A stretch of DNA of 64,000 nucleotides, from positions 124,001 to 188,000 of the forward strand of contig NZ_LXYE02000019.1 of NCBI RefSeq assembly GCF_001659685.2. Reading direction: 5' to 3'. Position 1 is the first letter of the stretch; each line of letters starts with the position of its first letter. Below the pieces are notes generated by a model. It ran no database searches. It worked only from the letters and a program-made list of their open reading frames with translations, and was not told the origin of the DNA. The position numbers and the translations under genes are program-made. Source of the DNA: Labilibacter marinus (GTDB lineage Bacteria > Bacteroidota > Bacteroidia > Bacteroidales > Marinilabiliaceae). Positions 1 to 64,000 of this stretch are shown here, piece by piece.

Positions 1-2034
1 AAAATTAGCGATAGCCATGGCAAACTCCTTGGCAAAAATTTCTTTGGGCATCATCCCAGGAAATGGGATATCATCCAATCTCGCCGTGGTGGTTAATCCT
101 CCAATTTCAAAATGCTGCATACTACCTAAATCTGCAGTAGCTCCACCAAGAGATAGCATGTAGGAAAAATTGAAATTAGTCTTTGATGGTAAAACATGTT
201 TAAATTTAGCATTGAGTTTAATATAATTGCTATTGGGCACATCTACTAAATCAGCAAAATTGTCTATTCCTTCGGCAGAACCTTGATACACTGTTTGAAA
301 ACCAAACGGATATTCTATATCAAAATCAAATAAATTACCTCTGGTTGGATAAAATTGCTCATTGAGCGAGTTTTTATTATAATTTAATCGTAACCCCCAA
401 TTATACTGCCCTACTCTATCTACATCATCCGAAACCAAATCCAATAATCCTTTTCCAGAGGTGTTTACCTTCCGTCTATAAAAAATACCGGTTCTTATAA
501 TTCGTTTGGTATTAGGAGCAAATAGAAGACCTGTTTCCGCCGTCAGATAACTTTGCTTAAATCGACCTAATTCGTCCCCGTCATCGGTAAAATAAGGGAT
601 GGAGTTAGCTTCCCATCTACTTCTTATATAATTACCTACCAACTGCTTTTCTCCTCTATAATCAATAAACTCTCCACTGACTATCGGAAACTCAGAAATA
701 TTTAATTTCAGTGTTAAGTTAGAGCCTTTTACTATACGGTTTCTCAGGGTAAAATTAAATACCGCTCCAACCTTATAAGTATCATCGTAATTAATTGAAA
801 AATTATATCTACTCCTATAAGTTTCAGTAGGTAGCAAGGTTAAAATATATCCTCGCTCGCCCATTTTTAAATTGTAGTCAATATTTTTAATATACATGGT
901 TCCAATTAACTGATGCAATGCACCATTAATTTCATCCTTTGTATAGGATTTCCCTTCTTCTAAACCAGACTTACCTAGAACAAATTTCTCATCTAAATAC
1001 TTAAGTGGTCCAATTTTTATCTTCTCTACAAAAATTTCTTTGATTAACTCAGGCCTTTCAATTTCCTTTTGAGGATAAAGGCTTAAGAAATCTGCCAAAG
1101 AAGCCAGTTCATCAAAGCGTTCTCGAGCAGCCTCTTCTCCTAATTCAATAATAGCAGGTCCATCAAAGAAACTAGCCGCACCATAATCCTGTAGATCAGG
1201 AGATATTAAGATATCTGTTTTTCTTAGTGATTTATCGGCCTCGTAATTACTTCTAATCATAGCTGCCCCCATTAAAACATCACCCAATGTTTTAAAATCA
1301 TCCTTACTAGGCTTTTCTCTAAAACCTACATTTACTGTTATAATGATATCAGCACCCATTTCTCTACAGGTTACTACAGGCATATTATCCAAAACTCCAC
1401 CATCAACCAATAACATAGTATCGATACTCACTGGCGAAAACACGGATGGAATAGCCATACTAGCGCGCATAGCTGTAACCAAATCTCCTGAATCGAAAAC
1501 ATAAGGTTTACCCGAAATAAGATCGGACGCCACACATCGAAACGGGATTGGAAAATCATCAAAACTCTCGACCTCACTAACATGCCAGGCGAGATAATTC
1601 ATTTGCTCCATAATACCCTGACCTTTGACCATTGAAGCGGGCAATTTCGGGCCACTCTTTGTTAAATCGAATTCTAAAAGAAATCGGTTATAACCGTGTT
1701 TTTCTTCAGGAATTACATTAGTCAATGGAATTTTATCTACCAGTATTGAACCCCAATCCATTATGCGCACAATAGAATCAAGCTCATCGGCCGAATAACC
1801 GATAGCATACAAACCTCCCATAATACTTCCCATACTGGTTCCTGTAATATAATCAGGTCTAATATTTAGTTGTTCTAGAATCTTTAACACCCCAATATGA
1901 GCTATTCCTTTGGCGCCGCCTCCACTCAATACAAGTCCTATTTTAGGGCGTTCTTCCTCTGGCAATAACTCTTGTGCAAAACCCGACATCACAACTAAAC
2001 TCAATACGATAACTATGGTAAAAGTTTTGAGCAT
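1..2034 (-). CDS. Patatin-like phospholipase with C-terminal Omp85-type barrel (3' end outside window)
   Basis: Reading leftward from the ATG at 2034, the frame stays open to the window edge, so the C-terminus is missing. The protein starts with a signal peptide ending near residue 20. The patatin fold follows: the oxyanion-hole motif GGGAKG at about 38-43, the nucleophile motif GTSMG with Ser67, and the catalytic Asp211 in a DGG motif. After about residue 320 there is a short POTRA-like stretch and then long beta-strand sequence typical of the surface-antigen barrel. This matches the PlpD-like (type Vd) class in which a lipase is joined to its own outer-membrane barrel. The start lies 5 bp after the stop of the methyltransferase gene, so the two are probably co-transcribed. 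The substrate is unknown. Confidence 0.88.
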   Translation of the reverse strand, partial: MLKTFTIVIVLSLVVMSGFAQELLPEEERPKIGLVLSGGGAKGIAHIGVLKILEQLNIRPDYITGTSMGSIMGGLYAIGYSADELDSIVRIMDWGSILVDKIPLTNVIPEEKHGYNRFLLEFDLTKSGPKLPASMVKGQGIMEQMNYLAWHVSEVESFDDFPIPFRCVASDLISGKPYVFDSGDLVTAMRASMAIPSVFSPVSIDTMLLVDGGVLDNMPVVTCREMGADIIITVNVGFREKPSKDDFKTLGDVLMGAAMIRSNYEADKSLRKTDILISPDLQDYGAASFFDGPAIIELGEEAARERFDELASLADFLSLYPQKEIERPELIKEIFVEKIKIGPLKYLDEKFVLGKSGLEEGKSYTKDEINGALHQLIGTMYIKNIDYNLKMGERGYILTLLPTETYRSRYNFSINYDDTYKVGAVFNFTLRNRIVKGSNLTLKLNISEFPIVSGEFIDYRGEKQLVGNYIRSRWEANSIPYFTDDGDELGRFKQSYLTAETGLLFAPNTKRIIRTGIFYRRKVNTSGKGLLDLVSDDVDRVGQYNWGLRLNYNKNSLNEQFYPTRGNLFDFDIEYPFGFQTVYQGSAEGIDNFADLVDVPNSNYIKLNAKFKHVLPSKTNFNFSYMLSLGGATADLGSMQHFEIGGLTTTARLDDIPFPGMMPKEIFAKEFAMAIANF

Positions 2035-2039
2035 GATAT

Positions 2040-2777
2040 TTAAGATTTATTTTTAGTCAGCAATACAGAACCATACATATCCATCAGCTCCACAAACTGC
2101 TCAGGAACTGTAAGTTCAAACTCATCAACCGCTTTTCTAACGCCTTCCCAATTGTGGTTATAATCATGAATAAGGATTGAACCTCCTGGCGATAAACGCG
2201 GATAAAAAAACTCCAGCCCATCTAATGTAGATTGATATAAGTCGGCATCGAGATGTACAAATGCAAAAGTTTTATCGCTTAAGTCCTGAGCTGTATCTGG
2301 AAAAATTCCTTCTCGAATTTCAATGTTTCCATTACCCTTGATATATTTCTCTACGCCTTCTTTGCTGGTCTGTTCAAAATTAACCGTTTGCGGACGAACT
2401 GTACCATCGCAATCTTCCCTTATTACCTGAGCAGGTAACCCTGAAAAACTATCGAATAAATATAATTGTCGTTGAGGCAATAAATGATGAATTACTTTTG
2501 CTGTCTCACCTTTAAACACGCCCACCTCGGCCAAACAACCTTCAATATTTCTATTTTTAATTCCCTCTAAAATAAACCAAATACTATAAAAACGATTTCT
2601 ATCCTTAAACTTTCGCTCTATAGCTTTAATCTCACCAGAAACTTTCTTCTGTTTGGTTAATTCGAGCCATTGAAAAGGCTTGAACAATTTAAAATTCCAG
2701 AAACTCCAAAAATAGCTAATGGCCAACCAAGCCACTATATTTATAATAAGTAGATTAATGTATAAAATAGTATTCAT
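2040..2777 (-). CDS. TylF/macrocin O-methyltransferase-like SAM-dependent methyltransferase
   Basis: Class I methyltransferase of the TylF family. The N-terminal part is a hydrophobic segment (about residues 4-22), suggesting a membrane anchor. The SAM-binding region carries the family motif EVGVFKGETA, followed by LYLFDSFSGLP, then HLDADLYQSTLDGLEFF and GGSILIHDY near the C-terminus. These asparates and the DSF motif are the family's metal and SAM contacts. I chose the ATG at 2777. The frame is open to a GTG at 2804, but the shorter start puts the hydrophobic anchor at the N-terminus. It lies directly upstream of the patatin gene with a 5 bp gap. Members methylate sugar hydroxyls; the actual substrate cannot be read here. 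Confidence 0.85.
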   Translation of the reverse strand: MNTILYINLLIINIVAWLAISYFWSFWNFKLFKPFQWLELTKQKKVSGEIKAIERKFKDRNRFYSIWFILEGIKNRNIEGCLAEVGVFKGETAKVIHHLLPQRQLYLFDSFSGLPAQVIREDCDGTVRPQTVNFEQTSKEGVEKYIKGNGNIEIREGIFPDTAQDLSDKTFAFVHLDADLYQSTLDGLEFFYPRLSPGGSILIHDYNHNWEGVRKAVDEFELTVPEQFVELMDMYGSVLLTKNKS

Positions 2778-2858
2778 GAAAATGCTCACTTTTGTATAGA
2801 GCACAAAATATTAAAAATTGAGATGCAAACAGGTATAATCCTAAAGAAATGATGCGAA

Positions 2859-3656
2859 TTAAAATAAACTATTGGTCTCTCCTCCATATTGTTTAATAAT
2901 ATCTCTGTTCTTTCGTTTTCGCTTAGCTTGCTTTGCTTTTGCTTTATTTCGTTTAAAACCAAATTCATAATCTATACCAAGCATTATAGCAGGACCAGTT
3001 TCGTATTGATTATCCAAACCTCTACTGTTTCTATCTGCTAAAACCCCATCTTGGTATGGTGCATTATTAATGGCAATATTAAAAGCCAAAGTACTATTTT
3101 CGAATCCGTATTTATAGCCCACCTTAAATTCATAAAACAGGCTATTATCTCTTATTTTAAACTGCTCGTATGTCTCCTCACCTTTAGGGTATATACGCAA
3201 CTGACCTGGCGTCCACATGCAACCCATCTCAAAGGAGGTTGATATATGTCCAACACCCTCTTGATGCACATTTTCAAAATTGTAATTTACTCGCGTATAT
3301 AAAAGATGGTCCGCTCCTGTTCTGTATCTATATTCAAATTGATCATCGGCCCCATCAACATTACCCAAAGAAGACATACACAATTTATAACCTGCATCAA
3401 AATCTACTTTTTTATATGGCTTATATTTATAATATCCTCCTAGCACCATAATCATAAAACCAATTTCATCATCTTCATTGTACTGATATGGTGAATCATC
3501 GATATAATTGGAAACCGACTTAGCTGCTACTTTTAGAACATTAAAGGGATCTAACCCTACATTTACTCCCATGTAATGTTTTTGAGCTTTATCATTTTGA
3601 GAAAAACACGGGATGGTCACTAAAATAGTAAGTATTACATTTAGGTATTTAAGCAT
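2859..3656 (-). CDS. Secreted hypothetical protein, probable outer-membrane barrel
   Basis: I do not recognise a named family. The ATG at 3656 gives a clean signal peptide with cleavage after PCFSQ; an upstream TTG would only add a charged lysine-rich tail. The mature part, about 245 residues, alternates polar and aromatic residues as in beta strands (for example ALYEFKVGYKYGF-like segments and a GLDYEFGFKR-like last strand), followed by a strongly basic tail rich in Lys and Arg. The last strand is not the very C-terminus, so a simple barrel is not certain. It is separated by about 80 bp from the methyltransferase gene on the same strand. Confidence 0.6.
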   Translation of the reverse strand: MLKYLNVILTILVTIPCFSQNDKAQKHYMGVNVGLDPFNVLKVAAKSVSNYIDDSPYQYNEDDEIGFMIMVLGGYYKYKPYKKVDFDAGYKLCMSSLGNVDGADDQFEYRYRTGADHLLYTRVNYNFENVHQEGVGHISTSFEMGCMWTPGQLRIYPKGEETYEQFKIRDNSLFYEFKVGYKYGFENSTLAFNIAINNAPYQDGVLADRNSRGLDNQYETGPAIMLGIDYEFGFKRNKAKAKQAKRKRKNRDIIKQYGGETNSLF

Positions 3657-3742
3657 GGTTATAGTTTTTTGCTTGTTTAGTTTTTTTTTAATCAAGGCAT
3701 CTTAATTAACAAAAAGCAGACCTATCATTTTTAATATTATGC

Positions 3743-3750
3743 TAATTTTG
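3743..3750 (+). promoter_or_regulatory. Predicted Bacteroidota -7 box
   Basis: TAATTTTG matches the Bacteroidota -7 consensus TAnnTTTG and lies 17 bp before the ATG of the nucleosidase-cupin gene, implying a very short leader. No clear -33 TTTG was found. Confidence 0.35.
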
Positions 3751-3766
3751 TAAAAAATACGAAGCC

Positions 3767-4837
3767 ATGTTGAATGTATTAATAGTTTATGCCGTAGAGG
3801 AAGAACGTGTTCATGTACAAATGCCTCAATGCAAATTTCATTATTGCCGAACTGGAGTTGGCAAGGTAAGTGCAGCATTAGCTGTGGAGCGATCTATAGC
3901 AATACACAAGCCAGATGTTGTTTTAAATATTGGTACAGCTGGAACCCTAAAGTACGAGATTGGCTCTATCCATCTTTGCTCTAAATTTGTGGACAGAGAT
4001 ATGGAAAAACTTCAAAACTTTGGCGTTCCATTTGAAGAGGATTTTACCGATACTATTACTCATTGCAGTTTTTTTAAGGGTTGGAATTTCGATAGCACCT
4101 GCAATACAGGGGATACGTTTTTAACTTCTGCCGATGGAACGGGTGATGTTTTCGATATGGAATCATTTGCTGTGGCCAGAGTATGTAAAGTACACAACAT
4201 TCCTTTTGTGGGCATTAAATGTGTTACCGATATTATTGGACAAAACTCGATTAAACATTGGGAAGATAAATTAGCAGAGGCACAAGTTTTATTGCAAAAC
4301 TTTGTGGACAATAACCACCTAAGTGTTTCCGAAAACTTTATAGGAGAAAAAGCGCAGCATTACATCAACAGCCTTGAACTGGATAAACATCCTGAGGGAG
4401 GTTGGTTTAAAGAAGTATATCGATCTAATATGAAACTTGATATATCAAGTATGAACTCCGATTTCTCAGGAGATAGAGATGCGCTTACTTCGATTCATTA
4501 CCTATTAGTCAATGAGGAAATTTCATCCTTCCACAAAATTAAATCGCCGGAGGTTTGGTATTTCCATGATGGAATGCCATTAATCATTCATATGATTGAT
4601 GAAAAAGGAAATTATAATCACATTGAACTCTCTGAAGAGATGAATGGAAAATTGCAATATACCGTAGAACCTAACATCTGGTTTTCGGCAGAAATAAAAG
4701 AAGGTTGCGGCTATACCTTAGTGAGTTGTGCAGTAGCCCCTGGTTTCGATTTTGAAGATTTTGAAATTGGAAAAAGAGATGAACTAGTACAACAATTCCC
4801 ATCTCAAAAAGACATTATTAGAAGACTGACTTTTTAA
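3767..4837 (+). CDS. Nucleoside phosphorylase/nucleosidase-like domain fused to a DUF985 cupin
   Basis: Two domains in 356 residues. Residues 1-185 resemble the PNP/MTA-SAH nucleosidase fold: RTGVGKVSAA at 28-37, NIGTAGTL at 54-61, and the D-M-E triad at 130-132 that contacts ribose in this superfamily. It is shorter than typical MTA/SAH nucleosidases (about 230). Residues 195-356 match the DUF985/cupin_5 family: HPEGGWFKEVYRS at 208-220, SSFHKIKSPEVWYFHDG at 253-269 (cupin metal-type His and Glu) and VAPGFDFEDFE at 323-333. Members of the cupin family bind small sugar- or nucleotide-like ligands, but function is poorly known. The coupling suggests that the cupin acts on a product of nucleoside cleavage; this is inference. 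The ATG at 3767 is the only sensible start. Confidence 0.8.
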   Translation: MLNVLIVYAVEEERVHVQMPQCKFHYCRTGVGKVSAALAVERSIAIHKPDVVLNIGTAGTLKYEIGSIHLCSKFVDRDMEKLQNFGVPFEEDFTDTITHCSFFKGWNFDSTCNTGDTFLTSADGTGDVFDMESFAVARVCKVHNIPFVGIKCVTDIIGQNSIKHWEDKLAEAQVLLQNFVDNNHLSVSENFIGEKAQHYINSLELDKHPEGGWFKEVYRSNMKLDISSMNSDFSGDRDALTSIHYLLVNEEISSFHKIKSPEVWYFHDGMPLIIHMIDEKGNYNHIELSEEMNGKLQYTVEPNIWFSAEIKEGCGYTLVSCAVAPGFDFEDFEIGKRDELVQQFPSQKDIIRRLTF

Positions 4838-4848
4838 GTAAAAAAAAT

Positions 4849-4874
4849 AGGGCTCGAATTAAATTCCGAGCCCT
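4849..4874 (-). terminator. Terminator for the osmC-like gene
   Basis: An 8-bp perfect stem (AGGGCTCG / CGAGCCCT) with a 10-nt loop. On the minus strand it is followed by a run of seven T, so it terminates the OsmC gene. It may also slow the convergent plus-strand transcript. Confidence 0.8.
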
Positions 4875-4888
4875 AAAATATCGTATTC

Positions 4889-5302
4889 TTAATTTACTTT
4901 TATCTCAAAGCTAACTGGGATAGCCATTTTATACAGAGCAGAAACACCACAATACTGTTCCTCCGACAACTGAACCGCTCGCTCCAATTTATCCATCGGT
5001 AAATCTTCGCCCTTAAATTTAAAAATCACTTTCATAGAGTCGTAATACTTAGGGTGCTCCTCCCGCATATTGGCTTCTACTTCAATATTTAAACTTTCAT
5101 AGTTTACTCTCATTTTTTTAAGAATAGAAACCACATCCATACCAGTACATCCCGCAAGAGCTACTAACATTAAGGGTTTTGGGCGAGGCCCAGTATCGTT
5201 TCCTCCATTATCTTCGCCAACATCAATCTTTAGTTGATGCCCATTCACTTCGGTTTCCCAAGCCATATTCTCCAACCACTTTAGATCTATCGTAGTTTTC
5301 AT
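4889..5302 (-). CDS. OsmC/Ohr-family peroxiredoxin-like protein
   Basis: A 137-residue OsmC-fold protein. The two redox cysteines of the family are present, Cys52 in ALAGCTGMD and Cys118 in EEQYCGVSAL, so peroxidase activity on organic hydroperoxides is plausible. The length is normal for the YhfA/OsmC branch. I chose the ATG at 5302; the frame also offers a GTG two codons earlier. It converges on the nucleosidase-cupin gene and shares the intergenic terminator. A cytosolic location is expected, as there is no signal peptide. Confidence 0.87.
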   Translation of the reverse strand: MKTTIDLKWLENMAWETEVNGHQLKIDVGEDNGGNDTGPRPKPLMLVALAGCTGMDVVSILKKMRVNYESLNIEVEANMREEHPKYYDSMKVIFKFKGEDLPMDKLERAVQLSEEQYCGVSALYKMAIPVSFEIKVN

Positions 5303-5425
5303 AATCACTAACTTTTAAATTCAACAGGTTATTTAGTTAAAACAAACATATCACATAAAATAAACTTACTCTTTTTAAGGGAAATTATACCCATGTGACA
5401 TCCAATAAATATACAGCTTTATTTA

Positions 5426-5433
5426 TATCTTTG
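5426..5433 (+). promoter_or_regulatory. Predicted -7 box upstream of the Crp-family gene
   Basis: TATCTTTG fits TAnnTTTG. It is 155 bp before the ATG, so it would give a long leader. No -33 box at the usual spacing was seen. Confidence 0.35.
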
Positions 5434-5588
5434 TGCCATAAGAATGTGCAAATAAAACTCTCTGAGATTTTATTTCATCTTAAAAAGCAATTTTAAGCCA
5501 TTATTGTTTTCTGACATACAAGAAAACATTAGCTTTATTGTGAATTAACACTATTTTTACAGACTAAAATAAAATTAAAATATAAGGA

Positions 5589-6296
5589 ATGAAGAATGTT
5601 CAAAGTGTTCCATACAACGAGCCTGTCGATCTTCGTGCTTTTGAAATATTTAAAGGGTTGTCCGAAGAAGAGGTTGAAACGGTGAATCAATCGATGACCA
5701 GCACCGTTCACAAAAGGGGGAGTACAATCTATCATGAAGGAAGCAGAATAAATGGTACCTTTTTAGTTGTTGAAGGGATTTTAAAGGTTTTTAAAACAGG
5801 CTTTGATGGTAAGGAACAAATAATACGCTTTGCCAAAGGTGGTGATTTAATTGGCTTCAGGTCGGTTATTAGTGATGAGCTTGCGTGCAGTACCACAAAG
5901 GTTATTCAGGACACGATTCTTTGTTATTTTCCTGGTGAAGTATTAGCTTCTCTTTTAAAATCGAACCCTATGTTTTCAATGGGTTTGATGAAACTTACTT
6001 GTAAAGAACTAGGAGAATCAAACAAGTTCCTTACGGATATTGCACAAAAAACAGTACGCGAAAGATTAGCTGAAGTATTACTATTATTAATGGATACCTT
6101 TGAGCTTGATCAGGATCATACTTTACAAATTAGTTTAACCCGCGAAGAGTTAGCTAACATGGTTGGTACGGCTACGGAATCGGTTATTAGATTACTTTCT
6201 GAATTTAAAACGGATAAGCTAATTGAGCTGAACGGTAGAAAAATTAAACTACTAAATATCCCTAAGTTAATTAAGATAGGAAACGTTTACGTTTAA
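5589..6296 (+). CDS. Crp/Fnr-family transcriptional regulator
   Basis: A 235-residue regulator with an N-terminal cyclic-nucleotide-binding-type beta barrel (about 20-130; GTFLVVEGILKVF and EQIIRFAKGGDLIGF are the barrel signature) and a C-terminal winged helix (about 155-225; SLTREELANMVGTATESVI is the recognition helix region). It lacks the N-terminal cysteine cluster seen in the two Crp proteins of the nitrate region, so it is probably a different type of sensor. It stands alone between osmC (divergent) and larC. The leader of about 155 bp from the predicted promoter is unusually long for this gene type. The signal it binds is unknown. Confidence 0.9.
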   Translation: MKNVQSVPYNEPVDLRAFEIFKGLSEEEVETVNQSMTSTVHKRGSTIYHEGSRINGTFLVVEGILKVFKTGFDGKEQIIRFAKGGDLIGFRSVISDELACSTTKVIQDTILCYFPGEVLASLLKSNPMFSMGLMKLTCKELGESNKFLTDIAQKTVRERLAEVLLLLMDTFELDQDHTLQISLTREELANMVGTATESVIRLLSEFKTDKLIELNGRKIKLLNIPKLIKIGNVYV

Positions 6297-6320
6297 GATA
6301 TTAGAACACATTACCTTCAG

Positions 6321-6350
6321 AAGGCTACTTATTTTTAGGTAGCCTTTTGT
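6321..6350 (+). terminator. Terminator of the Crp-family gene
   Basis: An 8-bp perfect stem (AAGGCTAC / GTAGCCTT) with a 10-nt loop, followed by TTGTTGTTGTT. It lies 25 bp after the stop codon. Confidence 0.75.
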
Positions 6351-6464
6351 TGTTGTTACAGTCATCTTACCCATATCCTCTCCGCTATATCTTACCTATA
6401 CTTTCGCCCTACAAATTCTAATAATTATGCTATCAGAAGAGATGATGAATCAAGCGTTTCTATC

Positions 6465-6497
6465 AAAAAAAGCCACCTAATAATTACATAAGTGGCT
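6465..6497 (-). terminator. Terminator of the larC-like gene
   Basis: AGCCAC / GTGGCT stem, preceded on the plus strand by seven A, which form a U-run on the minus strand. It sits about 20 bp downstream of the larC stop. Confidence 0.65.
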
Positions 6498-6517
6498 CTG
6501 TTATATTATTAGCTTCC

Positions 6518-7330
6518 TTATGCTATTAAGTACAATTTTAAAGGTGGTATTTCTAAATCTTTACCTCCTCTTGAATTCCCTACAAATTTCGCATCATCAA
6601 CACTTGAAGAATCGTTTATTTCAGAACCTAGTGCCGCAAGAATAGCAGATCCTGTTGGAGTACATAACTCTACTTCCAAAGGCCCCATGGCATTGCTAAT
6701 GCCATATTTATCCATAATTATTTTGGTAGCCGGAGCAGGCACAGCCATTTCACCGTGAGAAAACTTAATTCTTCCACCCCCTAAAGAAACTGGTTTAAGC
6801 AAGCTTGCCACCACTGGAGCACCTAATAACTGCAGCCCCTTGGCCGCACCAACAATATCAATGATAATATCTTGAGCTTCGTGCAACCAAGCCTCTTCTT
6901 CATGTTCATGATGATGATGTCCGTGATCATGATTGTGTTCATGACCATGATCGTGGTGATGATGCCCATGGTGATGATCTGTTAAAAAGGTATTTTCGGC
7001 ATGCGCTTGTTTTTCAGCTGCAATTAAAACCTCTAGTACTTTCTTGGCAAAATCAACATACTCACCACCAATGCTCAATTCCTCACATAGTTCATCAATC
7101 AATAACCTTGCTTTTGACGCAGCCAAATGACCATGATTGTGATGAATATCCATCAACAATCGGGTTGAACCATCTTTTGTAGTTTGCGTCGTGATGCTTG
7201 ACTTGCCTATTTTATCCGCAGCTGCAGTCAGTGCATACAGCATTTGATCTTCATCAGCACCTGCAGAAATTAATACAGCGGCAAACATATCGCCAGCTAT
7301 TCCTCCTGTTGGATCTAATATTAATTGCAT
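6518..7330 (-). CDS. larC: LarC-family nickel insertion protein, short form
   Basis: The N-terminal motif DPTGGIAGDMFAA near the start and the LGGGRIKFSHGEMAVPAPA stretch identify the LarC/DUF111 family. That family inserts nickel into the pyridinium-thiocarboxylate pincer cofactor of lactate racemase. A histidine-rich metal-binding stretch lies near residues 120-145 (patterns such as HHHGHHHHDH). The protein is about 270 residues; full LarC is about 400 and has a second C-terminal domain absent here, so it matches LarC1 only. I chose the ATG at 7330: it gives the family's usual N-terminus and lies 19 bp after the RluF stop. Longer starts would run into rluF. No larA, larB or larE is in the window. 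Confidence 0.8.
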   Translation of the reverse strand: MQLILDPTGGIAGDMFAAVLISAGADEDQMLYALTAAADKIGKSSITTQTTKDGSTRLLMDIHHNHGHLAASKARLLIDELCEELSIGGEYVDFAKKVLEVLIAAEKQAHAENTFLTDHHHGHHHHDHGHEHNHDHGHHHHEHEEEAWLHEAQDIIIDIVGAAKGLQLLGAPVVASLLKPVSLGGGRIKFSHGEMAVPAPATKIIMDKYGISNAMGPLEVELCTPTGSAILAALGSEINDSSSVDDAKFVGNSRGGKDLEIPPLKLYLIA

Positions 7331-7349
7331 AGAAATATTTTTATTTTTT

Positions 7350-8081
7350 TTAATCATGCGTTTTATCCGATTCAGAAACCAGACGATTAATCTCACTTAG
7401 TTCCTTTTTACTTAAATATCGCCATTTACCAACAGGTACATCCAGCTTCACATTCATAATACGAACACGCTTTAGCTTTTTAACATCGTACCCCAAGTAC
7501 TCACTCATGCGCCTAATCTGGCGATTTAACCCTTGCGTTAAAACAATTCTAAACTCAAACTTCCCTATTTTATCCACTTTACACTTTCGGGTAACCGTAT
7601 CTAAAATAGGAACGCCGTCACTCATCTTTTGAATAAAACTATCCGTAATCGGCTTATCTACCTTTACTATATATTCCTTTTCGTGGTTATTACGAGCACG
7701 TAGAATTTTATTTACGATATCGCCATCGTTGGTTAAAAAAATTAAACCTTCACTAGGTTTATCCAACCTTCCGATAGGAAAAATACGCTTGGGGTAATTG
7801 ATAAAATCAACTATATTATTTTTCTCTACACGTGTATCTGTAGTACAAACAATACCAATAGGTTTATTCAAGGCAATATAAACGGGTTTATCCTTAGGTT
7901 CTGAAATCAGTTTTCCCTTTACCCTAACCTCGTCGCCGTCACAAACCTTAGTTCCCATTTCAGGTACCTTGCCATTAATGGTTACCTTTTTTGATTCAAT
8001 GAGCTTATCCGCCGCTCTACGCGAGCAATAACCAACTTCACTTAAATACTTATTTATTCTAGTAGGCTCTTTCACTGCCAT
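7350..8081 (-). CDS. rluF: 23S rRNA pseudouridine synthase, RluF type
   Basis: An S4 RNA-binding domain (about residues 6-55; [21 protein letters not shown]) is followed by the RsuA/RluB/E/F catalytic domain. The catalytic motif is [10 protein letters not shown], with Asp as the nucleophile, and RQIRRM is the conserved C-terminal RNA-contact motif. The length and the [13 protein letters not shown] context fit RluF, which modifies U2604 of 23S rRNA. I chose the ATG at 8081, preceded by an AAAGAG purine stretch, over an upstream TTG. It is followed 19 bp later by larC, so the two may share a transcript without an obvious functional link. Confidence 0.88.
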
Positions 8082-8192
8082 AACATATCTCTTTATTCGG
8101 TGCAAAAGTAACAAAACTTAATGCAATAAGAATTTACAAGATATTGCTAAGGCTAAAGAAATTTATAGCTTTATAGAAAAGAAACCATTGGC

Positions 8193-8525
8193 ATGCGAGT
8201 AAACAAGACAGAAATTAAAGAATTAATAGAAAAGCAAATAGCTGTTGTTGAGCGAAAAATTGACTCGTTAAAAGATTTAACGCAAGCTATAGCCCCTGAT
8301 GATGCTATAGGCCGAGTAAGTAGGATGGACGCCATCAACAACAAGAGCGTAAACGATGCTGCACTCAGACAGTCAGAAACAAAGCTTCAGAAACTACATT
8401 ATGCTTTAGATCACATAAACGAACCTGACTTTGGGATATGCGTTAGCTGCAAAGGTGCAATTCAGCCAGGTAGATTGGTACTTATGCCAGAAAGTAGAAA
8501 ATGCATAAAATGCGCACAAAAATAA
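8193..8525 (+). CDS. DksA/TraR-like C4 zinc-finger protein
   Basis: A 110-residue protein with a helical N-terminus (about 1-75, coiled-coil-like) and a C-terminal C4 zinc finger: CVSC and CIKC separated by about 18 residues. This is the DksA/TraR arrangement, in which the coiled coil enters the secondary channel of RNA polymerase. Bacteroidota carry several such small relatives. It is oriented away from rluF and has no close downstream gene. Confidence 0.85.
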   Translation: MRVNKTEIKELIEKQIAVVERKIDSLKDLTQAIAPDDAIGRVSRMDAINNKSVNDAALRQSETKLQKLHYALDHINEPDFGICVSCKGAIQPGRLVLMPESRKCIKCAQK

Positions 8526-8707
8526 ATTTTACGATTTAATTCAGCCAAACCCTATTTATACCGTTTCTAATCTGATATCACTTCTCTCTTTTTTCCGGTA
8601 ACCCCCTTTACAAACAACACATTCCTCAGTAATTAGCACAACACTTATAGCCACTTAATATGTTGTAGAATACATTTTTGAAGCCCTACATATTAAGCAA
8701 TTTGTTT

Positions 8708-8715
8708 TAGTTTTG
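8708..8715 (+). promoter_or_regulatory. Predicted -7 box of the CoA-transferase gene
   Basis: TAGTTTTG matches TAnnTTTG, 45 bp before the ATG. A TTTG at 8677-8680 lies upstream, but the spacing of 27 bp is longer than the usual 19-20, so the -33 assignment is doubtful. The rest of 8526-8760 shows no gene. Confidence 0.35.
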
Positions 8716-8760
8716 CAGCTCATCGAGAAATTAAAGAAAAATATCTCTAAATAAATTAAC

Positions 8761-10068
8761 ATGCAGTATAAAAGTGTAAGTGCAGAAGAAGCTGTAAAAG
8801 TAATTAAAACGGGAGACAGGATACATCTAAGTAGTGTAGCTGTTACTCCTCACAAACTAATTAAGGCCATGGTTGAACGTGGTCGTAACAAGGAGTTTTA
8901 CGATGTAAAAATCCAACACATTCACATTGAAGATAAAGTTGATTTTGCTGATGCTGAATTCGAAGGAGTTTTTGTATCAGAACAATTCTTTGTTGGAGGT
9001 AACCTACGTAAGCAAACACAAGCTGGCTACGCGGATTATATTCCATCTTTCTTGAGTGAAACACAAAAGTTGATCCGTCAAGGATACCTTAAAGTAAATG
9101 TTGCTTTAATCATGGTTTCACCTCCTGATAAGCATGGTTTTGTTTCTTTAGGAACTTCTGTTGATGCTACTAAAGCTGCTATTGAATGTGCAGATACTGT
9201 GATTGCATTAGTTAATCCTAATGTACCACGCGCTTGGGGTGACGCTATCTTCCCAATGAACGAGATTGATTATTTTGTTGAAGATGATAGCCCATTATAT
9301 TCGCACGACATGGGTGCATTAACTGATACTGATGTTGCTATTGGTAAAAATGTTGCTGAGCTTATTGAAGATGGAGCTTGTCTTCAAATGGGTATTGGTG
9401 GTATTCCAAATGCAGTATTAGCACAGTTAGGAAACCACAAAGATCTTGGTGTTCACACAGAGATGTTTGCTGATGGAATCCTTCCTTTGGTAGAAAAAGG
9501 AGTAGTTAACGGTAAGCGTAAGCAAATTGATCCAGGTAAGATGGTAGCATCTTTCTTAATGGGATCGCAAAAACTTTACGATTTTATCGATGATAACCCA
9601 ATGGTTGCTATGATGGATGTTAAGCACACAAATAGTGTTGACATAATTCGTAAAAACCACAAAGTAACCGCTATCAACTCTGCTTTAGCTATTGATATCA
9701 CTGGTCAGGTTTGTGCTGATTCAATTGGTACAACTCACTATTCAGGTGTAGGTGGACAAATTGACTTTATCCGTGGTGCTGGTTACTCAGAAGGAGGTTT
9801 ACCAATTATTGCTATGCCTTCGGTTACTGCTAAAGGTTTATCTAAAATTTCTCCAATCCTTTTACCAGGATCAGGTGTTGTAACTACTCGCGCTAACATG
9901 CACTGGTTTGTTACTGAGCACGGAGCGGTTAACCTTTACGGAAAAACAATGCAAGAAAGAGCTAGATTAATCACCTCTGTTGCTCATCCAGATCACAGAG
10001 AAGATCTTGACAAAGCTGCTTTCGATCGTTTTGGTTCTCATTACCACTTCGTAAATAAGAATATTTAA
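8761..10068 (+). CDS. Acetyl-CoA hydrolase/CoA-transferase family protein
   Basis: A 435-residue member of the acetyl-CoA hydrolase/4-hydroxybutyrate CoA-transferase family. It has the N-terminal half with NPNVPRAWGD, the catalytic region GVHTEMFADG with the likely active-site Glu, and the C-terminal motif GVGGQIDFIRGA that binds CoA. The reaction is transfer of CoA between acetyl-CoA and an organic acid such as butyrate, 4-hydroxybutyrate or succinate, or hydrolysis of acetyl-CoA. The codon choice is more regular than that of neighbours, suggesting high expression. It is monocistronic, with a strong terminator. The acceptor cannot be fixed from sequence. Confidence 0.9.
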   Translation: MQYKSVSAEEAVKVIKTGDRIHLSSVAVTPHKLIKAMVERGRNKEFYDVKIQHIHIEDKVDFADAEFEGVFVSEQFFVGGNLRKQTQAGYADYIPSFLSETQKLIRQGYLKVNVALIMVSPPDKHGFVSLGTSVDATKAAIECADTVIALVNPNVPRAWGDAIFPMNEIDYFVEDDSPLYSHDMGALTDTDVAIGKNVAELIEDGACLQMGIGGIPNAVLAQLGNHKDLGVHTEMFADGILPLVEKGVVNGKRKQIDPGKMVASFLMGSQKLYDFIDDNPMVAMMDVKHTNSVDIIRKNHKVTAINSALAIDITGQVCADSIGTTHYSGVGGQIDFIRGAGYSEGGLPIIAMPSVTAKGLSKISPILLPGSGVVTTRANMHWFVTEHGAVNLYGKTMQERARLITSVAHPDHREDLDKAAFDRFGSHYHFVNKNI

Positions 10069-10093
10069 GAATAAATACTCTATAGATTTTCAG

Positions 10094-10124
10094 GAGGTTG
10101 TTTTCCCTAACAACCTCTTTTTTT
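10094..10124 (+). terminator. Strong terminator of the CoA-transferase gene
   Basis: A 9-bp perfect stem (GAGGTTGTT / AACAACCTC), a 6-nt loop and seven T. It lies 25 bp past the stop. Confidence 0.9.
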
Positions 10125-10229
10125 ATGCCTTTTTTTCTCGTCAACCTCATTAAATCTCTTTCTTAAAATAGCATCTACGGTAGTAATATTTACTATATTT
10201 ATGTAAATTACATCCAAAAACCTACTCCT

Positions 10230-11768
10230 ATGCTAGTTAAAACCTTTGGCGCAGCAGTTACTGGTATCGATGCAGTAACCATCACTATAGAAGTCCACTT
10301 TTCTCAAGGTATAAAATTCTTTTTAGTCGGTTTGCCCGATAATGCTGTAAAAGAAAGCCAGCAACGTATTCAATCCGCTTTGGGTGTAAGCCACTTTAAA
10401 TGGCCAGGCAAAAAAATTGTTATTAACATGGCACCCGCCGATATACGCAAAGAAGGCTCCTCTTATGATTTACCTTTAGCTATAGGCATACTTGCTGCCT
10501 CTAATCAAATTCCCTCCGAACTATTATCGGATTATATTATCATGGGAGAATTATCTCTTGACGGTAGTTTAAAACCAGTTAAAGGTGTACTTCCTATTGC
10601 AGTCAGGGCAAAAGAAGAAGGGTTTAAGGGCTTAATATTGCCTGTAGAAAACGCAAGAGAAGCAGCTGTAGTGCAAGGCCTGGATGTTTATGGCGCAGAG
10701 AACATTGAAGAAGTAGCCTCATTTTTAAATGGAGATTCAAAACTGGAACCCACTAAAGTTGATACTGAAGACGAATTTTATCAGCAATTATTAAATGATG
10801 ATTTAGATTTTGTAGATGTAAAAGGGCAAGAGTCAGTAAAACGAGCGTTAGAGATTGCCGCTGCTGGCGGGCATAATTTATTGATGATAGGACCGCCAGG
10901 TGCAGGTAAATCAATGATTGCCAAAAGACTTCCTTCCATCTTACCTCCATTAAATTTAGATGAAGCTTTAGAAACCACAAAAATACATTCCGTTGCTGGA
11001 AAAATTCAGAATAACACTGCCTTACTTACTCAGCGTCCTTTTCGTTCTCCGCACCACACAATTAGTGATGTAGCTTTAGTTGGAGGCGGTAGTTTTCCCC
11101 AACCCGGAGAAATTTCGTTAGCGCATCATGGTGTTTTGTTTTTGGATGAACTACCCGAATTTAAAAGAACTGTACTTGAAGTGATGCGACAACCATTAGA
11201 GGATAGAGTCATTAGTATATCCAGAGCAAGATTTAGCGTAGATTATCCCGCCAGCTTTATGCTTATTTCTAGCATGAACCCATGTCCTTGTGGTTATTTT
11301 AACCATCCAGAAAAAAAATGCGTTTGTAGTCCAGGAGTTGTGCAGCGATATTTAAGCAAAATATCTGGCCCTTTACTGGATAGAATCGACCTACAAATAG
11401 AAGTAGTTCCTGTTCCTTTTAAGGAACTAAGCAACGCAACTTCCTCTGAAAAAAGTGGTTCAATCCGCCAAAGAGTGATCAATGCACGAAAAATTCAAAG
11501 TGAAAGATATCATGACATAAATAATGTATTCTGCAATGCACAAATGAACTCAAAATTGCAAAGAAAATTTGCCACACCAACAGAGGATGCTATGCAAATA
11601 TTAAAAAATGCCATGGAAAAACTAGATTTATCCGCGAGAGCGTACGATCGGATTCTAAAAGTATCCAGAACAATTGCAGACCTAGAGCAAGCAGAAAAAG
11701 TTCAAGCACATCACATTGCTGAAGCCGTTCAATACAGAAATTTAGATAAAGCAGGTTGGGTTGGATAA
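10230..11768 (+). CDS. comM: YifB/ComM-family Mg-chelatase-like AAA+ ATPase
   Basis: 512 residues. The N-terminal Lon-protease-like S5 fold domain (about 1-165) is followed by the Mg-chelatase-like AAA+ domain with Walker A GPPGAGKSM near residue 219 and Walker B LFLDELPEF near 305. A zinc-like cluster is present (NPCPCGYF and CVCSPG). The C-terminal ComM-specific helical domain begins near 420. ComM acts as a branch-migration helicase during natural transformation; in non-competent lineages its role is unclear. A ComF protein is encoded at 23663, but these two are not neighbours. The start ATG at 10230 gives the usual N-terminus. Confidence 0.93.
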   Translation: MLVKTFGAAVTGIDAVTITIEVHFSQGIKFFLVGLPDNAVKESQQRIQSALGVSHFKWPGKKIVINMAPADIRKEGSSYDLPLAIGILAASNQIPSELLSDYIIMGELSLDGSLKPVKGVLPIAVRAKEEGFKGLILPVENAREAAVVQGLDVYGAENIEEVASFLNGDSKLEPTKVDTEDEFYQQLLNDDLDFVDVKGQESVKRALEIAAAGGHNLLMIGPPGAGKSMIAKRLPSILPPLNLDEALETTKIHSVAGKIQNNTALLTQRPFRSPHHTISDVALVGGGSFPQPGEISLAHHGVLFLDELPEFKRTVLEVMRQPLEDRVISISRARFSVDYPASFMLISSMNPCPCGYFNHPEKKCVCSPGVVQRYLSKISGPLLDRIDLQIEVVPVPFKELSNATSSEKSGSIRQRVINARKIQSERYHDINNVFCNAQMNSKLQRKFATPTEDAMQILKNAMEKLDLSARAYDRILKVSRTIADLEQAEKVQAHHIAEAVQYRNLDKAGWVG

Positions 11769-11858
11769 AACAATTGCTGTTATCAAGGGTTAAACTAACT
11801 AATTAGCTATTTATGAGATTTTTTCGTGTACAACAGCATCAAGTAATCAATACTTGTA

Positions 11859-11866
11859 TATTTTTG
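11859..11866 (+). promoter_or_regulatory. Predicted -7 box of the pyrophosphatase gene
   Basis: TATTTTTG fits TAnnTTTG and lies 32 bp before the ppa ATG. No exact -33 TTTG was found. Confidence 0.4.
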
Positions 11867-11898
11867 CAGCCACTTAAAAACTAAATATTAATATCATT

Positions 11899-12585
11899 AT
11901 GGCAGACGAGTTTACAACAAACAGCCTGATGGACCCTATTGGAAGGTTAATGGGATTGCGTTATAAATCACATCCTTGGCATGGTATCAACATTGGTACC
12001 GAAGCTCCTGAAATTGTAACCACCTTTATTGAGGTTGTTCCTACGGATACCATTAAATATGAAATAGATAAAGAAACTGGCTATCTGAAAATTGATAGAC
12101 CACAAAAATACTCTAACGTAGTCCCTGCCCTTTATGGATTTATTCCACAAACCTTTTGCGGCGACAAAATTGGAGAGTTTTGTGCGCAAAAGTCAGGTAG
12201 AGAATCAATCAAGGGAGATGGTGACCCATTAGACATTTGCGTTTTAACGGAAAAGGAAATACCCCATGGCGACATTATTGCCCACGCAAGGCCAATAGGT
12301 GGTTTCAGAATGATTGATGGCAATCAGGCTGATGACAAGATTATCGCTGTATTAAAAGGAGATATTTTATACGGCGATATGAAAGACATTGAAGAGCTAC
12401 CGCAACTGGTTATAAATAGACTAAAGCACTATTTTTTAACCTATAAAGATATGCCAGGTTTAGATGCAGATTGCGAAATTACACATACTTATAATGCAGC
12501 AGAAGCAAAAGAAATAATTCAACTTGCGGCACAAGATTACGACTCTAGGTTTGACAGTCTGCGCACTGCACTTTCTAACTATTAG
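11899..12585 (+). CDS. ppa: Inorganic pyrophosphatase, soluble family I
   Basis: The family I signature GDGDPLDICVL with its three metal-binding Asp is near residues 107-117. PALYGFIPQTFCGD and RPIGGFRMIDG are also conserved. The enzyme hydrolyses pyrophosphate to phosphate in the cytosol and pulls biosynthetic reactions forward. At 228 residues it is longer than the 175-residue E. coli enzyme, with an N-terminal extension of about 35 residues that is common in Bacteroidota. It stands alone behind its own promoter and a terminator. Confidence 0.95.
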   Translation: MADEFTTNSLMDPIGRLMGLRYKSHPWHGINIGTEAPEIVTTFIEVVPTDTIKYEIDKETGYLKIDRPQKYSNVVPALYGFIPQTFCGDKIGEFCAQKSGRESIKGDGDPLDICVLTEKEIPHGDIIAHARPIGGFRMIDGNQADDKIIAVLKGDILYGDMKDIEELPQLVINRLKHYFLTYKDMPGLDADCEITHTYNAAEAKEIIQLAAQDYDSRFDSLRTALSNY

Positions 12586-12605
12586 AACAATAAAAGACTA
12601 CCTAG

Positions 12606-12625
12606 CTCTTAATCACAATTAAGAG
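12606..12625 (+). terminator. Weak hairpin after ppa
   Basis: CTCTTAAT / ATTAAGAG, an 8-bp stem with a 4-nt loop, 20 bp after the ppa stop. There is no proper U-run, so it may act as an RNA 3'-end barrier with the second hairpin downstream. Confidence 0.4.
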
Positions 12626-12645
12626 TTTAGCTTCAATAAAATAAC

Positions 12646-12694
12646 ACTCCTTGCAACTTCCTTTTTATAGGATACTGTAAGGAGTTTTTATTTT
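12646..12694 (+). terminator. Terminator of ppa
   Basis: ACTCCTTGCA pairs with TGTAAGGAGT (one G-U), with a 20-nt loop, then TTTTATTTT. Confidence 0.75.
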
Positions 12695-12788
12695 CACCCA
12701 AAGTATAAACTGGCCTTCGCTCTTTACTTTAATGCAATTATTTCTTAACTTTTATACATTGTATCATTGTTAATTGGAGGAAGTAATT

Positions 12789-13262
12789 ATGCCACTATCA
12801 AGACTAGAGTCCTTTTTAAGAAAAGAGGATGTTTCTTTTAACAAAATTGTACACCACAAAACTTATACTGCTCAGCACACTGCTGCAGATGCGCATATTT
12901 CAGGTAAGGAGATAGCCAAAACCGTTATCATGAAATTAGATGGGCAAATGTGTATGATTGTGTTACCTGGAGACATGCAAGTTGACTTTAACCTACTAAA
13001 AGAATCGACTGGAGCTAAGGATATTCGTTTAGCTTCTGAAATGGAGTTTAAAGATTTATTCCCTAATTGTGAAGTTGGTGCTATGCCACCATTTGGTAAT
13101 TTATACGACATGCCCGTTTATGTTGCTGAAGCACTACGCGAAGATGTATTTATAGCTTTTAATGCAGGTACGCATAGCTTGTTGATTCAAATGAAGTACG
13201 AAGATTTTGAAAGACTTGTTGAACCAGCTATTATGAAAATTGCTTATCACGCCAGCTATTAA
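12789..13262 (+). CDS. YbaK/EbsC-type aminoacyl-tRNA deacylase
   Basis: A 157-residue protein of the YbaK/ProX superfamily, which hydrolyses misacylated tRNAs. It has GKEIAKTVIMKLDGQ, the conserved VLPGD near residue 58, and EMEFKDLFPNCEVGAMPPFG, the family's substrate-pocket loop. The ATG at 12789 is preceded by a clear Shine-Dalgarno-like GGAGGAAG at 12776-12783; such a strong site is uncommon in this phylum. A TTG 15 bp earlier is a less likely start. It is monocistronic. Confidence 0.85.
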   Translation: MPLSRLESFLRKEDVSFNKIVHHKTYTAQHTAADAHISGKEIAKTVIMKLDGQMCMIVLPGDMQVDFNLLKESTGAKDIRLASEMEFKDLFPNCEVGAMPPFGNLYDMPVYVAEALREDVFIAFNAGTHSLLIQMKYEDFERLVEPAIMKIAYHASY

Positions 13263-13284
13263 AAAACTAAATTTGAAGAGAAAA

Positions 13285-13315
13285 AGTCTTACCTGCTTAG
13301 GTAAGGCTTTTTTTA
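13285..13315 (+). terminator. Terminator of the YbaK-like gene
   Basis: AGTCTTACCT pairs with AGGTAAGGCT (one G-U), with a 4-nt loop and a seven-T tail. Confidence 0.85.
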
Positions 13316-13332
13316 GTGCTATAAATCAAAAA

Positions 13333-13358
13333 AGCTGCTTCAACGTTTTGAAACAGCT
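13333..13358. terminator. Bidirectional hairpin
   Basis: A stem of 11 pairs with one mismatch (AGCTG and TTCAA against TTGAA and CAGCT), with A-rich sequence on the left and TTTT on the right. It lies just after the previous terminator and may be a second stop. The rest of the 430-bp gap 13263-13690 is AT-rich with no gene seen; it should contain the promoter of the next gene, where a TACTTTCG near 13680 is only a poor -7 match. Confidence 0.45.
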
Positions 13359-13690
13359 CTTTTGCACTAGCAAAATCGAAAAGGGTAAAAAAATAGTAGT
13401 TATTTTTTAAATATCATTCTCATCGTTAAATTCCTCTATTACGTTTAGTAGAGTAAGTAACGACAGCTACACAAGTATGTTTTTCTTGATAGCGATACAA
13501 ACAAACAAAACCTAAGTCCATTCTACAAATAAATGGTACAACACCTACCTAATCGGGCTTAAAATGGGCATTTAGGGACGAAATAATCATATGAGGGATT
13601 AATTTTTAAGATTGAAGATTCTAGAAAATGAATAAATTTTACCTTTTTAAATGGCTCAATTGATAATATTTATATTTACTTTCGTCGTTA

Positions 13691-14548
13691 ATGGATTTAA
13701 ACCAAAAAATACCAGCGTATTTAATATTAAAAAAGAACATCATTCGGCTGATTTTATTTACAGCTGGTTTTGCTTTGCTTTTTATCAATCTGTATTCTCC
13801 ATTTGATGTTAGAAACTGGTTTGGTTTGGATTTAAAATCAGAAGAGTTATTCTTTTATTCCAGCCTAGTCATTCTTACAGGTGTACTTGTAGCGGTTATT
13901 TCTAGAGTAATATTATATCAATACAATAGAAAAGAAATCAGAACAAAGCTTTGGGCCTTTCTTTCTATCATTGGACTAGAGGTAATATCTATGTCCTTAT
14001 TTTACACCATTTACGAATCGGCCTTTATTAAAAATGATAGTCGGGAGTTCTACGAGGTCTTTAAAGTTTCTTTTCAGAATACAACCTTGGTATTGTTATT
14101 ACCATATGCTGTATTATGGCTCTACTTTTCGTGGCAGGATAAAAGCCACAGAATAAAGGAACTTACTGAATCGGACGAAGACTCTTTCAGAGATGGAAAA
14201 ACAATGATTCCTTTTAAAGATGAAAAAGGAACCATGCGTATTTCATTAAAACTAGATGATATTCTTTACTTAAAGGGAGCCGATAACTACGTATCAATTT
14301 ACTACAGCAGTAAATCATCTGTATCAACATTTCTATTGCGAAACACCATTAAAAATCTGGAAGAGCAGATTAAAGACCTACCTATTACACGATGTCATCG
14401 TTCCTACATGGTGAACTTCGAGAAAATAAAAATCATACGTCGCGATAAAGGAATACATGTATTAGAGATGGAAACTGACCCACCCATAGAAGTTCCATTA
14501 TCTAAAACTTACATGAACGAAGTATTTCAACTTTTTGGAAATATTTAA
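13691..14548 (+). CDS. Membrane-anchored LytTR-family transcriptional regulator
   Basis: Residues 1-160 contain four predicted transmembrane helices (about 20-38, 54-76, 88-110 and 128-148). Residues 180-280 form a LytTR DNA-binding domain (LDDILYLKGADNYVSIYY, then CHRSYMVNFEKI). It thus joins a membrane sensor part directly to a DNA-binding part without a receiver domain. It stands alone, and its stop overlaps by 4 bp the stop of the convergent DUF4395 gene. The signal is unknown. This is distinct from the LytTR response regulator at 26615. Confidence 0.85.
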   Translation: MDLNQKIPAYLILKKNIIRLILFTAGFALLFINLYSPFDVRNWFGLDLKSEELFFYSSLVILTGVLVAVISRVILYQYNRKEIRTKLWAFLSIIGLEVISMSLFYTIYESAFIKNDSREFYEVFKVSFQNTTLVLLLPYAVLWLYFSWQDKSHRIKELTESDEDSFRDGKTMIPFKDEKGTMRISLKLDDILYLKGADNYVSIYYSSKSSVSTFLLRNTIKNLEEQIKDLPITRCHRSYMVNFEKIKIIRRDKGIHVLEMETDPPIEVPLSKTYMNEVFQLFGNI

Positions 14549-14982
14549 CTTGCGTAAGGCTTTACAAAAAATGTAAACACAATACATCCTACACAAAAAT
14601 TAGCTAAACTTTCAAGCGAAGCAAAAACAATTAACATAGCTGCCAAATAATTAGAAACGATGGGAGCTCCGAATAAAGATAGCAAGGCGATAGTTATTGT
14701 AAATACAAAACCTAAACGGGCAGCAAATAGTTTAGGAGCTTTATTAATCTTTTTACCTTTAACAGGAAGCAGCTTACTAATTCTTTGAGCGGTCAATGCT
14801 AATAAACTATACTTCCCTTTACTAAAACCTCGTAAATAAAAATCTACGACTAAAAAAGAAGGCAAAACCACCCAACTAGTTAATACATATAATAATAATA
14901 TGAATACTACCAAGCCTCCAACAATACGAGGTATATTTTCATCAATTTTATCAGGAGATATAGGACATACAATACTTTTCAT
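14545..14982 (-). CDS. DUF4395-family membrane protein
   Basis: 145 residues with three to four hydrophobic helices (about 22-50, 85-105 and 107-135). Cysteines occur at the N-terminus (IVCPIS) and in a CVGC motif close to the C-terminus. This layout matches DUF4395, whose members are often near thioredoxin-like or rhodanese-like proteins. No such partner is adjacent here; the neighbours are a LytTR regulator and the zinc operon. Function unknown; a role in membrane thiol chemistry is a guess from the CxxC motif. Confidence 0.7.
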   Translation of the reverse strand: MKSIVCPISPDKIDENIPRIVGGLVVFILLLYVLTSWVVLPSFLVVDFYLRGFSKGKYSLLALTAQRISKLLPVKGKKINKAPKLFAARLGFVFTITIALLSLFGAPIVSNYLAAMLIVFASLESLANFCVGCIVFTFFVKPYAS

Positions 14983-15070
14983 ATCTTATCATTTAGTTTA
15001 TGTATGTATTAAACCAAAGTAATTAAAAAAAGTTCCATTCAATAACCCCATATATCCTATAGTTTTAGTA

Positions 15071-15113
15071 TTTATTCTTTTAAATGCAACGCTGTTGCAT
15101 TTAAAAGAATAAA
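15071..15113 (+). promoter_or_regulatory. 43-bp perfect palindromic operator, probable Zur box
   Basis: Two exact 20-bp inverted arms flank a 3-nt centre GCT; the core is AATGCAAC-GCT-GTTGCATT. It lies 34 bp before the ATG of the Fur-family gene and overlaps the expected -33 promoter position, so bound regulator would block RNA polymerase. Autoregulation of the zinc operon by its first gene is inferred. Confidence 0.75.
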
Positions 15114-15115
15114 CT

Positions 15116-15123
15116 TATCTTTG
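15116..15123 (+). promoter_or_regulatory. -7 box of the zinc operon
   Basis: TATCTTTG matches TAnnTTTG. A TTG at 15095-15097, inside the right operator arm, is 18 bp upstream and can serve as the -33 element. Confidence 0.6.
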
Positions 15124-15146
15124 CCTTCGAAGAATGAATAAGGCTT

Positions 15147-15593
15147 ATGATTACAATTGATATCCATAAAATATTTAAGCATAAAAAAATAAAGATTACA
15201 GCTAACAGGTTAGATATAGCAAATATCCTTAGCAACTCAAAACACCCTTTAAATACGAAGGAAATTGAAAGTAAGCTAAACGAGCCTGATAGAGTTACTC
15301 TTTATAGAAATCTTAAATTACTAGTAGAACTTGAAGTTTTACATAAAATTGAAGTTAACGGTTCAACTGTTTCGTATGCCTTCAACCATAGTATAACTGA
15401 TGTCAATAAAAATAAAGAGCATTTGCATTTTCATTGCAACATATGCAACAAAGTGATTTGCATGCCCCAACACAAAATAAACTCATACAATTTACCCGAA
15501 GGGTTTATTCAAGAAAAATGTAAACTAATTGTAGATGGCATTTGTAATATATGCAACAAAGAAATTAATAACACATCCACTATACAGGAATAA
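15147..15593 (+). CDS. zur: Fur-family regulator, probable zinc-sensing Zur
   Basis: A 148-residue Fur-family protein. The N-terminal winged helix spans about 1-85 (ITANRLDIANILS; DRVTLYRNLKLLVELEVL is the recognition region). The C-terminal part has a His pair in EHLHFHC and two CxxC pairs (CNIC near 98 and CNIC near 135), which form the structural zinc site. It is the first gene of an operon with znuA, znuC and znuB, so Zur rather than Fur is the better reading. It lies directly behind a perfect palindrome that it probably binds. The znuA start follows 24 bp after its stop. Confidence 0.85.
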   Translation: MITIDIHKIFKHKKIKITANRLDIANILSNSKHPLNTKEIESKLNEPDRVTLYRNLKLLVELEVLHKIEVNGSTVSYAFNHSITDVNKNKEHLHFHCNICNKVICMPQHKINSYNLPEGFIQEKCKLIVDGICNICNKEINNTSTIQE

Positions 15594-15617
15594 GAAATAT
15601 AAAAAGGAATACTAATT

Positions 15618-16499
15618 ATGAAGTACAATCAACTAAATATCATAACTGCACTCTCTTTAATTATCACAATTTTATTGGGAAGCTGTAACACACCTACAAA
15701 TAAAGGAGATCATATTACCGTAAGCATATTACCACAAAAATACTTGGTCGATAAATTAATGGGGGATTCAATCTCGGTTAATGTTCTTATCCCTCCAGGT
15801 AGTAGTCCGGCAACATATTCTCCTTCACCTCTGCAGATTAAAAGTTTAAGCTCATCGAAGGTGTACCTACGTATTGGACATATTGGATTTGAGCAAGCTT
15901 GGATGGACAGAATAATAGATTTGAATCCAAATTTAAAAATTTCAGATACCTCTACAGGTATTGATTTTATTAGAGGCGAAGATCATGTGCATGGAGATCA
16001 TGTGCACAAAGGTGGAATTGATCCACATGTTTGGACATCTCCCAAAACCATGCTCCAAGTATTAGAAAATACGACCGCTGCTTTAATAAAGAGCTTTCCA
16101 AAGCAAGAAGCAAGTATTCGTAAAAATAACCTAGAATTGAAAGGCACCATCCAAGCTATCAATGAGCAGTACATACAAAAATGCGATAGCTTTAAAAACA
16201 AGAGCTTTTATATTTTCCATCCAGCGTATACTTATTTAGCTCAAAACTATGGATTAAATCAAATATCGATAGAGCACAAAGGAAAAGAGCCAAGCGCACA
16301 GTGGATAAAGAAACTCATTGACAATGGGGAGCAATTAAACATCAAGGCTATTTTCATTCAAGAAGAGTTTGACAAGCGCAACGCAGAAATCATTGCCTCA
16401 GAATTAAACGTTCCGGTTATCCAGGTCAATCCATTGTCTTTAGAATGGGATAGCGAAATGACGGATTTATTAACTAAATTAGAAGGAGCACTTAACTAA
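15618..16499 (+). CDS. znuA: Zinc ABC transporter substrate-binding lipoprotein ZnuA
   Basis: A 293-residue metal-binding receptor of the cluster A-I type. A lipobox (ILLGSC) places Cys near residue 23 as the lipid anchor. A short His-rich loop (DHVHGDHVHKGGIDPHVW) near residue 120 is the mark of zinc-binding members. Further metal ligands are expected at His in IFHPAY and Glu/Asp in the C-terminal lobe. It captures zinc in the periplasm for ZnuBC. It is separated by 2 bp from znuC. Confidence 0.9.
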   Translation: MKYNQLNIITALSLIITILLGSCNTPTNKGDHITVSILPQKYLVDKLMGDSISVNVLIPPGSSPATYSPSPLQIKSLSSSKVYLRIGHIGFEQAWMDRIIDLNPNLKISDTSTGIDFIRGEDHVHGDHVHKGGIDPHVWTSPKTMLQVLENTTAALIKSFPKQEASIRKNNLELKGTIQAINEQYIQKCDSFKNKSFYIFHPAYTYLAQNYGLNQISIEHKGKEPSAQWIKKLIDNGEQLNIKAIFIQEEFDKRNAEIIASELNVPVIQVNPLSLEWDSEMTDLLTKLEGALN

Positions 16500-16501
16500 G
16501 C

Positions 16502-17251
16502 ATGAATTCACTCATTACTCTTTCGAATATTAACGCTGGCTACATGGCCAATAAGCCTGTCATTAAAAACATCCACTTAGATGTTAAAGCCAATGACTTT
16601 ATCGGTATTATTGGGCCAAATGGTGGAGGAAAATCTACCCTGTTAAAAGTTATCCTTGGATTAATAGCACCTTATTCAGGAAGTATTTTATATAAAGGAA
16701 CGAGTGACCATACCAACATAAATATTGGGTACCTTCCGCAGATAAATGCCAACGATAAGTCATTTCCGATTAAGGTTATAGATGTGGTTTTATCTGGGCT
16801 TATGGGATCTAAAGGATTTTTTGGACGTTACACTAAAGAAGAAAAAACAGAGGCTTTAAGATTGCTTCAGTTCGTAAAACTAGACCAACATGCGAATAAT
16901 GCAATTGGCAAGCTTTCTGGGGGACAGATGCAACGCGTTTATCTTTGCAGAGCAATCATCAACAATCCTGAAGTTTTAATTTTAGACGAGCCCAATAACT
17001 TTGTAGACAAACATTTTGAAGCAGAACTATACGAGTTATTGCAAGAGCTCAATAAAAGAATGGCAATTTTACTGGTATCTCACGATATTGGTACCATCTC
17101 CTCATTTATTAAAACAATAGCATGTGTTAATGAAGAACTGCATTATCATAACAGTAATAAAATATCATCTGAAATTTTACAGACCTACAGCTGTCCCATA
17201 GAATTAATTTCACACGGCAAAGTACCGCACAGAGTTCTTCATAACCACTAA
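16502..17251 (+). CDS. znuC: Zinc ABC transporter ATP-binding protein ZnuC
   Basis: A 249-residue ABC ATPase. Walker A is GPNGGGKST (near 37-45), the signature is LSGGQMQ, Walker B is VLILDEPNNFVD and the H-loop is VSHD. It pairs with the permease encoded 10 bp downstream. Its cytosolic role is to drive zinc import. Confidence 0.92.
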   Translation: MNSLITLSNINAGYMANKPVIKNIHLDVKANDFIGIIGPNGGGKSTLLKVILGLIAPYSGSILYKGTSDHTNINIGYLPQINANDKSFPIKVIDVVLSGLMGSKGFFGRYTKEEKTEALRLLQFVKLDQHANNAIGKLSGGQMQRVYLCRAIINNPEVLILDEPNNFVDKHFEAELYELLQELNKRMAILLVSHDIGTISSFIKTIACVNEELHYHNSNKISSEILQTYSCPIELISHGKVPHRVLHNH

Positions 17252-17261
17252 GTCAATATTC

Positions 17262-18095
17262 ATGCAAGATATATTCAGCATATTTCAATATTCATTTTTT
17301 ACCAACGCACTAATTGCAGGCTTGTTAACCAGTATTCTTGCTGGAATAGCAGGAACATACATCGTTTCGCGCAAAATTGTTTTCATTAGCGGAGGTATTA
17401 CCCATGCCTCTTTCGGAGGAATTGGCTTAGCTTACTTTTTAGGATTAAACCCTTTTTTAGGAGCTGCAGTTTTTGCTATTCTGTCGGCTGTAGGTATAGA
17501 ATGGACTACCAACAAAGCAAATATTCGAGAAGATAGTGCCATAGCCATTTTATGGTCGTTAGGTATGGCTATTGGAATAATTTTCGTTTTTCTAACGCCT
17601 GGATACGCTCCCAACCTAATGAGTTTTCTTTTTGGTAATATATTAACCGTATCTACCACTGATATCTTATATATGTTAGTTTTATGCATTATTGTATGCA
17701 TTTGTATTGTGGTATTTTACAGACCTATACTCTATACCGCATTTGATGCTGAATATGCAAAAACAACACATCTTAATACTACTCTCATTAAATACATCAC
17801 TGCTATATTTGTAGCGCTTACCATAGTTTTTAGCATTCGTATTGCAGGAATCATTTTAGTACTGTCTCTTTTCACCATTCCTCAAGCCACAGCGAGCATT
17901 TTTACTCATGATTTTAAGAAGATGATTTTCTTATCTATAGGGATTGGGTTTATAGGAATAAGTACTGGTTTAATTGGTTCATATTATTTTAACCTCCCTT
18001 CAGGGGCTATCATTATTTTTACTTTAATTTTAATATGGGCCTTGATTAAAGCTGGTGAAAAAATTAGGAATCTAATTAATGCAGATAATCCTTAA
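17262..18095 (+). CDS. znuB: Zinc ABC transporter permease ZnuB
   Basis: A 277-residue ABC-3-type permease with about eight hydrophobic helices. Conserved cytoplasmic-loop elements are GGITHASFGGIGLAYFLG and AGIILVLSLFTIPQATA. It is the last gene of the zinc operon. Its stop overlaps the 3' end of the convergent ispD by 20 bp, so no terminator is visible between them. Confidence 0.92.
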   Translation: MQDIFSIFQYSFFTNALIAGLLTSILAGIAGTYIVSRKIVFISGGITHASFGGIGLAYFLGLNPFLGAAVFAILSAVGIEWTTNKANIREDSAIAILWSLGMAIGIIFVFLTPGYAPNLMSFLFGNILTVSTTDILYMLVLCIIVCICIVVFYRPILYTAFDAEYAKTTHLNTTLIKYITAIFVALTIVFSIRIAGIILVLSLFTIPQATASIFTHDFKKMIFLSIGIGFIGISTGLIGSYYFNLPSGAIIIFTLILIWALIKAGEKIRNLINADNP

Positions 18096-18747
18096 GAGAT
18101 TCTCCAATTAATAAATCAATAGGTGTGGTGATTTTAATATTTTCACGATTCCCTTCCGTTAAAAAAACCTTGTTTCCTGCATATTCATATACACTAGCAT
18201 CGTCTGTAAAAATGCTATTAAAGGGCTGGTTATACGCTTCCTTTAGTTTAGATAGAATAAAAACCTGAGGAGTTTGAACCATTTTATACCTTGTTCTATC
18301 TACGGCTTTATTCATGTTATCATCTACCTCACGAATGGATTCGAAGGCTTCGGTAACCGGGATAGCACTACCTTCCATTTCGGCAGTTTTGTAACAATTA
18401 TCCAAAGTATTAAATGATACCAAAGGTCTAACCCCATCATGTACTCCAACCAAACACTCCTCCTCCAATATATCTAATCCATTATTTACACTTTCAAAAC
18501 GTGTAGCCCCACCATTGGCAAGCTGAAGCGGAATATTAAAGTCATACTTTTGGCATAACTCATCCCAAAGGGTAAATTGATTCTTGGGTAAAACCAGAAC
18601 AATTTCCATTGCTTCGGAATATTTATAAAATCGCTCTATGGTGTGCATAAGAATGGGCTTGCCACACCATTCTATAAACTGTTTGGGTAAATCGCTTTTC
18701 ATGCGGGTACCGCTACCTCCTGCCACAATTACTACTGCTTTTTTCAT
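18076..18747 (-). CDS. ispD: 2-C-methyl-D-erythritol 4-phosphate cytidylyltransferase
   Basis: A 223-residue IspD. The nucleotide-binding motif VAGGSGTRMKSDLPKQF is at residues 8-24, GVHDGVRPLV is near 100, and TDDASVYE is near 180. It makes CDP-ME in the MEP pathway for isoprenoids. The length is typical. It converges with znuB, with a 20-bp overlap of coding ends. Confidence 0.93.
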   Translation of the reverse strand: MKKAVVIVAGGSGTRMKSDLPKQFIEWCGKPILMHTIERFYKYSEAMEIVLVLPKNQFTLWDELCQKYDFNIPLQLANGGATRFESVNNGLDILEEECLVGVHDGVRPLVSFNTLDNCYKTAEMEGSAIPVTEAFESIREVDDNMNKAVDRTRYKMVQTPQVFILSKLKEAYNQPFNSIFTDDASVYEYAGNKVFLTEGNRENIKITTPIDLLIGESLKDYLH

Positions 18748-18895
18748 TTGTCGTATTAGATAGGTTCATTTCTGAATCCTCAAAAATAACAAATACATTC
18801 TAAGCATATCATTAAGCTATCCTATTCTAATAAGATATTTTGCTTTTAGTGTATTTTCGTTTTAAATTGGTAAATACATTAAAAGCACTTAAGAT

Positions 18896-19561
18896 ATGGT
18901 ACCTAAAGAAGTATTTGAATTTTTAGTAGAACTCAGTATTAACAATAATAGAGAATGGTTTCAGGATAATAAAAGCAAATATCAACAAGCCAAAGAATCG
19001 TTTGAAGAATATACTAATCAGCTAATCGGAATTATTCATAGTATTGATAAAACAATAGGGCATCCTCATGCTAAAGACTGTACGTTTAGGATTTATCGAG
19101 ATGTGAGGTTTTCGAAAAATAAAGAGCCGTACAAAAATAATATGGGAGCATATATAGCACATGGTGGCAGGAAAAGCCCTTATGCCGGGTATTATGTTCA
19201 TATAGAGCCAGACAATAGTTTTATGGGTGGAGGAATTTATATGCCACAGCCTGCTGTTTTAAAAAGCATCCGGGAATCAATTATTGAAAATGTAGATGAA
19301 TATAAAGCTATTGTGGATGAGCCAACTTTTACAAAGACATTTCCTGAAATTTGGGGTGAGAAGCTTAAAACAGCTCCAAAAGGTTTTGATAAAACCGACC
19401 CCAATATTGACTTAATTAGGAATAAATCGTACGCTGTAACCATTAAGCTAAGCGATAAACAAATACAATCTAAAAGTTTAGAAGATAAAATTAAAACCAC
19501 CTTCACCACCATGAAGCCGTTCAATGACTTTATGAATCATGCTGTAAAGAACAGCCTCTAG
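18896..19561 (+). CDS. DUF2461-family protein
   Basis: A 221-residue protein of the DUF2461 (TIGR02453) family. Conserved are NNNREWFQDNK near the N-terminus, FRIYRDVRFSKNKEPYKNNMGA near 62-83, and the GGGIYMPQP stretch. Function is unknown. It is divergent from ispD and stands alone. Confidence 0.88.
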   Translation: MVPKEVFEFLVELSINNNREWFQDNKSKYQQAKESFEEYTNQLIGIIHSIDKTIGHPHAKDCTFRIYRDVRFSKNKEPYKNNMGAYIAHGGRKSPYAGYYVHIEPDNSFMGGGIYMPQPAVLKSIRESIIENVDEYKAIVDEPTFTKTFPEIWGEKLKTAPKGFDKTDPNIDLIRNKSYAVTIKLSDKQIQSKSLEDKIKTTFTTMKPFNDFMNHAVKNSL

Positions 19562-19572
19562 GAATAAAACAA

Positions 19573-19605
19573 AAGCGGGTTATCAATTGACAACCCGCTT
19601 TATTT
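19573..19605. terminator. Bidirectional terminator between convergent genes
   Basis: A 9-bp perfect stem (AAGCGGGTT / AACCCGCTT) with a 10-nt loop. A/T-rich tails flank both sides, serving the DUF2461 gene and the convergent polyferredoxin gene. Confidence 0.8.
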
Positions 19606-19611
19606 CTTTAA

Positions 19612-21207
19612 CTAAAAAGGAAAATCTTCCTCTAATGCTTTATGATTACTCTCTTCTTCTTTGGGCTTTTCTGCCATTTGATGCTCTGGGCTGCCTTCAA
19701 TATAAATCGCTTTATGCGGATGGTCGACAGGACAAGGATGCTCACAAGCACCGCAGCCAATACATAAATCCTGATTCACTTCGGGGATAACCAAGCCATC
19801 TCTGTAAGGTACCATAACCACAGCTTTTGTAGGACAATGCTCTGAACAAGCACCACAATCGGTTCCGTCTCTGTGTACCACACAATTTCTTTTTACAAAA
19901 ACAGCTTTTCCTAATTGGGTCAATTGCTTTTCCTCCATTGGGATAGGTAATATGGCGCCAGTAGGGCAAATCTCGCTACAGCGATTACAATCGAAATTAC
20001 AAAAACCCGCATGTGCATAATCCATATGAGGCTGCATAAATCCCGCTAAGCCGTATTCGGTTATTGCAGGCTGAAGTACATTGGTAGGGCAAGCTGAGAT
20101 ACACAAACCACATGCTGTACACAAACTATTAAATCGTTCTAAACCTTTTGAACCTGGAGGTGTAACAGGAAATTCTCTTAATGCTAATTTGTAATCAGGT
20201 CTGTTTCCAAAACCACCATGCCTTTTGCCATGTCCATTACCATGTTGCGCTAGAATTGTAGTACTAGCCGTAATTGTTAATAAAGTAGCAATTGCTCCTC
20301 TTCTATCTATTTTTTTTTCACCCTCTGTAGGTTGAACGCTATTCTTTTTAAACGTAAGCTTGTTGTATCTAATGGCATCATCTTCGCACACTGGTAAACA
20401 GTTGTAGCAAGCTACACATCTAGAGTAATCTATTTTTTGCGTTTTTAGATCAATGCATTCGCTTTTACAAGCACTTGCACATTTACCGCACTTAGTGCAG
20501 CTATCCGTTAGAATATTTACTTTTAGCAAAGCTTTTTTTGACACCAACCCCAATAGTGTACCCACAGGGCATATCAAGTTACAAAACAGTCTTCCTCTTT
20601 TATAAGATAAGTAAGCGATAATGGCAAAAAACAGAATAACGTAAATCGTGATTGACCAAGGCGCTGTAATCAAATCGATTATATGTAAGGAATAAATCTT
20701 TTGACCTTGCAGAATACTAGCTATAATGTTATTTACCCAAACCACACCAGGCTTAAAAATGTAAGTAAAAATCCTTCCTGCATTGCTATATGGGTCTAGT
20801 AAATTGATGACTAAAGTAACGCCAAACAGGAAGCTTAAAATAGTTAAAGCCAATAAGCTATAGCGGATAATGGGATGAGCCTTCTTAAATTTAAATAGGA
20901 TCTTTTTTTTATTTCTCTTGCGAGCGATATATGAAAAGAAATCTTGCAATATGCCTAAAGGGCAAATTACCGAACAATAAGTTCTGCCCAAAAAAAAGGT
21001 AAGTAAAATAATGACAATAAAGCCACTTGCAGATAAAGATAAAATCTGCAGAAACTTCAGGATTGAAGGTGCAAATTGAAGAAAGATAATATTGGATACT
21101 ACCGAGTCAGGTAGCATCTCGTAAATATCGATAAACGAGAATAACGTAAAAGCAAAAAACAAGAGCGCCAGTATCACTCTTGTTTTTTTTAGCATCTTAA
21201 AATTCAT
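19612..21207 (-). CDS. Membrane polyferredoxin with NapH-like and NapG-like halves
   Basis: 531 residues. Residues 1-240 contain about five transmembrane helices and two CxxxCP motifs (CSVICPLG and CNLICPVG) as in the NapH/RdxA family. Two 4Fe-4S motifs follow (CTKCGKCASAC and CVACYNCLPVC). A segment with a hydrophobic stretch after DRRGA near residue 305 resembles an internal Tat-like signal. Four more clusters are seen (CTACGLCISAC, CNFDCNRCSEIC, DCGACSEHC and CIGCGACEHPC). This looks like a fusion of NapH and NapG/MauM proteins. Its start lies 3 bp after the DUF362 stop. It probably moves electrons between the quinone pool and a periplasmic partner; the partner is unknown. Confidence 0.82.
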   Translation of the reverse strand: MNFKMLKKTRVILALLFFAFTLFSFIDIYEMLPDSVVSNIIFLQFAPSILKFLQILSLSASGFIVIILLTFFLGRTYCSVICPLGILQDFFSYIARKRNKKKILFKFKKAHPIIRYSLLALTILSFLFGVTLVINLLDPYSNAGRIFTYIFKPGVVWVNNIIASILQGQKIYSLHIIDLITAPWSITIYVILFFAIIAYLSYKRGRLFCNLICPVGTLLGLVSKKALLKVNILTDSCTKCGKCASACKSECIDLKTQKIDYSRCVACYNCLPVCEDDAIRYNKLTFKKNSVQPTEGEKKIDRRGAIATLLTITASTTILAQHGNGHGKRHGGFGNRPDYKLALREFPVTPPGSKGLERFNSLCTACGLCISACPTNVLQPAITEYGLAGFMQPHMDYAHAGFCNFDCNRCSEICPTGAILPIPMEEKQLTQLGKAVFVKRNCVVHRDGTDCGACSEHCPTKAVVMVPYRDGLVIPEVNQDLCIGCGACEHPCPVDHPHKAIYIEGSPEHQMAEKPKEEESNHKALEEDFPF

Positions 21208-21210
21208 CTA

Positions 21211-22125
21211 CTAAATTTTTATTCTATGAATATTTAATTCACTTAAATTTTTATTACCTAAACCCATTTCATGGGCTATTTTAATGTGTCCTACCTCGTC
21301 AGGTTCCATTCCAAACATTTTAGTAGCTGCAGCATCAGTAGCCACAATATCGGTAGAAGCAATTAAGGCTTTTAGGTTCACAACATCAGCAGTAGATACG
21401 CCACGAGGACCATTTTTGGTCATCATATTGTAGCCATCAATAATGGTTAAATCGGGCTTGCGATAAGTAACAAAGTCGGCAATGCACTGATGCAAATCGT
21501 TGCTATGGTAAAATTTTCTATCCCAAATTACACCCATTAAGTTTTTCATACCCAAAGAGAGTTTGGTAGAAGCATGATGCTTTAATACAGGTACGTTAAT
21601 AAAAACATCGGATGTATTTACTAAATCATGAACCTTGGTGTCCTTTAAGCTTTTTCCTTTAGGCACGTTGGCTTCTTTGTAATAACTCTCTGTATTACCT
21701 GGAACCATTTTTCCACCTGCTTCTTTTACGTACTTTTGAATTTGGCTATTGCTGTAGCATCTATCCCACTTATTACAAGTTTTATCGAAGACGTTGACCT
21801 CAGAAGCGCCTGCCTCAAAACAACGTTTTACAATATGACCAACTAACTTTGGATTAGTATTAGCTGCTCTTTCAGGCGGTGCATCCCATCCTATATTAGG
21901 TTTCACCAATACAGATTGTCCTTTAGAAACAAATTTATTCATTCCGCCTAAAGCTTCTATGGCTTTGTCAAACATCTCATCGGGCTCTCCACCTCTTACA
22001 GCAGCCAAGTCGGTTTTAGCATTTGTAGTATTTGCCATTAAAGAATCCAATCCTCCAAACACCGGACCAACACCTGTTAACAATCCTAAACCAACACCAG
22101 TCCTTAAAAAGTCTCTACGTTCCAT
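21211..22125 (-). CDS. DUF362-family protein with Tat signal
   Basis: 304 residues. A twin-arginine signal (ERRDFLRTGVGLGLL) at the N-terminus indicates export after folding, so a cofactor is expected. The DUF362 body includes LVKPNIGWDAPPERAANT, LKHHASTKLSLGMKNLMGV and DATAAKMFG-like segments. Cysteines occur in FDKTCNKWDRC. DUF362 genes often sit with ferredoxins, as here: the polyferredoxin gene follows after 3 bp. Function is unknown. Confidence 0.83.
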   Translation of the reverse strand: MERRDFLRTGVGLGLLTGVGPVFGGLDSLMANTTNAKTDLAAVRGGEPDEMFDKAIEALGGMNKFVSKGQSVLVKPNIGWDAPPERAANTNPKLVGHIVKRCFEAGASEVNVFDKTCNKWDRCYSNSQIQKYVKEAGGKMVPGNTESYYKEANVPKGKSLKDTKVHDLVNTSDVFINVPVLKHHASTKLSLGMKNLMGVIWDRKFYHSNDLHQCIADFVTYRKPDLTIIDGYNMMTKNGPRGVSTADVVNLKALIASTDIVATDAAATKMFGMEPDEVGHIKIAHEMGLGNKNLSELNIHRIKI

Positions 22126-22214
22126 ATTGTAGTTGTTAAATGTTTTATTTGAATGGAAAGTTATGATTTTTATAGCAGTATAGGATAATTGGCAATTAAT
22201 TTAAAAAGCGTATA

Positions 22215-22247
22215 AATAAAAAAGGGAGATGTATATACACCTCCCTT
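22215..22247 (-). terminator. Terminator of the MORN-like gene
   Basis: AAGGGAG pairs with CTCCCTT around an inner palindrome TGTATATACA. A-rich sequence on the left gives a U-run on the minus strand. Confidence 0.75.
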
Positions 22248-22279
22248 ATCTTTTATGCTTTTTTCTTAAACGAAATTTC

Positions 22280-22741
22280 TTAGTACTCTTTTGTAGCAGT
22301 TAACGTTCCTTCTTCGTTATAGATTTTCCATACGCCCGATTTCTTTCCGTCCACATACACCATATCGTACCTTAGTGTGCCTTTTTCATCGTATATTTTC
22401 CATACACCATGCTTAATGCCTTTTTTATAGCTGGCAACACCAATCTTTACACCTTTTTCATTCCACGTTTCCCAAACACCGTCCATTTTGTTATTATCAA
22501 AAGAACGAATTTCTTGTTTTAACTTATTATCAAAATAATAAGTAGAAACGCCTTGTTTTTTTCCGTCAACAACAGCCATTTCAATACGCTTATTGCCGCT
22601 AGTAAAATACTCTACATAGGTTCCTGTGTAAAGCTCTCCTTCTTGGGTATAATATAACCCGTCTTCCTCGTTTAATACTAATTGTGCTTGGCCCGCAGTT
22701 ACTAATCCTACTAAAACCAATAATGTCATCAATATTCTCAT
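22280..22741 (-). CDS. Secreted MORN-variant/YwqK-like repeat protein
   Basis: 153 residues from the ATG at 22741, with a signal peptide ending near AGQAQ. The mature protein has about five repeats of the type G-x-W-x-x-[YW]-[DN]-x-x-G, for example GVWETWNEKGVKIG, GVWKIYDEKGTL and GVWKIYNEEGTL. These are the MORN_2/YwqK repeats. The label antitoxin often given to this family has little support here because no toxin gene is adjacent. An upstream TTG would spoil the signal peptide. Probably a periplasmic or surface repeat protein. Confidence 0.8.
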   Translation of the reverse strand: MRILMTLLVLVGLVTAGQAQLVLNEEDGLYYTQEGELYTGTYVEYFTSGNKRIEMAVVDGKKQGVSTYYFDNKLKQEIRSFDNNKMDGVWETWNEKGVKIGVASYKKGIKHGVWKIYDEKGTLRYDMVYVDGKKSGVWKIYNEEGTLTATKEY

Positions 22742-22930
22742 GGCTTCCAAATTTAAAGTGTTATACAAAGCCTCCCAACTTTACGTAGCACAAGGCTACG
22801 CTAACAAAAACTCGGTGTGTATCCATTTGTTAATAGCAAATTAACCTTTAATTTACATTCGATGCAAATTTCCAATGTTAAGTTTTAAAACAAATTCAAC
22901 ACCAAAACCATATCTTGTTAATAATCAATA

Positions 22931-22962
22931 AAAAAGCCACTCCTAAACAGAAGTGGCTTTTT
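22931..22962. terminator. Bidirectional terminator
   Basis: An 11-bp perfect stem (AAAAAGCCACT / AGTGGCTTTTT) with a 10-nt loop. It ends the minus-strand carboxypeptidase-regulatory-like gene that stops at 22984. Confidence 0.88.
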
Positions 22963-22983
22963 ATATACAACGTTAATCCTATG

Positions 22984-23352
22984 TTAATTCTTAAGCTTCA
23001 TCTTTAATTTTAGCTTGTTTGCATCAGCTACTTTGACTTCCACTTTTTTAGACTCGACCTTTGAATAAGATACTAAATCGGCATTAACAGCGTAAGTACC
23101 TGCTTTAACATCATCAAAAGAAAAATTTCCATCAAAATCAGTATAAGTTTCTAAACCTGTACCTTCCAAGCTTACTAAAACACCTACTAATGACTCACCT
23201 GTTTGTTCATCAACAATAACTCCATTTACTGAAGTTGTTGCTGCAGCACTTGCAACTTCTTTTGTTTCTGCTTTGTTGGCTGACTTCTCACCTTTAAAAC
23301 TATTTAAAGATACTACTGCTAAAACTGCTATAATTAAAACCTTGATTTTCAT
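22984..23352 (-). CDS. Secreted protein with a carboxypeptidase-regulatory-like domain
   Basis: 122 residues: a signal peptide (about 1-20), a low-complexity linker rich in Ala, Lys and Thr (about 22-42), then a CarboxypepD_reg-like beta-sandwich (GVIVDEQTGESLVGVLVSLE, then TYTDFDGNFSFDDVKAGTY). The domain is usually at the N-terminus of SusC/TonB-dependent receptors; here it stands alone. Function unknown. The 310-bp gap 23353-23662 upstream holds no gene I can see; it is AT-rich and should contain this gene's promoter and that of comF. Confidence 0.78.
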   Translation of the reverse strand: MKIKVLIIAVLAVVSLNSFKGEKSANKAETKEVASAAATTSVNGVIVDEQTGESLVGVLVSLEGTGLETYTDFDGNFSFDDVKAGTYAVNADLVSYSKVESKKVEVKVADANKLKLKMKLKN

Positions 23353-23662
23353 ATTTTCTATTCTTTAGTGCCCAACAAGCTTTTAAAATTTTGCTAGACT
23401 TATTTTATTAAAATTTATATTCTTATTTCTTACACTACAAACATACAGCCCCTATGTTACCCAAATATTAAGGCCTCATTACAATTAAATTAATAAATTG
23501 TAAAGACTACCTTATCTAGTTATTCTCACACCATCTATAACATGTGTCGCCTCTAGTATCCATACGATAATTCCTCCCAAACTTCAATTTTATTATTTAC
23601 TATACCTTTTAATTTAAACGATTTTTAGTTATCTTAAATGTATCATTTTCAAACCTTAAACC

Positions 23663-24355
23663 ATGAAAAATTACATCAACGATTTTTTAAGACTATTCTT
23701 TCCTAGTGTTTGCTTAATATGTGGTAATGCATTACTCACTCATGAAAATTATATCTGCAGAAAATGCAATAAAGACCTCCCGAAATCTCACTTTCACTTA
23801 GCAGATAATAATCCCTTAAATCAATTGTTTTGGGGCAGAACCAATATTGACAAAGTAGTTTCATACTTATTATATACACATGGAAATATGGTTAAGCATA
23901 TTTTGCATGCATTGAAATATAGAAACCAGAAAGAGCTTGGCTTTGAACTTGGAAAACGATATAGTCAAGAATTAGCCGAGATCAGTTATTTTGACGAAGT
24001 AGACTGGGTAATTCCTGTACCAATACATGCTAAAAAACTAGCCATAAGAGGATACAACCAAAGTGAGTGGATTGCTAAAGGTATTTGTGAAAACTTAAAC
24101 GGCGAGATTATGCCAGATAATTTATATAAGAAAACTTTTACTTCCACTCAAACCAACAAGAGTCGATATCAAAGATGGGAAAACATAGAAAACACCTTTG
24201 ACTTAAGAGATGCTAATGCTTTAGAAAACAAAACTGTTTTACTGGTAGATGATGTGCTAACAACAGGTGCCACTATTGAGGGATGCGCTAACACGCTAGA
24301 AACAATACCTGGCATAACCGTACATGTGGCAACTTTGGCCTACGCCACCAATTAA
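23663..24355 (+). CDS. comF: ComF-family phosphoribosyltransferase-like protein
   Basis: A 230-residue ComF/GntX protein. An N-terminal zinc finger (CLIC, then CRKC) is near residues 16-40. A type I phosphoribosyltransferase fold carries the PRPP motif LLVDDVLTTGATI near 193-205. ComF is required for DNA uptake in competent bacteria and binds single-stranded DNA. With comM also in the window, transformation is possible but not shown. Confidence 0.9.
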   Translation: MKNYINDFLRLFFPSVCLICGNALLTHENYICRKCNKDLPKSHFHLADNNPLNQLFWGRTNIDKVVSYLLYTHGNMVKHILHALKYRNQKELGFELGKRYSQELAEISYFDEVDWVIPVPIHAKKLAIRGYNQSEWIAKGICENLNGEIMPDNLYKKTFTSTQTNKSRYQRWENIENTFDLRDANALENKTVLLVDDVLTTGATIEGCANTLETIPGITVHVATLAYATN

Positions 24356-24430
24356 AAGAGAGTTCTTAAAGTTACAAGTCGATTCACATCAACTAATGAC
24401 CAATGACTATAAACGAATCAACTATTAACA

Positions 24431-25075
24431 CTATCTATTAAAGATATCTCCGAATTCGTAATAAATAGAAAAACTGGCTACATGATTATACTGCCCATAT
24501 TTACCATCGCCCCAATGCGGAGGTTTTTGGTCATCAAAATCTCCTCCATATGCCTTTCTCACTCTGGTAAATGCATACGACCAACGTAAATTCATATACA
24601 TTCTAGGATGAAATTGATAGTTAATTCCAGTAATACTAGAAAATTCAAAATCTTCGAATGGATATATAGATTCAGGTAATTCTCCATATTGGTCACCTTC
24701 GTAGGAATGAATCAATGAACCCAAAGAAACACCTGCTTCAAAAGAAAACTTTTTTACATGAATTTTGGCAATTATTGGCACTTCAACATATCCAAAATCA
24801 AGCTGATATTTTGTGTAGTCACCAATAGATTCGTTGGGATTATGCCTGCTCCCTTTTTGCTTATATACAATCTCAAATTGCGCACTCCACAATTCAGAAA
24901 ACTCTCTTTCTACATATAAACCAGCAACTACACCTAATTTATTGAAGCCTGCGTATGTGTCTCCATCTACCTGACTAAAGGTCATTCCACCAACTGCTCC
25001 AGCCTTAAAATCTTGTGCCGAAGTATGTAAACTTGTTATAATAAGAAGTGCAATAAATAAGATGGTAATTTTCAT
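24431..25075 (-). CDS. Outer-membrane beta-barrel protein, PorT-like
   Basis: A 214-residue protein with a signal peptide (ending near SAQDF), followed by amphipathic strands such as GVVAGLYVEREFSE and YVEVPIIAKIHVKKFSFEAG. This is the short-barrel family (OMP_b-brl_2) common in Bacteroidota. The final residues SFSIYYEFGDIF end in aromatic residues as expected for barrel insertion. The gene is 21 bp downstream of sir2. Function unknown. Confidence 0.78.
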   Translation of the reverse strand: MKITILFIALLIITSLHTSAQDFKAGAVGGMTFSQVDGDTYAGFNKLGVVAGLYVEREFSELWSAQFEIVYKQKGSRHNPNESIGDYTKYQLDFGYVEVPIIAKIHVKKFSFEAGVSLGSLIHSYEGDQYGELPESIYPFEDFEFSSITGINYQFHPRMYMNLRWSYAFTRVRKAYGGDFDDQKPPHWGDGKYGQYNHVASFSIYYEFGDIFNR

Positions 25076-25096
25076 AGTGTTGGTATATCAATTGTT

Positions 25097-25783
25097 TTAA
25101 AATAGCTTTTGGGTTAATTGTTCCATACCGACCGAAGCCTTTTCTGCTATAAAAGTAATATTTTCTTTTGGTGTAAACGCAGGACTACCTGGGTCTATTA
25201 CATAAATAGGAATATTATTTTCGATATAACTTAAAAGACCAGCCGCTGGATATACGCTTAACGAAGTACCAACCACCAGTACAATATCCGCCTGACGCAC
25301 CAACTCAATGGCATCGTCCATGGCTGGCACGGCTTCTCCAAACCAAACAATATGTGGCCTCAGCTGGCTTCCTTTTTCGCACACATCACCAAGTTTCAAT
25401 TCCCAATGGTCCATTTCATACACCAAGGATTCATCCGCAGTGCTTCTTGCTTTTTTCAATTCTCCATGTAAATGAAGTATTTTGCTTGAACCAGCACGCT
25501 CGTGCAGATCATCTACATTTTGAGTGACAATTTCTACATCATACTTATCCTCTAACTTAGCTATTAATAGATGTCCCTCATTAGGTTCACATTCGAATAG
25601 TTGCTTTCGTCGTTGATTATAAAAATCCATTACCAACTGCGGTGAGTTCTCCCAAGCAATAGGACTCGCTACTTCTGTTACATCGTACTGTTCCCAGAGT
25701 CCGCCCATTTCTCTAAAAGTCATGATGCCACTTTCGGCACTCATGCCAGCTCCTGAAAAGACGACTATTTTTTGTTTATCCAT
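25097..25783 (-). CDS. Sir2-family NAD-dependent protein deacylase
   Basis: 228 residues. NAD-binding GAGMSAESGI is at the N-terminus, TQNVDDLHERAG and HLHGEL follow, with the catalytic His. The Y-x-x-R pair in DFYNQRR is the desuccinylase/demalonylase signature seen in CobB and SIRT5. The zinc-binding Cys pairs normally after the catalytic His are missing, with only one Cys in this region. Sirtuins lacking the zinc cysteines are known, so this is not necessarily a defect. I chose the ATG at 25783; an upstream TTG is a poor start. Confidence 0.88.
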   Translation of the reverse strand: MDKQKIVVFSGAGMSAESGIMTFREMGGLWEQYDVTEVASPIAWENSPQLVMDFYNQRRKQLFECEPNEGHLLIAKLEDKYDVEIVTQNVDDLHERAGSSKILHLHGELKKARSTADESLVYEMDHWELKLGDVCEKGSQLRPHIVWFGEAVPAMDDAIELVRQADIVLVVGTSLSVYPAAGLLSYIENNIPIYVIDPGSPAFTPKENITFIAEKASVGMEQLTQKLF

Positions 25784-25938
25784 GATAACATTAGTTTTTA
25801 GCAATTAGAATAATCACTTACGCTTTTACATCAAACCAGAATAGATTTAGATGCTTTAAAAGTATTCTATTCAAAATTACTTATCTCATTCAAAATAACC
25901 TTATTTTGGTAAATGATTACAACTATTTTTTGATATTG

Positions 25939-26610
25939 ATGATGAAGGATTATATAAATACTTTGGAGATAGAATTTATGCGCTATGCAGACGAAGTAAA
26001 TGCGTCGGCACAAAAAAAATATCTAAAAAATCAATTTGAATTCTTCGGTATTAAAACACCCCAACGCCGCGAGATTCAGAAAGCATTCTTGCATAAGGAT
26101 TATCTTCCTCCAAAATTAGAGTTAGCCACTATACTAAAGGAGTGTTGGCAAAAACCACAACGAGAGTTTCAGCATTTTGCTCTGGATTTATCGTACAAAT
26201 ACCTAAAACAAATTGAGTTTAATGACATAGCGTTATTTGAATATCTGATACTAAATAAATCGTGGTGGGATACAGTTGATGGTGTTGCGCCTAAATTGGT
26301 GGCCGAATACTTTAAGAAGTTTCCTGAACAAAGAGATATGTACATAGATAAATGGATTAGTTCAGGTAATATATGGCTGCAACGCACTTGCCTAATCTTC
26401 CAATTGTTTTACAAAGATGAGTTGGATACAAAACTATTGGCATATGTAATTGAACAGTTATTAGGCACCAAGGAGTTTTTTATCAACAAGGCTATTGGTT
26501 GGATTCTACGACAATACAGCCGAACGAATCCGCAATGGGTACTCGAATATGTCGATAAAACAGCACTTGATCCCTTGAGTCGCAGAGAAGCGATAAGGTT
26601 AATGCGCTAA
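25939..26610 (+). CDS. AlkD-like DNA alkylation repair protein
   Basis: 223 residues from the first ATG of an ATG-ATG pair at 25939. The protein is almost all alpha-helical, with HEAT-like repeats. Conserved elements are KNQFEFFGIKTPQRRE and SWWDTVDGVAPKL, with the W-W-D aspartate that is key in AlkD-type glycosylases. AlkD removes bulky or charged N3/N7 alkyl purines. The stop lies 4 bp before the convergent response-regulator stop. Confidence 0.88.
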   Translation: MMKDYINTLEIEFMRYADEVNASAQKKYLKNQFEFFGIKTPQRREIQKAFLHKDYLPPKLELATILKECWQKPQREFQHFALDLSYKYLKQIEFNDIALFEYLILNKSWWDTVDGVAPKLVAEYFKKFPEQRDMYIDKWISSGNIWLQRTCLIFQLFYKDELDTKLLAYVIEQLLGTKEFFINKAIGWILRQYSRTNPQWVLEYVDKTALDPLSRREAIRLMR

Positions 26611-26614
26611 AGCA

Positions 26615-27364
26615 TTATAATTTCTTCAATTCGTCCAATACATAATCCTTTTTCCTGCGAGAAACGGGAACCGAAGAATCATCCGTCATTTTTAAATAAC
26701 CGCCATCAGACTTAATAAAGGCACTAACCTGAGTCAAGTTAACCATATGCGTTTTATGTGTTCGAATAAATCCATAGCCTTGCAAAATCTCTTCAAAATC
26801 AATGAGTGGTTTTGATACCAAATGCTCTCTCCCGCAGCTTAAATAAACGCGTGTATAATTGGCTTCGCCTTTACATTGAATAATGTTTTTCACCTCCACG
26901 TAATCTATTTTATCCGAAAACGGAAGGGCTATCTTTTTGTTTTCCGCTTTAAGTTCCTTGTTTTGCATAAACTGATCTAAACGAAAATCCTCTTCCTCCT
27001 TATAATTCAAAAATCTATCTACGGCCTCTTTTAGCTTTATGGCATCAATGGGTTTTAGTATATAATCTAAAGCAGAAAACCGAATGGCCTGAATGGCATA
27101 TTGATCGTACGCCGTAACAAAAATGATTTGAAAATCGGGTCGCTTAAAAAACTCCAACACCTTAAAACCATTGCCTCCAGGCATTTCTATATCCAGAAAA
27201 ACTAGATCTGGACTGTGCTCTTTAATGGAATCCACCGCAGCAATAGCACAATCTGCCTCAGCCACCACATCCACCTCAGGACAATATTTCTTTAATACTC
27301 CGCGAAGATTCTCTCGTCCATTTATTTCATCGTCAACGATGATAGATTTTATCGTTTCCATCAT
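26615..27364 (-). CDS. LytTR-family response regulator
   Basis: A 249-residue protein with an N-terminal receiver domain (VDDE at 8-11, phosphorylated Asp in LVFLDIEMPGGNGF, then VTAYDQYAI) and a C-terminal LytTR DNA-binding domain (about 140-245; IIQCKGEANYTRVYL, THKTHMVNL). It is encoded 33 bp downstream of the large sensor kinase on the same strand and is its evident partner. LytTR proteins bind two direct repeats upstream of their targets. I chose the first ATG of an ATG-ATG pair. Confidence 0.92.
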   Translation of the reverse strand: MMETIKSIIVDDEINGRENLRGVLKKYCPEVDVVAEADCAIAAVDSIKEHSPDLVFLDIEMPGGNGFKVLEFFKRPDFQIIFVTAYDQYAIQAIRFSALDYILKPIDAIKLKEAVDRFLNYKEEEDFRLDQFMQNKELKAENKKIALPFSDKIDYVEVKNIIQCKGEANYTRVYLSCGREHLVSKPLIDFEEILQGYGFIRTHKTHMVNLTQVSAFIKSDGGYLKMTDDSSVPVSRRKKDYVLDELKKL

Positions 27365-27397
27365 ATTCTTTTTACAACTCACCCTGAAAGCAATGCT

Positions 27398-30376
27398 CTA
27401 CTCCTCTGAAAAACAAATCTGAACTTTTGTTCCGAGTGCTTTTCCATTATCATCTTTTAAATCCTCAATTTGCATATGGTAAGCGGTTCCATATTTATCG
27501 GCCAGTAAATCTAAACGTTCCTGACTAAATTTAATACCCTTGCCATTGGATGTTTTGGGTTTTTCCCGTTCAGTATTTCTGCCAACACCATTATCTGTTA
27601 ACGATACACAAATGATATCCTCTTGTTCTTTGTTAATTTTAATTGCTAGTTTGCGTTCTCCTTGTTTTGGCGCAAGACCATGCAGTATGGCATTTTCAAC
27701 TAAAGGTTGGAGGATTAACGGCGGTATAAATACGGAATAAGCATCCACAAGCTCATCCACATCCACAATAAAATCAATATCAAATCGCAGCTTTTCCAAG
27801 TCCACATAATTATGGATAATTTCTAATTCCGTTGCCAGGGAAATTTCTTCTTTCTCACTATTTTTTAATACACTCCTAATCAGCTCTGCAAATTTTGAAA
27901 GATACTGATGCGCCTCATCGTTTTGTTTTTTCTGCACCAGATTTTGGATAGAATTCAAACAGTTATACATAAAGTGCGGGTTCATCTGTGCACGAATGGC
28001 AGTAAGCTCTAGCTCTCGGACTTTGGTATTAATGGCGGCTTCACTAATTTTTCTCTTGGTACGACGACGGTATAGACCCCATGCAATAAAAACAACAACT
28101 AGAAGAAATACAATTATGCTTAATATGGCTTTTAGAATACGGATGGTATACTCAGGGTCTTCTATTTTTGCCTTTCCTTTTATGGAATCAAATAGTAAGT
28201 TAGGTTGCTTTACTAGTTTAGATATACCAGGTGCAAATATCTTAACAAGAGTTCCATTCTTGTCAATAATTTGGCTTTGAGGAGTCCCTTTATAAAGAAA
28301 GCTATTCCTTAATAAATATTCATCTCTATTACTTGCAATTAATTTTGTGCCATCTACCTTAAATTTTTTCACATATTCTCTTACGGAAGGATCATCTCCA
28401 TTAAGAAAAACATACAAAAATTCGATATTTTGGCCTCCGAATAAAGTCTTTAAGGTATCCCTATATTTTTCGGCAGATGGTTTAAAAAAATCAGATTCAA
28501 TATCGCAAAAAGATAAGTATACCGCTTTATCTCTAAAGTCGGATAACTTTATCTTGTTACCATCAATATCCTCCATTGAAAAGTTGTAGGCCAGTTTCCC
28601 TACTCTAGAATTTTGTGCATTTTCAAAGGCTTGTGTTAATATTATAGCATTTTTTGAATTAGGATATTCCTCCATAAAACGATTGTAAAGTTGAGTGTAG
28701 GTATTAACGCTTCTATGTTTAATGGCACCCGATACGATTTTGTATTTAAGGGTGTGTTGAGTCATTCCACTAAAGAACTTTGAACTGTAAGCATAGTTAG
28801 CTTGATGCCAAAAATCATATTTATTACCAACCCATGGATCTTGGACATTTCCTTTTCCAGAAGCTTTATACGTTTTCTTTACAAAATGAGAAAAGACGTA
28901 TTTCCATAGAAAACGATCATACCCTTCGAAAAAGGACATCAAATCATTATCAAGGTGGATCCATTCTTCAAATTCAAGATATTCTTCTGGAGCAGATTGC
29001 TTTCCACTCCCTTTTAAAGCAATAGAATTAAGGACTTCTTTTGATAGCTTAAAACCTATTAAACTACTAACTCCCGTTGTTATTATTTCATAATATTCAG
29101 CAAGATATACTTCAGGAGCTAATTGTGTTTTATACAGATTAAGAAATTCTATTCGCTTATCGATATACTCTTCCACTTTGCTTTTAAAACTCATATAAGA
29201 CATATCCATATATTGTTTGGTATTTTCATTTTGAGAAGTAAAAGGAAGCTTTTCTTTTTTATTAAGAAGAGCAGCATTAAAAAAGTAATTAACATGATTA
29301 CTACCAACTCCATTTGCTCTTATAGTTTTATTGAATTGGTTTAAGTCAGCCGTTATATATAAATCGTCACCTGGTAGTACATAAAAGTTGGCATCCCTCT
29401 TATGAGTGAACTTAACTTTTTGAATTTTATCGACCTGAAATTTTAACTCAAAAGTTCCATCCGGATTTATGTTGCTTATTACTTGCATTATATCTTTCGT
29501 AGCTGGATTATCACTAAACCATTCAACAACTACCTTTTCACCCATCTCAGGATTAAGTATTTTCCCCTTGATGGTCACATTAGGATTGACGAAGGTTGTA
29601 TCTTTCTCCAAGAAATTATGAACACATTTTGTTTGATGACTTTCTATTAAATTAGGAAGAAATACTTGTTTGTTTATTATATGCTTTTGACCGTTTAAAT
29701 CATAAGCATCCGTTTTCTCGATAATAATCCCTGTTAAAGGATCTATCGTATATTCAACCCTATTTATGGCCTGACCAGTTTGTTCCTTTTCTAAAAGTGT
29801 TATATAGTTCTTGTTAATTTCGGTAACTATAAGTTCATTTTCCTCGATGGTAATTTGCTCATTTACATGAAGGTTTTTAGGAGTTTCTAAAAGTGGAAAT
29901 TTCACTGCTTTTACAATATCAGATTGTATAGAAACCTTCATCTCTGGAAAAAGGGTAATCAAAGAATCCTTTATTTCAACATTTGAAATTATTCCTGCAA
30001 ATGACATATCAAACTTGATGGTATCTAACTCCGCTATGGTGTATTTATTCTTTTTGTATTTTCGTTTTGAGTTTTGACTTAATTCTGAATGGTTTGCTGA
30101 AGACGAAAACCATTTATTACTTTTTATACTCTTATGCCTTTGGTATGAAAAAATTGTACTATCAGAATATTGAACTTTATAGTGGTTATTATAAACATCT
30201 AATATTTTGTAGGTAGAATAGGAGGTATACAAACCTTCCGTTTGCTCAGTTTCATTTTCCCAATTTTCATAAGTACTAGTTTTAAACGTGTACACACCCC
30301 CCTTCTTCAGCCTCTGCTGGCTTTTTAATTGAGGAATTATAGAAAGTAGAATTAAAATTAGCAATACTCGATTCAT
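27398..30376 (-). CDS. LytS-type sensor kinase with a TlpA-like extracytoplasmic region
   Basis: 992 residues. Signal peptide 1-20. A long N-terminal extracytoplasmic region follows, with a beta-sandwich stretch at about 265-345 resembling the DUF4369 domains of TlpA proteins (NPDGTFELKFQV; YVLPGDDLYI). It leads into a helical region and a thioredoxin-like domain at about 595-735 (FSMEDIDGNKIKLSDFRDK; cis-Pro in GTPQSQIIDKNG). The CxxC site of thioredoxins is replaced by FCDIESDFF, so both catalytic Cys are lost. One transmembrane helix lies at about 750-773. The cytosolic part is a LytS-type histidine kinase: MNPHFMYNCLNS (phosphoacceptor His) and an HATPase domain (LVENAILHG; DNGVGRN). The neighbours encode two intact TlpA relatives with the same layout. 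I infer a sensor derived from a TlpA protein. Confidence 0.85.
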   Translation of the reverse strand: MNRVLLILILLSIIPQLKSQQRLKKGGVYTFKTSTYENWENETEQTEGLYTSYSTYKILDVYNNHYKVQYSDSTIFSYQRHKSIKSNKWFSSSANHSELSQNSKRKYKKNKYTIAELDTIKFDMSFAGIISNVEIKDSLITLFPEMKVSIQSDIVKAVKFPLLETPKNLHVNEQITIEENELIVTEINKNYITLLEKEQTGQAINRVEYTIDPLTGIIIEKTDAYDLNGQKHIINKQVFLPNLIESHQTKCVHNFLEKDTTFVNPNVTIKGKILNPEMGEKVVVEWFSDNPATKDIMQVISNINPDGTFELKFQVDKIQKVKFTHKRDANFYVLPGDDLYITADLNQFNKTIRANGVGSNHVNYFFNAALLNKKEKLPFTSQNENTKQYMDMSYMSFKSKVEEYIDKRIEFLNLYKTQLAPEVYLAEYYEIITTGVSSLIGFKLSKEVLNSIALKGSGKQSAPEEYLEFEEWIHLDNDLMSFFEGYDRFLWKYVFSHFVKKTYKASGKGNVQDPWVGNKYDFWHQANYAYSSKFFSGMTQHTLKYKIVSGAIKHRSVNTYTQLYNRFMEEYPNSKNAIILTQAFENAQNSRVGKLAYNFSMEDIDGNKIKLSDFRDKAVYLSFCDIESDFFKPSAEKYRDTLKTLFGGQNIEFLYVFLNGDDPSVREYVKKFKVDGTKLIASNRDEYLLRNSFLYKGTPQSQIIDKNGTLVKIFAPGISKLVKQPNLLFDSIKGKAKIEDPEYTIRILKAILSIIVFLLVVVFIAWGLYRRRTKRKISEAAINTKVRELELTAIRAQMNPHFMYNCLNSIQNLVQKKQNDEAHQYLSKFAELIRSVLKNSEKEEISLATELEIIHNYVDLEKLRFDIDFIVDVDELVDAYSVFIPPLILQPLVENAILHGLAPKQGERKLAIKINKEQEDIICVSLTDNGVGRNTEREKPKTSNGKGIKFSQERLDLLADKYGTAYHMQIEDLKDDNGKALGTKVQICFSEE

Positions 30377-30510
30377 AGCTTTGGATTTATCGTTTGAAGA
30401 TAATATTGTTTAACGAGTATGAAAATAAGGGCTTGCAATCATTATTTATTGCTTAAATGTATAAGTGGTGTAAGTGAGTTATTTTGCGGTAAAATTATAA
30501 TCCTTAAAAC

Positions 30511-30545
30511 AAAAAAAGGGATAGGTGCCGCAGACACACTATCCC
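30511..30545 (-). terminator. Terminator of the 728-residue TlpA gene
   Basis: GGGATAG pairs with CTATCCC over a 14-nt loop. The A-run on the left forms a U-run on the minus strand. The sensor gene downstream therefore probably has its own promoter in 30377-30510, though none was clear. Confidence 0.7.
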
Positions 30546-30568
30546 CAAACCTAAAAAAATCCACACAA

Positions 30569-32755
30569 TTATTTTTGGCTTAAATCCTCTTTGTCCGAAA
30601 CCAGTAGCTTTGCTATTTCTTTTTCGAACTGATACATATTAAAGTTATCATTCAGCACCTTACCATCTTTATCAATAACCACATAACGCGGAATGCCATT
30701 AAACTTAAATAACTGACGCAAATACAAGTAATCATTATTGCTTATGCGATATGTATTTATCAAATCTTGCTCCTTCACAAACTTATCATACTTGCTTAAG
30801 GGCGTACTTCTATCGTTGGTAATAAACACAAAGTCAACATCTGGATTGCTTGCATATTGCTTGCGCGTTTCTTTCATTCGTTTTATGCCACTTACACAAG
30901 GTCCACACGAAGTTGCCCAAAAGTCAACCACCAATACTTTACCTTTATGTGGCGCTATTATTTTATTGAATATATCCGCAGCCTTTCCTTGTGGTAAAGC
31001 GTATGCATTAGCATTGGCTCCATCATAAGTACGGCTATAAAGAGCATCTCCTGTAGAAACTAAATAATCATTATCAATATTTTGTTTTAATTCGCCCCAT
31101 AATGCTTGAGCATTGCTAGCATTTATCTGTTTAAACTTATACTTTAAGGTTCGTAAGGTAGCTATATCCAACACTAAATTATCTTCAGCACCATATTGCT
31201 CGGTCATTTCAATTTTAGCCAACTCCCACATTTTGTCAGAAACCTTATCGTAATGGGCAATCGCCATTGTATTCCATGTAGAAAAGCTATCGCTATACCT
31301 ATCTTTTAACACAGAAAAACTTATCTGCATGTCCTTTAAGTGCTCCATTTCTTCAGGAGTCTTATCTTTTTTTTCAGCTAATTCTAAGTAGGCTCTATCC
31401 TCTTTTGATAAAAGCACTTCATTTTTTAAGAGATACTCAAAAAATCCTAACTCCAAAGGATACTTTTTCGCGACTTCATTTCTATGCTTCATTACCAAGT
31501 TGGAATACTCAAAACGATTGATAAAAACTTTAAACTTATCGCTAATTATTAAGGATTGATCATTTAAAGGAACATTACCCATAAAGTCGTAAAACGAATC
31601 GGGCAAAGGCTCCTGTAGTTCTTTGTTTTCTTTATCTTTACGTGCCTCCATGCTTCTGCGCATCTCTATATCAAGCATTGCTTCGGCATGGGTTAATATA
31701 ATTTCGTTTCGTAAAATAGTATATGTTTTTTCCATATTTATATTCCACATTTTACCGTAATACTTCAGCTTAGCCATCTCCATATCCTTTTGCTGATTAT
31801 AAAGAGCTACTTTTTCTTCAAGGCTCATGTTCTTTTTCATGTAGTAATACTTATGAAAATGCTTGCCCTCAAACTCAAATCGCAACAATTGGTTGTTCAC
31901 CTTAGCCAACTTGCCTTTATATCCCGTGTCTGGAAAATGATAATCTTTATGCCTAAAGCGATCTGCATTTAAAAAGTCTTCCCAATTAAGTATCATACCT
32001 AAAGTTTGTCCTGGCTCTAAATAAAATGGGATTGATTTTCTATCAAATTGAATATTAGAATACAAAGGTGAAATTAAAGGTATTTCTACCTCAAAACGAC
32101 CATCTGGCTGAACCTCAACAACCATTGGGTAATCCTCTCTAGTTAAGTAATTACTTAAATATATAACCCCTGTTGTAAGTTTTGATTTTACCGAATAGCC
32201 TTTAATATACCCTACAATCCTGCCTTTATCTTCGGTAAAAAAGTTATCCGATTTAAAATCCTTAAGCGCTGCATTACTGCACTTGTCTACCTCTTTATTT
32301 AACCAAGTATTTATTTCCTCAGGAAGTAAAGAGTAATATGGTCGCAAGCCAGCTTTCTTTTCATCCAAGGAAATACCAAAGATATCCTCATCAAAATTAA
32401 ACTGCTTGGTTTTTTTAATTAACGGCGGAAATATTAGTACTACAGTGCTGTCTCCAGAAACAGGCATAGAGAGGCGTTCGCCAAACTCAGCTCCTTCAAC
32501 CGACTTTATGGTATATGTTTCCTTGTTTTCCTCATCAATAAGTTTCATCTCATCATTAATCACCACCCACCAATTAGGTAAGAATCTACTCTGAAGGTGA
32601 ACTCGTGTTTCTTCTTTTGATAATTCAATTTTAGATACGTTGTAAATACCCGACTTTTTAAACTCATAATAAGGGTTAACAATGGTTTTGTTTTTTTGTG
32701 CCAGCATACTTGCCGACATCAGCACAACAAGGGCTGTTAGAATTAGATTTTTCAT
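30569..32755 (-). CDS. Large TlpA-family protein with a long N-terminal extension (728 aa)
   Basis: Signal peptide 1-19. Residues about 20-260 are beta-rich. YLEPGQTLGMILNW near 250 and GYKGKLAKVNNQLL match a segment shared with the 890-residue neighbour. A long charged helical region at 300-570 follows. A C-terminal thioredoxin domain starts near 590, with the active site WATSCGPCVSG near 611-621 and the cis-Pro in GIPRYVVIDKDG. The CxxC is intact, so it should reduce or exchange disulphides in the periplasm. It lies upstream of the sensor kinase, 193 bp apart with a terminator between. Its role may be to act on, or be regulated with, the sensor. Confidence 0.82.
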   Translation of the reverse strand: MKNLILTALVVLMSASMLAQKNKTIVNPYYEFKKSGIYNVSKIELSKEETRVHLQSRFLPNWWVVINDEMKLIDEENKETYTIKSVEGAEFGERLSMPVSGDSTVVLIFPPLIKKTKQFNFDEDIFGISLDEKKAGLRPYYSLLPEEINTWLNKEVDKCSNAALKDFKSDNFFTEDKGRIVGYIKGYSVKSKLTTGVIYLSNYLTREDYPMVVEVQPDGRFEVEIPLISPLYSNIQFDRKSIPFYLEPGQTLGMILNWEDFLNADRFRHKDYHFPDTGYKGKLAKVNNQLLRFEFEGKHFHKYYYMKKNMSLEEKVALYNQQKDMEMAKLKYYGKMWNINMEKTYTILRNEIILTHAEAMLDIEMRRSMEARKDKENKELQEPLPDSFYDFMGNVPLNDQSLIISDKFKVFINRFEYSNLVMKHRNEVAKKYPLELGFFEYLLKNEVLLSKEDRAYLELAEKKDKTPEEMEHLKDMQISFSVLKDRYSDSFSTWNTMAIAHYDKVSDKMWELAKIEMTEQYGAEDNLVLDIATLRTLKYKFKQINASNAQALWGELKQNIDNDYLVSTGDALYSRTYDGANANAYALPQGKAADIFNKIIAPHKGKVLVVDFWATSCGPCVSGIKRMKETRKQYASNPDVDFVFITNDRSTPLSKYDKFVKEQDLINTYRISNNDYLYLRQLFKFNGIPRYVVIDKDGKVLNDNFNMYQFEKEIAKLLVSDKEDLSQK

Positions 32756-32819
32756 GGTTAAATAATTTGATTAAAAAATAATCAGGGAAAATGCTTTTAA
32801 ACAATTATTTCCTTCGCTC

Positions 32820-32872
32820 ACCTCTAAATCTCCTAAAGGAGCCTCGTGCGCAGATCCCTTTAGGGAATAAAA
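32820..32872. repeat. Two small palindromes in intergenic spacer, possible dispersed repeat
   Basis: CTCCTAAAGGAG and CCCTTTAGGG lie 27 bp apart within 184 bp between the TlpA gene and the small membrane protein gene. Similar short palindromic spacers are scattered in Bacteroidota genomes. No ORF is seen here. Confidence 0.3.
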
Positions 32873-32938
32873 GGGTGTGCAAAGGCAAATGAAAGGTGTT
32901 AGAAAACTATAAGCGATTTCCCTGTAGTTATGGTGATT

Positions 32939-33319
32939 TTAATTATTTTCCTCTTTATTTTTTGTCAGTATTTTAATAGAAGCTTTAAATCCAATACCCA
33001 TAAAAATAAGAATTAGTCCAAAACACAAGCAGCTCCAATCTTCAGAAGGCTCTCTAACAATAGCGGATAGCACTACCTGGAAAATATTACCTAATACAAA
33101 TCCAAACCCACTAAAATAAAAGAGCTTTTGTAAGATATTTACCAAATCTATGATTTGTGGGTCACTACTAATTTGTTCTTTGGAGAGAAACTTATCTCTT
33201 AAAAAATTGACAATAATTACGAAAACATATACCAAAATTACGGCAATAACTATTTTCATAAAGATGCTGGCGTAAAAAGCTAAATAGACGCTTTCTGGGT
33301 TAAAAGAATGGGTATTCAT
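32939..33319 (-). CDS. Small hypothetical membrane protein, possibly DUF2975-like
   Basis: 126 residues with about four hydrophobic helices (about 18-45, 60-82, 84-100 and 95-115). Conserved-looking features include LVNILQKLFYFSGFGFVLG and CLCFGLILIFMGIGFKA. The layout recalls the DUF2975 family of small membrane proteins, often regulated with a DNA-binding partner, but I am not sure. It sits between two TlpA genes on the same strand with intergenic gaps of about 165-185 bp. Function unknown. Confidence 0.55.
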   Translation of the reverse strand: MNTHSFNPESVYLAFYASIFMKIVIAVILVYVFVIIVNFLRDKFLSKEQISSDPQIIDLVNILQKLFYFSGFGFVLGNIFQVVLSAIVREPSEDWSCLCFGLILIFMGIGFKASIKILTKNKEENN

Positions 33320-33438
33320 GGTTTGTTAAATTATTTGTGAGTTAAAAATATATAGAATTAAATTATGCCAATAAGGGTTTCCGACAAACGGTTGATTTTA
33401 ACTCATCAACGGTTACAAGCTCTGTTTATTCGGGAAAA

Positions 33439-33473
33439 TGCTTGCCCAACGAAGGGGCCTCGTTGGACAAGCA
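33439..33473 (-). terminator. Hairpin after the 890-residue TlpA gene
   Basis: A 14-pair stem with one G-U on the minus strand (arms start TGCTTG and end CAAGCA) over a 7-nt loop. It is 11 bp beyond the stop at 33484. No good U-run follows, so it may stabilise the 3' end rather than terminate. Confidence 0.55.
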
Positions 33474-33483
33474 AGATGATGTA

Positions 33484-36156
33484 TTACAAATATTTATTGA
33501 TCAATTGTTTTATAGCCTGATTGTTATGCAAACGGAAGTTATTCTTGGCCACTTTTCCATTTTTATCTACCAATACGTAATGCGGAATACCAGCAACGTC
33601 AAACTGTTTACACAATGCGTCCCACTGCTCTTGGGTACATTTATAATGCTCTCCTTTTATTTCGGGTAACATATTCATGTATGCACCTTGAGGCGAAGAA
33701 GCTGCAGATAGATATACAAACACCACATCCTCATCGGCCATTTGTGCTTTTAAGGGAGCTATTTTTTTAATACCCGAGCGACAAGGGCTACACCATGTAG
33801 CCCAAAAATCTACATACACTACCTTACCTTTATATTTAGCCATAATGGCATCAAACAATTCGGTATTATCTTCAACTTCTGGCATCTCATTCACCGCAAC
33901 CGTTCCATTCTTCTTATTCTCTTCAATTTTAGCAATCACCTCTTGGTTAGTATCCTGAATATATTGCTGAACAAAAGGGTTAGAAATATGCTCAAGTCGA
34001 TAACCTAAGTCCTCTTCAGCTAACGGCTCGTATTCATTCACCACTTTACGCAAAATATCCTGACTAGTCATAATATCGGCAGCAAAGCCAGGCTCAACCC
34101 CAAAATTTTCTTTTAAACCATTATCTCTGAACTCAATTTTTGCATCAACATTAAGTCTTTTGTCTAGTTTTTTATATTTATCAGTAAAGGCTTTAATTTC
34201 ATCTGCATATTTTTTGCGGTGTTCTTGTGCATATTCAACATCTGGTCTGTTAAAAAGAGTCAGTTTATCATTACAAAAACCTTCATCCACGGCATCTAAT
34301 GTGGCACCTTCATCCTTAAGCAACTGAGGCAACTCCTCGGGTTTGTGTTTTCCCTTCGTTTTCCTATAAATATTACGTAGTTCTTTATGATATTTTCGAA
34401 CAAAACGAGTATTTGCATCACTCTCCATAAAAATATCCAGTTCTTTAAATACATCTTGATACGGAGCTAAAGAATCAATTAAAGCTTCTTCCTCGTTCGT
34501 TAACTCATATCCATATTTTTTAACTCCATTTGCAATATTGTATACATCTCCATATTTATAATGCAAGATTCCAAAAAACGAGAAATACTTAATTCTATTA
34601 ATAAACGAACTATAGCTACCACCAATCAAAGCCATTGAATCATTGACTAAAGCATTATCTATAAAGCTTACTTCCTCCTTGGTATACTTCGGAATATCTA
34701 CACCCAAATCTCTTTGCTTACGCGGAATATCATGCTTTTTACGATAGGCCTGATCATATTTCCATTTGTATTCGAACTTAGCAGAGTTATGCATATAAAT
34801 AAGGTCGTATCTTTTAATCTGCTCAGCCTTGGGGCTGATGTAATTCTTCTTTACAAAAGCATCCAATTTAGTTAAATCCTTCTCTAGGTAGAACTGATGA
34901 AAATCTACAAATTCCTTCACCGACATATTTAGCACTTTTTTAAGTACTTCCTGATAAGTACGGCTATTCAAGTTTCTCATCGCAAACAATTCATTATTCA
35001 CTCTACCTAGCTCACCTAAATATTTAGGATTACCCTTTCCTAGAATCTGAAAAACTTGTTGTCCTGGTTCTAAGTAAACAGATCCATTCCAAGCTTTAGA
35101 ACGCACGTAAACGATATTGCCATGCAGCATAGGTACTTCAACCGAAAATAAACCTCCATCTCCTACTTTGGCCGAATACTCATCCTGACTCCCTGTAAGA
35201 ATATTGTTTACATGAACCAATATTTCGAGCTCACCGTAACGTTTTTTGTATGCACTTATACAACCAGAATATATGGAAGAGCCCTTGTTAAATTTCATGC
35301 TATTTAAAGGAAAATCACGCTCTGCTATTCCCCAAAACACAACTTCTTTTTTTGAATCACAAAGAGTAGTCATTTCAGCTATTGATTCTCCAATCAATAA
35401 TTCACCATCTTTACCTCTGGGGTATTTGAAACTGGCTTTTGAAGATCTTGATGTGATATTTGAATTTTCTTCTTCTTCTTCCTCCCAATAAGTCTCTAAT
35501 GGATATAGATTAGTAATGGTATATTTGGCTTTTCCTTTTTTCCTATTCACTAATAGCTTAATACCTCCTTCATTATTCTTTAACTCTATAAAGCCATTTC
35601 CTTTTTTATCGATAGAAACATCTCCATAAGTCCAATGCTTACCTTTGTAAAAAGCCTCTTTATTGTACAAACATATGTTTAAATCGCCTCCTATTTTATT
35701 ATACCAAACGCCTTGCATATTATCCGGTATAAGCGAGGCTTCTTTAATTCCACTCAGTTGAATATCGTATATGTGCCAACCGCCAAACTCTTCACGTAGG
35801 TCTATGGCTTTTACGTCATCTCCCAACGCAGCAAAATGCAGTGTATACTTAAAGGTGCCGCTTTCAGGTATTTTAACCCACTTACCCAGGTTTAAGCCAT
35901 CACAACTTTGGATATATAACTTTTTATCCTCCTCATTTACATCGCATATATATGTCTTCTTAGGAATATTAAAGCTAGCTCCAGGTCTACCTTTATAACT
36001 AATGCTAACAGCAGTACTTGTTTCATTTAGCTGTATCTGATCGATACTTAAACCAGGCGCAGTAGAATAGTTTTGGCTGGGGTTTTTAATTACTTTTTGG
36101 GCGTGCATACCCATAAAGCACAATAGGGTTAATAAGGTCAACGAAAGTCGTTTCAT
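33484..36156 (-). CDS. Large TlpA-family protein with a long N-terminal extension (890 aa)
   Basis: Signal peptide 1-19 (ending MHAQ). The N-terminal 400 residues are beta-rich; a segment YLEPGQQVFQILG followed by LGELGRVNNELFA resembles that of the 728-residue neighbour. A helical middle (about 420-760) leads to the thioredoxin domain with WATWCSPCRSG near 780-790 and GIPHYVLVDKNG as cis-Pro loop. The CxxC is intact. The two proteins are paralogues with low similarity outside these landmarks. It is the most upstream gene of the five-gene block and has a predicted -7 box before it. It is expected in the periplasm or outer surface of the inner membrane. Confidence 0.82.
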   Translation of the reverse strand: MKRLSLTLLTLLCFMGMHAQKVIKNPSQNYSTAPGLSIDQIQLNETSTAVSISYKGRPGASFNIPKKTYICDVNEEDKKLYIQSCDGLNLGKWVKIPESGTFKYTLHFAALGDDVKAIDLREEFGGWHIYDIQLSGIKEASLIPDNMQGVWYNKIGGDLNICLYNKEAFYKGKHWTYGDVSIDKKGNGFIELKNNEGGIKLLVNRKKGKAKYTITNLYPLETYWEEEEEENSNITSRSSKASFKYPRGKDGELLIGESIAEMTTLCDSKKEVVFWGIAERDFPLNSMKFNKGSSIYSGCISAYKKRYGELEILVHVNNILTGSQDEYSAKVGDGGLFSVEVPMLHGNIVYVRSKAWNGSVYLEPGQQVFQILGKGNPKYLGELGRVNNELFAMRNLNSRTYQEVLKKVLNMSVKEFVDFHQFYLEKDLTKLDAFVKKNYISPKAEQIKRYDLIYMHNSAKFEYKWKYDQAYRKKHDIPRKQRDLGVDIPKYTKEEVSFIDNALVNDSMALIGGSYSSFINRIKYFSFFGILHYKYGDVYNIANGVKKYGYELTNEEEALIDSLAPYQDVFKELDIFMESDANTRFVRKYHKELRNIYRKTKGKHKPEELPQLLKDEGATLDAVDEGFCNDKLTLFNRPDVEYAQEHRKKYADEIKAFTDKYKKLDKRLNVDAKIEFRDNGLKENFGVEPGFAADIMTSQDILRKVVNEYEPLAEEDLGYRLEHISNPFVQQYIQDTNQEVIAKIEENKKNGTVAVNEMPEVEDNTELFDAIMAKYKGKVVYVDFWATWCSPCRSGIKKIAPLKAQMADEDVVFVYLSAASSPQGAYMNMLPEIKGEHYKCTQEQWDALCKQFDVAGIPHYVLVDKNGKVAKNNFRLHNNQAIKQLINKYL

Positions 36157-36201
36157 AATTTATTTTTTTTAGGTCATTAAAAATTGAGCACTGAAAGTAC
36201 T

Positions 36202-36209
36202 CAAACATA
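36202..36209 (-). promoter_or_regulatory. Predicted -7 box of the 890-residue TlpA gene
   Basis: On the minus strand TATGTTTG fits TAnnTTTG, 46 bp before the ATG at 36156. No -33 at the usual spacing was seen. Confidence 0.35.
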
Positions 36210-36377
36210 ATATTATTACGCATGAATATTAAGGCTTTTATAGGGGGGTAAATCGAAGGAATGTATAATCGGTATGATTTATTGAGCAATTGGTATGATT
36301 TTACCTATTCTACTTATAACCTACCGTTTTACTCTGCAAACAATAGTTAATATTTAAGTAGCCCTATATTTATTTGT

Positions 36378-36385
36378 TACATTTG
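36378..36385 (+). promoter_or_regulatory. Predicted -7 box of pdxB
   Basis: TACATTTG fits TAnnTTTG and lies 16 bp before the pdxB ATG, giving a very short leader. Confidence 0.45.
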
Positions 36386-36401
36386 CACAAAGTAGTTTTC
36401 A

Positions 36402-37538
36402 ATGATTAATATTATTGCCGATAATAAAATACCTTTTCTAGAAGGGATACTTGAACCATATGCAAATATCACTTACCTGGCAGGAGCAAAAACGGATGCG
36501 GATACTATAAAAAATGCGGATGCATTAATTACCAGAACACGCACCAAATGTAGTTCAGAAAACTTAGCTGGAAGTCAGGTAAAAATGATTGCCACAGCCA
36601 CCATTGGCTTTGATCATATTGATACGGCCTTCTGCGAAAGTAATAACATAGCATGGACCAATGCGCCTGGCTGTAATTCAGGATCGGTAAAGCAATACAT
36701 TGGAGCTACATTGGCCACCATTGCTCATCAACTTAAGTTTGATTTAACCGATAAAACACTAGGTATTGTGGGTGTTGGTAACGTAGGCAGTAAAGTAGCT
36801 GATTTTGCACAAGCTGTTGGCATAAAGGTTTTACTAAATGATCCGCCCAGAGCAAGAAAAGAAGGATCGCAGAGTTTTGTTGAGCTGGATGAGTTAATTG
36901 AAAAATCAGATTTCATCACTTTTCATGTTCCGCTACAGCGAGATGGAGAAGATGTTACTTACCACCTGGGTAATACGGCTCTTTTTAAGCAGTGTAAAAA
37001 AGATGCCATCATCATAAATAGTTCGAGGGGCGAAATTATTAACAACAGCGATTTACTGGAAGCAATAAATAAAGGGTTGATTGGTAATGCTGTTTTAGAT
37101 GTTTGGGAAAATGAACCTGAAATGAACTTGGAATTACTGGACAAAACCATCATAGCCACGCCGCACATTGCTGGATATTCGGCCGATGGAAAAGCCAACG
37201 GAACCGCCAACAGCGTTCAGGCCATCAGTAAACATTTCGATTTACCTTTAAAAAATTGGTATCCCGATAGCATTCCCGCACCTGCGCAGGCATGCATAAA
37301 CATTGATGCTAGCGAATTAAACTTGCAAGAGGTTTGGATAAAAGCAGTTCTTCATACTTATTCGATACAGGAAGATGATACGCGCTTTAGAACCCATCCT
37401 GAAACTTTTGAGCACCTGAGAGGATCGTACCCCATTCGCAGGGAATTTCATGCTTATAAGGTATCCTTAAAAAATGGCACACAAGAAATGGCCACATGCC
37501 TGAACAAAATAGGTTTTAAGGCTGTTCATCTTATCTAA
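36402..37538 (+). CDS. pdxB: Erythronate-4-phosphate dehydrogenase
   Basis: A 378-residue D-isomer-specific 2-hydroxyacid dehydrogenase of the PdxB type. The NAD-binding loop is GIVGVGNVGSKVA near 124-136. The catalytic Arg is near INSSRGEIIN, Glu near 237 and His near ATPHIAGYS. The C-terminal PdxB dimerisation domain is at about 290-378. It oxidises erythronate-4-phosphate in the DXP-dependent pathway to pyridoxal phosphate. It lies 63 bp before gnd, perhaps on the same transcript. Confidence 0.92.
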   Translation: MINIIADNKIPFLEGILEPYANITYLAGAKTDADTIKNADALITRTRTKCSSENLAGSQVKMIATATIGFDHIDTAFCESNNIAWTNAPGCNSGSVKQYIGATLATIAHQLKFDLTDKTLGIVGVGNVGSKVADFAQAVGIKVLLNDPPRARKEGSQSFVELDELIEKSDFITFHVPLQRDGEDVTYHLGNTALFKQCKKDAIIINSSRGEIINNSDLLEAINKGLIGNAVLDVWENEPEMNLELLDKTIIATPHIAGYSADGKANGTANSVQAISKHFDLPLKNWYPDSIPAPAQACINIDASELNLQEVWIKAVLHTYSIQEDDTRFRTHPETFEHLRGSYPIRREFHAYKVSLKNGTQEMATCLNKIGFKAVHLI

Positions 37539-37601
37539 AAAAACAAGATATATCATGGCTTAAAATACTACTTTTAAGCTCCCATATAAAAATAGACTGA
37601 C

Positions 37602-39053
37602 ATGAGTAAAAAAGCAGACATAGGATTAATTGGGTTGGCCGTAATGGGCGAAAACCTGGTTTTAAACATGGAAAGCAAAGGCTACACTGTAGCTGTATAT
37701 AATAGAACCACCGAAAAAGTGGACAAGTTTGTAAATGGTCGCGGTGCTGGTAAAAACTTTATCGGAACGCATTCTATTGAGGAGTTAGTAGCTTCTTTGG
37801 AGCGTCCTCGTAAGGTTATGATGCTAGTAAAGGCAGGAGCTCCTGTGGATGCCTTAATCGATCAGATTATTCCTCACCTAGAAGAAGGAGATATTATTAT
37901 TGACGGTGGAAACTCTCATTTCCCAGATTCTATTCGCAGAACTAAATATGTAGAAGATAAAGGTTTATTATATGTAGGCTCTGGTGTTTCTGGTGGCGAA
38001 GAAGGTGCCTTAACGGGTCCATCGTTAATGCCAGGAGGCTCCGATAAAGCTTGGCCTTTTGTTAAAGATATATTCCAAAATATTTCGGCTAAGGTAGAGA
38101 ATGGTGTGCCTTGCTGCGATTGGGTGGGACAAGATGGTGCTGGTCACTTTGTAAAAATGGTACACAATGGTATTGAGTACGGCGATATGCAATTAATCAG
38201 CGAAGCTTACCATATCATGAAAGAGTTTGTGGGACTAAACCACGACGAAATGCACGACATTTTTGAAGAGTGGAACAAAGGCGACCTAGATAGTTACCTG
38301 ATTGAAATTACACGCGATATTATGGCTTACCGCGAAAATGGTGAACCATTAGTTGAGAAAATATTAGATGCAGCAGGACAAAAAGGAACGGGTAAATGGA
38401 CCGGCATTTCGGCCTTGGACCTAGGTGTACCTTTAACCCTTATTGGCGAATCGGTATTTGCACGTTGTTTATCGGCTCAAAAAGCTGAGCGCGTAGAAGC
38501 GGCCAAAGTATTGGGTTCTCCAATCAAAAAATTTGAAGGCGACAAAACGCAGTTTATCAAGTATATTAAAGATGCTCTTTTTGCTTCTAAAATTGTATCG
38601 TACGCACAGGGTTATGTACTCATGCGCGAGGCAGCTAAAGAAAACAACTGGGATTTAAACTATGGTGGAATCGCTTTAATGTGGCGTGGTGGATGTATTA
38701 TTCGTTCTGCGTTCTTAAAAAATATTAAAGAGGCTTTCGATAACAATCCTGAATTACCCAACCTATTGTTAGATCCTTATTTTAAAGGTAAGGTTTCTGA
38801 AGCTTTAGAAGGATGGCGTCAGGTAGTTGGACAAGCGGTAATGAACGGTATTCCTGTTCCTACCTTCTCCAGCGCTTTAAGTTATTTTGATGGTTACAGA
38901 ACCGAAACATTGCCTGCTAACTTATTACAAGCACAGCGCGATTACTTTGGTGCGCATACCTACGAAAGAGTAGACAAAGCAAGAGGTGAGTATTTCCACA
39001 CCAACTGGACTGGTCGTGGAGGCGATACAGCTTCTACTACTTATGATGTTTAA
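37602..39053 (+). CDS. gnd: 6-phosphogluconate dehydrogenase, decarboxylating
   Basis: A 483-residue enzyme of the oxidative pentose phosphate pathway. The N-terminal NADP-binding motif is GLAVMGENLVLNMESKGY. The substrate motifs DGGNSHFPDS, SGVSGGEEGALTGPSLMPGG and GHFVKMVHNGIEYGDMQLI are all present with the catalytic Lys. The C-terminal part covers the dimer helices. It converts 6-phosphogluconate to ribulose-5-phosphate and yields NADPH. It ends before a strong hairpin. Confidence 0.95.
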   Translation: MSKKADIGLIGLAVMGENLVLNMESKGYTVAVYNRTTEKVDKFVNGRGAGKNFIGTHSIEELVASLERPRKVMMLVKAGAPVDALIDQIIPHLEEGDIIIDGGNSHFPDSIRRTKYVEDKGLLYVGSGVSGGEEGALTGPSLMPGGSDKAWPFVKDIFQNISAKVENGVPCCDWVGQDGAGHFVKMVHNGIEYGDMQLISEAYHIMKEFVGLNHDEMHDIFEEWNKGDLDSYLIEITRDIMAYRENGEPLVEKILDAAGQKGTGKWTGISALDLGVPLTLIGESVFARCLSAQKAERVEAAKVLGSPIKKFEGDKTQFIKYIKDALFASKIVSYAQGYVLMREAAKENNWDLNYGGIALMWRGGCIIRSAFLKNIKEAFDNNPELPNLLLDPYFKGKVSEALEGWRQVVGQAVMNGIPVPTFSSALSYFDGYRTETLPANLLQAQRDYFGAHTYERVDKARGEYFHTNWTGRGGDTASTTYDV

Positions 39054-39101
39054 TTAGATCAATAGACAATAGATCGTTAGACTTAAAATTATTAGATATT
39101 T

Positions 39102-39135
39102 ACAAAGGCTGTTCATTCATTTGGGCAGCCTTTGT
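39102..39135 (+). terminator. Terminator of gnd
   Basis: A 10-bp perfect stem (ACAAAGGCTG / CAGCCTTTGT) with a 14-nt loop. The stem-loop core closely resembles the terminator at 41390, 2.3 kb away. The remaining gap to 39495 has an AT-rich spacer with a small CTCCTT/AAGGAG hairpin at 39239-39255 and no convincing gene. Confidence 0.85.
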
Positions 39136-39495
39136 TGTATTCAATAGTAAAAGCTTTGTAGTATTTGTACTTTATTTGGTAATACCAATATTACAATGGT
39201 GTTTCAAACCATCTCCCCACTCTTGTTTCGCTGTACTGCTCCTTCAAAAAAGGAGGAGAAATTAACAACTCAGAGGTATCACTTAAAGCGAGAAACTCGG
39301 CACTATATTGATAAATACTATTCTAATATGATTTATTCTTCAATCACTCTATTTATACGCAACTTTATTATTGTTCCGGCGTAACATAGCCGACATTTAG
39401 AATAATTATACTGGACAAAACTTAACATAAAGAGCCCAGACAATTCTGATTAACACTTTTCAACACACATAAAAATCAACTATAAATATTTTACT

Positions 39496-41373
39496 ATGAC
39501 TAAACAATTACTATCACTAGTACTATTAAGCTTTATATTTAGTATTACCTATGCCCAATACACACTTACACCCAATGACGTAACATTTAACACCAGTAGT
39601 AAAAGCATTACAGCTTACAACAATACAACGGAGAAGAACATTAAAATACCTAACAGCTTTACCATTGATGAAGTAGAGTATACCGTATTACAAATTGGCT
39701 CTAATGCATTTAATGACAAAGAGCTAACCAATGTTACACTTCCTAACGCTTTAACCTCAATTGGCTCACGTGCATTTTACAGCAATAAATTAACCGAAAT
39801 AGATTTTCCTAACACCTTAACTTATGTAGGTTCCAGTGCATTTCACGCCAACCTAATAACCTCCTTAGTGTTGCCTAATTCATTAACCAATATAGCCAGT
39901 GAAGCTTTTTCATACAATAAGATAACAAGCGTAACTTTACCAGCATCCTTTCAGTATTCTGGTTCACGTGCTTTTAATAGAAATGAAATTACTACCGTAA
40001 ATGGTGCTCCTTCTAACGGACTATTTTTTGCTCGTAATGCCGATGGTAGCGAAGATGTAACAAAAGTTGTAAGTTATGGAGGTGTTAGTGCTGAAATAGA
40101 TTTTATACCCAATACGGTAACTACCTTAGGAGAAGGGATATTCAACAGCGTTCATTTGGATCGTTTTGTATTTCCAATAGCCTTAGAAACCATCGAAGCT
40201 TCTGCGCTGCGTTGGTGCGACCTAACAGAGATTGTCATCCCAAACACGGTAAAATTTATAGGAAACACAGCCTTTGCTTATAACGAACTAACATCGGTAA
40301 CTATCGGTAATTCAGTTGAAACAATTGACGACTGGTGTTTTCATAATAATGAAATTACTAATCTTACAATTCCACCTTCCGTTAAAAGCATAGGTGACAT
40401 GGCATTTTTCAAAAACAAGCTTAGTAATGTAAATATCGGCACCACGGTTACATCTTTAGGTGCTGGATCTTTTACTGCTAATGAAATTACTACCGTAAAT
40501 GGATTATCATCCAATGCCTTATTTTATGCTCGTAACACAGATGGATCGGACAATACGAGCAAATTAGTAAGTTATGGTGGCCCTGGAGGAGTTATTGACT
40601 TTATACCCAATACAGTTAAGGACATCATGACATATGCATTTGAATCAAGCAAAGTAACATCCGTTACGTTTCCAAATGAACTCATATCAATTGGGCGTAG
40701 AGCTTTTTACGTGAATAGTCTTACCGAGGTTATTTTACCCAACACCATGGAATACATCGGCTCTTGGGCTTTTAGCGCTTCAGGTGTTAGCAGTATAGCT
40801 TTGCCTGTAAATAACAAAGAAGGATATACTACCTATTGGACTAATGGGGGCACTGAAGCTGTAACTGAATTGACAGATGTATATTCGACGGCTAACTTAA
40901 GAGAAAATTTAATTACATATACAATTACTTATCATTTAGATGGAGGCAGCCACAGCAACCCTAGCAATTATGATATTGAAACCGAAGAAATTACTCTTAC
41001 CGATGCAAGTAAAGCAGGATACGACTTTAGTGGTTGGTATACAGAAGCCTCTTTTACTAACGAAATAACTTCCATACCACAAGGTAGTATTGAAGATATT
41101 GAACTTTGGGCTAAATTTGATATTACAACAAATATGGATGAATCCTCTTCAGCTAACAAGCTTAATATATATCCAACCATTGCCACCAACAGAATTAACA
41201 TTAAAGGAAACATTAACCTAGAAGATATTTATATTTTCTCAACCACAGGCGCATTGGCCAAACGTTTAATGGCCACATCCGCTCAAGAAATTATCTATGT
41301 CGGAGATTTAAACAATGGCACTTACATTGTTAAAATAGGAAATACTACTCGCAAGACTATTATTCGCAGATAA
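39496..41373 (+). CDS. BspA-like leucine-rich-repeat surface protein with T9SS tail
   Basis: 625 residues. Signal peptide 1-20 (ending TYAQY). About fifteen BspA-type LRR repeats follow, with the pattern IG..AF....L..V.LP..., for example TNVTLPNALTSIGSRAFYSN and NLTIPPSVKSIGDMAFFKN. A Listeria-Bacteroides (InlB B-type) repeat is at about 478-545 (YTITYHLDGGSHSNPSNY). The C-terminal 75 residues form a type IX secretion sorting domain: LNIYPTIATNRINI, then LNNGTYIVKIG and TRKTIIRR. Such proteins are exported across the outer membrane and bind proteins or cells. It is flanked by two related terminators. Confidence 0.9.
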   Translation: MTKQLLSLVLLSFIFSITYAQYTLTPNDVTFNTSSKSITAYNNTTEKNIKIPNSFTIDEVEYTVLQIGSNAFNDKELTNVTLPNALTSIGSRAFYSNKLTEIDFPNTLTYVGSSAFHANLITSLVLPNSLTNIASEAFSYNKITSVTLPASFQYSGSRAFNRNEITTVNGAPSNGLFFARNADGSEDVTKVVSYGGVSAEIDFIPNTVTTLGEGIFNSVHLDRFVFPIALETIEASALRWCDLTEIVIPNTVKFIGNTAFAYNELTSVTIGNSVETIDDWCFHNNEITNLTIPPSVKSIGDMAFFKNKLSNVNIGTTVTSLGAGSFTANEITTVNGLSSNALFYARNTDGSDNTSKLVSYGGPGGVIDFIPNTVKDIMTYAFESSKVTSVTFPNELISIGRRAFYVNSLTEVILPNTMEYIGSWAFSASGVSSIALPVNNKEGYTTYWTNGGTEAVTELTDVYSTANLRENLITYTITYHLDGGSHSNPSNYDIETEEITLTDASKAGYDFSGWYTEASFTNEITSIPQGSIEDIELWAKFDITTNMDESSSANKLNIYPTIATNRINIKGNINLEDIYIFSTTGALAKRLMATSAQEIIYVGDLNNGTYIVKIGNTTRKTIIRR

Positions 41374-41389
41374 AACAATACTCATATAA

Positions 41390-41437
41390 AATACAACAAG
41401 GCTGCTCATTAATTTGGGCAGCCTTGTTGTATTTTTG
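41390..41437 (+). terminator. Terminator of the BspA-like gene
   Basis: A 15-bp perfect stem (AATACAACAAGGCTG and its complement) with a 14-nt loop and a TTTTT-containing tail. The loop and inner stem match the gnd terminator. The rest of the 340-bp gap 41374-41717 is very AT-rich and shows no gene. Confidence 0.92.
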
Positions 41438-41717
41438 TATAGTTTATACATGATTTGATGCTCGATATATACTTTTGAATATTTTACAATTCATATAATT
41501 TCATTCATATATCATTATATTCTTTCAGTAAATCGTTTTATTTATATTGTAAATCATCATATTTTATTAGTATATCACTTTTACTGATTGGTATATAGAT
41601 ATACCATACTTTTTATCTGATCTACATTACATTTATGTTGATGTCCCAACTAATTATTTTGAATTACTTATCCTAAATATTGAAATACTGACACTTATTA
41701 TTGATACACAAATGATA

Positions 41718-42446
41718 TTAGTCGAGTTTCTTACGGCGTTTATTATTCTGCACTTTCACATAGTTACTTTGATAACCCTTTAAGCGATTTGGCTTAGACT
41801 TAAATACATACTTTCCGCATGCGCGAAGCTCCTTAAGCTTGTTTTTTAGTAGATAGATTAACTGATCTCTTTTCAGTTTATCGAAATTAACCAGTGTATC
41901 CGAATTCATCCGGGCATGAGATTCTGTTATTTCTTCCGCTAGCTGCTTAGCCTCATCTAAAAGAGCTATATCAAAATTAACCGCACTCAAAAGAGGAATG
42001 CTCTTTCTGCCAATCAATGTTAAAAAATCCAAGTGCGAGCGTATTTCAAATTTGGCATAAGGCTGTTTTATGTAAGAAATAGAACCCAGTTTTTCTTTAT
42101 CATGTCTAAAGGCAAATTTAAACACATGCATCAATTTCTTAACCAGCTCAACACCTCGCTTTTTATCTGCTTCCCAATTGCTCACTGACTGCTTAGGGTA
42201 TTTACTCTTATTTGCATACCTGGTATGTTCTTCTTTTGCCAGCTCCAGAAGAATTTCGGCCTGTAGTAATTTTGATGATTCGAAACCTACTTGTTGAAGC
42301 TGTTCTGCATCCTGCTTTGCCCACTGAATAAGCTCACTACTCTCTTGCAAAAAAGTATCATAAGGCATTCCTAGTCGTTTAATCTCTTTGCGTGGTATAG
42401 CAAAGGCTTCTTGTAGTAATTGTTCTTTTATGGATAACTCGCTCAT
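41718..42446 (-). CDS. Hypothetical helical protein
   Basis: A 242-residue protein, strongly charged and almost all helical, with no signal peptide or membrane segment. Notable features are LLEAKRE-like repeats of leucine and glutamate and a basic tail rich in Lys and Arg (KSKPNRLKGY and NNKRRKKLD), which might bind nucleic acid. I do not recognise a family. It ends in an AT-rich region and begins next to a repeat block. Whether it has homologues is not visible from the sequence. Confidence 0.6.
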   Translation of the reverse strand: MSELSIKEQLLQEAFAIPRKEIKRLGMPYDTFLQESSELIQWAKQDAEQLQQVGFESSKLLQAEILLELAKEEHTRYANKSKYPKQSVSNWEADKKRGVELVKKLMHVFKFAFRHDKEKLGSISYIKQPYAKFEIRSHLDFLTLIGRKSIPLLSAVNFDIALLDEAKQLAEEITESHARMNSDTLVNFDKLKRDQLIYLLKNKLKELRACGKYVFKSKPNRLKGYQSNYVKVQNNKRRKKLD

Positions 42447-42520
42447 AACAGGATGGTTTTTATTTATCTATAAAAATAATTAATCCTTAATTATAGGCAA
42501 AAATTGTATGTGCTTTTACA

Positions 42521-42860
42521 CAAGACTTATGCTCCGTTGGAGCGATGATTTGCATTCCGCTAGATTCCCATAGCGTTGCTATGGGCTATTGCCATAAGTC
42601 CGTTGGACTTTTTATAAGAGACCGAGATAGAAGAACAAAAATCAAGCAATGTACAAATTTCACCAAAAACGAGATTAAGCTGTAGCAATGGGCTACATCC
42701 CTAATTCTGTTGGACCTTTCTACAAAAGGTGCAGAATGCTTGTAATATTTATACACTACCCCAAAGAGGTATAAGCAACAGCATTGGGCAACGCCCGATG
42801 AAGCGAAGCACTATAAACATTTGCTCCGAAGGAGCAAGAGCAAAACATCTCACAATCTAT
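42521..42860 (+). repeat. Dispersed palindromic repeat, left copy (units A and B)
   Basis: The block consists of hairpins with 3-nt loops: GCTCC-gtt-GGAGC, CCCATAGC-gtt-GCTATGGG, AAGTCC-gtt-GGACTT and TTGCTCC-gaa-GGAGCAA, plus GGGCAACGCCC. Unit A is 42521-42620 and unit B is 42755-42846. Between them lies a more diverged unit A-like stretch. It is in the same orientation as the copy at 43611. No protein is encoded. Such elements are typical intergenic repeats of Bacteroidota. Confidence 0.8.
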
Positions 42861-42956
42861 GAGCAGAAAACAAAAAGCCATTAATCAATCTAGCCCTTGA
42901 GATTCGTAATTATTAGCCGTACATTTAGTAAACCACTAATAAAAACAGATATAACC

Positions 42957-43346
42957 ATGAGCTACTATTTCAGAAAAACATTAAAAGACGTCAGTTTTGA
43001 GGAGGTTATTGACCGTGTGACTGACGAACTTAAGGAAGAAGGATTTGGCGTACTTACAGATATTGATGTAAAAGCTACTTTTAAAAAGAAGCTGGATAAG
43101 GATTTTAGGCAATATCGCATACTAGGAGCCTGCAACCCGCATTATGCCTATAAAGCTTTAAGTGCAGAAGAAAACATCGGCACCATGCTTCCTTGCAATG
43201 TGGTGGTGCAAGAAACCGAAGATAACGACGTAGCCATTTCCGCTATCAACCCCATTGCTTCTATGCAAGCAGTAGAAAATGAATCCTTGGGAGAAATTGC
43301 AGGAACCATAGTTGATAAACTAAAACGTGTGATTGAGAAGCTGTAA
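42957..43346 (+). CDS. DUF302-family protein
   Basis: 129 residues from the ATG at 42957; an upstream TTG would add a chain with no family match. The DUF302 body is recognised by EVIDRVTDELKEEGFGVLTDIDVKATFKKKL-like spacing with FRQYRILGACNPHYAYKAL and the LPCNVVVQE strand. The cysteines ACNP and LPCN are conserved in this family. DUF302 proteins bind unknown small ligands. It is the first of two genes lying between direct repeats; the second starts 16 bp downstream. Confidence 0.85.
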   Translation: MSYYFRKTLKDVSFEEVIDRVTDELKEEGFGVLTDIDVKATFKKKLDKDFRQYRILGACNPHYAYKALSAEENIGTMLPCNVVVQETEDNDVAISAINPIASMQAVENESLGEIAGTIVDKLKRVIEKL

Positions 43347-43362
43347 AAATACCAATATTCCA

Positions 43363-43605
43363 ATGACAGATATAAAACCTCTATTACAAATCAGCGATAA
43401 AATAATTGCAGAAGAGATTAAACGGATTCTTGAAGAAGCTGGTATATTTTCCTTATTAGAATCCAGCAATCCGGCATCCTCTTTTATCAATACTTACATA
43501 GGCTCTGCCGCTCAGGATGATATTACCATTAGCGTTACCCTGACAGATTATGCTAAGGCTAGTGAAGTAATTAAAGAGCATGGATACAAGGATTTAATGG
43601 TTTAA
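43363..43605 (+). CDS. Small DUF2007-like protein
   Basis: 80 residues from the ATG at 43363. The pattern IAEEIKRILEEAGI followed by VTLTDYAKASEVIKEHGY fits the DUF2007 'putative signal-transducing' family, which has a ferredoxin-like fold. It follows the DUF302 gene closely, and the pair probably works together; the function of neither is known. Confidence 0.72.
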   Translation: MTDIKPLLQISDKIIAEEIKRILEEAGIFSLLESSNPASSFINTYIGSAAQDDITISVTLTDYAKASEVIKEHGYKDLMV

Positions 43606-43610
43606 TAAAT

Positions 43611-43825
43611 CGCTTATACTCCTTTGGAGCGTTGATTTGTATTATGCTAGGTTCCCATAGCGTTGCGATGGGTTATTGCTATAATTCCCTTGGACTTTAT
43701 TAAAAGATCGGCTTTGTTTTCTAAACTCCTAATCGCTACCCCAAAGGGGTTTAAGCAATAGCATTTGGCAACGCCCGATGAAACTAAGAGACTTTAAATC
43801 TTGCTCTTAAGGAGCAAGAGCTAAA
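43611..43825 (+). repeat. Dispersed palindromic repeat, right copy
   Basis: Unit A (43611-43704) and unit B (43734-43825) match the left copy closely, unit A at about 80% by eye, and lie in the same direction. Hairpins include CCCAT-AGC-gtt-GCG-ATGGG, ACCCC-aaa-GGGGT and GCTCttaaGGAGC. The interval between units is shorter than in the left copy. It fills the whole 302-bp gap before the M56 gene. Confidence 0.8.
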
Positions 43826-43907
43826 GGATTTATCGCACTACCCAAGCCTCATCATTGAATATTTCACAAGGGTTTCACATAAGTAAAACCCTTGATTGTT
43901 GATTTAT

Positions 43908-45518
43908 TTAAAACTCTACTTTTACAGAATAAGAGTAAGATACGGCGTTCCCTCTTTGTTTAGCTGGAATCCAATCATTGAGTTCTTTTACGATTTTAAC
44001 GGCAGCTTCCTTGAGCTCCGCTTCACTATCTCCAGATACAGCAGGCCAGTTTACATTTCCACTTTGGTCTACATAAAACCTAACATCTGCACTACCTTTA
44101 AATCCTTTTTCCTTAGCAATTTTGGCAGACTTACTATATAGCTGGGCAAAATACGTTTCCATACCATATTTGTATTGAGGCAATTCCTCTACTGCCATAA
44201 ACATTTCATCACCTTTACTATTTGAAGGTTTCGTATTTACTTCTTTCAGTTTGATATTATTATTAGCCTTACCAAAATACTTTGCTCTATACTTTTCAGA
44301 TTTTAAAACTCTTGGACTTGCTCCAGCTAAAGCTGCTCCAATATACTCTTGGCCTGTGTATTTAATCTCCTTTGTTTTAAAACTAAGATGAGAAAAAACA
44401 AGAACATCTCCTACATTCATCTTTAATTCAAATTTTCCATCGTCATTAGTAAAAGTTCCCAAGTTGGTTCCTTTAATAACAACATTAACATCACGCAAAC
44501 CTCCCACAACAATTTGCTGCTGATATGTACCGTCCTCTTGTCTTACTTCCAAAGTATCGGTCTGTAAAGCCCTACCTTTAACAAGCTCTGTTCGCTCAAT
44601 GTTAGAGACTTGCGCTTGCACTTCGTCTTTGGAAACATACTCAGGTTCACTAAAGGCCCAAAGCATTATGCCCAGCAATGGGAGTATGGTCAATAACTTC
44701 CATTTTCCGTATTTGGATTGTTTTACATTTTTCATCATTTTTAGTCGTTGTTTGTTTTGGGAGGTACGGAAATGATTGGCTAGCACAATGGTTTCCGCTC
44801 CCATCGTTTCACATAAAATTGATTGTATATACGTGTTTAACTGCAGTCCGGTATTTAATACGCCACGATCGGCGATGTACTCCAAATTATTGAGTACGGT
44901 TTTTCGATAGATATAGGCCAAGGGGTTAAACCAAGCCATGGCCAATAATAATTCACTCATTAACATATCCACCCAATGCCTTTGTTGCTGATGAATTTGT
45001 TCATGAATTAATACCTGTTCCTTCTCAGGCTGCAGATATGTGGAATCTTTTAAAAATATTTGGTTTCCAAAAACCATCGGATTATTTACGCTACTGTGGA
45101 TATACAAATAGGTATCACGCCATTTTACTTTTTTGGCTTTATAAGTTAGTCTGATACCAAATATCACAGAAATCATTAGCCGAATTATAAAGAGACTTGA
45201 TACAGCGCAATAAATCCAGAATAATATATTACTCCAATCTGTTCTTTCCACAGAAACAATATCGGGTGTTGCAACCGCTATAGTCTCTACTCCAGTATCT
45301 GTTGCTATTTCTAGATACTCGGGCATTTCCATCTGTACATAAACTGGATAAGTAATATTTACAAAGGGCAGTACTATGGCAAGTCCCAAGCCCACCATTA
45401 AAAAAGCTCTGTGAATATTAAAGTCAGAAGTTTTACGTAAAAAAGTATAATACACCAACAAAAAAGCAGCTAGGGCAACGGATGATTTAAGCAATATGGC
45501 CTGTATATGTTCCATCAT
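43908..45518 (-). CDS. BlaR1-like M56 metallopeptidase with regulatory and TonB-like C-terminal domains
   Basis: 536 residues. N-terminal transmembrane helices (about 6-22, 33-52 and 88-110) and the zinc-metallopeptidase motif HEQIHQQQRHW near 156-166, with the third ligand Glu in NLEYIADRG near 205. A further helix is near 270. After the peptidase comes a carboxypeptidase-regulatory-like domain (about 330-390; GGLRDVNVVIKGTNLGTF) and a TonB-type C-terminal domain (about 440-536; RFYVDQSGNVNW). It is upstream of no other gene in its direction but lies downstream of blaI, with a MITE between. It likely senses a signal and cleaves the BlaI repressor. Confidence 0.85.
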   Translation of the reverse strand: MMEHIQAILLKSSVALAAFLLVYYTFLRKTSDFNIHRAFLMVGLGLAIVLPFVNITYPVYVQMEMPEYLEIATDTGVETIAVATPDIVSVERTDWSNILFWIYCAVSSLFIIRLMISVIFGIRLTYKAKKVKWRDTYLYIHSSVNNPMVFGNQIFLKDSTYLQPEKEQVLIHEQIHQQQRHWVDMLMSELLLAMAWFNPLAYIYRKTVLNNLEYIADRGVLNTGLQLNTYIQSILCETMGAETIVLANHFRTSQNKQRLKMMKNVKQSKYGKWKLLTILPLLGIMLWAFSEPEYVSKDEVQAQVSNIERTELVKGRALQTDTLEVRQEDGTYQQQIVVGGLRDVNVVIKGTNLGTFTNDDGKFELKMNVGDVLVFSHLSFKTKEIKYTGQEYIGAALAGASPRVLKSEKYRAKYFGKANNNIKLKEVNTKPSNSKGDEMFMAVEELPQYKYGMETYFAQLYSKSAKIAKEKGFKGSADVRFYVDQSGNVNWPAVSGDSEAELKEAAVKIVKELNDWIPAKQRGNAVSYSYSVKVEF

Positions 45519-45550
45519 TCAAATTTTTGAAAGGATTAGGGTTTTACTAC

Positions 45551-45717
45551 TTATACCAATTCTAATTTGGAATGAGCCTAGAATTGTTTTGGATATTTTT
45601 AATTCAGACAAGGCGAAAAATTGAGACATAGCCATAGCTACGGCGATATTTTTTAACGAAGTATGAATTAAAAATAACGGAAGAATAAGACTCATTTCAA
45701 GGTAGTATTGGTATTAC
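45551..45717. mobile_element. MITE-like palindromic element overlapping the blaI 3' end
   Basis: About 167 bp bounded by imperfect inverted ends of 28 bp (left 45551-45578, right 45689-45716; 22 of 28 positions pair). Internal TTTTTAATTCA at 45596-45606 pairs with TGAATTAAAAA, so the whole element could fold into a long hairpin. It contains no ORF. The right end lies inside the blaI coding sequence and supplies its last codons and stop. Confidence 0.8.
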
Positions 45718-46069
45718 TATCCTCAGCCTCTTTAAGCATAGCTTCTAAGTCGGCAATATCCATATTATTATCTTTAGCAAAGAAGGTGGCTAAACGGGCA
45801 AAGCTTCCTCCAAAATAATTGTGCAAAAGGTGCTTTACCTGGTGCGACGAATAGTATTCCTTACTCACAATGGGAAAATAGACATAAGTATTGCCTACCG
45901 CTTTATTATCAACAAAACCTTTTGTTTTTAACACCTTAAGCACAGTGGCAACGGTATTATATGCTGGTTTCTTTTCTTTAAATGCAGCTACAACATCCTT
46001 TATTATGGCTTCATCTTTATCCCATAATATCTGCATTATTTCCTCTTCGGCCTTTGTTAACTGTTTCAT
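45692..46069 (-). CDS. blaI: BlaI/MecI/CopY-family repressor
   Basis: 125 residues, a winged helix protein of the penicillinase-repressor family. KAEEEIMQILWDKDEAIIKDVVAA and the recognition part YNTVATVLKVLKTKGFV are at 5-50, followed by the dimerisation helices. The last residues NTNTTLK and the stop codon lie in the end of a MITE-like element. It is upstream of the M56 peptidase gene, its probable antirepressor. It sits directly behind a promoter-operator palindrome at 46098. Confidence 0.9.
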   Translation of the reverse strand: MKQLTKAEEEIMQILWDKDEAIIKDVVAAFKEKKPAYNTVATVLKVLKTKGFVDNKAVGNTYVYFPIVSKEYYSSHQVKHLLHNYFGGSFARLATFFAKDNNMDIADLEAMLKEAEDSNTNTTLK

Positions 46070-46097
46070 CCTTTTTTATTTCAAGATAAAATTACTC

Positions 46098-46147
46098 TAC
46101 TACAAACCTAATACTATTTTTATAGTATTCAAACTATGTTTGTAGTA
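46098..46147 (-). promoter_or_regulatory. blaI promoter inside a nested palindromic operator
   Basis: Outer arms TACTACAAAC / GTTTGTAGTA and inner arms AATACTAT / ATAGTATT are perfect. On the minus strand the -33 TTTG (46130-46133), a 19-bp spacer and the -7 TAGGTTTG (46103-46110) all fall inside the dyad. The TACTACA/TGTAGTA half-sites resemble known BlaI/MecI operators. Repressor binding would block the promoter. Confidence 0.75.
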
Positions 46148-46161
46148 TTTGTTGAAAATAA

Positions 46162-46192
46162 AAAACGAGAACTTTTAATAAGGCCCTCGTTT
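46162..46192 (-). terminator. Hairpin downstream of the barrel operon
   Basis: AAACGAG pairs with CTCGTTT with a 16-nt loop; on the minus strand it is followed by TTTTTATTTT. It is about 170 bp after the stop at 46364, so it could be a distant terminator of that operon. Confidence 0.45.
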
Positions 46193-46221
46193 CATGCATT
46201 TTAAATAAATATTGTCCTAAA

Positions 46222-46260
46222 TCGTTGCTATGCGCTATAGACTACGTCCATTGGACTCTC
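46222..46260 (+). repeat. Degenerate third copy of palindromic repeat unit A
   Basis: GTTGCTATGCGCTATAG and GTCCATTGGACT correspond to the GTTGCTATGGGCTATTG and GTCCGTTGGACT parts of the repeat at 42565-42610. Only part of unit A remains. Confidence 0.55.
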
Positions 46261-46363
46261 TTTAATTAAGCCAATAAATAATAACCTTTGACATGCTCTA
46301 CTACTATCAACCCTTAACCCTACACCATAAACCTTATTCCCTTTTTCCTTTCTCCCTGCTCCC

Positions 46364-47821
46364 TTATAGCCTAGCTGTCCAACGTAATTCTACACCCTTA
46401 AAATCGAGCACTTCGTAACACACTCCTGCACTACAGGCAGGACCACCTCGACGTTCTCCGGCAAATAATTGAAAAGTATTTTTCGAATTCAGCTTATAAC
46501 GCGCATTTCCTCCAATCCATATTTTATCGGTTTCGGAAATATATCTATCGTTACTCCATTCGGTATTTAAACCAAAGTACAATTTAGATTTATTACGAAC
46601 CGTCAGACCCAACAAGTAGTTATTCACATAGGCATCTGGTCGCTCAAAACCCTGTGCTTCACCTTCAATTATTAATCCCCATGTATCCGAAACAGGATTA
46701 TCCAAGTAGAAACCAGCCGTTACACGATTATCCTCATCTTTAAAAGGATCTAAAGCATAATCGGCAAAAAGCTTAATATCTCCTTCCTGAAAAACAACGC
46801 CAGAATACTCTAGAAACCATTCGTTATAATCAAATATCTTTGCAAAATCGTTTCTGGCATAGGTGTAGTTAAATGTGATTAACGAAAATAAACCTGGCTG
46901 ATAAAATGCTTCTAACTGAATACCACTCTCATTGACTGGTTGCAACACATGCGTACTTCGATTCAGTAACTTATAGCTATGCTCTCGCACCAATGCAGGC
47001 GGCTCATTAATGCCATTGCCAATTAAAAAATTTTGATACTTCTTATATTCCAAACTTAGCCCAAAATTATTTAAAGACCATCCAATATTTCCGTAGATCG
47101 CAAAAGCATCTTGCTCTTCAACCGACTTACCTGTTCCACCCAAATAATCCGCATATCCCACATAGTAGCTTAGGTCGGGCAAAATATTACCCGTTAAACC
47201 ACCCATGGCATAATAACTTTCTTCTACTTGATTGCTCAAGCTCAACCCTGACAGCTCTACTTTTTGCTTACCAATATTGTAAGTAAATTCTGCACCCAAC
47301 ACCTCATCTGGCCTTCGTTGCTCCCATTCTTCGGTTGGAGGCTGTAGATTATTTAAGGCATAACCCCATAAAACCTTTGCCGACCACTTATCCATCTTAT
47401 AATTAAAAGCACCACCCAACATATCTGTATAAAAGTATTGCTTCGATCTAAAGCTTAAATCTTCAATAACAGCACCTGGAATTTCATAATTCCTGAGTAG
47501 AATTCCCTTACCAAGAATTTCGCTATAATTTCCGAGTTGAACCGAGATACGTTTGGTTTGATAACTGGCTCGTGCCTGAGCTAAGTCAATGTAGTTACGA
47601 TCGCCATAAGGAGATTGATACAACTGCATACCAGCTCCAAACTTAAATTCGTTTAAGGTGTAGTTCAAATTTACCCGACTATAAATCGAGTTAAATTCAT
47701 CCGCCTTTTCATTAGGTAATTTCCCATACTGATATTCTGTTAGGGCAGTTCCTGAAAATTGAGCATTCACCATCGACGAAAACATGACAATGGTGAATGC
47801 TAAAACTAATCTGATTTTCAT
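46364..47821 (-). CDS. Outer-membrane barrel protein, possibly DUF6029
   Basis: 485 residues with a signal peptide (MVNAQF). Many alternating beta strands follow, with aromatic girdles such as FKFGAGMQLYQSPYGDR and LFSLITFNYTYARNDF. A near-C-terminal CSAGVCYEVLDFKGVELRW carries two Cys, possibly a disulphide-bonded loop. It may be a DUF6029 barrel, but I am not certain. Its start overlaps by 4 bp the stop of the upstream TlpA gene, so these two and the redoxin lipoprotein form an operon. It may present or receive something processed by the two thioredoxin-fold proteins. Confidence 0.75.
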   Translation of the reverse strand: MKIRLVLAFTIVMFSSMVNAQFSGTALTEYQYGKLPNEKADEFNSIYSRVNLNYTLNEFKFGAGMQLYQSPYGDRNYIDLAQARASYQTKRISVQLGNYSEILGKGILLRNYEIPGAVIEDLSFRSKQYFYTDMLGGAFNYKMDKWSAKVLWGYALNNLQPPTEEWEQRRPDEVLGAEFTYNIGKQKVELSGLSLSNQVEESYYAMGGLTGNILPDLSYYVGYADYLGGTGKSVEEQDAFAIYGNIGWSLNNFGLSLEYKKYQNFLIGNGINEPPALVREHSYKLLNRSTHVLQPVNESGIQLEAFYQPGLFSLITFNYTYARNDFAKIFDYNEWFLEYSGVVFQEGDIKLFADYALDPFKDEDNRVTAGFYLDNPVSDTWGLIIEGEAQGFERPDAYVNNYLLGLTVRNKSKLYFGLNTEWSNDRYISETDKIWIGGNARYKLNSKNTFQLFAGERRGGPACSAGVCYEVLDFKGVELRWTARL

Positions 47822-48300
47822 TGTGCGAGTAGTTTTTCAATTTTTTTACGCCATTCCTCTTCATCACCAGCAGCATAACCTTCGTGGCGATACACTACTT
47901 TATTCCCTTTGATGATGAGCAAGGTGGGCATAGAGCTTACTTCTAACTCATCCTTCAATTTACCTTCAATATCACTAATATTTGTATATGATATTTTTAA
48001 AGAATGAATCAGAGGAGCTGCTTTCGAGAAGCTTCGGGGACCATCAATATTAACCCCCACTACAGCCACTCCCTTATCTTTATACTCTTGATAAACCTTC
48101 TCTAACTTAGGCATGGCCTTAATGCAAGGCCTACACCACGAAGCCCAAAAGTCAAGTACTGTTAACTGATCACCCTTTAAATCTTCGAAGCTACGTACTT
48201 CATTACTTAGGGTGTTGGTTTTAAAATCTCTCACTACCTGGGCGTTTGCGCTTAAGCCTAGCATTACAACTAGTGCTATAAATATATGTCTGAGCAGCAT
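47818..48300 (-). CDS. TlpA-type periplasmic thioredoxin
   Basis: A 160-residue protein with a signal peptide (1-20). The active site is WASWCRPCIKAM near 51-62, and the cis-Pro is in SSMPTLLIIKG. Length and layout fit TlpA/ResA-like disulphide reductases. It lies 3 bp downstream of the redoxin lipoprotein and overlaps the barrel gene by 4 bp. Confidence 0.9.
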   Translation of the reverse strand: MLLRHIFIALVVMLGLSANAQVVRDFKTNTLSNEVRSFEDLKGDQLTVLDFWASWCRPCIKAMPKLEKVYQEYKDKGVAVVGVNIDGPRSFSKAAPLIHSLKISYTNISDIEGKLKDELEVSSMPTLLIIKGNKVVYRHEGYAAGDEEEWRKKIEKLLAQ

Positions 48301-48303
48301 AAG

Positions 48304-48900
48304 CTAGTTGTTTAGGTATGTTTCTACAGTATCTTTTGCATCATTCGCATCACTACTGGCCGCACGACTTCCTTTAAAACGGATAAATCCTTCTTTATCC
48401 ACCACAATTAAACGATCGTACGTTGTACTAAAAGAACTTGCCGCACTTGAAGCATTTAAAAGTAAATCAAAATCTACGCCTGTTGAATTTTTAAAACCTT
48501 GTACCGCAGACTTTGTACCATCCCATTGGTCTAAACCAAGAACTACCACCTTATCATTTGAACTATATGCATTGGCTAACTTTGACTGCACACTTGGAGC
48601 AGACGCTTTACAAGCCGGGCATGAGTTACCAAAAAAGAATAGCACCACCACTTTACCTTTTAAAGCAGACAGAGAAACTGTTTCTCCAGTTAGATTTTGC
48701 AGACTAAAATCAGGGGCAGCTGTAGCAGTTGTTCCACCACCAGTATCACCGCCAGAAGTATCACCTCCACCCATGCCATCACCTCCAGTTGTAGGATTTG
48801 AAGTTTTTTCAGGCTTAGGGTCATCTCCCGAATCACATGATACTATTGTAACTGCTAATACGAGTATAAGTGCTAAATAAATTGATTTAATTGCTTTCAT
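48304..48900 (-). CDS. Redoxin-domain lipoprotein with glycine-rich linker
   Basis: 198 residues. A lipobox (TIVSCDSG) puts Cys22 as the lipid anchor. A linker at 23-63 is rich in Gly, Thr, Asp and Ser. The AhpC/TSA-like redoxin domain at 64-198 has the CxxC motif GNSCPACKAS. It is the first gene of the three-gene operon with the TlpA and barrel genes. The lipid anchor and linker imply that the domain works away from a membrane. The antisense reading frame over this gene is only a shadow of biased codons. Confidence 0.88.
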   Translation of the reverse strand: MKAIKSIYLALILVLAVTIVSCDSGDDPKPEKTSNPTTGGDGMGGGDTSGGDTGGGTTATAAPDFSLQNLTGETVSLSALKGKVVVLFFFGNSCPACKASAPSVQSKLANAYSSNDKVVVLGLDQWDGTKSAVQGFKNSTGVDFDLLLNASSAASSFSTTYDRLIVVDKEGFIRFKGSRAASSDANDAKDTVETYLNN

Positions 48901-49019
48901 TGTTGTATGTTTTTAAGATTTGTACACAATGAGTCGGAGCTATTTATATTTCCTTACAAAAAACACCATCTTTTTTATATTGATTCTAAATAAGCAACCT
49001 TAACACCAAACATACAAGC

Positions 49020-49053
49020 ATAAAAAAGCCGGAATGTATAAACATTCCGGCTT
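49020..49053 (-). terminator. Strong terminator of the cold-shock gene
   Basis: A 12-bp perfect stem (AAGCCGGAATGT / ACATTCCGGCTT), a 4-nt loop, and a U-run on the minus strand. Confidence 0.93.
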
Positions 49054-49110
49054 AATCTAATACTCTCGAATAGCCTAAGCTATTCTAATTTCTTCATTAA
49101 AATTACTATA

Positions 49111-49302
49111 TTATAGTACTCTAACGTTTACTGCGTTCATTCCTTTACGACCTTCTTTAAGTTCGAATTCAACTGCATCGTCTTCACGAATTTCGTCGAT
49201 TAAACCTGATACGTGTACGAAATACTCTTGGTTTGTTTCGTCCTCTTTAATGAATCCAAATCCTTTAGATTCATTGAAAAATTTTACTGTTCCTTTATTC
49301 AT
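49111..49302 (-). CDS. Cold-shock domain protein
   Basis: 63 residues from the ATG at 49302; longer starts add a hydrophobic tail with no CSD match. RNP1-like KGFGFI and RNP2-like YFVHVS motifs are present. It binds single-stranded RNA or DNA. It has its own promoter and terminator. The start codon choice is supported by the TACCTTTG promoter 28 bp upstream. Confidence 0.95.
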   Translation of the reverse strand: MNKGTVKFFNESKGFGFIKEDETNQEYFVHVSGLIDEIREDDAVEFELKEGRKGMNAVNVRVL

Positions 49303-49329
49303 TACTGTATTTAAAAAAAATATATGTGC

Positions 49330-49360
49330 CAAAGGTAAAGGAAATTCTAACAATCCCAAC
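49330..49360 (-). promoter_or_regulatory. Promoter of the cold-shock gene
   Basis: On the minus strand -33 GTTG (49357-49360), a 19-bp spacer and -7 TACCTTTG (49330-49337). The spacing is ideal for Bacteroidota sigma factor. The leader would be only about 20 nt. Confidence 0.65.
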
Positions 49361-49435
49361 TTTTGTATCTATTTATTTCGCAAATAATTAAAAATATTTC
49401 ACGCCAATAAGCACACGAATACTGATTATAAGCAT

Positions 49436-49726
49436 CTAACCCTTTTTCTTTCTGAAAAATTGAATTCCACCAAAACCTGATATAATAGAAATATAGAATC
49501 CAAAATCGTACCACCATCCCGTATTAAATGGCTCGTATATGGTAATGGACTTATTGAATAAACCCAGTATTAAAGAAAAGGGTGCTATCCATCCGTGCCA
49601 AACACCAGTAAAAAAACCAGCAGGCTTTAAAGGGTGATAATTACCTCCACCTGGCAAGCAAGAAGTCAAGGTGAATACAAACAATACTAAAACAAAACCT
49701 AAAACTATTTTCTTATAATTCTTCAT
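49436..49726 (-). CDS. Small membrane lipoprotein of unknown function
   Basis: 96 residues. A lipobox (LTSCLPGGG) and two or three hydrophobic segments follow; PAGFFTGVWHGWIAPFSLILG and GWWYDFGFYISI are characteristic. The pattern matches a family of small membrane proteins seen in several phyla, with no known function. The Trp-rich segments are conserved-looking. Confidence 0.7.
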   Translation of the reverse strand: MKNYKKIVLGFVLVLFVFTLTSCLPGGGNYHPLKPAGFFTGVWHGWIAPFSLILGLFNKSITIYEPFNTGWWYDFGFYISIISGFGGIQFFRKKKG

Positions 49727-49779
49727 ACTTTTATATTTTAACCAATATATTTACCGTATAATTTTAAAACTTATTTGCG

Positions 49780-50223
49780 ATGAAATTGAAATCATTACTC
49801 CTCATAGCTATCGTTGCACTAATATCAGCACCTTCATTTGCCAACAAAAATAAAGTGATAGGGATATGGCTTACACAAGATAAGGATTCTAAAATTGAAA
49901 TTACTCAAGACGAATCAGGTAAATTTATTGGAAAAGTAATCTGGCTAGAAAATCCAACCGAAAATGGAAAACCTCAGCTTGATGATGAAAACCCTGAGGA
50001 AAAACTCCAATCACGCCCTATTTTAGGATTAACCTTACTGGAAGGTTTTAAATATGACGCGGATGATGAAGAGTGGGATTCGGGTACTATCTACGATCCT
50101 AAGACAGGCAATACTTACAAATGCTACATGTGGTTTGATAAAGATGAAAACACACTTAATGTAAAGGGGTATATTGGTGTTTCGATCATTGGCCGAAAAG
50201 TTTCTTGGACCCGTGTAAAATAA
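49780..50223 (+). CDS. DUF2147-family secreted protein
   Basis: A 147-residue protein with a signal peptide (1-21, ending SFANK). DUF2147 motifs are GIWLTQDKDSKIEI, WLENPTENGKP, GLTLLEGFKY and SGTIYDPKTGNTYKCYMW. Members form a small beta-barrel fold; function unknown. It is 15 bp upstream of the MBL-fold gene. Confidence 0.9.
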   Translation: MKLKSLLLIAIVALISAPSFANKNKVIGIWLTQDKDSKIEITQDESGKFIGKVIWLENPTENGKPQLDDENPEEKLQSRPILGLTLLEGFKYDADDEEWDSGTIYDPKTGNTYKCYMWFDKDENTLNVKGYIGVSIIGRKVSWTRVK

Positions 50224-50238
50224 CTGACTCAGCAATCG

Positions 50239-51057
50239 ATGGAAATATGCATTCTTGTTGATAATTTAAAAAACGATAAAGCTTATCGTAGCGAGCATGG
50301 CCTGTCCATCTTGATTGAATTTAATGGAACCCACATTCTTTTTGACACTGGAAAGACAGATGCTTTTATTCAAAATGCAAAAGTATTGGGCAAAGACCTT
50401 ACTCAAGTTGATTATGTTGTGTTAAGTCACTCGCATTACGACCATACGGGTGGATTAGAAGCTTTTTTAGAGCTGAATAAAACAGCCAAAATTATTCTTA
50501 AAAAAGAGGTTTTGGATGAACGATGGAGCATCTCGCAAGGGCATAATCGTAAAATAGGATTTCCACTAAGAAAACGCTTCCAGCAATTAAGCAATAGATA
50601 CAAGTTCATTGAAACTACCGAAGAAATTGCACCAGGTCTTTTCATCTTCCCTCAAATAAAAAAACATTTAACACACAGTTTTACAGACTCCTACTTATAC
50701 GTTCAACAAGATAAACAACTTGTTTTAGATTCTTTTGAAGATGAGCTTTTTATGGCTATTGAACTGGATAAAAAACTGATTGTTTTTACGGGATGCGCAC
50801 ACAATGGCGTAGAAAACATGCTTAAAACAGCGGTTGATTATATGCAGATAAAGGAGATTGAATTTGTTGTAGGAGGAACACATTTAAACAGAGGTTCGCA
50901 ACAACAACTGGAGAATACCATTTCTGAACTGAAAAAGTTTAATATTAAGAGAGCAGCTTTTAATCATTGTTCGGGTATCCAGAATATTCCTTTAATGAAT
51001 AAGAAATTACAAGGAAGTATTGAATATGGTTATGGAGGTAACTGTTATAAACTATAA
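50239..51057 (+). CDS. MBL-fold metallohydrolase (COG1237-like)
   Basis: 272 residues. The zinc-binding motif SHSHYDHTGG is near residues 66-75. More metal ligands are His in FTGCAHNGVENM and His in FNHCSG near the C-terminus. The C-terminal HCSG and the internal CAH motif are typical of COG1237, whose archaeal members include a dihydropterin synthase. Here the substrate is unknown. It lies next to moeA in convergent orientation, perhaps by chance. Confidence 0.85.
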   Translation: MEICILVDNLKNDKAYRSEHGLSILIEFNGTHILFDTGKTDAFIQNAKVLGKDLTQVDYVVLSHSHYDHTGGLEAFLELNKTAKIILKKEVLDERWSISQGHNRKIGFPLRKRFQQLSNRYKFIETTEEIAPGLFIFPQIKKHLTHSFTDSYLYVQQDKQLVLDSFEDELFMAIELDKKLIVFTGCAHNGVENMLKTAVDYMQIKEIEFVVGGTHLNRGSQQQLENTISELKKFNIKRAAFNHCSGIQNIPLMNKKLQGSIEYGYGGNCYKL

Positions 51058-51065
51058 GGCACTAA

Positions 51066-52271
51066 CTATAGCGGCCTAATATATACCATCGTATTTTCCT
51101 CTATCCTATCAACCCCAATGGGCACCTCCATTAAACAATCGGCATAAGCCAAGGCTCCAATATTTGCAGAACCATTAAATTTTAAAGGCTTTATTTCATT
51201 ACTGTCTAATATTTGCGCTGGAACAAACATATGTCTGACGCTCTTTTTGCGTTTAAACGATGTGGATATAGGTAACTGAAAACGCAATGGTTTATAAACA
51301 GAGCCTTGTAGAGCAAACAAGAATGGCTTTACATACAACTCAAATTGGATAAAAGAAGCTACTGGGTTACCAGACAAGCCAAAAATATATTTGCCATTAC
51401 AATGAGCAAACACCATAGGCTTTCCAGGTTGTATTGCTGTTTTATCAATAGGTATAGTAAAGCCTAGATCATTTAGGATATCTGGCACCAAATCAAACTC
51501 TCCCACAGAAACACCTCCACTCATCACTAATACATTTGACTGCAGTAAGCTTTCCTTAATCATAGTTTTTAATGAATCCTCATCATCTTCAATAATACCT
51601 TGATAATTATGCGGAATACCTAATTCGTTTAATTGAGCTATGATTTGAGAGGCATTACTATTTCTAATTTGATGTGATTGGGGTGTTTCTTTCGGCTCAA
51701 CAAGTTCTGTGCCCGTGGTTATAATATTTATTTTTGGTTGTATAAAAACCTTTACTTGGTCATATCCTGCACCAGCTAAAAGAGGCAAATGCCTTGCTTG
51801 TAGTTTTGTATTTTGAGCCACCACAACATCCCCTTTCTTGATGTCTTCACCCAAATAACAGACATTTTCCTTTGAATCTTTATTCTGACAAACAACCTTA
51901 CCATCCGATTTTATCAGTGCATCCTCTTGCATAAAAACCATATCGGCTCCCAAAGGTATGGGCGCTCCAGTCATAATTTTAACGCATTGTTTCTGTTTTA
52001 GCGAAGGTACTTCGTTTTTACCGGCATAGATGGTATCTACCAAAGTAAGTTCTTCATATAAATCGGCTTTTGCACAAGCATAGCCATCCATGGCAGACTT
52101 ATTAAAGGGTGGCATATTAATATCATAAACCACATCCTCTGCCAATACCCTAGATAAAGCTTCATTTAATTGAACCCACTCGGTACCTAATGGTTGCGCA
52201 CATACTACAATCTGCTTAATAGCCTCTTGAAATCCAATCATTTTTTTAAATGGTTCATTAATTCTTGTCAT
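51066..52271 (-). CDS. moeA: Molybdopterin molybdotransferase MoeA
   Basis: 401 residues. MoeA motifs are FNKSAMDGYA, MTGAPIPLGADMV and the central SGGVSVGEFDLVPDIL, with GNPVASF near 290. It inserts molybdate into adenylylated molybdopterin. Another in-frame ATG at 52241 gives an N-terminus (MIGFQEAI) closer to the family norm, so the first ten residues are uncertain. It heads the nitrate region on the minus strand and is downstream of a Crp gene. Confidence 0.93.
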   Translation of the reverse strand: MTRINEPFKKMIGFQEAIKQIVVCAQPLGTEWVQLNEALSRVLAEDVVYDINMPPFNKSAMDGYACAKADLYEELTLVDTIYAGKNEVPSLKQKQCVKIMTGAPIPLGADMVFMQEDALIKSDGKVVCQNKDSKENVCYLGEDIKKGDVVVAQNTKLQARHLPLLAGAGYDQVKVFIQPKINIITTGTELVEPKETPQSHQIRNSNASQIIAQLNELGIPHNYQGIIEDDEDSLKTMIKESLLQSNVLVMSGGVSVGEFDLVPDILNDLGFTIPIDKTAIQPGKPMVFAHCNGKYIFGLSGNPVASFIQFELYVKPFLFALQGSVYKPLRFQLPISTSFKRKKSVRHMFVPAQILDSNEIKPLKFNGSANIGALAYADCLMEVPIGVDRIEENTMVYIRPL

Positions 52272-52325
52272 CGGTCATTAGGCTGATTTATCTTGCACAC
52301 AATACTCTGCTCTTAAATACAGAAA

Positions 52326-53033
52326 CTAACCTTCGAGATAATAACCCATTTTACTTAGCTCCGCTTCTATTTTTGGAATATCAGGAACACCAATCTTTTT
52401 ACCTTTAACTACTAACAAACCCTCCTTTTTAAGAGCAGATATCTGTCTGGTAACTTGCTCCTGCGAAATTCCTGCAAAACCCGCAATATCTTTTCGCGAC
52501 ATCGTTAAATTGAAGTATCCATCTGATTGACCAAACTTTCGTTTAATAAACAACAATCCGTTTATTACTTTATCTTTAACAGTCATCTTAGCAAAACGTT
52601 TTGCATTGGCCTCACTTTTCTGAAGCTGGTCGGCATAAAACAGCATAAAATCAAACATTAACTCGGGTGTTTTATGCAACATCTCAATTAAAACATCGGT
52701 TGAAAAATGACATACTACCGAGTCTGACAAAGCACTGGCACTAATATCATAAACATAATTGGTACCAAAACCACGATGACCAACTATTTCTCCATTCCGC
52801 GAAAAGCGAATGATTTGAAAACTTTCTTCATCGGTTTGTTTATATACTTTTACACTACCTTCATAAATAAAATATAGTCCATTTACTGGCGCTCCCTCCA
52901 GAATAAACTGTTGGTCTGTTTTACATGCAAAAGCATTTTTTTTATCGATAAAGGCCTGCATACTGTCCTTATCGATATGCTTTTTTATCAAGCAATTCTC
53001 ATTGATACATGATTTACATTCTGCTTTTATCAC
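52326..53033 (-). CDS. Crp/Fnr regulator with an FNR-like cysteine pattern
   Basis: 235 residues from a GTG start at 53033, since an in-frame stop lies just upstream and the next ATG would remove the cysteine region that its paralogue also has. Cysteines at 6, 9, 14, 37 and 108 (CKSCINENC, then VVCHFS) match the paralogue at 59155. The N-terminal C-x2-C-x4-C plus the central Cys recall the 4Fe-4S ligands of FNR. A beta barrel and a winged helix (LTMSRKDIAGFAGISQEQV) follow. It lies between nrtD and moeA, so it is a likely regulator of nitrate uptake. The Fe-S cluster is inferred. Confidence 0.88.
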   Translation of the reverse strand: MIKAECKSCINENCLIKKHIDKDSMQAFIDKKNAFACKTDQQFILEGAPVNGLYFIYEGSVKVYKQTDEESFQIIRFSRNGEIVGHRGFGTNYVYDISASALSDSVVCHFSTDVLIEMLHKTPELMFDFMLFYADQLQKSEANAKRFAKMTVKDKVINGLLFIKRKFGQSDGYFNLTMSRKDIAGFAGISQEQVTRQISALKKEGLLVVKGKKIGVPDIPKIEAELSKMGYYLEG

Positions 53034-53045
53034 ACTCCACTGTTT

Positions 53046-53831
53046 TTAATGATCTAAAAAGTCAAGCAAATGCTGACGATGCTTATAAAAATCTGGATCT
53101 TCAATGGTGACTTTACGGTGGCGAGGACGTGGCAAATTAATATGTGCTATATCTCCCACTTTCGCATAAGGACCTCCCGTCATCATGATAACCCTATCCG
53201 ACAAAAATACAGCTTCATCCACATCATGCGTTACCATTACGGCAGTAATTTTTTCTTTAGTCCAAACATCAATCAAAACATCCTGTAGCTCAACGCGTGT
53301 CATCGAGTCCAACATTCCAAAAGGCTCATCCAACAACAGCACCTTTGGTTTTAAGGCAAAGGCTCTGGCAATTCCTACTCTTTGCTGCATACCTTGCGAT
53401 AAGCTTTTGGCTTTAATATGAAACGCATCCGACAGACCAACTTTATCCAGATAATATTTACAAATATCCTCACGTTGCTTTTTGGTAGCGTGCCCAAATA
53501 CTTGTTTCACCCCTAACATTACATTTTCTAAAGCCGTCATCCATGGGAATAAGCTAGGCGATTGGAACACCACGGCTCTATCAGGTCCTGCCCCTTGAAT
53601 CTTATTGGCTTCCAATAAAATTTTTCCTTCGGTAATATCGTTTAAACCTGCTATCATAGTGAGGAGGGTAGATTTTCCACAACCTGAATGACCTATGATA
53701 GAGATAAATTCTTTTTCTTTTATTTGAAGCTGAAAATCTTCGAGTACCACAAACTCACCGTTACTTGTAGGATACGATTTCTTGAGGTCGGAACACTCCA
53801 GCATTATTTTTTCTTTTATTACTGATTCCAT
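53046..53831 (-). CDS. nrtD: Nitrate ABC transporter ATP-binding protein (NrtD-like)
   Basis: A 261-residue ABC ATPase. Walker A is GHSGCGKST, the signature LSQGMQQRVG, Walker B VLLLDEPFGMLDS. RPRHRKVTIEDPDFYKHR near the C-terminus is typical of the NrtC/D class. It is 11 bp downstream of the second ATPase gene and serves the same permease. Confidence 0.9.
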   Translation of the reverse strand: MESVIKEKIMLECSDLKKSYPTSNGEFVVLEDFQLQIKEKEFISIIGHSGCGKSTLLTMIAGLNDITEGKILLEANKIQGAGPDRAVVFQSPSLFPWMTALENVMLGVKQVFGHATKKQREDICKYYLDKVGLSDAFHIKAKSLSQGMQQRVGIARAFALKPKVLLLDEPFGMLDSMTRVELQDVLIDVWTKEKITAVMVTHDVDEAVFLSDRVIMMTGGPYAKVGDIAHINLPRPRHRKVTIEDPDFYKHRQHLLDFLDH

Positions 53832-53842
53832 ATCACAAAGTA

Positions 53843-54703
53843 TTAGCGGTTAATGACAAAACGGTTTGGTTTAACAATAGGTTGAATATCTGGCAAAACA
53901 AATTCTTCTTCTTTGCTTGCTCCCCTATGCTCTCCAACTTCATCTAAATAAGCCAAAATGGCGTTTCGCTCTTTCTTAAAATTTGGGTCAGCATTAATAG
54001 CTATTTTATTACGAGGCCGTTCAAATCCTATTTTAAACTCCGTTCCTAAAGTAGCATTAGGCCCAGGTGTTAGAGGAATAACTCTATCCGCCAAAAGGAT
54101 TCCCTCATCCACATCATTGGTAATTAACATGATGGTTTTCTTCGACTCTCGCCAAATACGTTCAATTTCAATTTGTAACGATCCTCTGGTTAAGGCATCC
54201 AATGCACTTAAAGGCTCGTCTAGTAGCAATATTTCAGGATCCATAGCTAAGGCTCTGGCTACCGATACACGCTGGCGCATACCGCCTGATAATTGGGTAG
54301 GATTTTTTTGCAAGGCTGGCGTTAAGTTTACCATGCCCACAAATTTCTCTACATGCGCTGCCAATTCTGTTTTATTGAGCTTAGGAAAAACTTGCTTCAC
54401 CGCTAGTTCCACGTTACCTCTAACGCTTAACCAAGGTAATAAAGAGTAATTTTGAAATACCACACCTCTATCGGGACCTGGTCCGTTTACCTTTTTTCCC
54501 TTTAAAAGAATTTCTCCTTCATCGGGTTCTATTAATCCAGCAATTAAGCTAATGAGTGTAGTTTTTCCACTTCCTGTAAATCCTACAATGGCAATAAATT
54601 CGCCTTCTTCAATGGTCAAGTTGACATTTTTCAGTACATCAACCATAGTATCTCCGCTTCCGTATGACTTAGATACGTTGCGTAATTCTAAAAATGCAGC
54701 CAT
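53843..54703 (-). CDS. nrtC: Nitrate ABC transporter ATP-binding protein (NrtC-like, no solute domain)
   Basis: 286 residues. Walker A is GFTGSGKTT, signature [10 protein letters not shown], Walker [13 protein letters not shown]. Its C-terminal tail ([19 protein letters not shown]) is shared with NrtD. Cyanobacterial NrtC carries an NrtA-like C-terminal domain, which is absent. Together with nrtD it makes a heterodimeric motor. It is preceded by the permease gene 23 bp upstream. Confidence 0.87.
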
Positions 54704-54726
54704 ATTAAATGGTTTTAGGGTTGATA

Positions 54727-55815
54727 TTACTTACTATCGAAACTTGCCAACTTTTGAATAAACATCATGATTCTATCTAGCATAAAACCGATGATACCAA
54801 TCACAAACATGGCTACTATAATTTTTGCATTTGAATCGTTGGCTCCATTTTGGAATTCTTCCCAAACAAATGATCCTAAACCTGGACTTTGCGCTAAAAG
54901 TTCAATGGCAATTAACACCATCCACGAAACAGACAAAGTAATTCTTAAACCTGTAAATATCATTGGTATAGATGCAGGTAATATCACTTTAAAAACATTG
55001 CTAAATACCCCAAGTCGTAATACCTTTGATACATTTAAATAATCCTGATCAACCGACGAAACACCCATTGCGGTATTTACCAAGGTGGCCCACATACTAC
55101 ACAAGCCCACACTAATAAAAGATATTACAAAGGATTTATCAGAATCGGAATTTGCTAAAACAGTTTTCACTACCATAGAAACCAATAACAACCAAACTAC
55201 TGGAGATACTGGTTTTAAAATTTGGATTATCCAGTTGATAGAAGTGCGCAAGGTTTCGCTTAAACCAAGTACAATACCCGCAGGAATGGCTAATAGTGCG
55301 GCCAATAAAAACCCTGCAAACACCGTTTTTAAACTGGTATATATCTGATCAACAAACGATGGTCGACCTGTATAAACAATGGCTTTTTGTCCAGCTTCTT
55401 TTCTTTTTTTATTGATAGCGGCCGTTTTTTCCTTAAAGGCTGATTTTTTGGCTGAGATAGATTTATGATCTTCCCAAAGTGAGATAGCTCCTTTTTTTAC
55501 ATCAGCAGGTGATGGAAGAGAGTTTGGTTTACAGCTTTCATCACCAGAATCAATACACTCTTGCATTTGTTTTGCTGCAGCATCTCCTTGCACTGTTCTG
55601 GTCTTTTCAATTTTTCGGTCGCGCTCAACCTTAAACAAATAATCGGCTCCTATATTACAGGCTCCTAAAAAAATAAATACCGACAGTACCGGTACAATAA
55701 TTTGCCTAAATACCAATCGTATATTTTTTTCAACTTCTTTTCCTTGAATGAGCATTATTAACGGCTCAAAAAATCCGAGCCCAATCCATTTTAATGCTTT
55801 TATTACTCTTTCCAT
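54727..55815 (-). CDS. nrtB: Nitrate ABC transporter permease NrtB
   Basis: 362 residues. An N-terminal transmembrane helix near 35-55 is followed by a soluble insert (about 60-155) with a Cys pair (CIDSGDESC). The conserved permease core with five to six helices follows from about 160 ([19 protein letters not shown]). The core motif [19 protein letters not shown]-like is the EAA loop. The insert is also known in other NrtB-type permeases. It follows nrtA after a spacer holding a strong hairpin. Confidence 0.9.
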
Positions 55816-55872
55816 ACTGTTTGCTTTTAGTTGGATTTGTTTTATGACAACATCAACTTGCGATTTAGCAGT

Positions 55873-55917
55873 GAGGAAAGGCTATTCTTACTTCCGGATG
55901 AGAATATGCCTTTCCCT
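55873..55917 (-). promoter_or_regulatory. Stable intercistronic hairpin between nrtA and nrtB
   Basis: GGAAAGGC and TATTCT pair with AGAATA and GCCTTTCC, 14 pairs with one bulged base and a 12-nt loop. There is no U-run on the minus strand, so it is more likely an mRNA-stabilising or partial-attenuation element than a terminator. Confidence 0.6.
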
Positions 55918-55957
55918 TTTCACCAACTAAAAAACAATGTGTTTATTTTTTATAGAA

Positions 55958-57343
55958 TTATTGATCTTTGTTCCCGATAGAGAATTTAGTTAAATAAGAA
56001 TTAGGGCTTTTACCATCGAATTCTGTTCCATCAATAAAGTCTGTAGTTACCGGTTTATATCCATCTGTTGCAGGAATATCAGTAGCTGGAATTTTTCCTT
56101 CTGCAACCAATAGCTCTGCCGCTTTTGTCCAAATATCTGGACGATATACTTTTTTAGCCGTTTCCTGATACCACTCATCTGATTTTGGTTCCGAAATTTG
56201 TCCCCAACGACGCATTTGTGTTAAGAACCAAACCGCATCAGAATAGAATGGGTATGTTGCATTGTATTTATAAAACACGTTAAAATCAGGTAACGAGCGT
56301 TTGTCTCCTTTTTCAAATTCAAAAGTTCCTGTCATTGAGTTGGCAATTACAATTGAATCAGCACCTACATAATCTGACATAGAAAGAATACCTACTGCTT
56401 TCCCTCTGTTTGCAGCTTCATCTAACCATTTACCAGCTCTAATTAATGCTTTTGTTACTGCAATAGCGGTGTTTGGATTTTCAGCAATAAACTTGTCGGT
56501 CATTACAAATACCTTCTCTGGGTTGTTTTTCCAGATTTCGTAGTTAGTTACTACAGGCACACCAATTTGCTTAAATACAGCTTGCTGGTTCCAAGGTTCA
56601 CCCACGCAATAACCATAAATAGTACCTGCCTCTAAAGTAGCTGGCATTTGTGGCGGAGGTGTTACTGACAATAATACATCTGCATCAACCTGACCTTGAA
56701 TATTACCTTCGGTATACATTCCTGGATGAATTCCAGCTGCAGCTAACCAATATCTAATTTCGTAGTTATGCGTAGATACTGGAAAAACCATTCCCATTTT
56801 AAATGGACTACCATTGTTTTTATATTCCTCAACAACAGGCTTTAAAGCATCTGCCGAAATAGGATGAATTGGCTTACCTTCTGCATCTGCTGGAATATGC
56901 TTTTTCATCTTATCCCAAATAGCATTAGAAACCGTAATGGCATTACCATTTAAGTCCATTGAAAACGGCGTTACCAAATTAGCCTGACGACCAAATCCTG
57001 CTGCTGCTGCAATAGGCTGACCCGCTAACATATGCGAACCATCAAGCTCGCCATCAATAACTCTATCTAAAACATTTTTCCAGTTACTTTGCGCTTCAAT
57101 AGTTACAAATAAACCTTCGTCCTCAAAATAACCTAGCTCTTTAGCTATAGCTAATGGAGCCATATCTGTCAACTTAATAAATCCAAAAGTTAACTGAGGT
57201 TTTTCAATTAACAAACCTGTATCTGCACTTGCATCCGATTCGCTTGAAGATGCTTTTTTACCTGAACCTCCTCCACAAGAAGAGAATAACACGATGGCTC
57301 CAACAAAAAGAGCTGCTATATGAAATATGCTTATTTTTTTCAT
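55958..57343 (-). CDS. nrtA: Nitrate-binding lipoprotein NrtA/CmpA family
   Basis: 461 residues. Lipobox [11 protein letters not shown] with lipidated Cys near residue 23. The mature part is a NMT1/THI5-like-fold receptor: [27 protein letters not shown] near 50-76, then [17 protein letters not shown] and [13 protein letters not shown], the typical NrtA/CmpA/SsuA ligand motifs. It binds nitrate (possibly nitrite) outside the inner membrane. It is the first of the transporter genes and is preceded by the porin. Confidence 0.9.
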
Positions 57344-57404
57344 CTCATTATATTTTTAAATGTAAGGATGAGACTACATCCTTACAGATTAGAATTTGTT
57401 GCTT

Positions 57405-58757
57405 TTATAAAAACTTAGGACTAAAGGCTAACATCACCCAGCCCCACGATTGCATACCTTGAATTTCTTGGTTAGGATTACCAAATTTCAATTGCTTCAT
57501 GGTATCCGTAATTCCGAACATTTGTGAGTATCCTGCTTTTAGCACTAACTCAGGCGCCAACTTTTGTACATATACTAAGTCAATCTCAGTACCTAGATTT
57601 CCTTTATAACTTTCTCCGCTGTCTGCATTAATTCTTTCTTCAGCAGACATAAACTGATGCAAGTGCGCTAACAAGGAAGATTTTTCGCCCAGTTTAAAAC
57701 TTGTTTTTAGGTAGATATCTACTAAACCTGCACTGGCTGCATTTCCGCCACCATGACCGTTACCAACGTAGAAATAATCCATAAAACCGTAAAACTTATG
57801 GTTGGTACCATATTTTGGAGCCCATCCTTCAACTTTATCACCAGTAGATTGGTCATCTCCACTTAAGTAATCAAATCCTAACAATGGTTTTCCTTTAACT
57901 CCTGTAGCTTGTACAAAGGCATTAATCATATAACCCGACAGGTCTGTTTTAACAATATCGCCTGCATCACTTTCTGTTTTATTGGCCGTACCTCCAGTAT
58001 AAAAGAACTGACCTCCAAATTTCATTTTACCAGAAGTGAAAGTAGGAGAAACGCCCAAGGTAAGGTTGCTGTATGTTTCGTTAGCAACAGTAGCCGCATT
58101 GTAAATATCATTTTCTAACATGATACCAATATTACCGCTACCAAAACTCTTTTTGTAATACACCATTTGCTGGCTCTTAGGTAAAGCTAAGTTGAAGATT
58201 CGTGGATTTGCGCCTCCACCCGTCATAATATTATACTCATTACCTACTAGTTTTGCCGGTTCTGGCGCTCCATCACCAAATCCTGGTTGATTCCAGCTTA
58301 CCATTACGTCAAACTGTGTATCATCCGACTTATACATATAACGAACGGCATCTAAAGCTCGTCCTTGCATGGCCCAGTCTAAACTCCCGAAGAAACGATG
58401 ATCGTCATAAATTACCTCTTGACGACCTACACGAAAAGTACTTTTTTCAGAAGCATAAAAATCTCCATAAGCCTCGTACGCACTTAAAAGATTATCTGAT
58501 TTATTAATTTGCCCTGTTTCACCCCAAATTCTAACATCCTGAACCGAAACTTTAAATCCTACTTTTTCCTTTTTGTAACTAGCCGTTAAACGAGCCCTGT
58601 GTTCGATAAATGCCCCTGGCTCTTGTCCATCTAATATAGGTTTTTTAAATCCGTTACGTACCTCACCTCTGGCTCGATATTGACCTGTAAAAGAAACTTG
58701 AGCTTCCATTACTCCTAAGCAACAAATTGCAAACATTAATGTGAATAATTTTTTCAT
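57405..58757 (-). CDS. Outer-membrane porin, alginate-export/AlgE-like family
   Basis: 450 residues from the ATG at 58757; earlier starts would spoil the signal peptide MKKLFTLMFAICCLGVMEAQ. The mature part has many beta strands (FTGQYRARGEVRNGF; FRVGRQEVIYDDHRFFGSLDW; MFGITDTMKQLKFG). The last residues AFSPKFL end in Phe-Leu. The family includes alginate-export-like porins. Next to nrtA it is likely the outer-membrane channel for nitrate. The 397-bp gap upstream (58758-59154) holds a long AT-rich spacer with no gene and the crp terminator. Confidence 0.85.
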   Translation of the reverse strand: MKKLFTLMFAICCLGVMEAQVSFTGQYRARGEVRNGFKKPILDGQEPGAFIEHRARLTASYKKEKVGFKVSVQDVRIWGETGQINKSDNLLSAYEAYGDFYASEKSTFRVGRQEVIYDDHRFFGSLDWAMQGRALDAVRYMYKSDDTQFDVMVSWNQPGFGDGAPEPAKLVGNEYNIMTGGGANPRIFNLALPKSQQMVYYKKSFGSGNIGIMLENDIYNAATVANETYSNLTLGVSPTFTSGKMKFGGQFFYTGGTANKTESDAGDIVKTDLSGYMINAFVQATGVKGKPLLGFDYLSGDDQSTGDKVEGWAPKYGTNHKFYGFMDYFYVGNGHGGGNAASAGLVDIYLKTSFKLGEKSSLLAHLHQFMSAEERINADSGESYKGNLGTEIDLVYVQKLAPELVLKAGYSQMFGITDTMKQLKFGNPNQEIQGMQSWGWVMLAFSPKFL

Positions 58758-59092
58758 TTTGAGTTTAAGTTTTAAACCCATCAAAAAACAACTTCAATCA
58801 TCTTAACCTGAATTTATTTTTTGATGTGTTTGAATTAGAAAAAATAACTTCCTTTTTTATTTACAGCATTTAAGAGCTTTATATCTCTTTTGTGTTTAAA
58901 TAAAAAAGGAATAACCCTTTTAAATCAATTTACCATTACGCCGTTGCTCAATGGATTTTTTTAATCACTTACCTACTTACTTACTTTTAAGAAATGATTC
59001 TGATGTAAAACTAAGGATAGTGAAACGGGTATTTTATGTCATTAACATGTTTTCAAAAGTCTTTTTGTCATCTTTTAACCACGTTTTAGTGC

Positions 59093-59120
59093 ATAAAAAA
59101 ACCTGCGCATGCGCAGGTTT
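59093..59120 (-). terminator. Terminator of the second nitrate-region Crp gene
   Basis: A 22-bp perfect palindrome (AAACCTGCGCA / TGCGCAGGTTT), with an A-run on the left giving a U-run on the minus strand. Confidence 0.85.
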
Positions 59121-59154
59121 AATATTATATATGGTTAATTTAGTAGCGTTTAGC

Positions 59155-59868
59155 TTAACTTTGAATAAAGTAGTGATGCTCGTCAATTTCCCTTCCCAGT
59201 AAATCAACATCCGGAATTCCAATCTTTTTCCCGAAGCTTTCTGTTAGTTTTTCCTTTTTTAAGGCTGATAAAACACGTATTACTTGCTCCTCTGTTGTTC
59301 CTGCAAAATCGGCAATATCCCGCCTGCTCAATTGAATATTTAAAACCCCGTTCGTTTGTCCAAACTTCCTATTAATATATAATAAGGCATCAATTACTTT
59401 TTCACGAACCGTCATATGAGCAAACATACGCACCTTTGTTTCGCTTCTATTTAGCTCCTCAGCATAAAATACCATAAAGTCATACGCCATTGTTGGCAAA
59501 GACTTCAGCATACTTCGCATGGCATCCAAAGTAAAATGACACATAATAGTATCCTCCAAGGCCACAGCACCTACAGGATAAATCTGTCTGGAACTGAAAC
59601 CACGTTGACCTAACATTTCGCCATTTACAGCAAAGCGCAAAATTTGCTCCCTTCCATTTATACCCGTACTAAATACCTTAACCTGACCCGTATGAACAAA
59701 GTACATTCCATGTATAGGCGACCCTTCAATAACAATGCTCTGGCCCTTTCTACACTTCATGGTATCTTTATTTTGTATATAAGATTCGATACCAGGCTCT
59801 GAGATGTGTTTTTTAATCAAACAACTCGTATTTACACAACTAATACAGTCCGTACTTTTAGGATACAT
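59155..59868 (-). CDS. Crp/Fnr regulator with an FNR-like cysteine pattern, paralogue
   Basis: 237 residues with an ATG start. Cysteines at 8, 11, 16, 39 and 110 (CISCVNTSC, then IMCHFT) match the paralogue at 52326 closely, including LIKKHI directly after the cluster. The barrel (GTEEQVIRVLSALK and the recognition helix RRDIADFAGTTEEQV) is normal. It lies between the porin and divergent moaA. It may control both directions. An Fe-S or redox role is inferred from the cysteines. Confidence 0.88.
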   Translation of the reverse strand: MYPKSTDCISCVNTSCLIKKHISEPGIESYIQNKDTMKCRKGQSIVIEGSPIHGMYFVHTGQVKVFSTGINGREQILRFAVNGEMLGQRGFSSRQIYPVGAVALEDTIMCHFTLDAMRSMLKSLPTMAYDFMVFYAEELNRSETKVRMFAHMTVREKVIDALLYINRKFGQTNGVLNIQLSRRDIADFAGTTEEQVIRVLSALKKEKLTESFGKKIGIPDVDLLGREIDEHHYFIQS

Positions 59869-60119
59869 TTACTTTTATTTTAATTAACTAGAACTTACCA
59901 AGGGGTTGAGGCCGAAAAATTACAATTATTTTATCACATAGATGAAGTAATTGCTACACAATCTTAATTTTTTTATTTTTTTAAGACTATAGATAAACAC
60001 ATGATATACTTAATCGTTCATTCTTTCGTAGATAAAACTACATGAATTACCATTAAACCTTTTTACACATTAAGTGTACTACATTAAGTTCTTGCAGATA
60101 TGAGAACGAAGGATGAATT

Positions 60120-61064
60120 ATGGAGAAGCGTAGATTTAAGAAACTAAGAATAAGTCTAACAGACACTTGCAATATGGCATGTACCTATTGCGTACCCGAA
60201 GACGATGCAGATGGAATTCGTTCCCAACTAAAACCAAGCCTTACAGCAGGCGATATGGTTAAGATAATTAAAGCACTCCATCAAGAATTAAAGCTTGAAA
60301 AAATTAGGATCACTGGTGGAGAACCTTTAATGTACCCAAACATCGTTCATCTAATTAAAGAGATTAAATTATTAGGTATTAACGATATTGCTCTAACAAC
60401 AAACGCTTATTATCTCGAAAACCTTGCTTCCAGATTAAAACAAGCTGGTGTAAAATCCATTAATATCTCCATTGATGCCTTAGATAAGGAGATATTTAAA
60501 AAGATGACACGTAAAGATATGTTAGCGCAGACCCTAAAGGGAATTTACGCCGCTATTCATGAAGGATTTCCTATAAAAATTAATGCTGTTATTTTAAAAC
60601 ACGTCAACAGTAGCCAAATCATTCCTTTAATCAAATTTGGTATTCAACATCAAATACCTGTTCGCTTTCTAGAATTAATGAAGATGGGATATTTACATCA
60701 TAACTATCAGGATTATTCTTTTTCGCAAGCTGAAATTTTGGAAGAAGTAAACCAAGAATTTAGCACCCATAGAAAACTAAGGAAAATCTCGGCAACTGCT
60801 AACTATTGGGAGATTGATAAGACTAACTATAAATTTGGAATAATAGCCAACGAAACAGAACCCTTTTGCTCCGACTGTGATAGGTTGAGGTTAGATAGTT
60901 ATGGAAAACTCTATGGCTGTATCAGTGCTATTAAGGGCATATCTGTATTACAAAAAATAAAAAACAAAGAAAATATTGAGCCAGAATTAAGTTTGGCTCT
61001 GAAACAAAAACAGCCCATCCGTTTTATAGGAAATGAGATGAGCATGAGACATATTGGAGGATAG
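60120..61064 (+). CDS. moaA: GTP 3',8-cyclase MoaA
   Basis: 314 residues. The radical-SAM cluster CNMACTYC is near 17-24. GGEPL and SIDALDKEIF belong to the SAM fold. A second Fe-S cluster CSDCDRLRLDSYGKLYGC is near the C-terminus. It converts GTP to 3',8-cH2GTP, the first step of molybdopterin synthesis. The gap upstream (59869-60119) has no gene. The C-terminal Gly-Gly is seen (MRHIGG). Confidence 0.93.
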   Translation: MEKRRFKKLRISLTDTCNMACTYCVPEDDADGIRSQLKPSLTAGDMVKIIKALHQELKLEKIRITGGEPLMYPNIVHLIKEIKLLGINDIALTTNAYYLENLASRLKQAGVKSINISIDALDKEIFKKMTRKDMLAQTLKGIYAAIHEGFPIKINAVILKHVNSSQIIPLIKFGIQHQIPVRFLELMKMGYLHHNYQDYSFSQAEILEEVNQEFSTHRKLRKISATANYWEIDKTNYKFGIIANETEPFCSDCDRLRLDSYGKLYGCISAIKGISVLQKIKNKENIEPELSLALKQKQPIRFIGNEMSMRHIGG

Positions 61065-61068
61065 ATGG

Positions 61069-61308
61069 ATGATTAAAATAAACTTTTTCGCAGGCTTAAA
61101 AAGAACCTTCCCTAAAAGTATAGAATGGGAAGTGAACGAAAATACCAGTGTAAATTCACTTATTGAAGAATTAAAAAGCAACTTCCCAGACGCAGAAGAA
61201 TTACTAACTAGGTCGAGAGCTGCCATTAATGAAGAATTTGTAGAAATGGCAACCCTACTAAAGGATGGTACAGAGGTTTTTATTATTCCACCATCGAGTG
61301 GAGGCTGA
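61069..61308 (+). CDS. moaD: Molybdopterin synthase small subunit MoaD
   Basis: 79 residues from the ATG at 61069, 4 bp after the moaA stop. It has a ubiquitin-like fold and the C-terminal Gly-Gly (PPSSGG) that carries the thiocarboxylate. INFFAGLKRTFPK at the start is typical. The upstream TTG overlaps moaA and is less likely. Confidence 0.9.
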   Translation: MIKINFFAGLKRTFPKSIEWEVNENTSVNSLIEELKSNFPDAEELLTRSRAAINEEFVEMATLLKDGTEVFIIPPSSGG

Positions 61309-61363
61309 TTATAGCTGTATATTATTAGTTGTTAGTTTAATTTATTCCATTGAAGAAAACGAA

Positions 61364-61798
61364 ATGCATATTACTGAAGAAAATATTGACGTAATCGAGT
61401 ATTATAACAAAGCCAAGGATCCAAGATCAGGCGCAATCGTCATGTTTAGTGGTGATGTTCGCGATTTAAATAAAGGTCAGGAAGTATTATATATAGATTA
61501 CGAAGCATATATACCTCTGGCAGAAAAAACAATTGCCAAAATACTTGCTGAAGCAAATGAAAAATGGGACTTACAAGCCTCCGAATGTGTTCATAGAGTA
61601 GGAAAAGTGGGCATTTGCAAAACTGCCGTTGTGGTAATAACCTCCTCTGCACACAGAAAAGAGGCTTATGCTGCCAACCGATATATTATAGATAGAGTAA
61701 AACAAGAAGCGCCAATTTGGAAGCATGAGTTTTTTGCTGATGGAACAAGCGAATGGGGAACCAATTGCGATTGTGCCGAACCTCATCATCATGATTAA
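61364..61798 (+). CDS. moaE: Molybdopterin synthase large subunit MoaE
   Basis: 144 residues from the ATG at 61364; the earlier open frame overlaps moaD and gives no family match. Conserved are GAIVMFSGDVRD and VHRVGKVGICKTAVVVITSS, followed by RKEAYAANRYIIDRVKQEAP and IWKHEFFADG. It acts with MoaD to insert two sulphurs into cPMP. The stop overlaps that of mobB by 4 bp. No moaC is in the operon. Confidence 0.92.
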   Translation: MHITEENIDVIEYYNKAKDPRSGAIVMFSGDVRDLNKGQEVLYIDYEAYIPLAEKTIAKILAEANEKWDLQASECVHRVGKVGICKTAVVVITSSAHRKEAYAANRYIIDRVKQEAPIWKHEFFADGTSEWGTNCDCAEPHHHD

Positions 61799-62319
61799 AG
61801 TAATGATTCCAGAGGTAAGTCCATGTTTAAAATAGCTGTTTGATTAAAATCAACATCCAGTTGTAAATCAAAATCGGCATATGGTTTATAGCGCAGGTTT
61901 TTAGTAACAGCATTACCTGACACAAATAAAAACAGAGCTGGCTTAAAAAACTCTCTTAATCCGCCAGATTCACATATGACAATAGCATCTGAAGGTATTT
62001 GACCATAAAGTGCTTTAAACTTTTCGAATAAACGCTCCTGGCTGGTAGATTGCATATAGTAACTCTCTTTTGTACCAGCCTTTAATAATAGAGCACTATC
62101 TTTAGTAGTATTCCTTAACTCCTTAACAACAGCATAATCTAGGCCTCTATCGATCACTAGTTCTTCCTTATCTAAATCGTGCAAGTGAGATGATGTTTTA
62201 ATGGCATAAACTTCCTTTCCTTTTTGAGTGTAATATTTAACAATCAGCTCAGAAAGCGTAGTCTTCCCAACATGCCTACCCGAACCACAAACCATAACTA
62301 CATTTCCGTAATCTATCAT
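61795..62319 (-). CDS. mobB: MobB-like molybdopterin-guanine dinucleotide adapter
   Basis: A 174-residue P-loop protein. Walker A GSGRHVGKTTL is near residues 12-22. A Cys-containing ICESGGLREF segment and a C-terminal region follow. MobB binds GTP and works with MobA in MGD synthesis. It lies 9 bp downstream of mobA on the same strand. Its identity rests on the P-loop, length and context. Confidence 0.78.
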   Translation of the reverse strand: MIDYGNVVMVCGSGRHVGKTTLSELIVKYYTQKGKEVYAIKTSSHLHDLDKEELVIDRGLDYAVVKELRNTTKDSALLLKAGTKESYYMQSTSQERLFEKFKALYGQIPSDAIVICESGGLREFFKPALFLFVSGNAVTKNLRYKPYADFDLQLDVDFNQTAILNMDLPLESLL

Positions 62320-62328
62320 GCCCTTAAA

Positions 62329-62871
62329 TTATTTTAAATCCTCTATCGTATTGATATTTTGAAATGCCTTTGTTTCCTCAAACTTTACAAACTTTACATT
62401 TACCTTATCTAGAATATTCATTAAGGCGTAACTTCCAGCCTCAATCTCTTCTTTCATAAAACCAATAATTCGCTTATCATATACTCCTATTAAAGGATGC
62501 ACCTTACCATTCGCATCTACTGCAACAACAGCCTCAAAATCATCTTTAAATGAAATTAGTTTTTCAAGAATATCAGCCCTCATATGCGGTGTATCGCAGG
62601 GCAAAACAAGATTATGCAGCGTTGTGCTTTGAAATAATCCTGCATATAATCCTGCAATAGGTCCGGCGCCAATCATATCTTTTACTAGCCAATCGCCAAA
62701 CTCCGCATGACCAGCATTACTACTAGCCACCAACACAGGATTACAAAACAGACGTATTAGGTCTGCACTATAGGTGGCCATCTTTTTACCTTTATAAAGC
62801 ATCAAAGCTTTATCTTTTTGCATTCTTATACTCTTACCCCCTGCAATTAATACTCCTGTTATGTTTTTCAT
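62329..62871 (-). CDS. mobA: Molybdenum cofactor guanylyltransferase MobA
   Basis: 180 residues from the ATG at 62871; a longer start adds a nonfamily tail. LIAGGKSIRMQKDKALM is the nucleotidyltransferase motif, LVLPCDTPHM is the metal-binding segment and HPLIGVYDKR is also conserved. It links GMP to molybdopterin, so the nitrate reductase here uses bis-MGD. It is divergent from the reductase gene. Confidence 0.92.
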   Translation of the reverse strand: MKNITGVLIAGGKSIRMQKDKALMLYKGKKMATYSADLIRLFCNPVLVASSNAGHAEFGDWLVKDMIGAGPIAGLYAGLFQSTTLHNLVLPCDTPHMRADILEKLISFKDDFEAVVAVDANGKVHPLIGVYDKRIIGFMKEEIEAGSYALMNILDKVNVKFVKFEETKAFQNINTIEDLK

Positions 62872-62917
62872 AGCTATTTTAACTTTTACACCCTGCAATA
62901 ATAACACATTACGACTT

Positions 62918-62925
62918 CAAAAATA
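62918..62925 (-). promoter_or_regulatory. Predicted -7 box of mobA
   Basis: On the minus strand TATTTTTG matches TAnnTTTG, 47 bp before the ATG. No -33 TTTG at ideal spacing. Confidence 0.35.
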
Positions 62926-62978
62926 TATATTTTTAAATAAAAGAGTTATTTATCTTTTATTGTTCGATAAAAATGCTT

Positions 62979-62986
62979 TATATTTG
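62979..62986 (+). promoter_or_regulatory. Predicted -7 box of the nitrate reductase gene
   Basis: TATATTTG matches TAnnTTTG. A TTG at 62960-62962 lies 16 bp upstream, a little short of the usual 19. The leader would be about 105 bp. Confidence 0.4.
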
Positions 62987-63097
62987 TTCCCACTTACAAA
63001 TACTTACTTTTGAGTTGATTCTGCTAATAGTTTGAAATCAAAAGTCATCTCGGTTCTCTTAATAAGAATACTGCATGACTTTTAAAATCAACAAAAC

Positions 63098-64000
63098 ATG
63101 CAGAAATATCAGTCAACTTGTTCATATTGCGGTGTTGGTTGTGGCGTTTCCATAGTTAAGGATAATCAAAACAACATTCAAGTCTCGGGCAATAAATTAT
63201 ATCCGGTAAATAAGGGTATGTTATGCTCCAAAGGTTTGGGATTAGGACATGTTGTAAACGACACTTCCGATAGACTTCTCTATCCTCTTATACGCGAGCA
63301 AAAATCCGACAAGCTTAAAAAAGCCTCTTGGAAAGATGCTTTAAATACGGTAGTAAATTCTTTTTCAAACATTATTGAAAAACATGGACCCGACGCGGTT
63401 GGATTCTATGTTTCCGGTCAATGTTTAACCGAGGAGTATTACGTAGTTAACAAACTCGCTAAGGCTTGTATACAAACCAATAATATTGATACCAACTCGC
63501 GCCTTTGCATGAGTTCGGCAGTAGTTGGTTACAAAATGGCCTTAGGTGAGGATGCTGTACCTATTTCGTATAACGATATTGAATTATCAGACTGTATTTT
63601 TATTACAGGAGCTAATCCTGCATGGTGTCATCCAATTCTATTCCGGAGAATTGAAAAGCACAAGCAAGAAAATCCTCATGTAAAAATTATAGTGGCCGAT
63701 CCGCGTAAAACACAAACATGTTTTATGGCTGATATTCATCTGCAATTAAAGCCTGGTACGGATGTATTCTTGAATCATGCAATAGCAAAATTAATCATCG
63801 AAAAGGGTTATGCTGATATTGATTTTATCAAGCAATACACCGATGGATTTAAAGGGCTTAAAGAAAAACTAGACGAACTTAACATAGCTGATTTGGCAGA
63901 ATCATGCGGTGTTCCTATTGAACTTATTCACGAAACAGCAGAACTTATTGGGCAATCGAAAGGGTTTATCTCGATGTGGGCTATGGGACTTAACCAGAGT
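63098..64000 (+). CDS. nasA: Assimilatory nitrate reductase catalytic subunit (3' end outside window)
   Basis: 301 codons are visible and the frame is open at the edge. The Fe-S motif CSYCGVGCGV is near residues 8-17, with a fourth Cys at GMLCSKG near 44. The domain that binds MGD follows: GPDAVGFYVSGQCLTEEYY, NSRLCMSSAVVGYK and GANPAWCHP near residues 100-185. This pattern matches the assimilatory NasA/NarB type more than NapA. It has no Tat signal, so it is cytosolic. Its active-site ligand cannot be assigned from the part visible. It completes the nitrate island. Confidence 0.92.
   Translation, partial: MQKYQSTCSYCGVGCGVSIVKDNQNNIQVSGNKLYPVNKGMLCSKGLGLGHVVNDTSDRLLYPLIREQKSDKLKKASWKDALNTVVNSFSNIIEKHGPDAVGFYVSGQCLTEEYYVVNKLAKACIQTNNIDTNSRLCMSSAVVGYKMALGEDAVPISYNDIELSDCIFITGANPAWCHPILFRRIEKHKQENPHVKIIVADPRKTQTCFMADIHLQLKPGTDVFLNHAIAKLIIEKGYADIDFIKQYTDGFKGLKEKLDELNIADLAESCGVPIELIHETAELIGQSKGFISMWAMGLNQS

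Follow-up and report, generated by a model that had tools for sequence, protein, structure and literature searches.

Recurrent LytS-type kinases with a TlpA-like sensor module in Labilibacter marinus and related bacteria

In the genome of Labilibacter marinus (Bacteroidales; Marinilabiliaceae), the gene for a LytS-type kinase lies next to genes for large TlpA proteins. This arrangement raises the question of whether a TlpA protein has become the sensor of a signaling system, and whether the neighboring TlpA proteins belong to that system. The window, meaning the whole stretch of DNA analyzed here, comprises 64,000 nucleotides (RefSeq assembly GCF_001659685.2, contig NZ_LXYE02000019.1, positions 124,001 to 188,000 of the forward strand). 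A preliminary description, made from the sequence alone, listed minus-strand reading frames of 992, 728, and 890 aa together with a LytTR regulator, all of which are present. The intact CxxC that it assigned to the 728- and 890-aa proteins was also found. A gene for a 126-aa membrane protein, absent from that description, is the fifth gene of the locus. LytS kinases carrying a TlpA module are referred to as TlpK, a label coined in this analysis.

Organization of the locus and of the window kinase

The locus contains five minus-strand genes and two hairpins:

26615..27382, minus strand: LytTR response regulator, 255 aa, 15 bp behind the kinase (Pfam: Response_reg, E 3.5e-22; LytTR, E 4.5e-14)
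27398..30376, minus strand: TlpK sensor kinase, 992 aa, with signal peptide, N-terminal beta domain, TlpA module, one transmembrane helix, and LytS-type kinase
30511..30546, minus strand: terminator-like hairpin (30518-30546, z -2.26) that separates TlpA728 from the kinase and carries a T7 tail
30569..32755, minus strand: TlpA728, a large TlpA of 728 aa, CxxC present (FWATSCGPC)
32939..33319, minus strand: small membrane protein, 126 aa, function unassigned, with a relative in genome G009 near TlpA728-like and TlpA890-like genes
33440..33474, minus strand: strong hairpin behind TlpA890 with a short T tail (-25.5 kcal/mol, z -6.44, 0 of 200 shuffles)
33484..36156, minus strand: TlpA890, a large TlpA of 890 aa, CxxC present (FWATWCSPC)

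Within the kinase, the following parts were distinguished:

29627..30319, minus strand: N-terminal beta domain, about residues 20-250, common to other TlpK kinases and not to the neighboring TlpAs
29321..29578, minus strand: DUF4369-like beta domain, residues 267-352, with an FYVLPGD segment at its end (Pfam, profile comparison, model)
28226..28603, minus strand: ResA/TlpA-type thioredoxin fold without CxxC, residues 592-717 (Pfam, alignment, model)
28067..28156, minus strand: single transmembrane helix, about residues 741-770 (one long helix 741-789 in the model, and a hydrophobic stretch)
27779..28009, minus strand: PF06580 His_kinase domain with NPHFMYN (Pfam, E 3e-24)

The inner half of the kinase resembles LytS/LytTR two-component systems, of which BtsS/BtsR is an example, in combining a PF06580 kinase bearing an NPHF box with an adjacent LytTR regulator. 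This regulator is intact by Pfam, with a receiver and a LytTR domain, and its best NCBIfam match is BtsR (134.8 bits, under the cut-off of 246). No Pfam match to HATPase_c was obtained in the window kinase at E≤1; stretches resembling the N-box and G-box motifs of that domain are visible by eye, and HATPase_c was found in all relatives scanned, in some under the cut-off. Classical LytS has a multi-transmembrane sensor. The window kinase, in contrast, crosses the membrane with a single helix, preceded by a signal peptide and a large TlpA module in the periplasm.

At the thioredoxin site, the alignment places FCDIESDFF, and therefore both catalytic cysteines are gone. Behind the signal peptide, the periplasmic part has two cysteines, 251 and 624. 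Cys 624 has no counterpart in the nearest relative, L022, whose cysteines lie at 24, 281, and 523 of its own numbering. Individual domain models gave sub-threshold matches to the window kinase, namely AhpC-TSA (E 1e-4) and DUF4369 (E 0.075, backed by profile comparison), and ResA was its sole NCBIfam match (40.5 bits, cut-off 170). An AlphaFold model of residues 1-790, built from 6 sequences, has a mean pLDDT of 65.4 and a pTM of 0.48 and is usable for much of the module. With Foldseek, its thioredoxin part matches ResA structures at TM-scores of 0.70-0.80 by target length for the named ResA chains listed. A sequence search of the PDB returned 56 matches, all of them confined to the thioredoxin part and its surroundings. 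The TlpA728 model is poor (mean pLDDT 44.6); TlpA728 and TlpA890 both have strong thioredoxin matches in Pfam, which start about 20 positions into the model, compared with position 3 in the kinase.

Profile comparison extends the likeness across the whole module. A profile of four kinase sensors matched a profile of 26 whole TlpAs of ~480 aa over 436 columns (E 4.8e-61), and with the thioredoxin fold matching ResA this bears out the earlier proposal that a TlpA protein became the sensor. By this sequence evidence, the outside part of the kinase is supported as a whole TlpA-type module consisting of a DUF4369-like domain, a helical part, and a ResA/TlpA thioredoxin fold that lacks CxxC. The TlpK module thus resembles Bacteroidota TlpA/ResA oxidoreductases (DUF4369, helical part, AhpC/TSA) in fold and order. 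The differences lie in the fusion to a kinase, an extra N-terminal domain, and the absence of CxxC in 24 of 26 members. The same layout had been claimed for all three window proteins. Their Y-x-x-P-G segment does correspond to the end of a DUF4369-like domain, but the N-terminal beta part differs: in a profile of four kinases, the first ~250 residues matched TlpA890 over 34 N-terminal columns only (probability 34%) and did not match TlpA728 (1.8%). A beta domain common to all three is ruled out by this comparison. The N-terminal domain of the window kinase matches that of two other TlpK sets (probabilities 88 and 95%) and does not match that of L025 (0.3%). DUF6263 was matched under the cut-off in 6 of 10 kinases scanned with Pfam, with no match in the window kinase.

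Recurrence and divergence of TlpK kinases

The kinase is a real, recurrent fusion. In total, 26 TlpK kinases were collected, mostly from the order of the window. In the window's family, at least 15 kinases in at least 11 of 71 genomes have a match spanning thioredoxin, transmembrane helix, and kinase; of these matches, 14 start no later than profile position 9, and that of G019 starts at 45. The search of 344 order genomes added a second family with G761, G592, and G686, whose matches start at profile positions 3, 6, and 60, respectively. In G761 and G686, the matches of another four loci start only at positions 79-151, and these loci were included for their kinase domain. At class level (395 genomes), the match starts at position 2 in G254, 3 in G471, and 115 in G149. 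By eye, G471 and G149 each contain DUF4369-like stretches and thioredoxin-like stretches without CxxC; both stand outside the 26, as do order and class matches beginning 55-110 positions into the profile, some of which could be members. In the phylum (296 genomes, E 1e-88), the genome of L. marinus alone appeared among the matches listed; it carries a second copy of the kinase. All these counts are lower bounds, few candidates having been scored per genome, and kinase-containing profiles would miss independent TlpA fusions to another kinase type. A scan of the 395 class genomes with the sensor only gave long frames, among the matches inspected, in the window's own genome and G333 only, the latter being a TlpA of 647 aa without kinase. 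Titles and abstract openings in open-licence literature contain no mention of a TlpA-kinase fusion.

All 22 aligned kinases have an unaltered NPHF box. CxxC occurs at the thioredoxin site in two of the 26, L021 and L023; L274 and L276 have a CxxC that lies away from this site. A thioredoxin match with i-E≤1e-3 was obtained in 13 of the 26 sensors, with weaker matches in 8 and none in 5. Sensors without a strong match were assigned through profile comparison (for example, with E 4.5e-19 across 386 columns) and kinase similarity. The module order is retained across 386-414 aligned columns between kinase groups. In a FastTree analysis of 152 LytS kinases, the kinase domains of the 26 TlpKs and three others form one starred group; since profiles covering the kinase domain were used to pick many members, this grouping is to some degree circular. 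The three outsiders are the long-branch entry L014 and two kinases of L026, one of which, a contig-edge fragment, is probably a TlpK.

Two side observations concern individual loci. In G003, a TlpK-like sensor with CxxC (L166, 8932-11877), about 50% identical to L021 and L023, is interrupted near its N-terminal part and ends before the transmembrane helix, with no kinase behind it and weak thioredoxin-like pieces downstream. Upstream of two TlpK genes lie genes of 376 aa (L280, 11950-13080) and 387 aa (L281, 4693-5856) with somewhat similar starts, possibly another recurring TlpK neighbor.

Sequence comparison further indicates that CxxC-less sensors often diverge fast. Among seven CxxC-less pairs at about 70-81% kinase identity, six, with kinase identities of about 70-79%, have sensor identities of only 25-40% (28, 40, 35, 34, 26, and 25%), five of them drawn from four related proteins and hence not independent. 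The seventh, L238/L239, is not fast (kinase 81%, sensor 74%), and the near-identical pair L241/L242 (100%/94%) was excluded from this range. Controls were pairs among 151 other LytS kinases, with median sensor identities of 54.6% at 70-75% kinase identity (133 pairs, minimum 42.5) and 63.1% at 75-85% (103 pairs, 1 below 30). At 60-70% kinase identity, CxxC-less pairs have sensor identities of 25-35%, and control medians are 43.5 (60-65%) and 49.4 (65-70%). The CxxC pair L021/L023 (kinase 66%, sensor 50%) sits at the control median. At 55-60%, TlpK sensor identities (23-31%) reach into the lower end of the control distribution (median 37.8, 10th percentile 27.7), and the difference there is therefore smaller.

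Relation to the neighboring TlpA proteins

The kinase had been described as part of a system related to the two large TlpAs, and thioredoxin phylogeny speaks against this. The window kinase forms a clade with L022, L021, L023, and the kinase-less G003 piece (100/96), near ordinary TlpAs, and not with TlpA728 and TlpA890, which fall apart from it in a group of their own (93/97). A second group of kinases stands separately. In AU tests, joining all 12 kinases into one clade was not rejected (p 0.104), placing the window kinase and L022 with the large TlpAs was weakly rejected (p 0.044), and placing the wider window group there was not (p 0.203). Over the pre-thioredoxin part alone, profile-profile comparison gave E 5.9e-27 between kinase sensors and ~480-aa TlpAs, E 6e-10 between the kinase and each of the TlpA890 and TlpA728 families, and E 1.5e-67 between the two large TlpAs. 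The large TlpAs are accordingly distant homologs of the kinase in the DUF4369/helical part and the thioredoxin, but have another N-terminal domain, an intact CxxC, and some homologs in glycan or sulfatase loci.

Motif and BLAST searches of 20 regions around TlpA890 and TlpA728 homologs (three of them under 15 kb) revealed no LytS kinase, and a conserved five-gene system was rejected on this ground. The exact gene order of the window does not recur; a looser combination of kinase, regulator, and some TlpA is present in a minority of loci. Three TlpA728 homologs adjoin glycoside hydrolase, sulfatase, or SusC/D genes, and 10 chosen neighbors in five of the 20 regions were mostly glycoside hydrolases, sulfatases, or SusC/D-type proteins. 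Found separately from these regions, L026 (2531-8320) has a LytS kinase (757 aa), a TlpA890 homolog, and a response regulator in a row, and is the sole case found of a TlpA890 homolog inside a two-component locus. On one strand of contig 10 of G009 (L349, 2450-19901) lie a TlpA728-like gene, here truncated, a gene related to that of the 126-aa protein (41%), and one resembling TlpA890. This is the window's trio spread out within 18 kb, with no LytS kinase detected between. Two further TlpA890 homologs (L152, 6746-10612; L150, 8889-12674) are about 1260-1290 aa long, with some 430 extra N-terminal residues.

Seen from the kinase side, 6 of 26 TlpK kinases have a same-strand CxxC TlpA no more than 5 kb away, compared with 1 of 39 LytS kinases from their own genomes (p 0.014) and 0 of 75 from other lineages; several loci stem from one genome and are not independent, and some flanks are short. 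Leaving the window out gives 5 of 25 against 1 of 39 (p 0.030). With full flanks only, the counts are 4 of 20, 0 of 31, and 0 of 41, respectively, and a 2-kb limit with full flanks gives 4 of 20 against 1 of 34 (p 0.057). Loosening the match threshold yields such a neighbor for 1 of 79 kinases of other lineages as well. A rule that CxxC-less kinases always adjoin a CxxC TlpA is weakened, since 20 of the 26 loci show none. The TlpAs neighboring TlpK kinases occupy no fewer than three separate positions in the thioredoxin tree.

DNA signals were compared as well. Of 200 shuffles, 3 equal or surpass the folding of the hairpin that separates TlpA728 from the kinase, and this hairpin is absent from the list of a simple pattern scan. 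In the other TlpA-bearing TlpK loci checked, no comparable hairpin separates TlpA from kinase (L169) or regulator from TlpA (L277, L279, and L024); L026 was left out. A scan for sigma-70-type promoters performed like its shuffled controls, with 39 found and 39.1 expected. Comparison of the intergenic regions for common DNA motifs gave one short match between two of them and otherwise a few single matches.

Candidate roles of the module

Beside the observed architecture, loss of CxxC, recurrence, kinase-domain clustering, and fast sensor divergence in several pairs stands the question of what the module does. The dead TlpA module probably serves as a binding receptor in a LytS/LytTR kinase. A TlpA module would have been transplanted, behind an extra beta domain, as the outside part of a LytS/LytTR-type sensor. 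Without the catalytic cysteines, it could presumably exchange no disulfides and would work by binding. A putative ligand or partner would dock on the DUF4369/helical/thioredoxin scaffold and shift the single transmembrane helix, upon which the kinase would phosphorylate the LytTR regulator and transcription of its targets would change. In a few lineages, targets or partners probably include a neighboring CxxC TlpA. In the window, TlpA728 and TlpA890 are most likely independent genes and bystanders.

An alternative, unlikely though worth weighing, is that the inactive thioredoxin module binds a CxxC TlpA (TlpA728, TlpA890, or another) and senses its redox or folding state. The enrichment of such TlpAs near TlpK kinases, the lack of a strong hairpin in four other loci, and the lack of a CxxC TlpA beside the CxxC kinases L021 and L023 argue for it. 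The many loci without such a TlpA, the weaker counts under stricter and looser settings, the scattered tree positions of the neighbors, the non-independence of several loci, and the terminator-like hairpin of the window argue against. Its likelihood overlaps with that of the receptor reading, because the latter allows a partner TlpA in some lineages. That the kinase arose from the neighboring large TlpAs, with the genes forming one system, is barely credible: adjacency, distant common ancestry, the unrejected placement of the wider window group, and the arrangement in L026 point that way, against the much closer ordinary TlpAs, the different N-terminal domain, the thioredoxin tree, the hairpin, and the kinase-free homolog regions.

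Two further readings concern the module itself. It could be a decayed spacer under relaxed constraint, with the N-terminal beta domain alone sensing, and the fast divergence could reflect such relaxation instead of receptor diversification. The thioredoxin fold is, moreover, not clearly recognizable by sequence in half of the sensors. The module order kept between kinase groups speaks against decay, which we consider rather improbable. Direct redox sensing, in which the module responds to thiols through Cys 251 and 624, or through CxxC in L021 and L023, appears highly improbable for the family. The intact CxxC of these two kinases favors it, and redox chemistry is possible in some members because they keep it; the site lacks CxxC in all other members, and Cys 624 is not matched in L022. 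For the binding receptor, a broader scenario may be put forward tentatively, as a possibility somewhat short of even. TlpK kinases would be pseudo-oxidoreductase receptors, in which a LytS kinase captured a complete periplasmic TlpA, most lineages lost catalysis and then diversified fast as receptors of changing ligands or partners, and a few members stayed in the ancestral, redox-active state.

If true, a bacterial kinase would have acquired its sensor from an enzyme fold. CxxC-bearing and dead forms survive in related genomes, and the step from catalyst to receptor would therefore be directly testable. The same would offer a possible function for part of the TlpA-like proteins of Bacteroidota.
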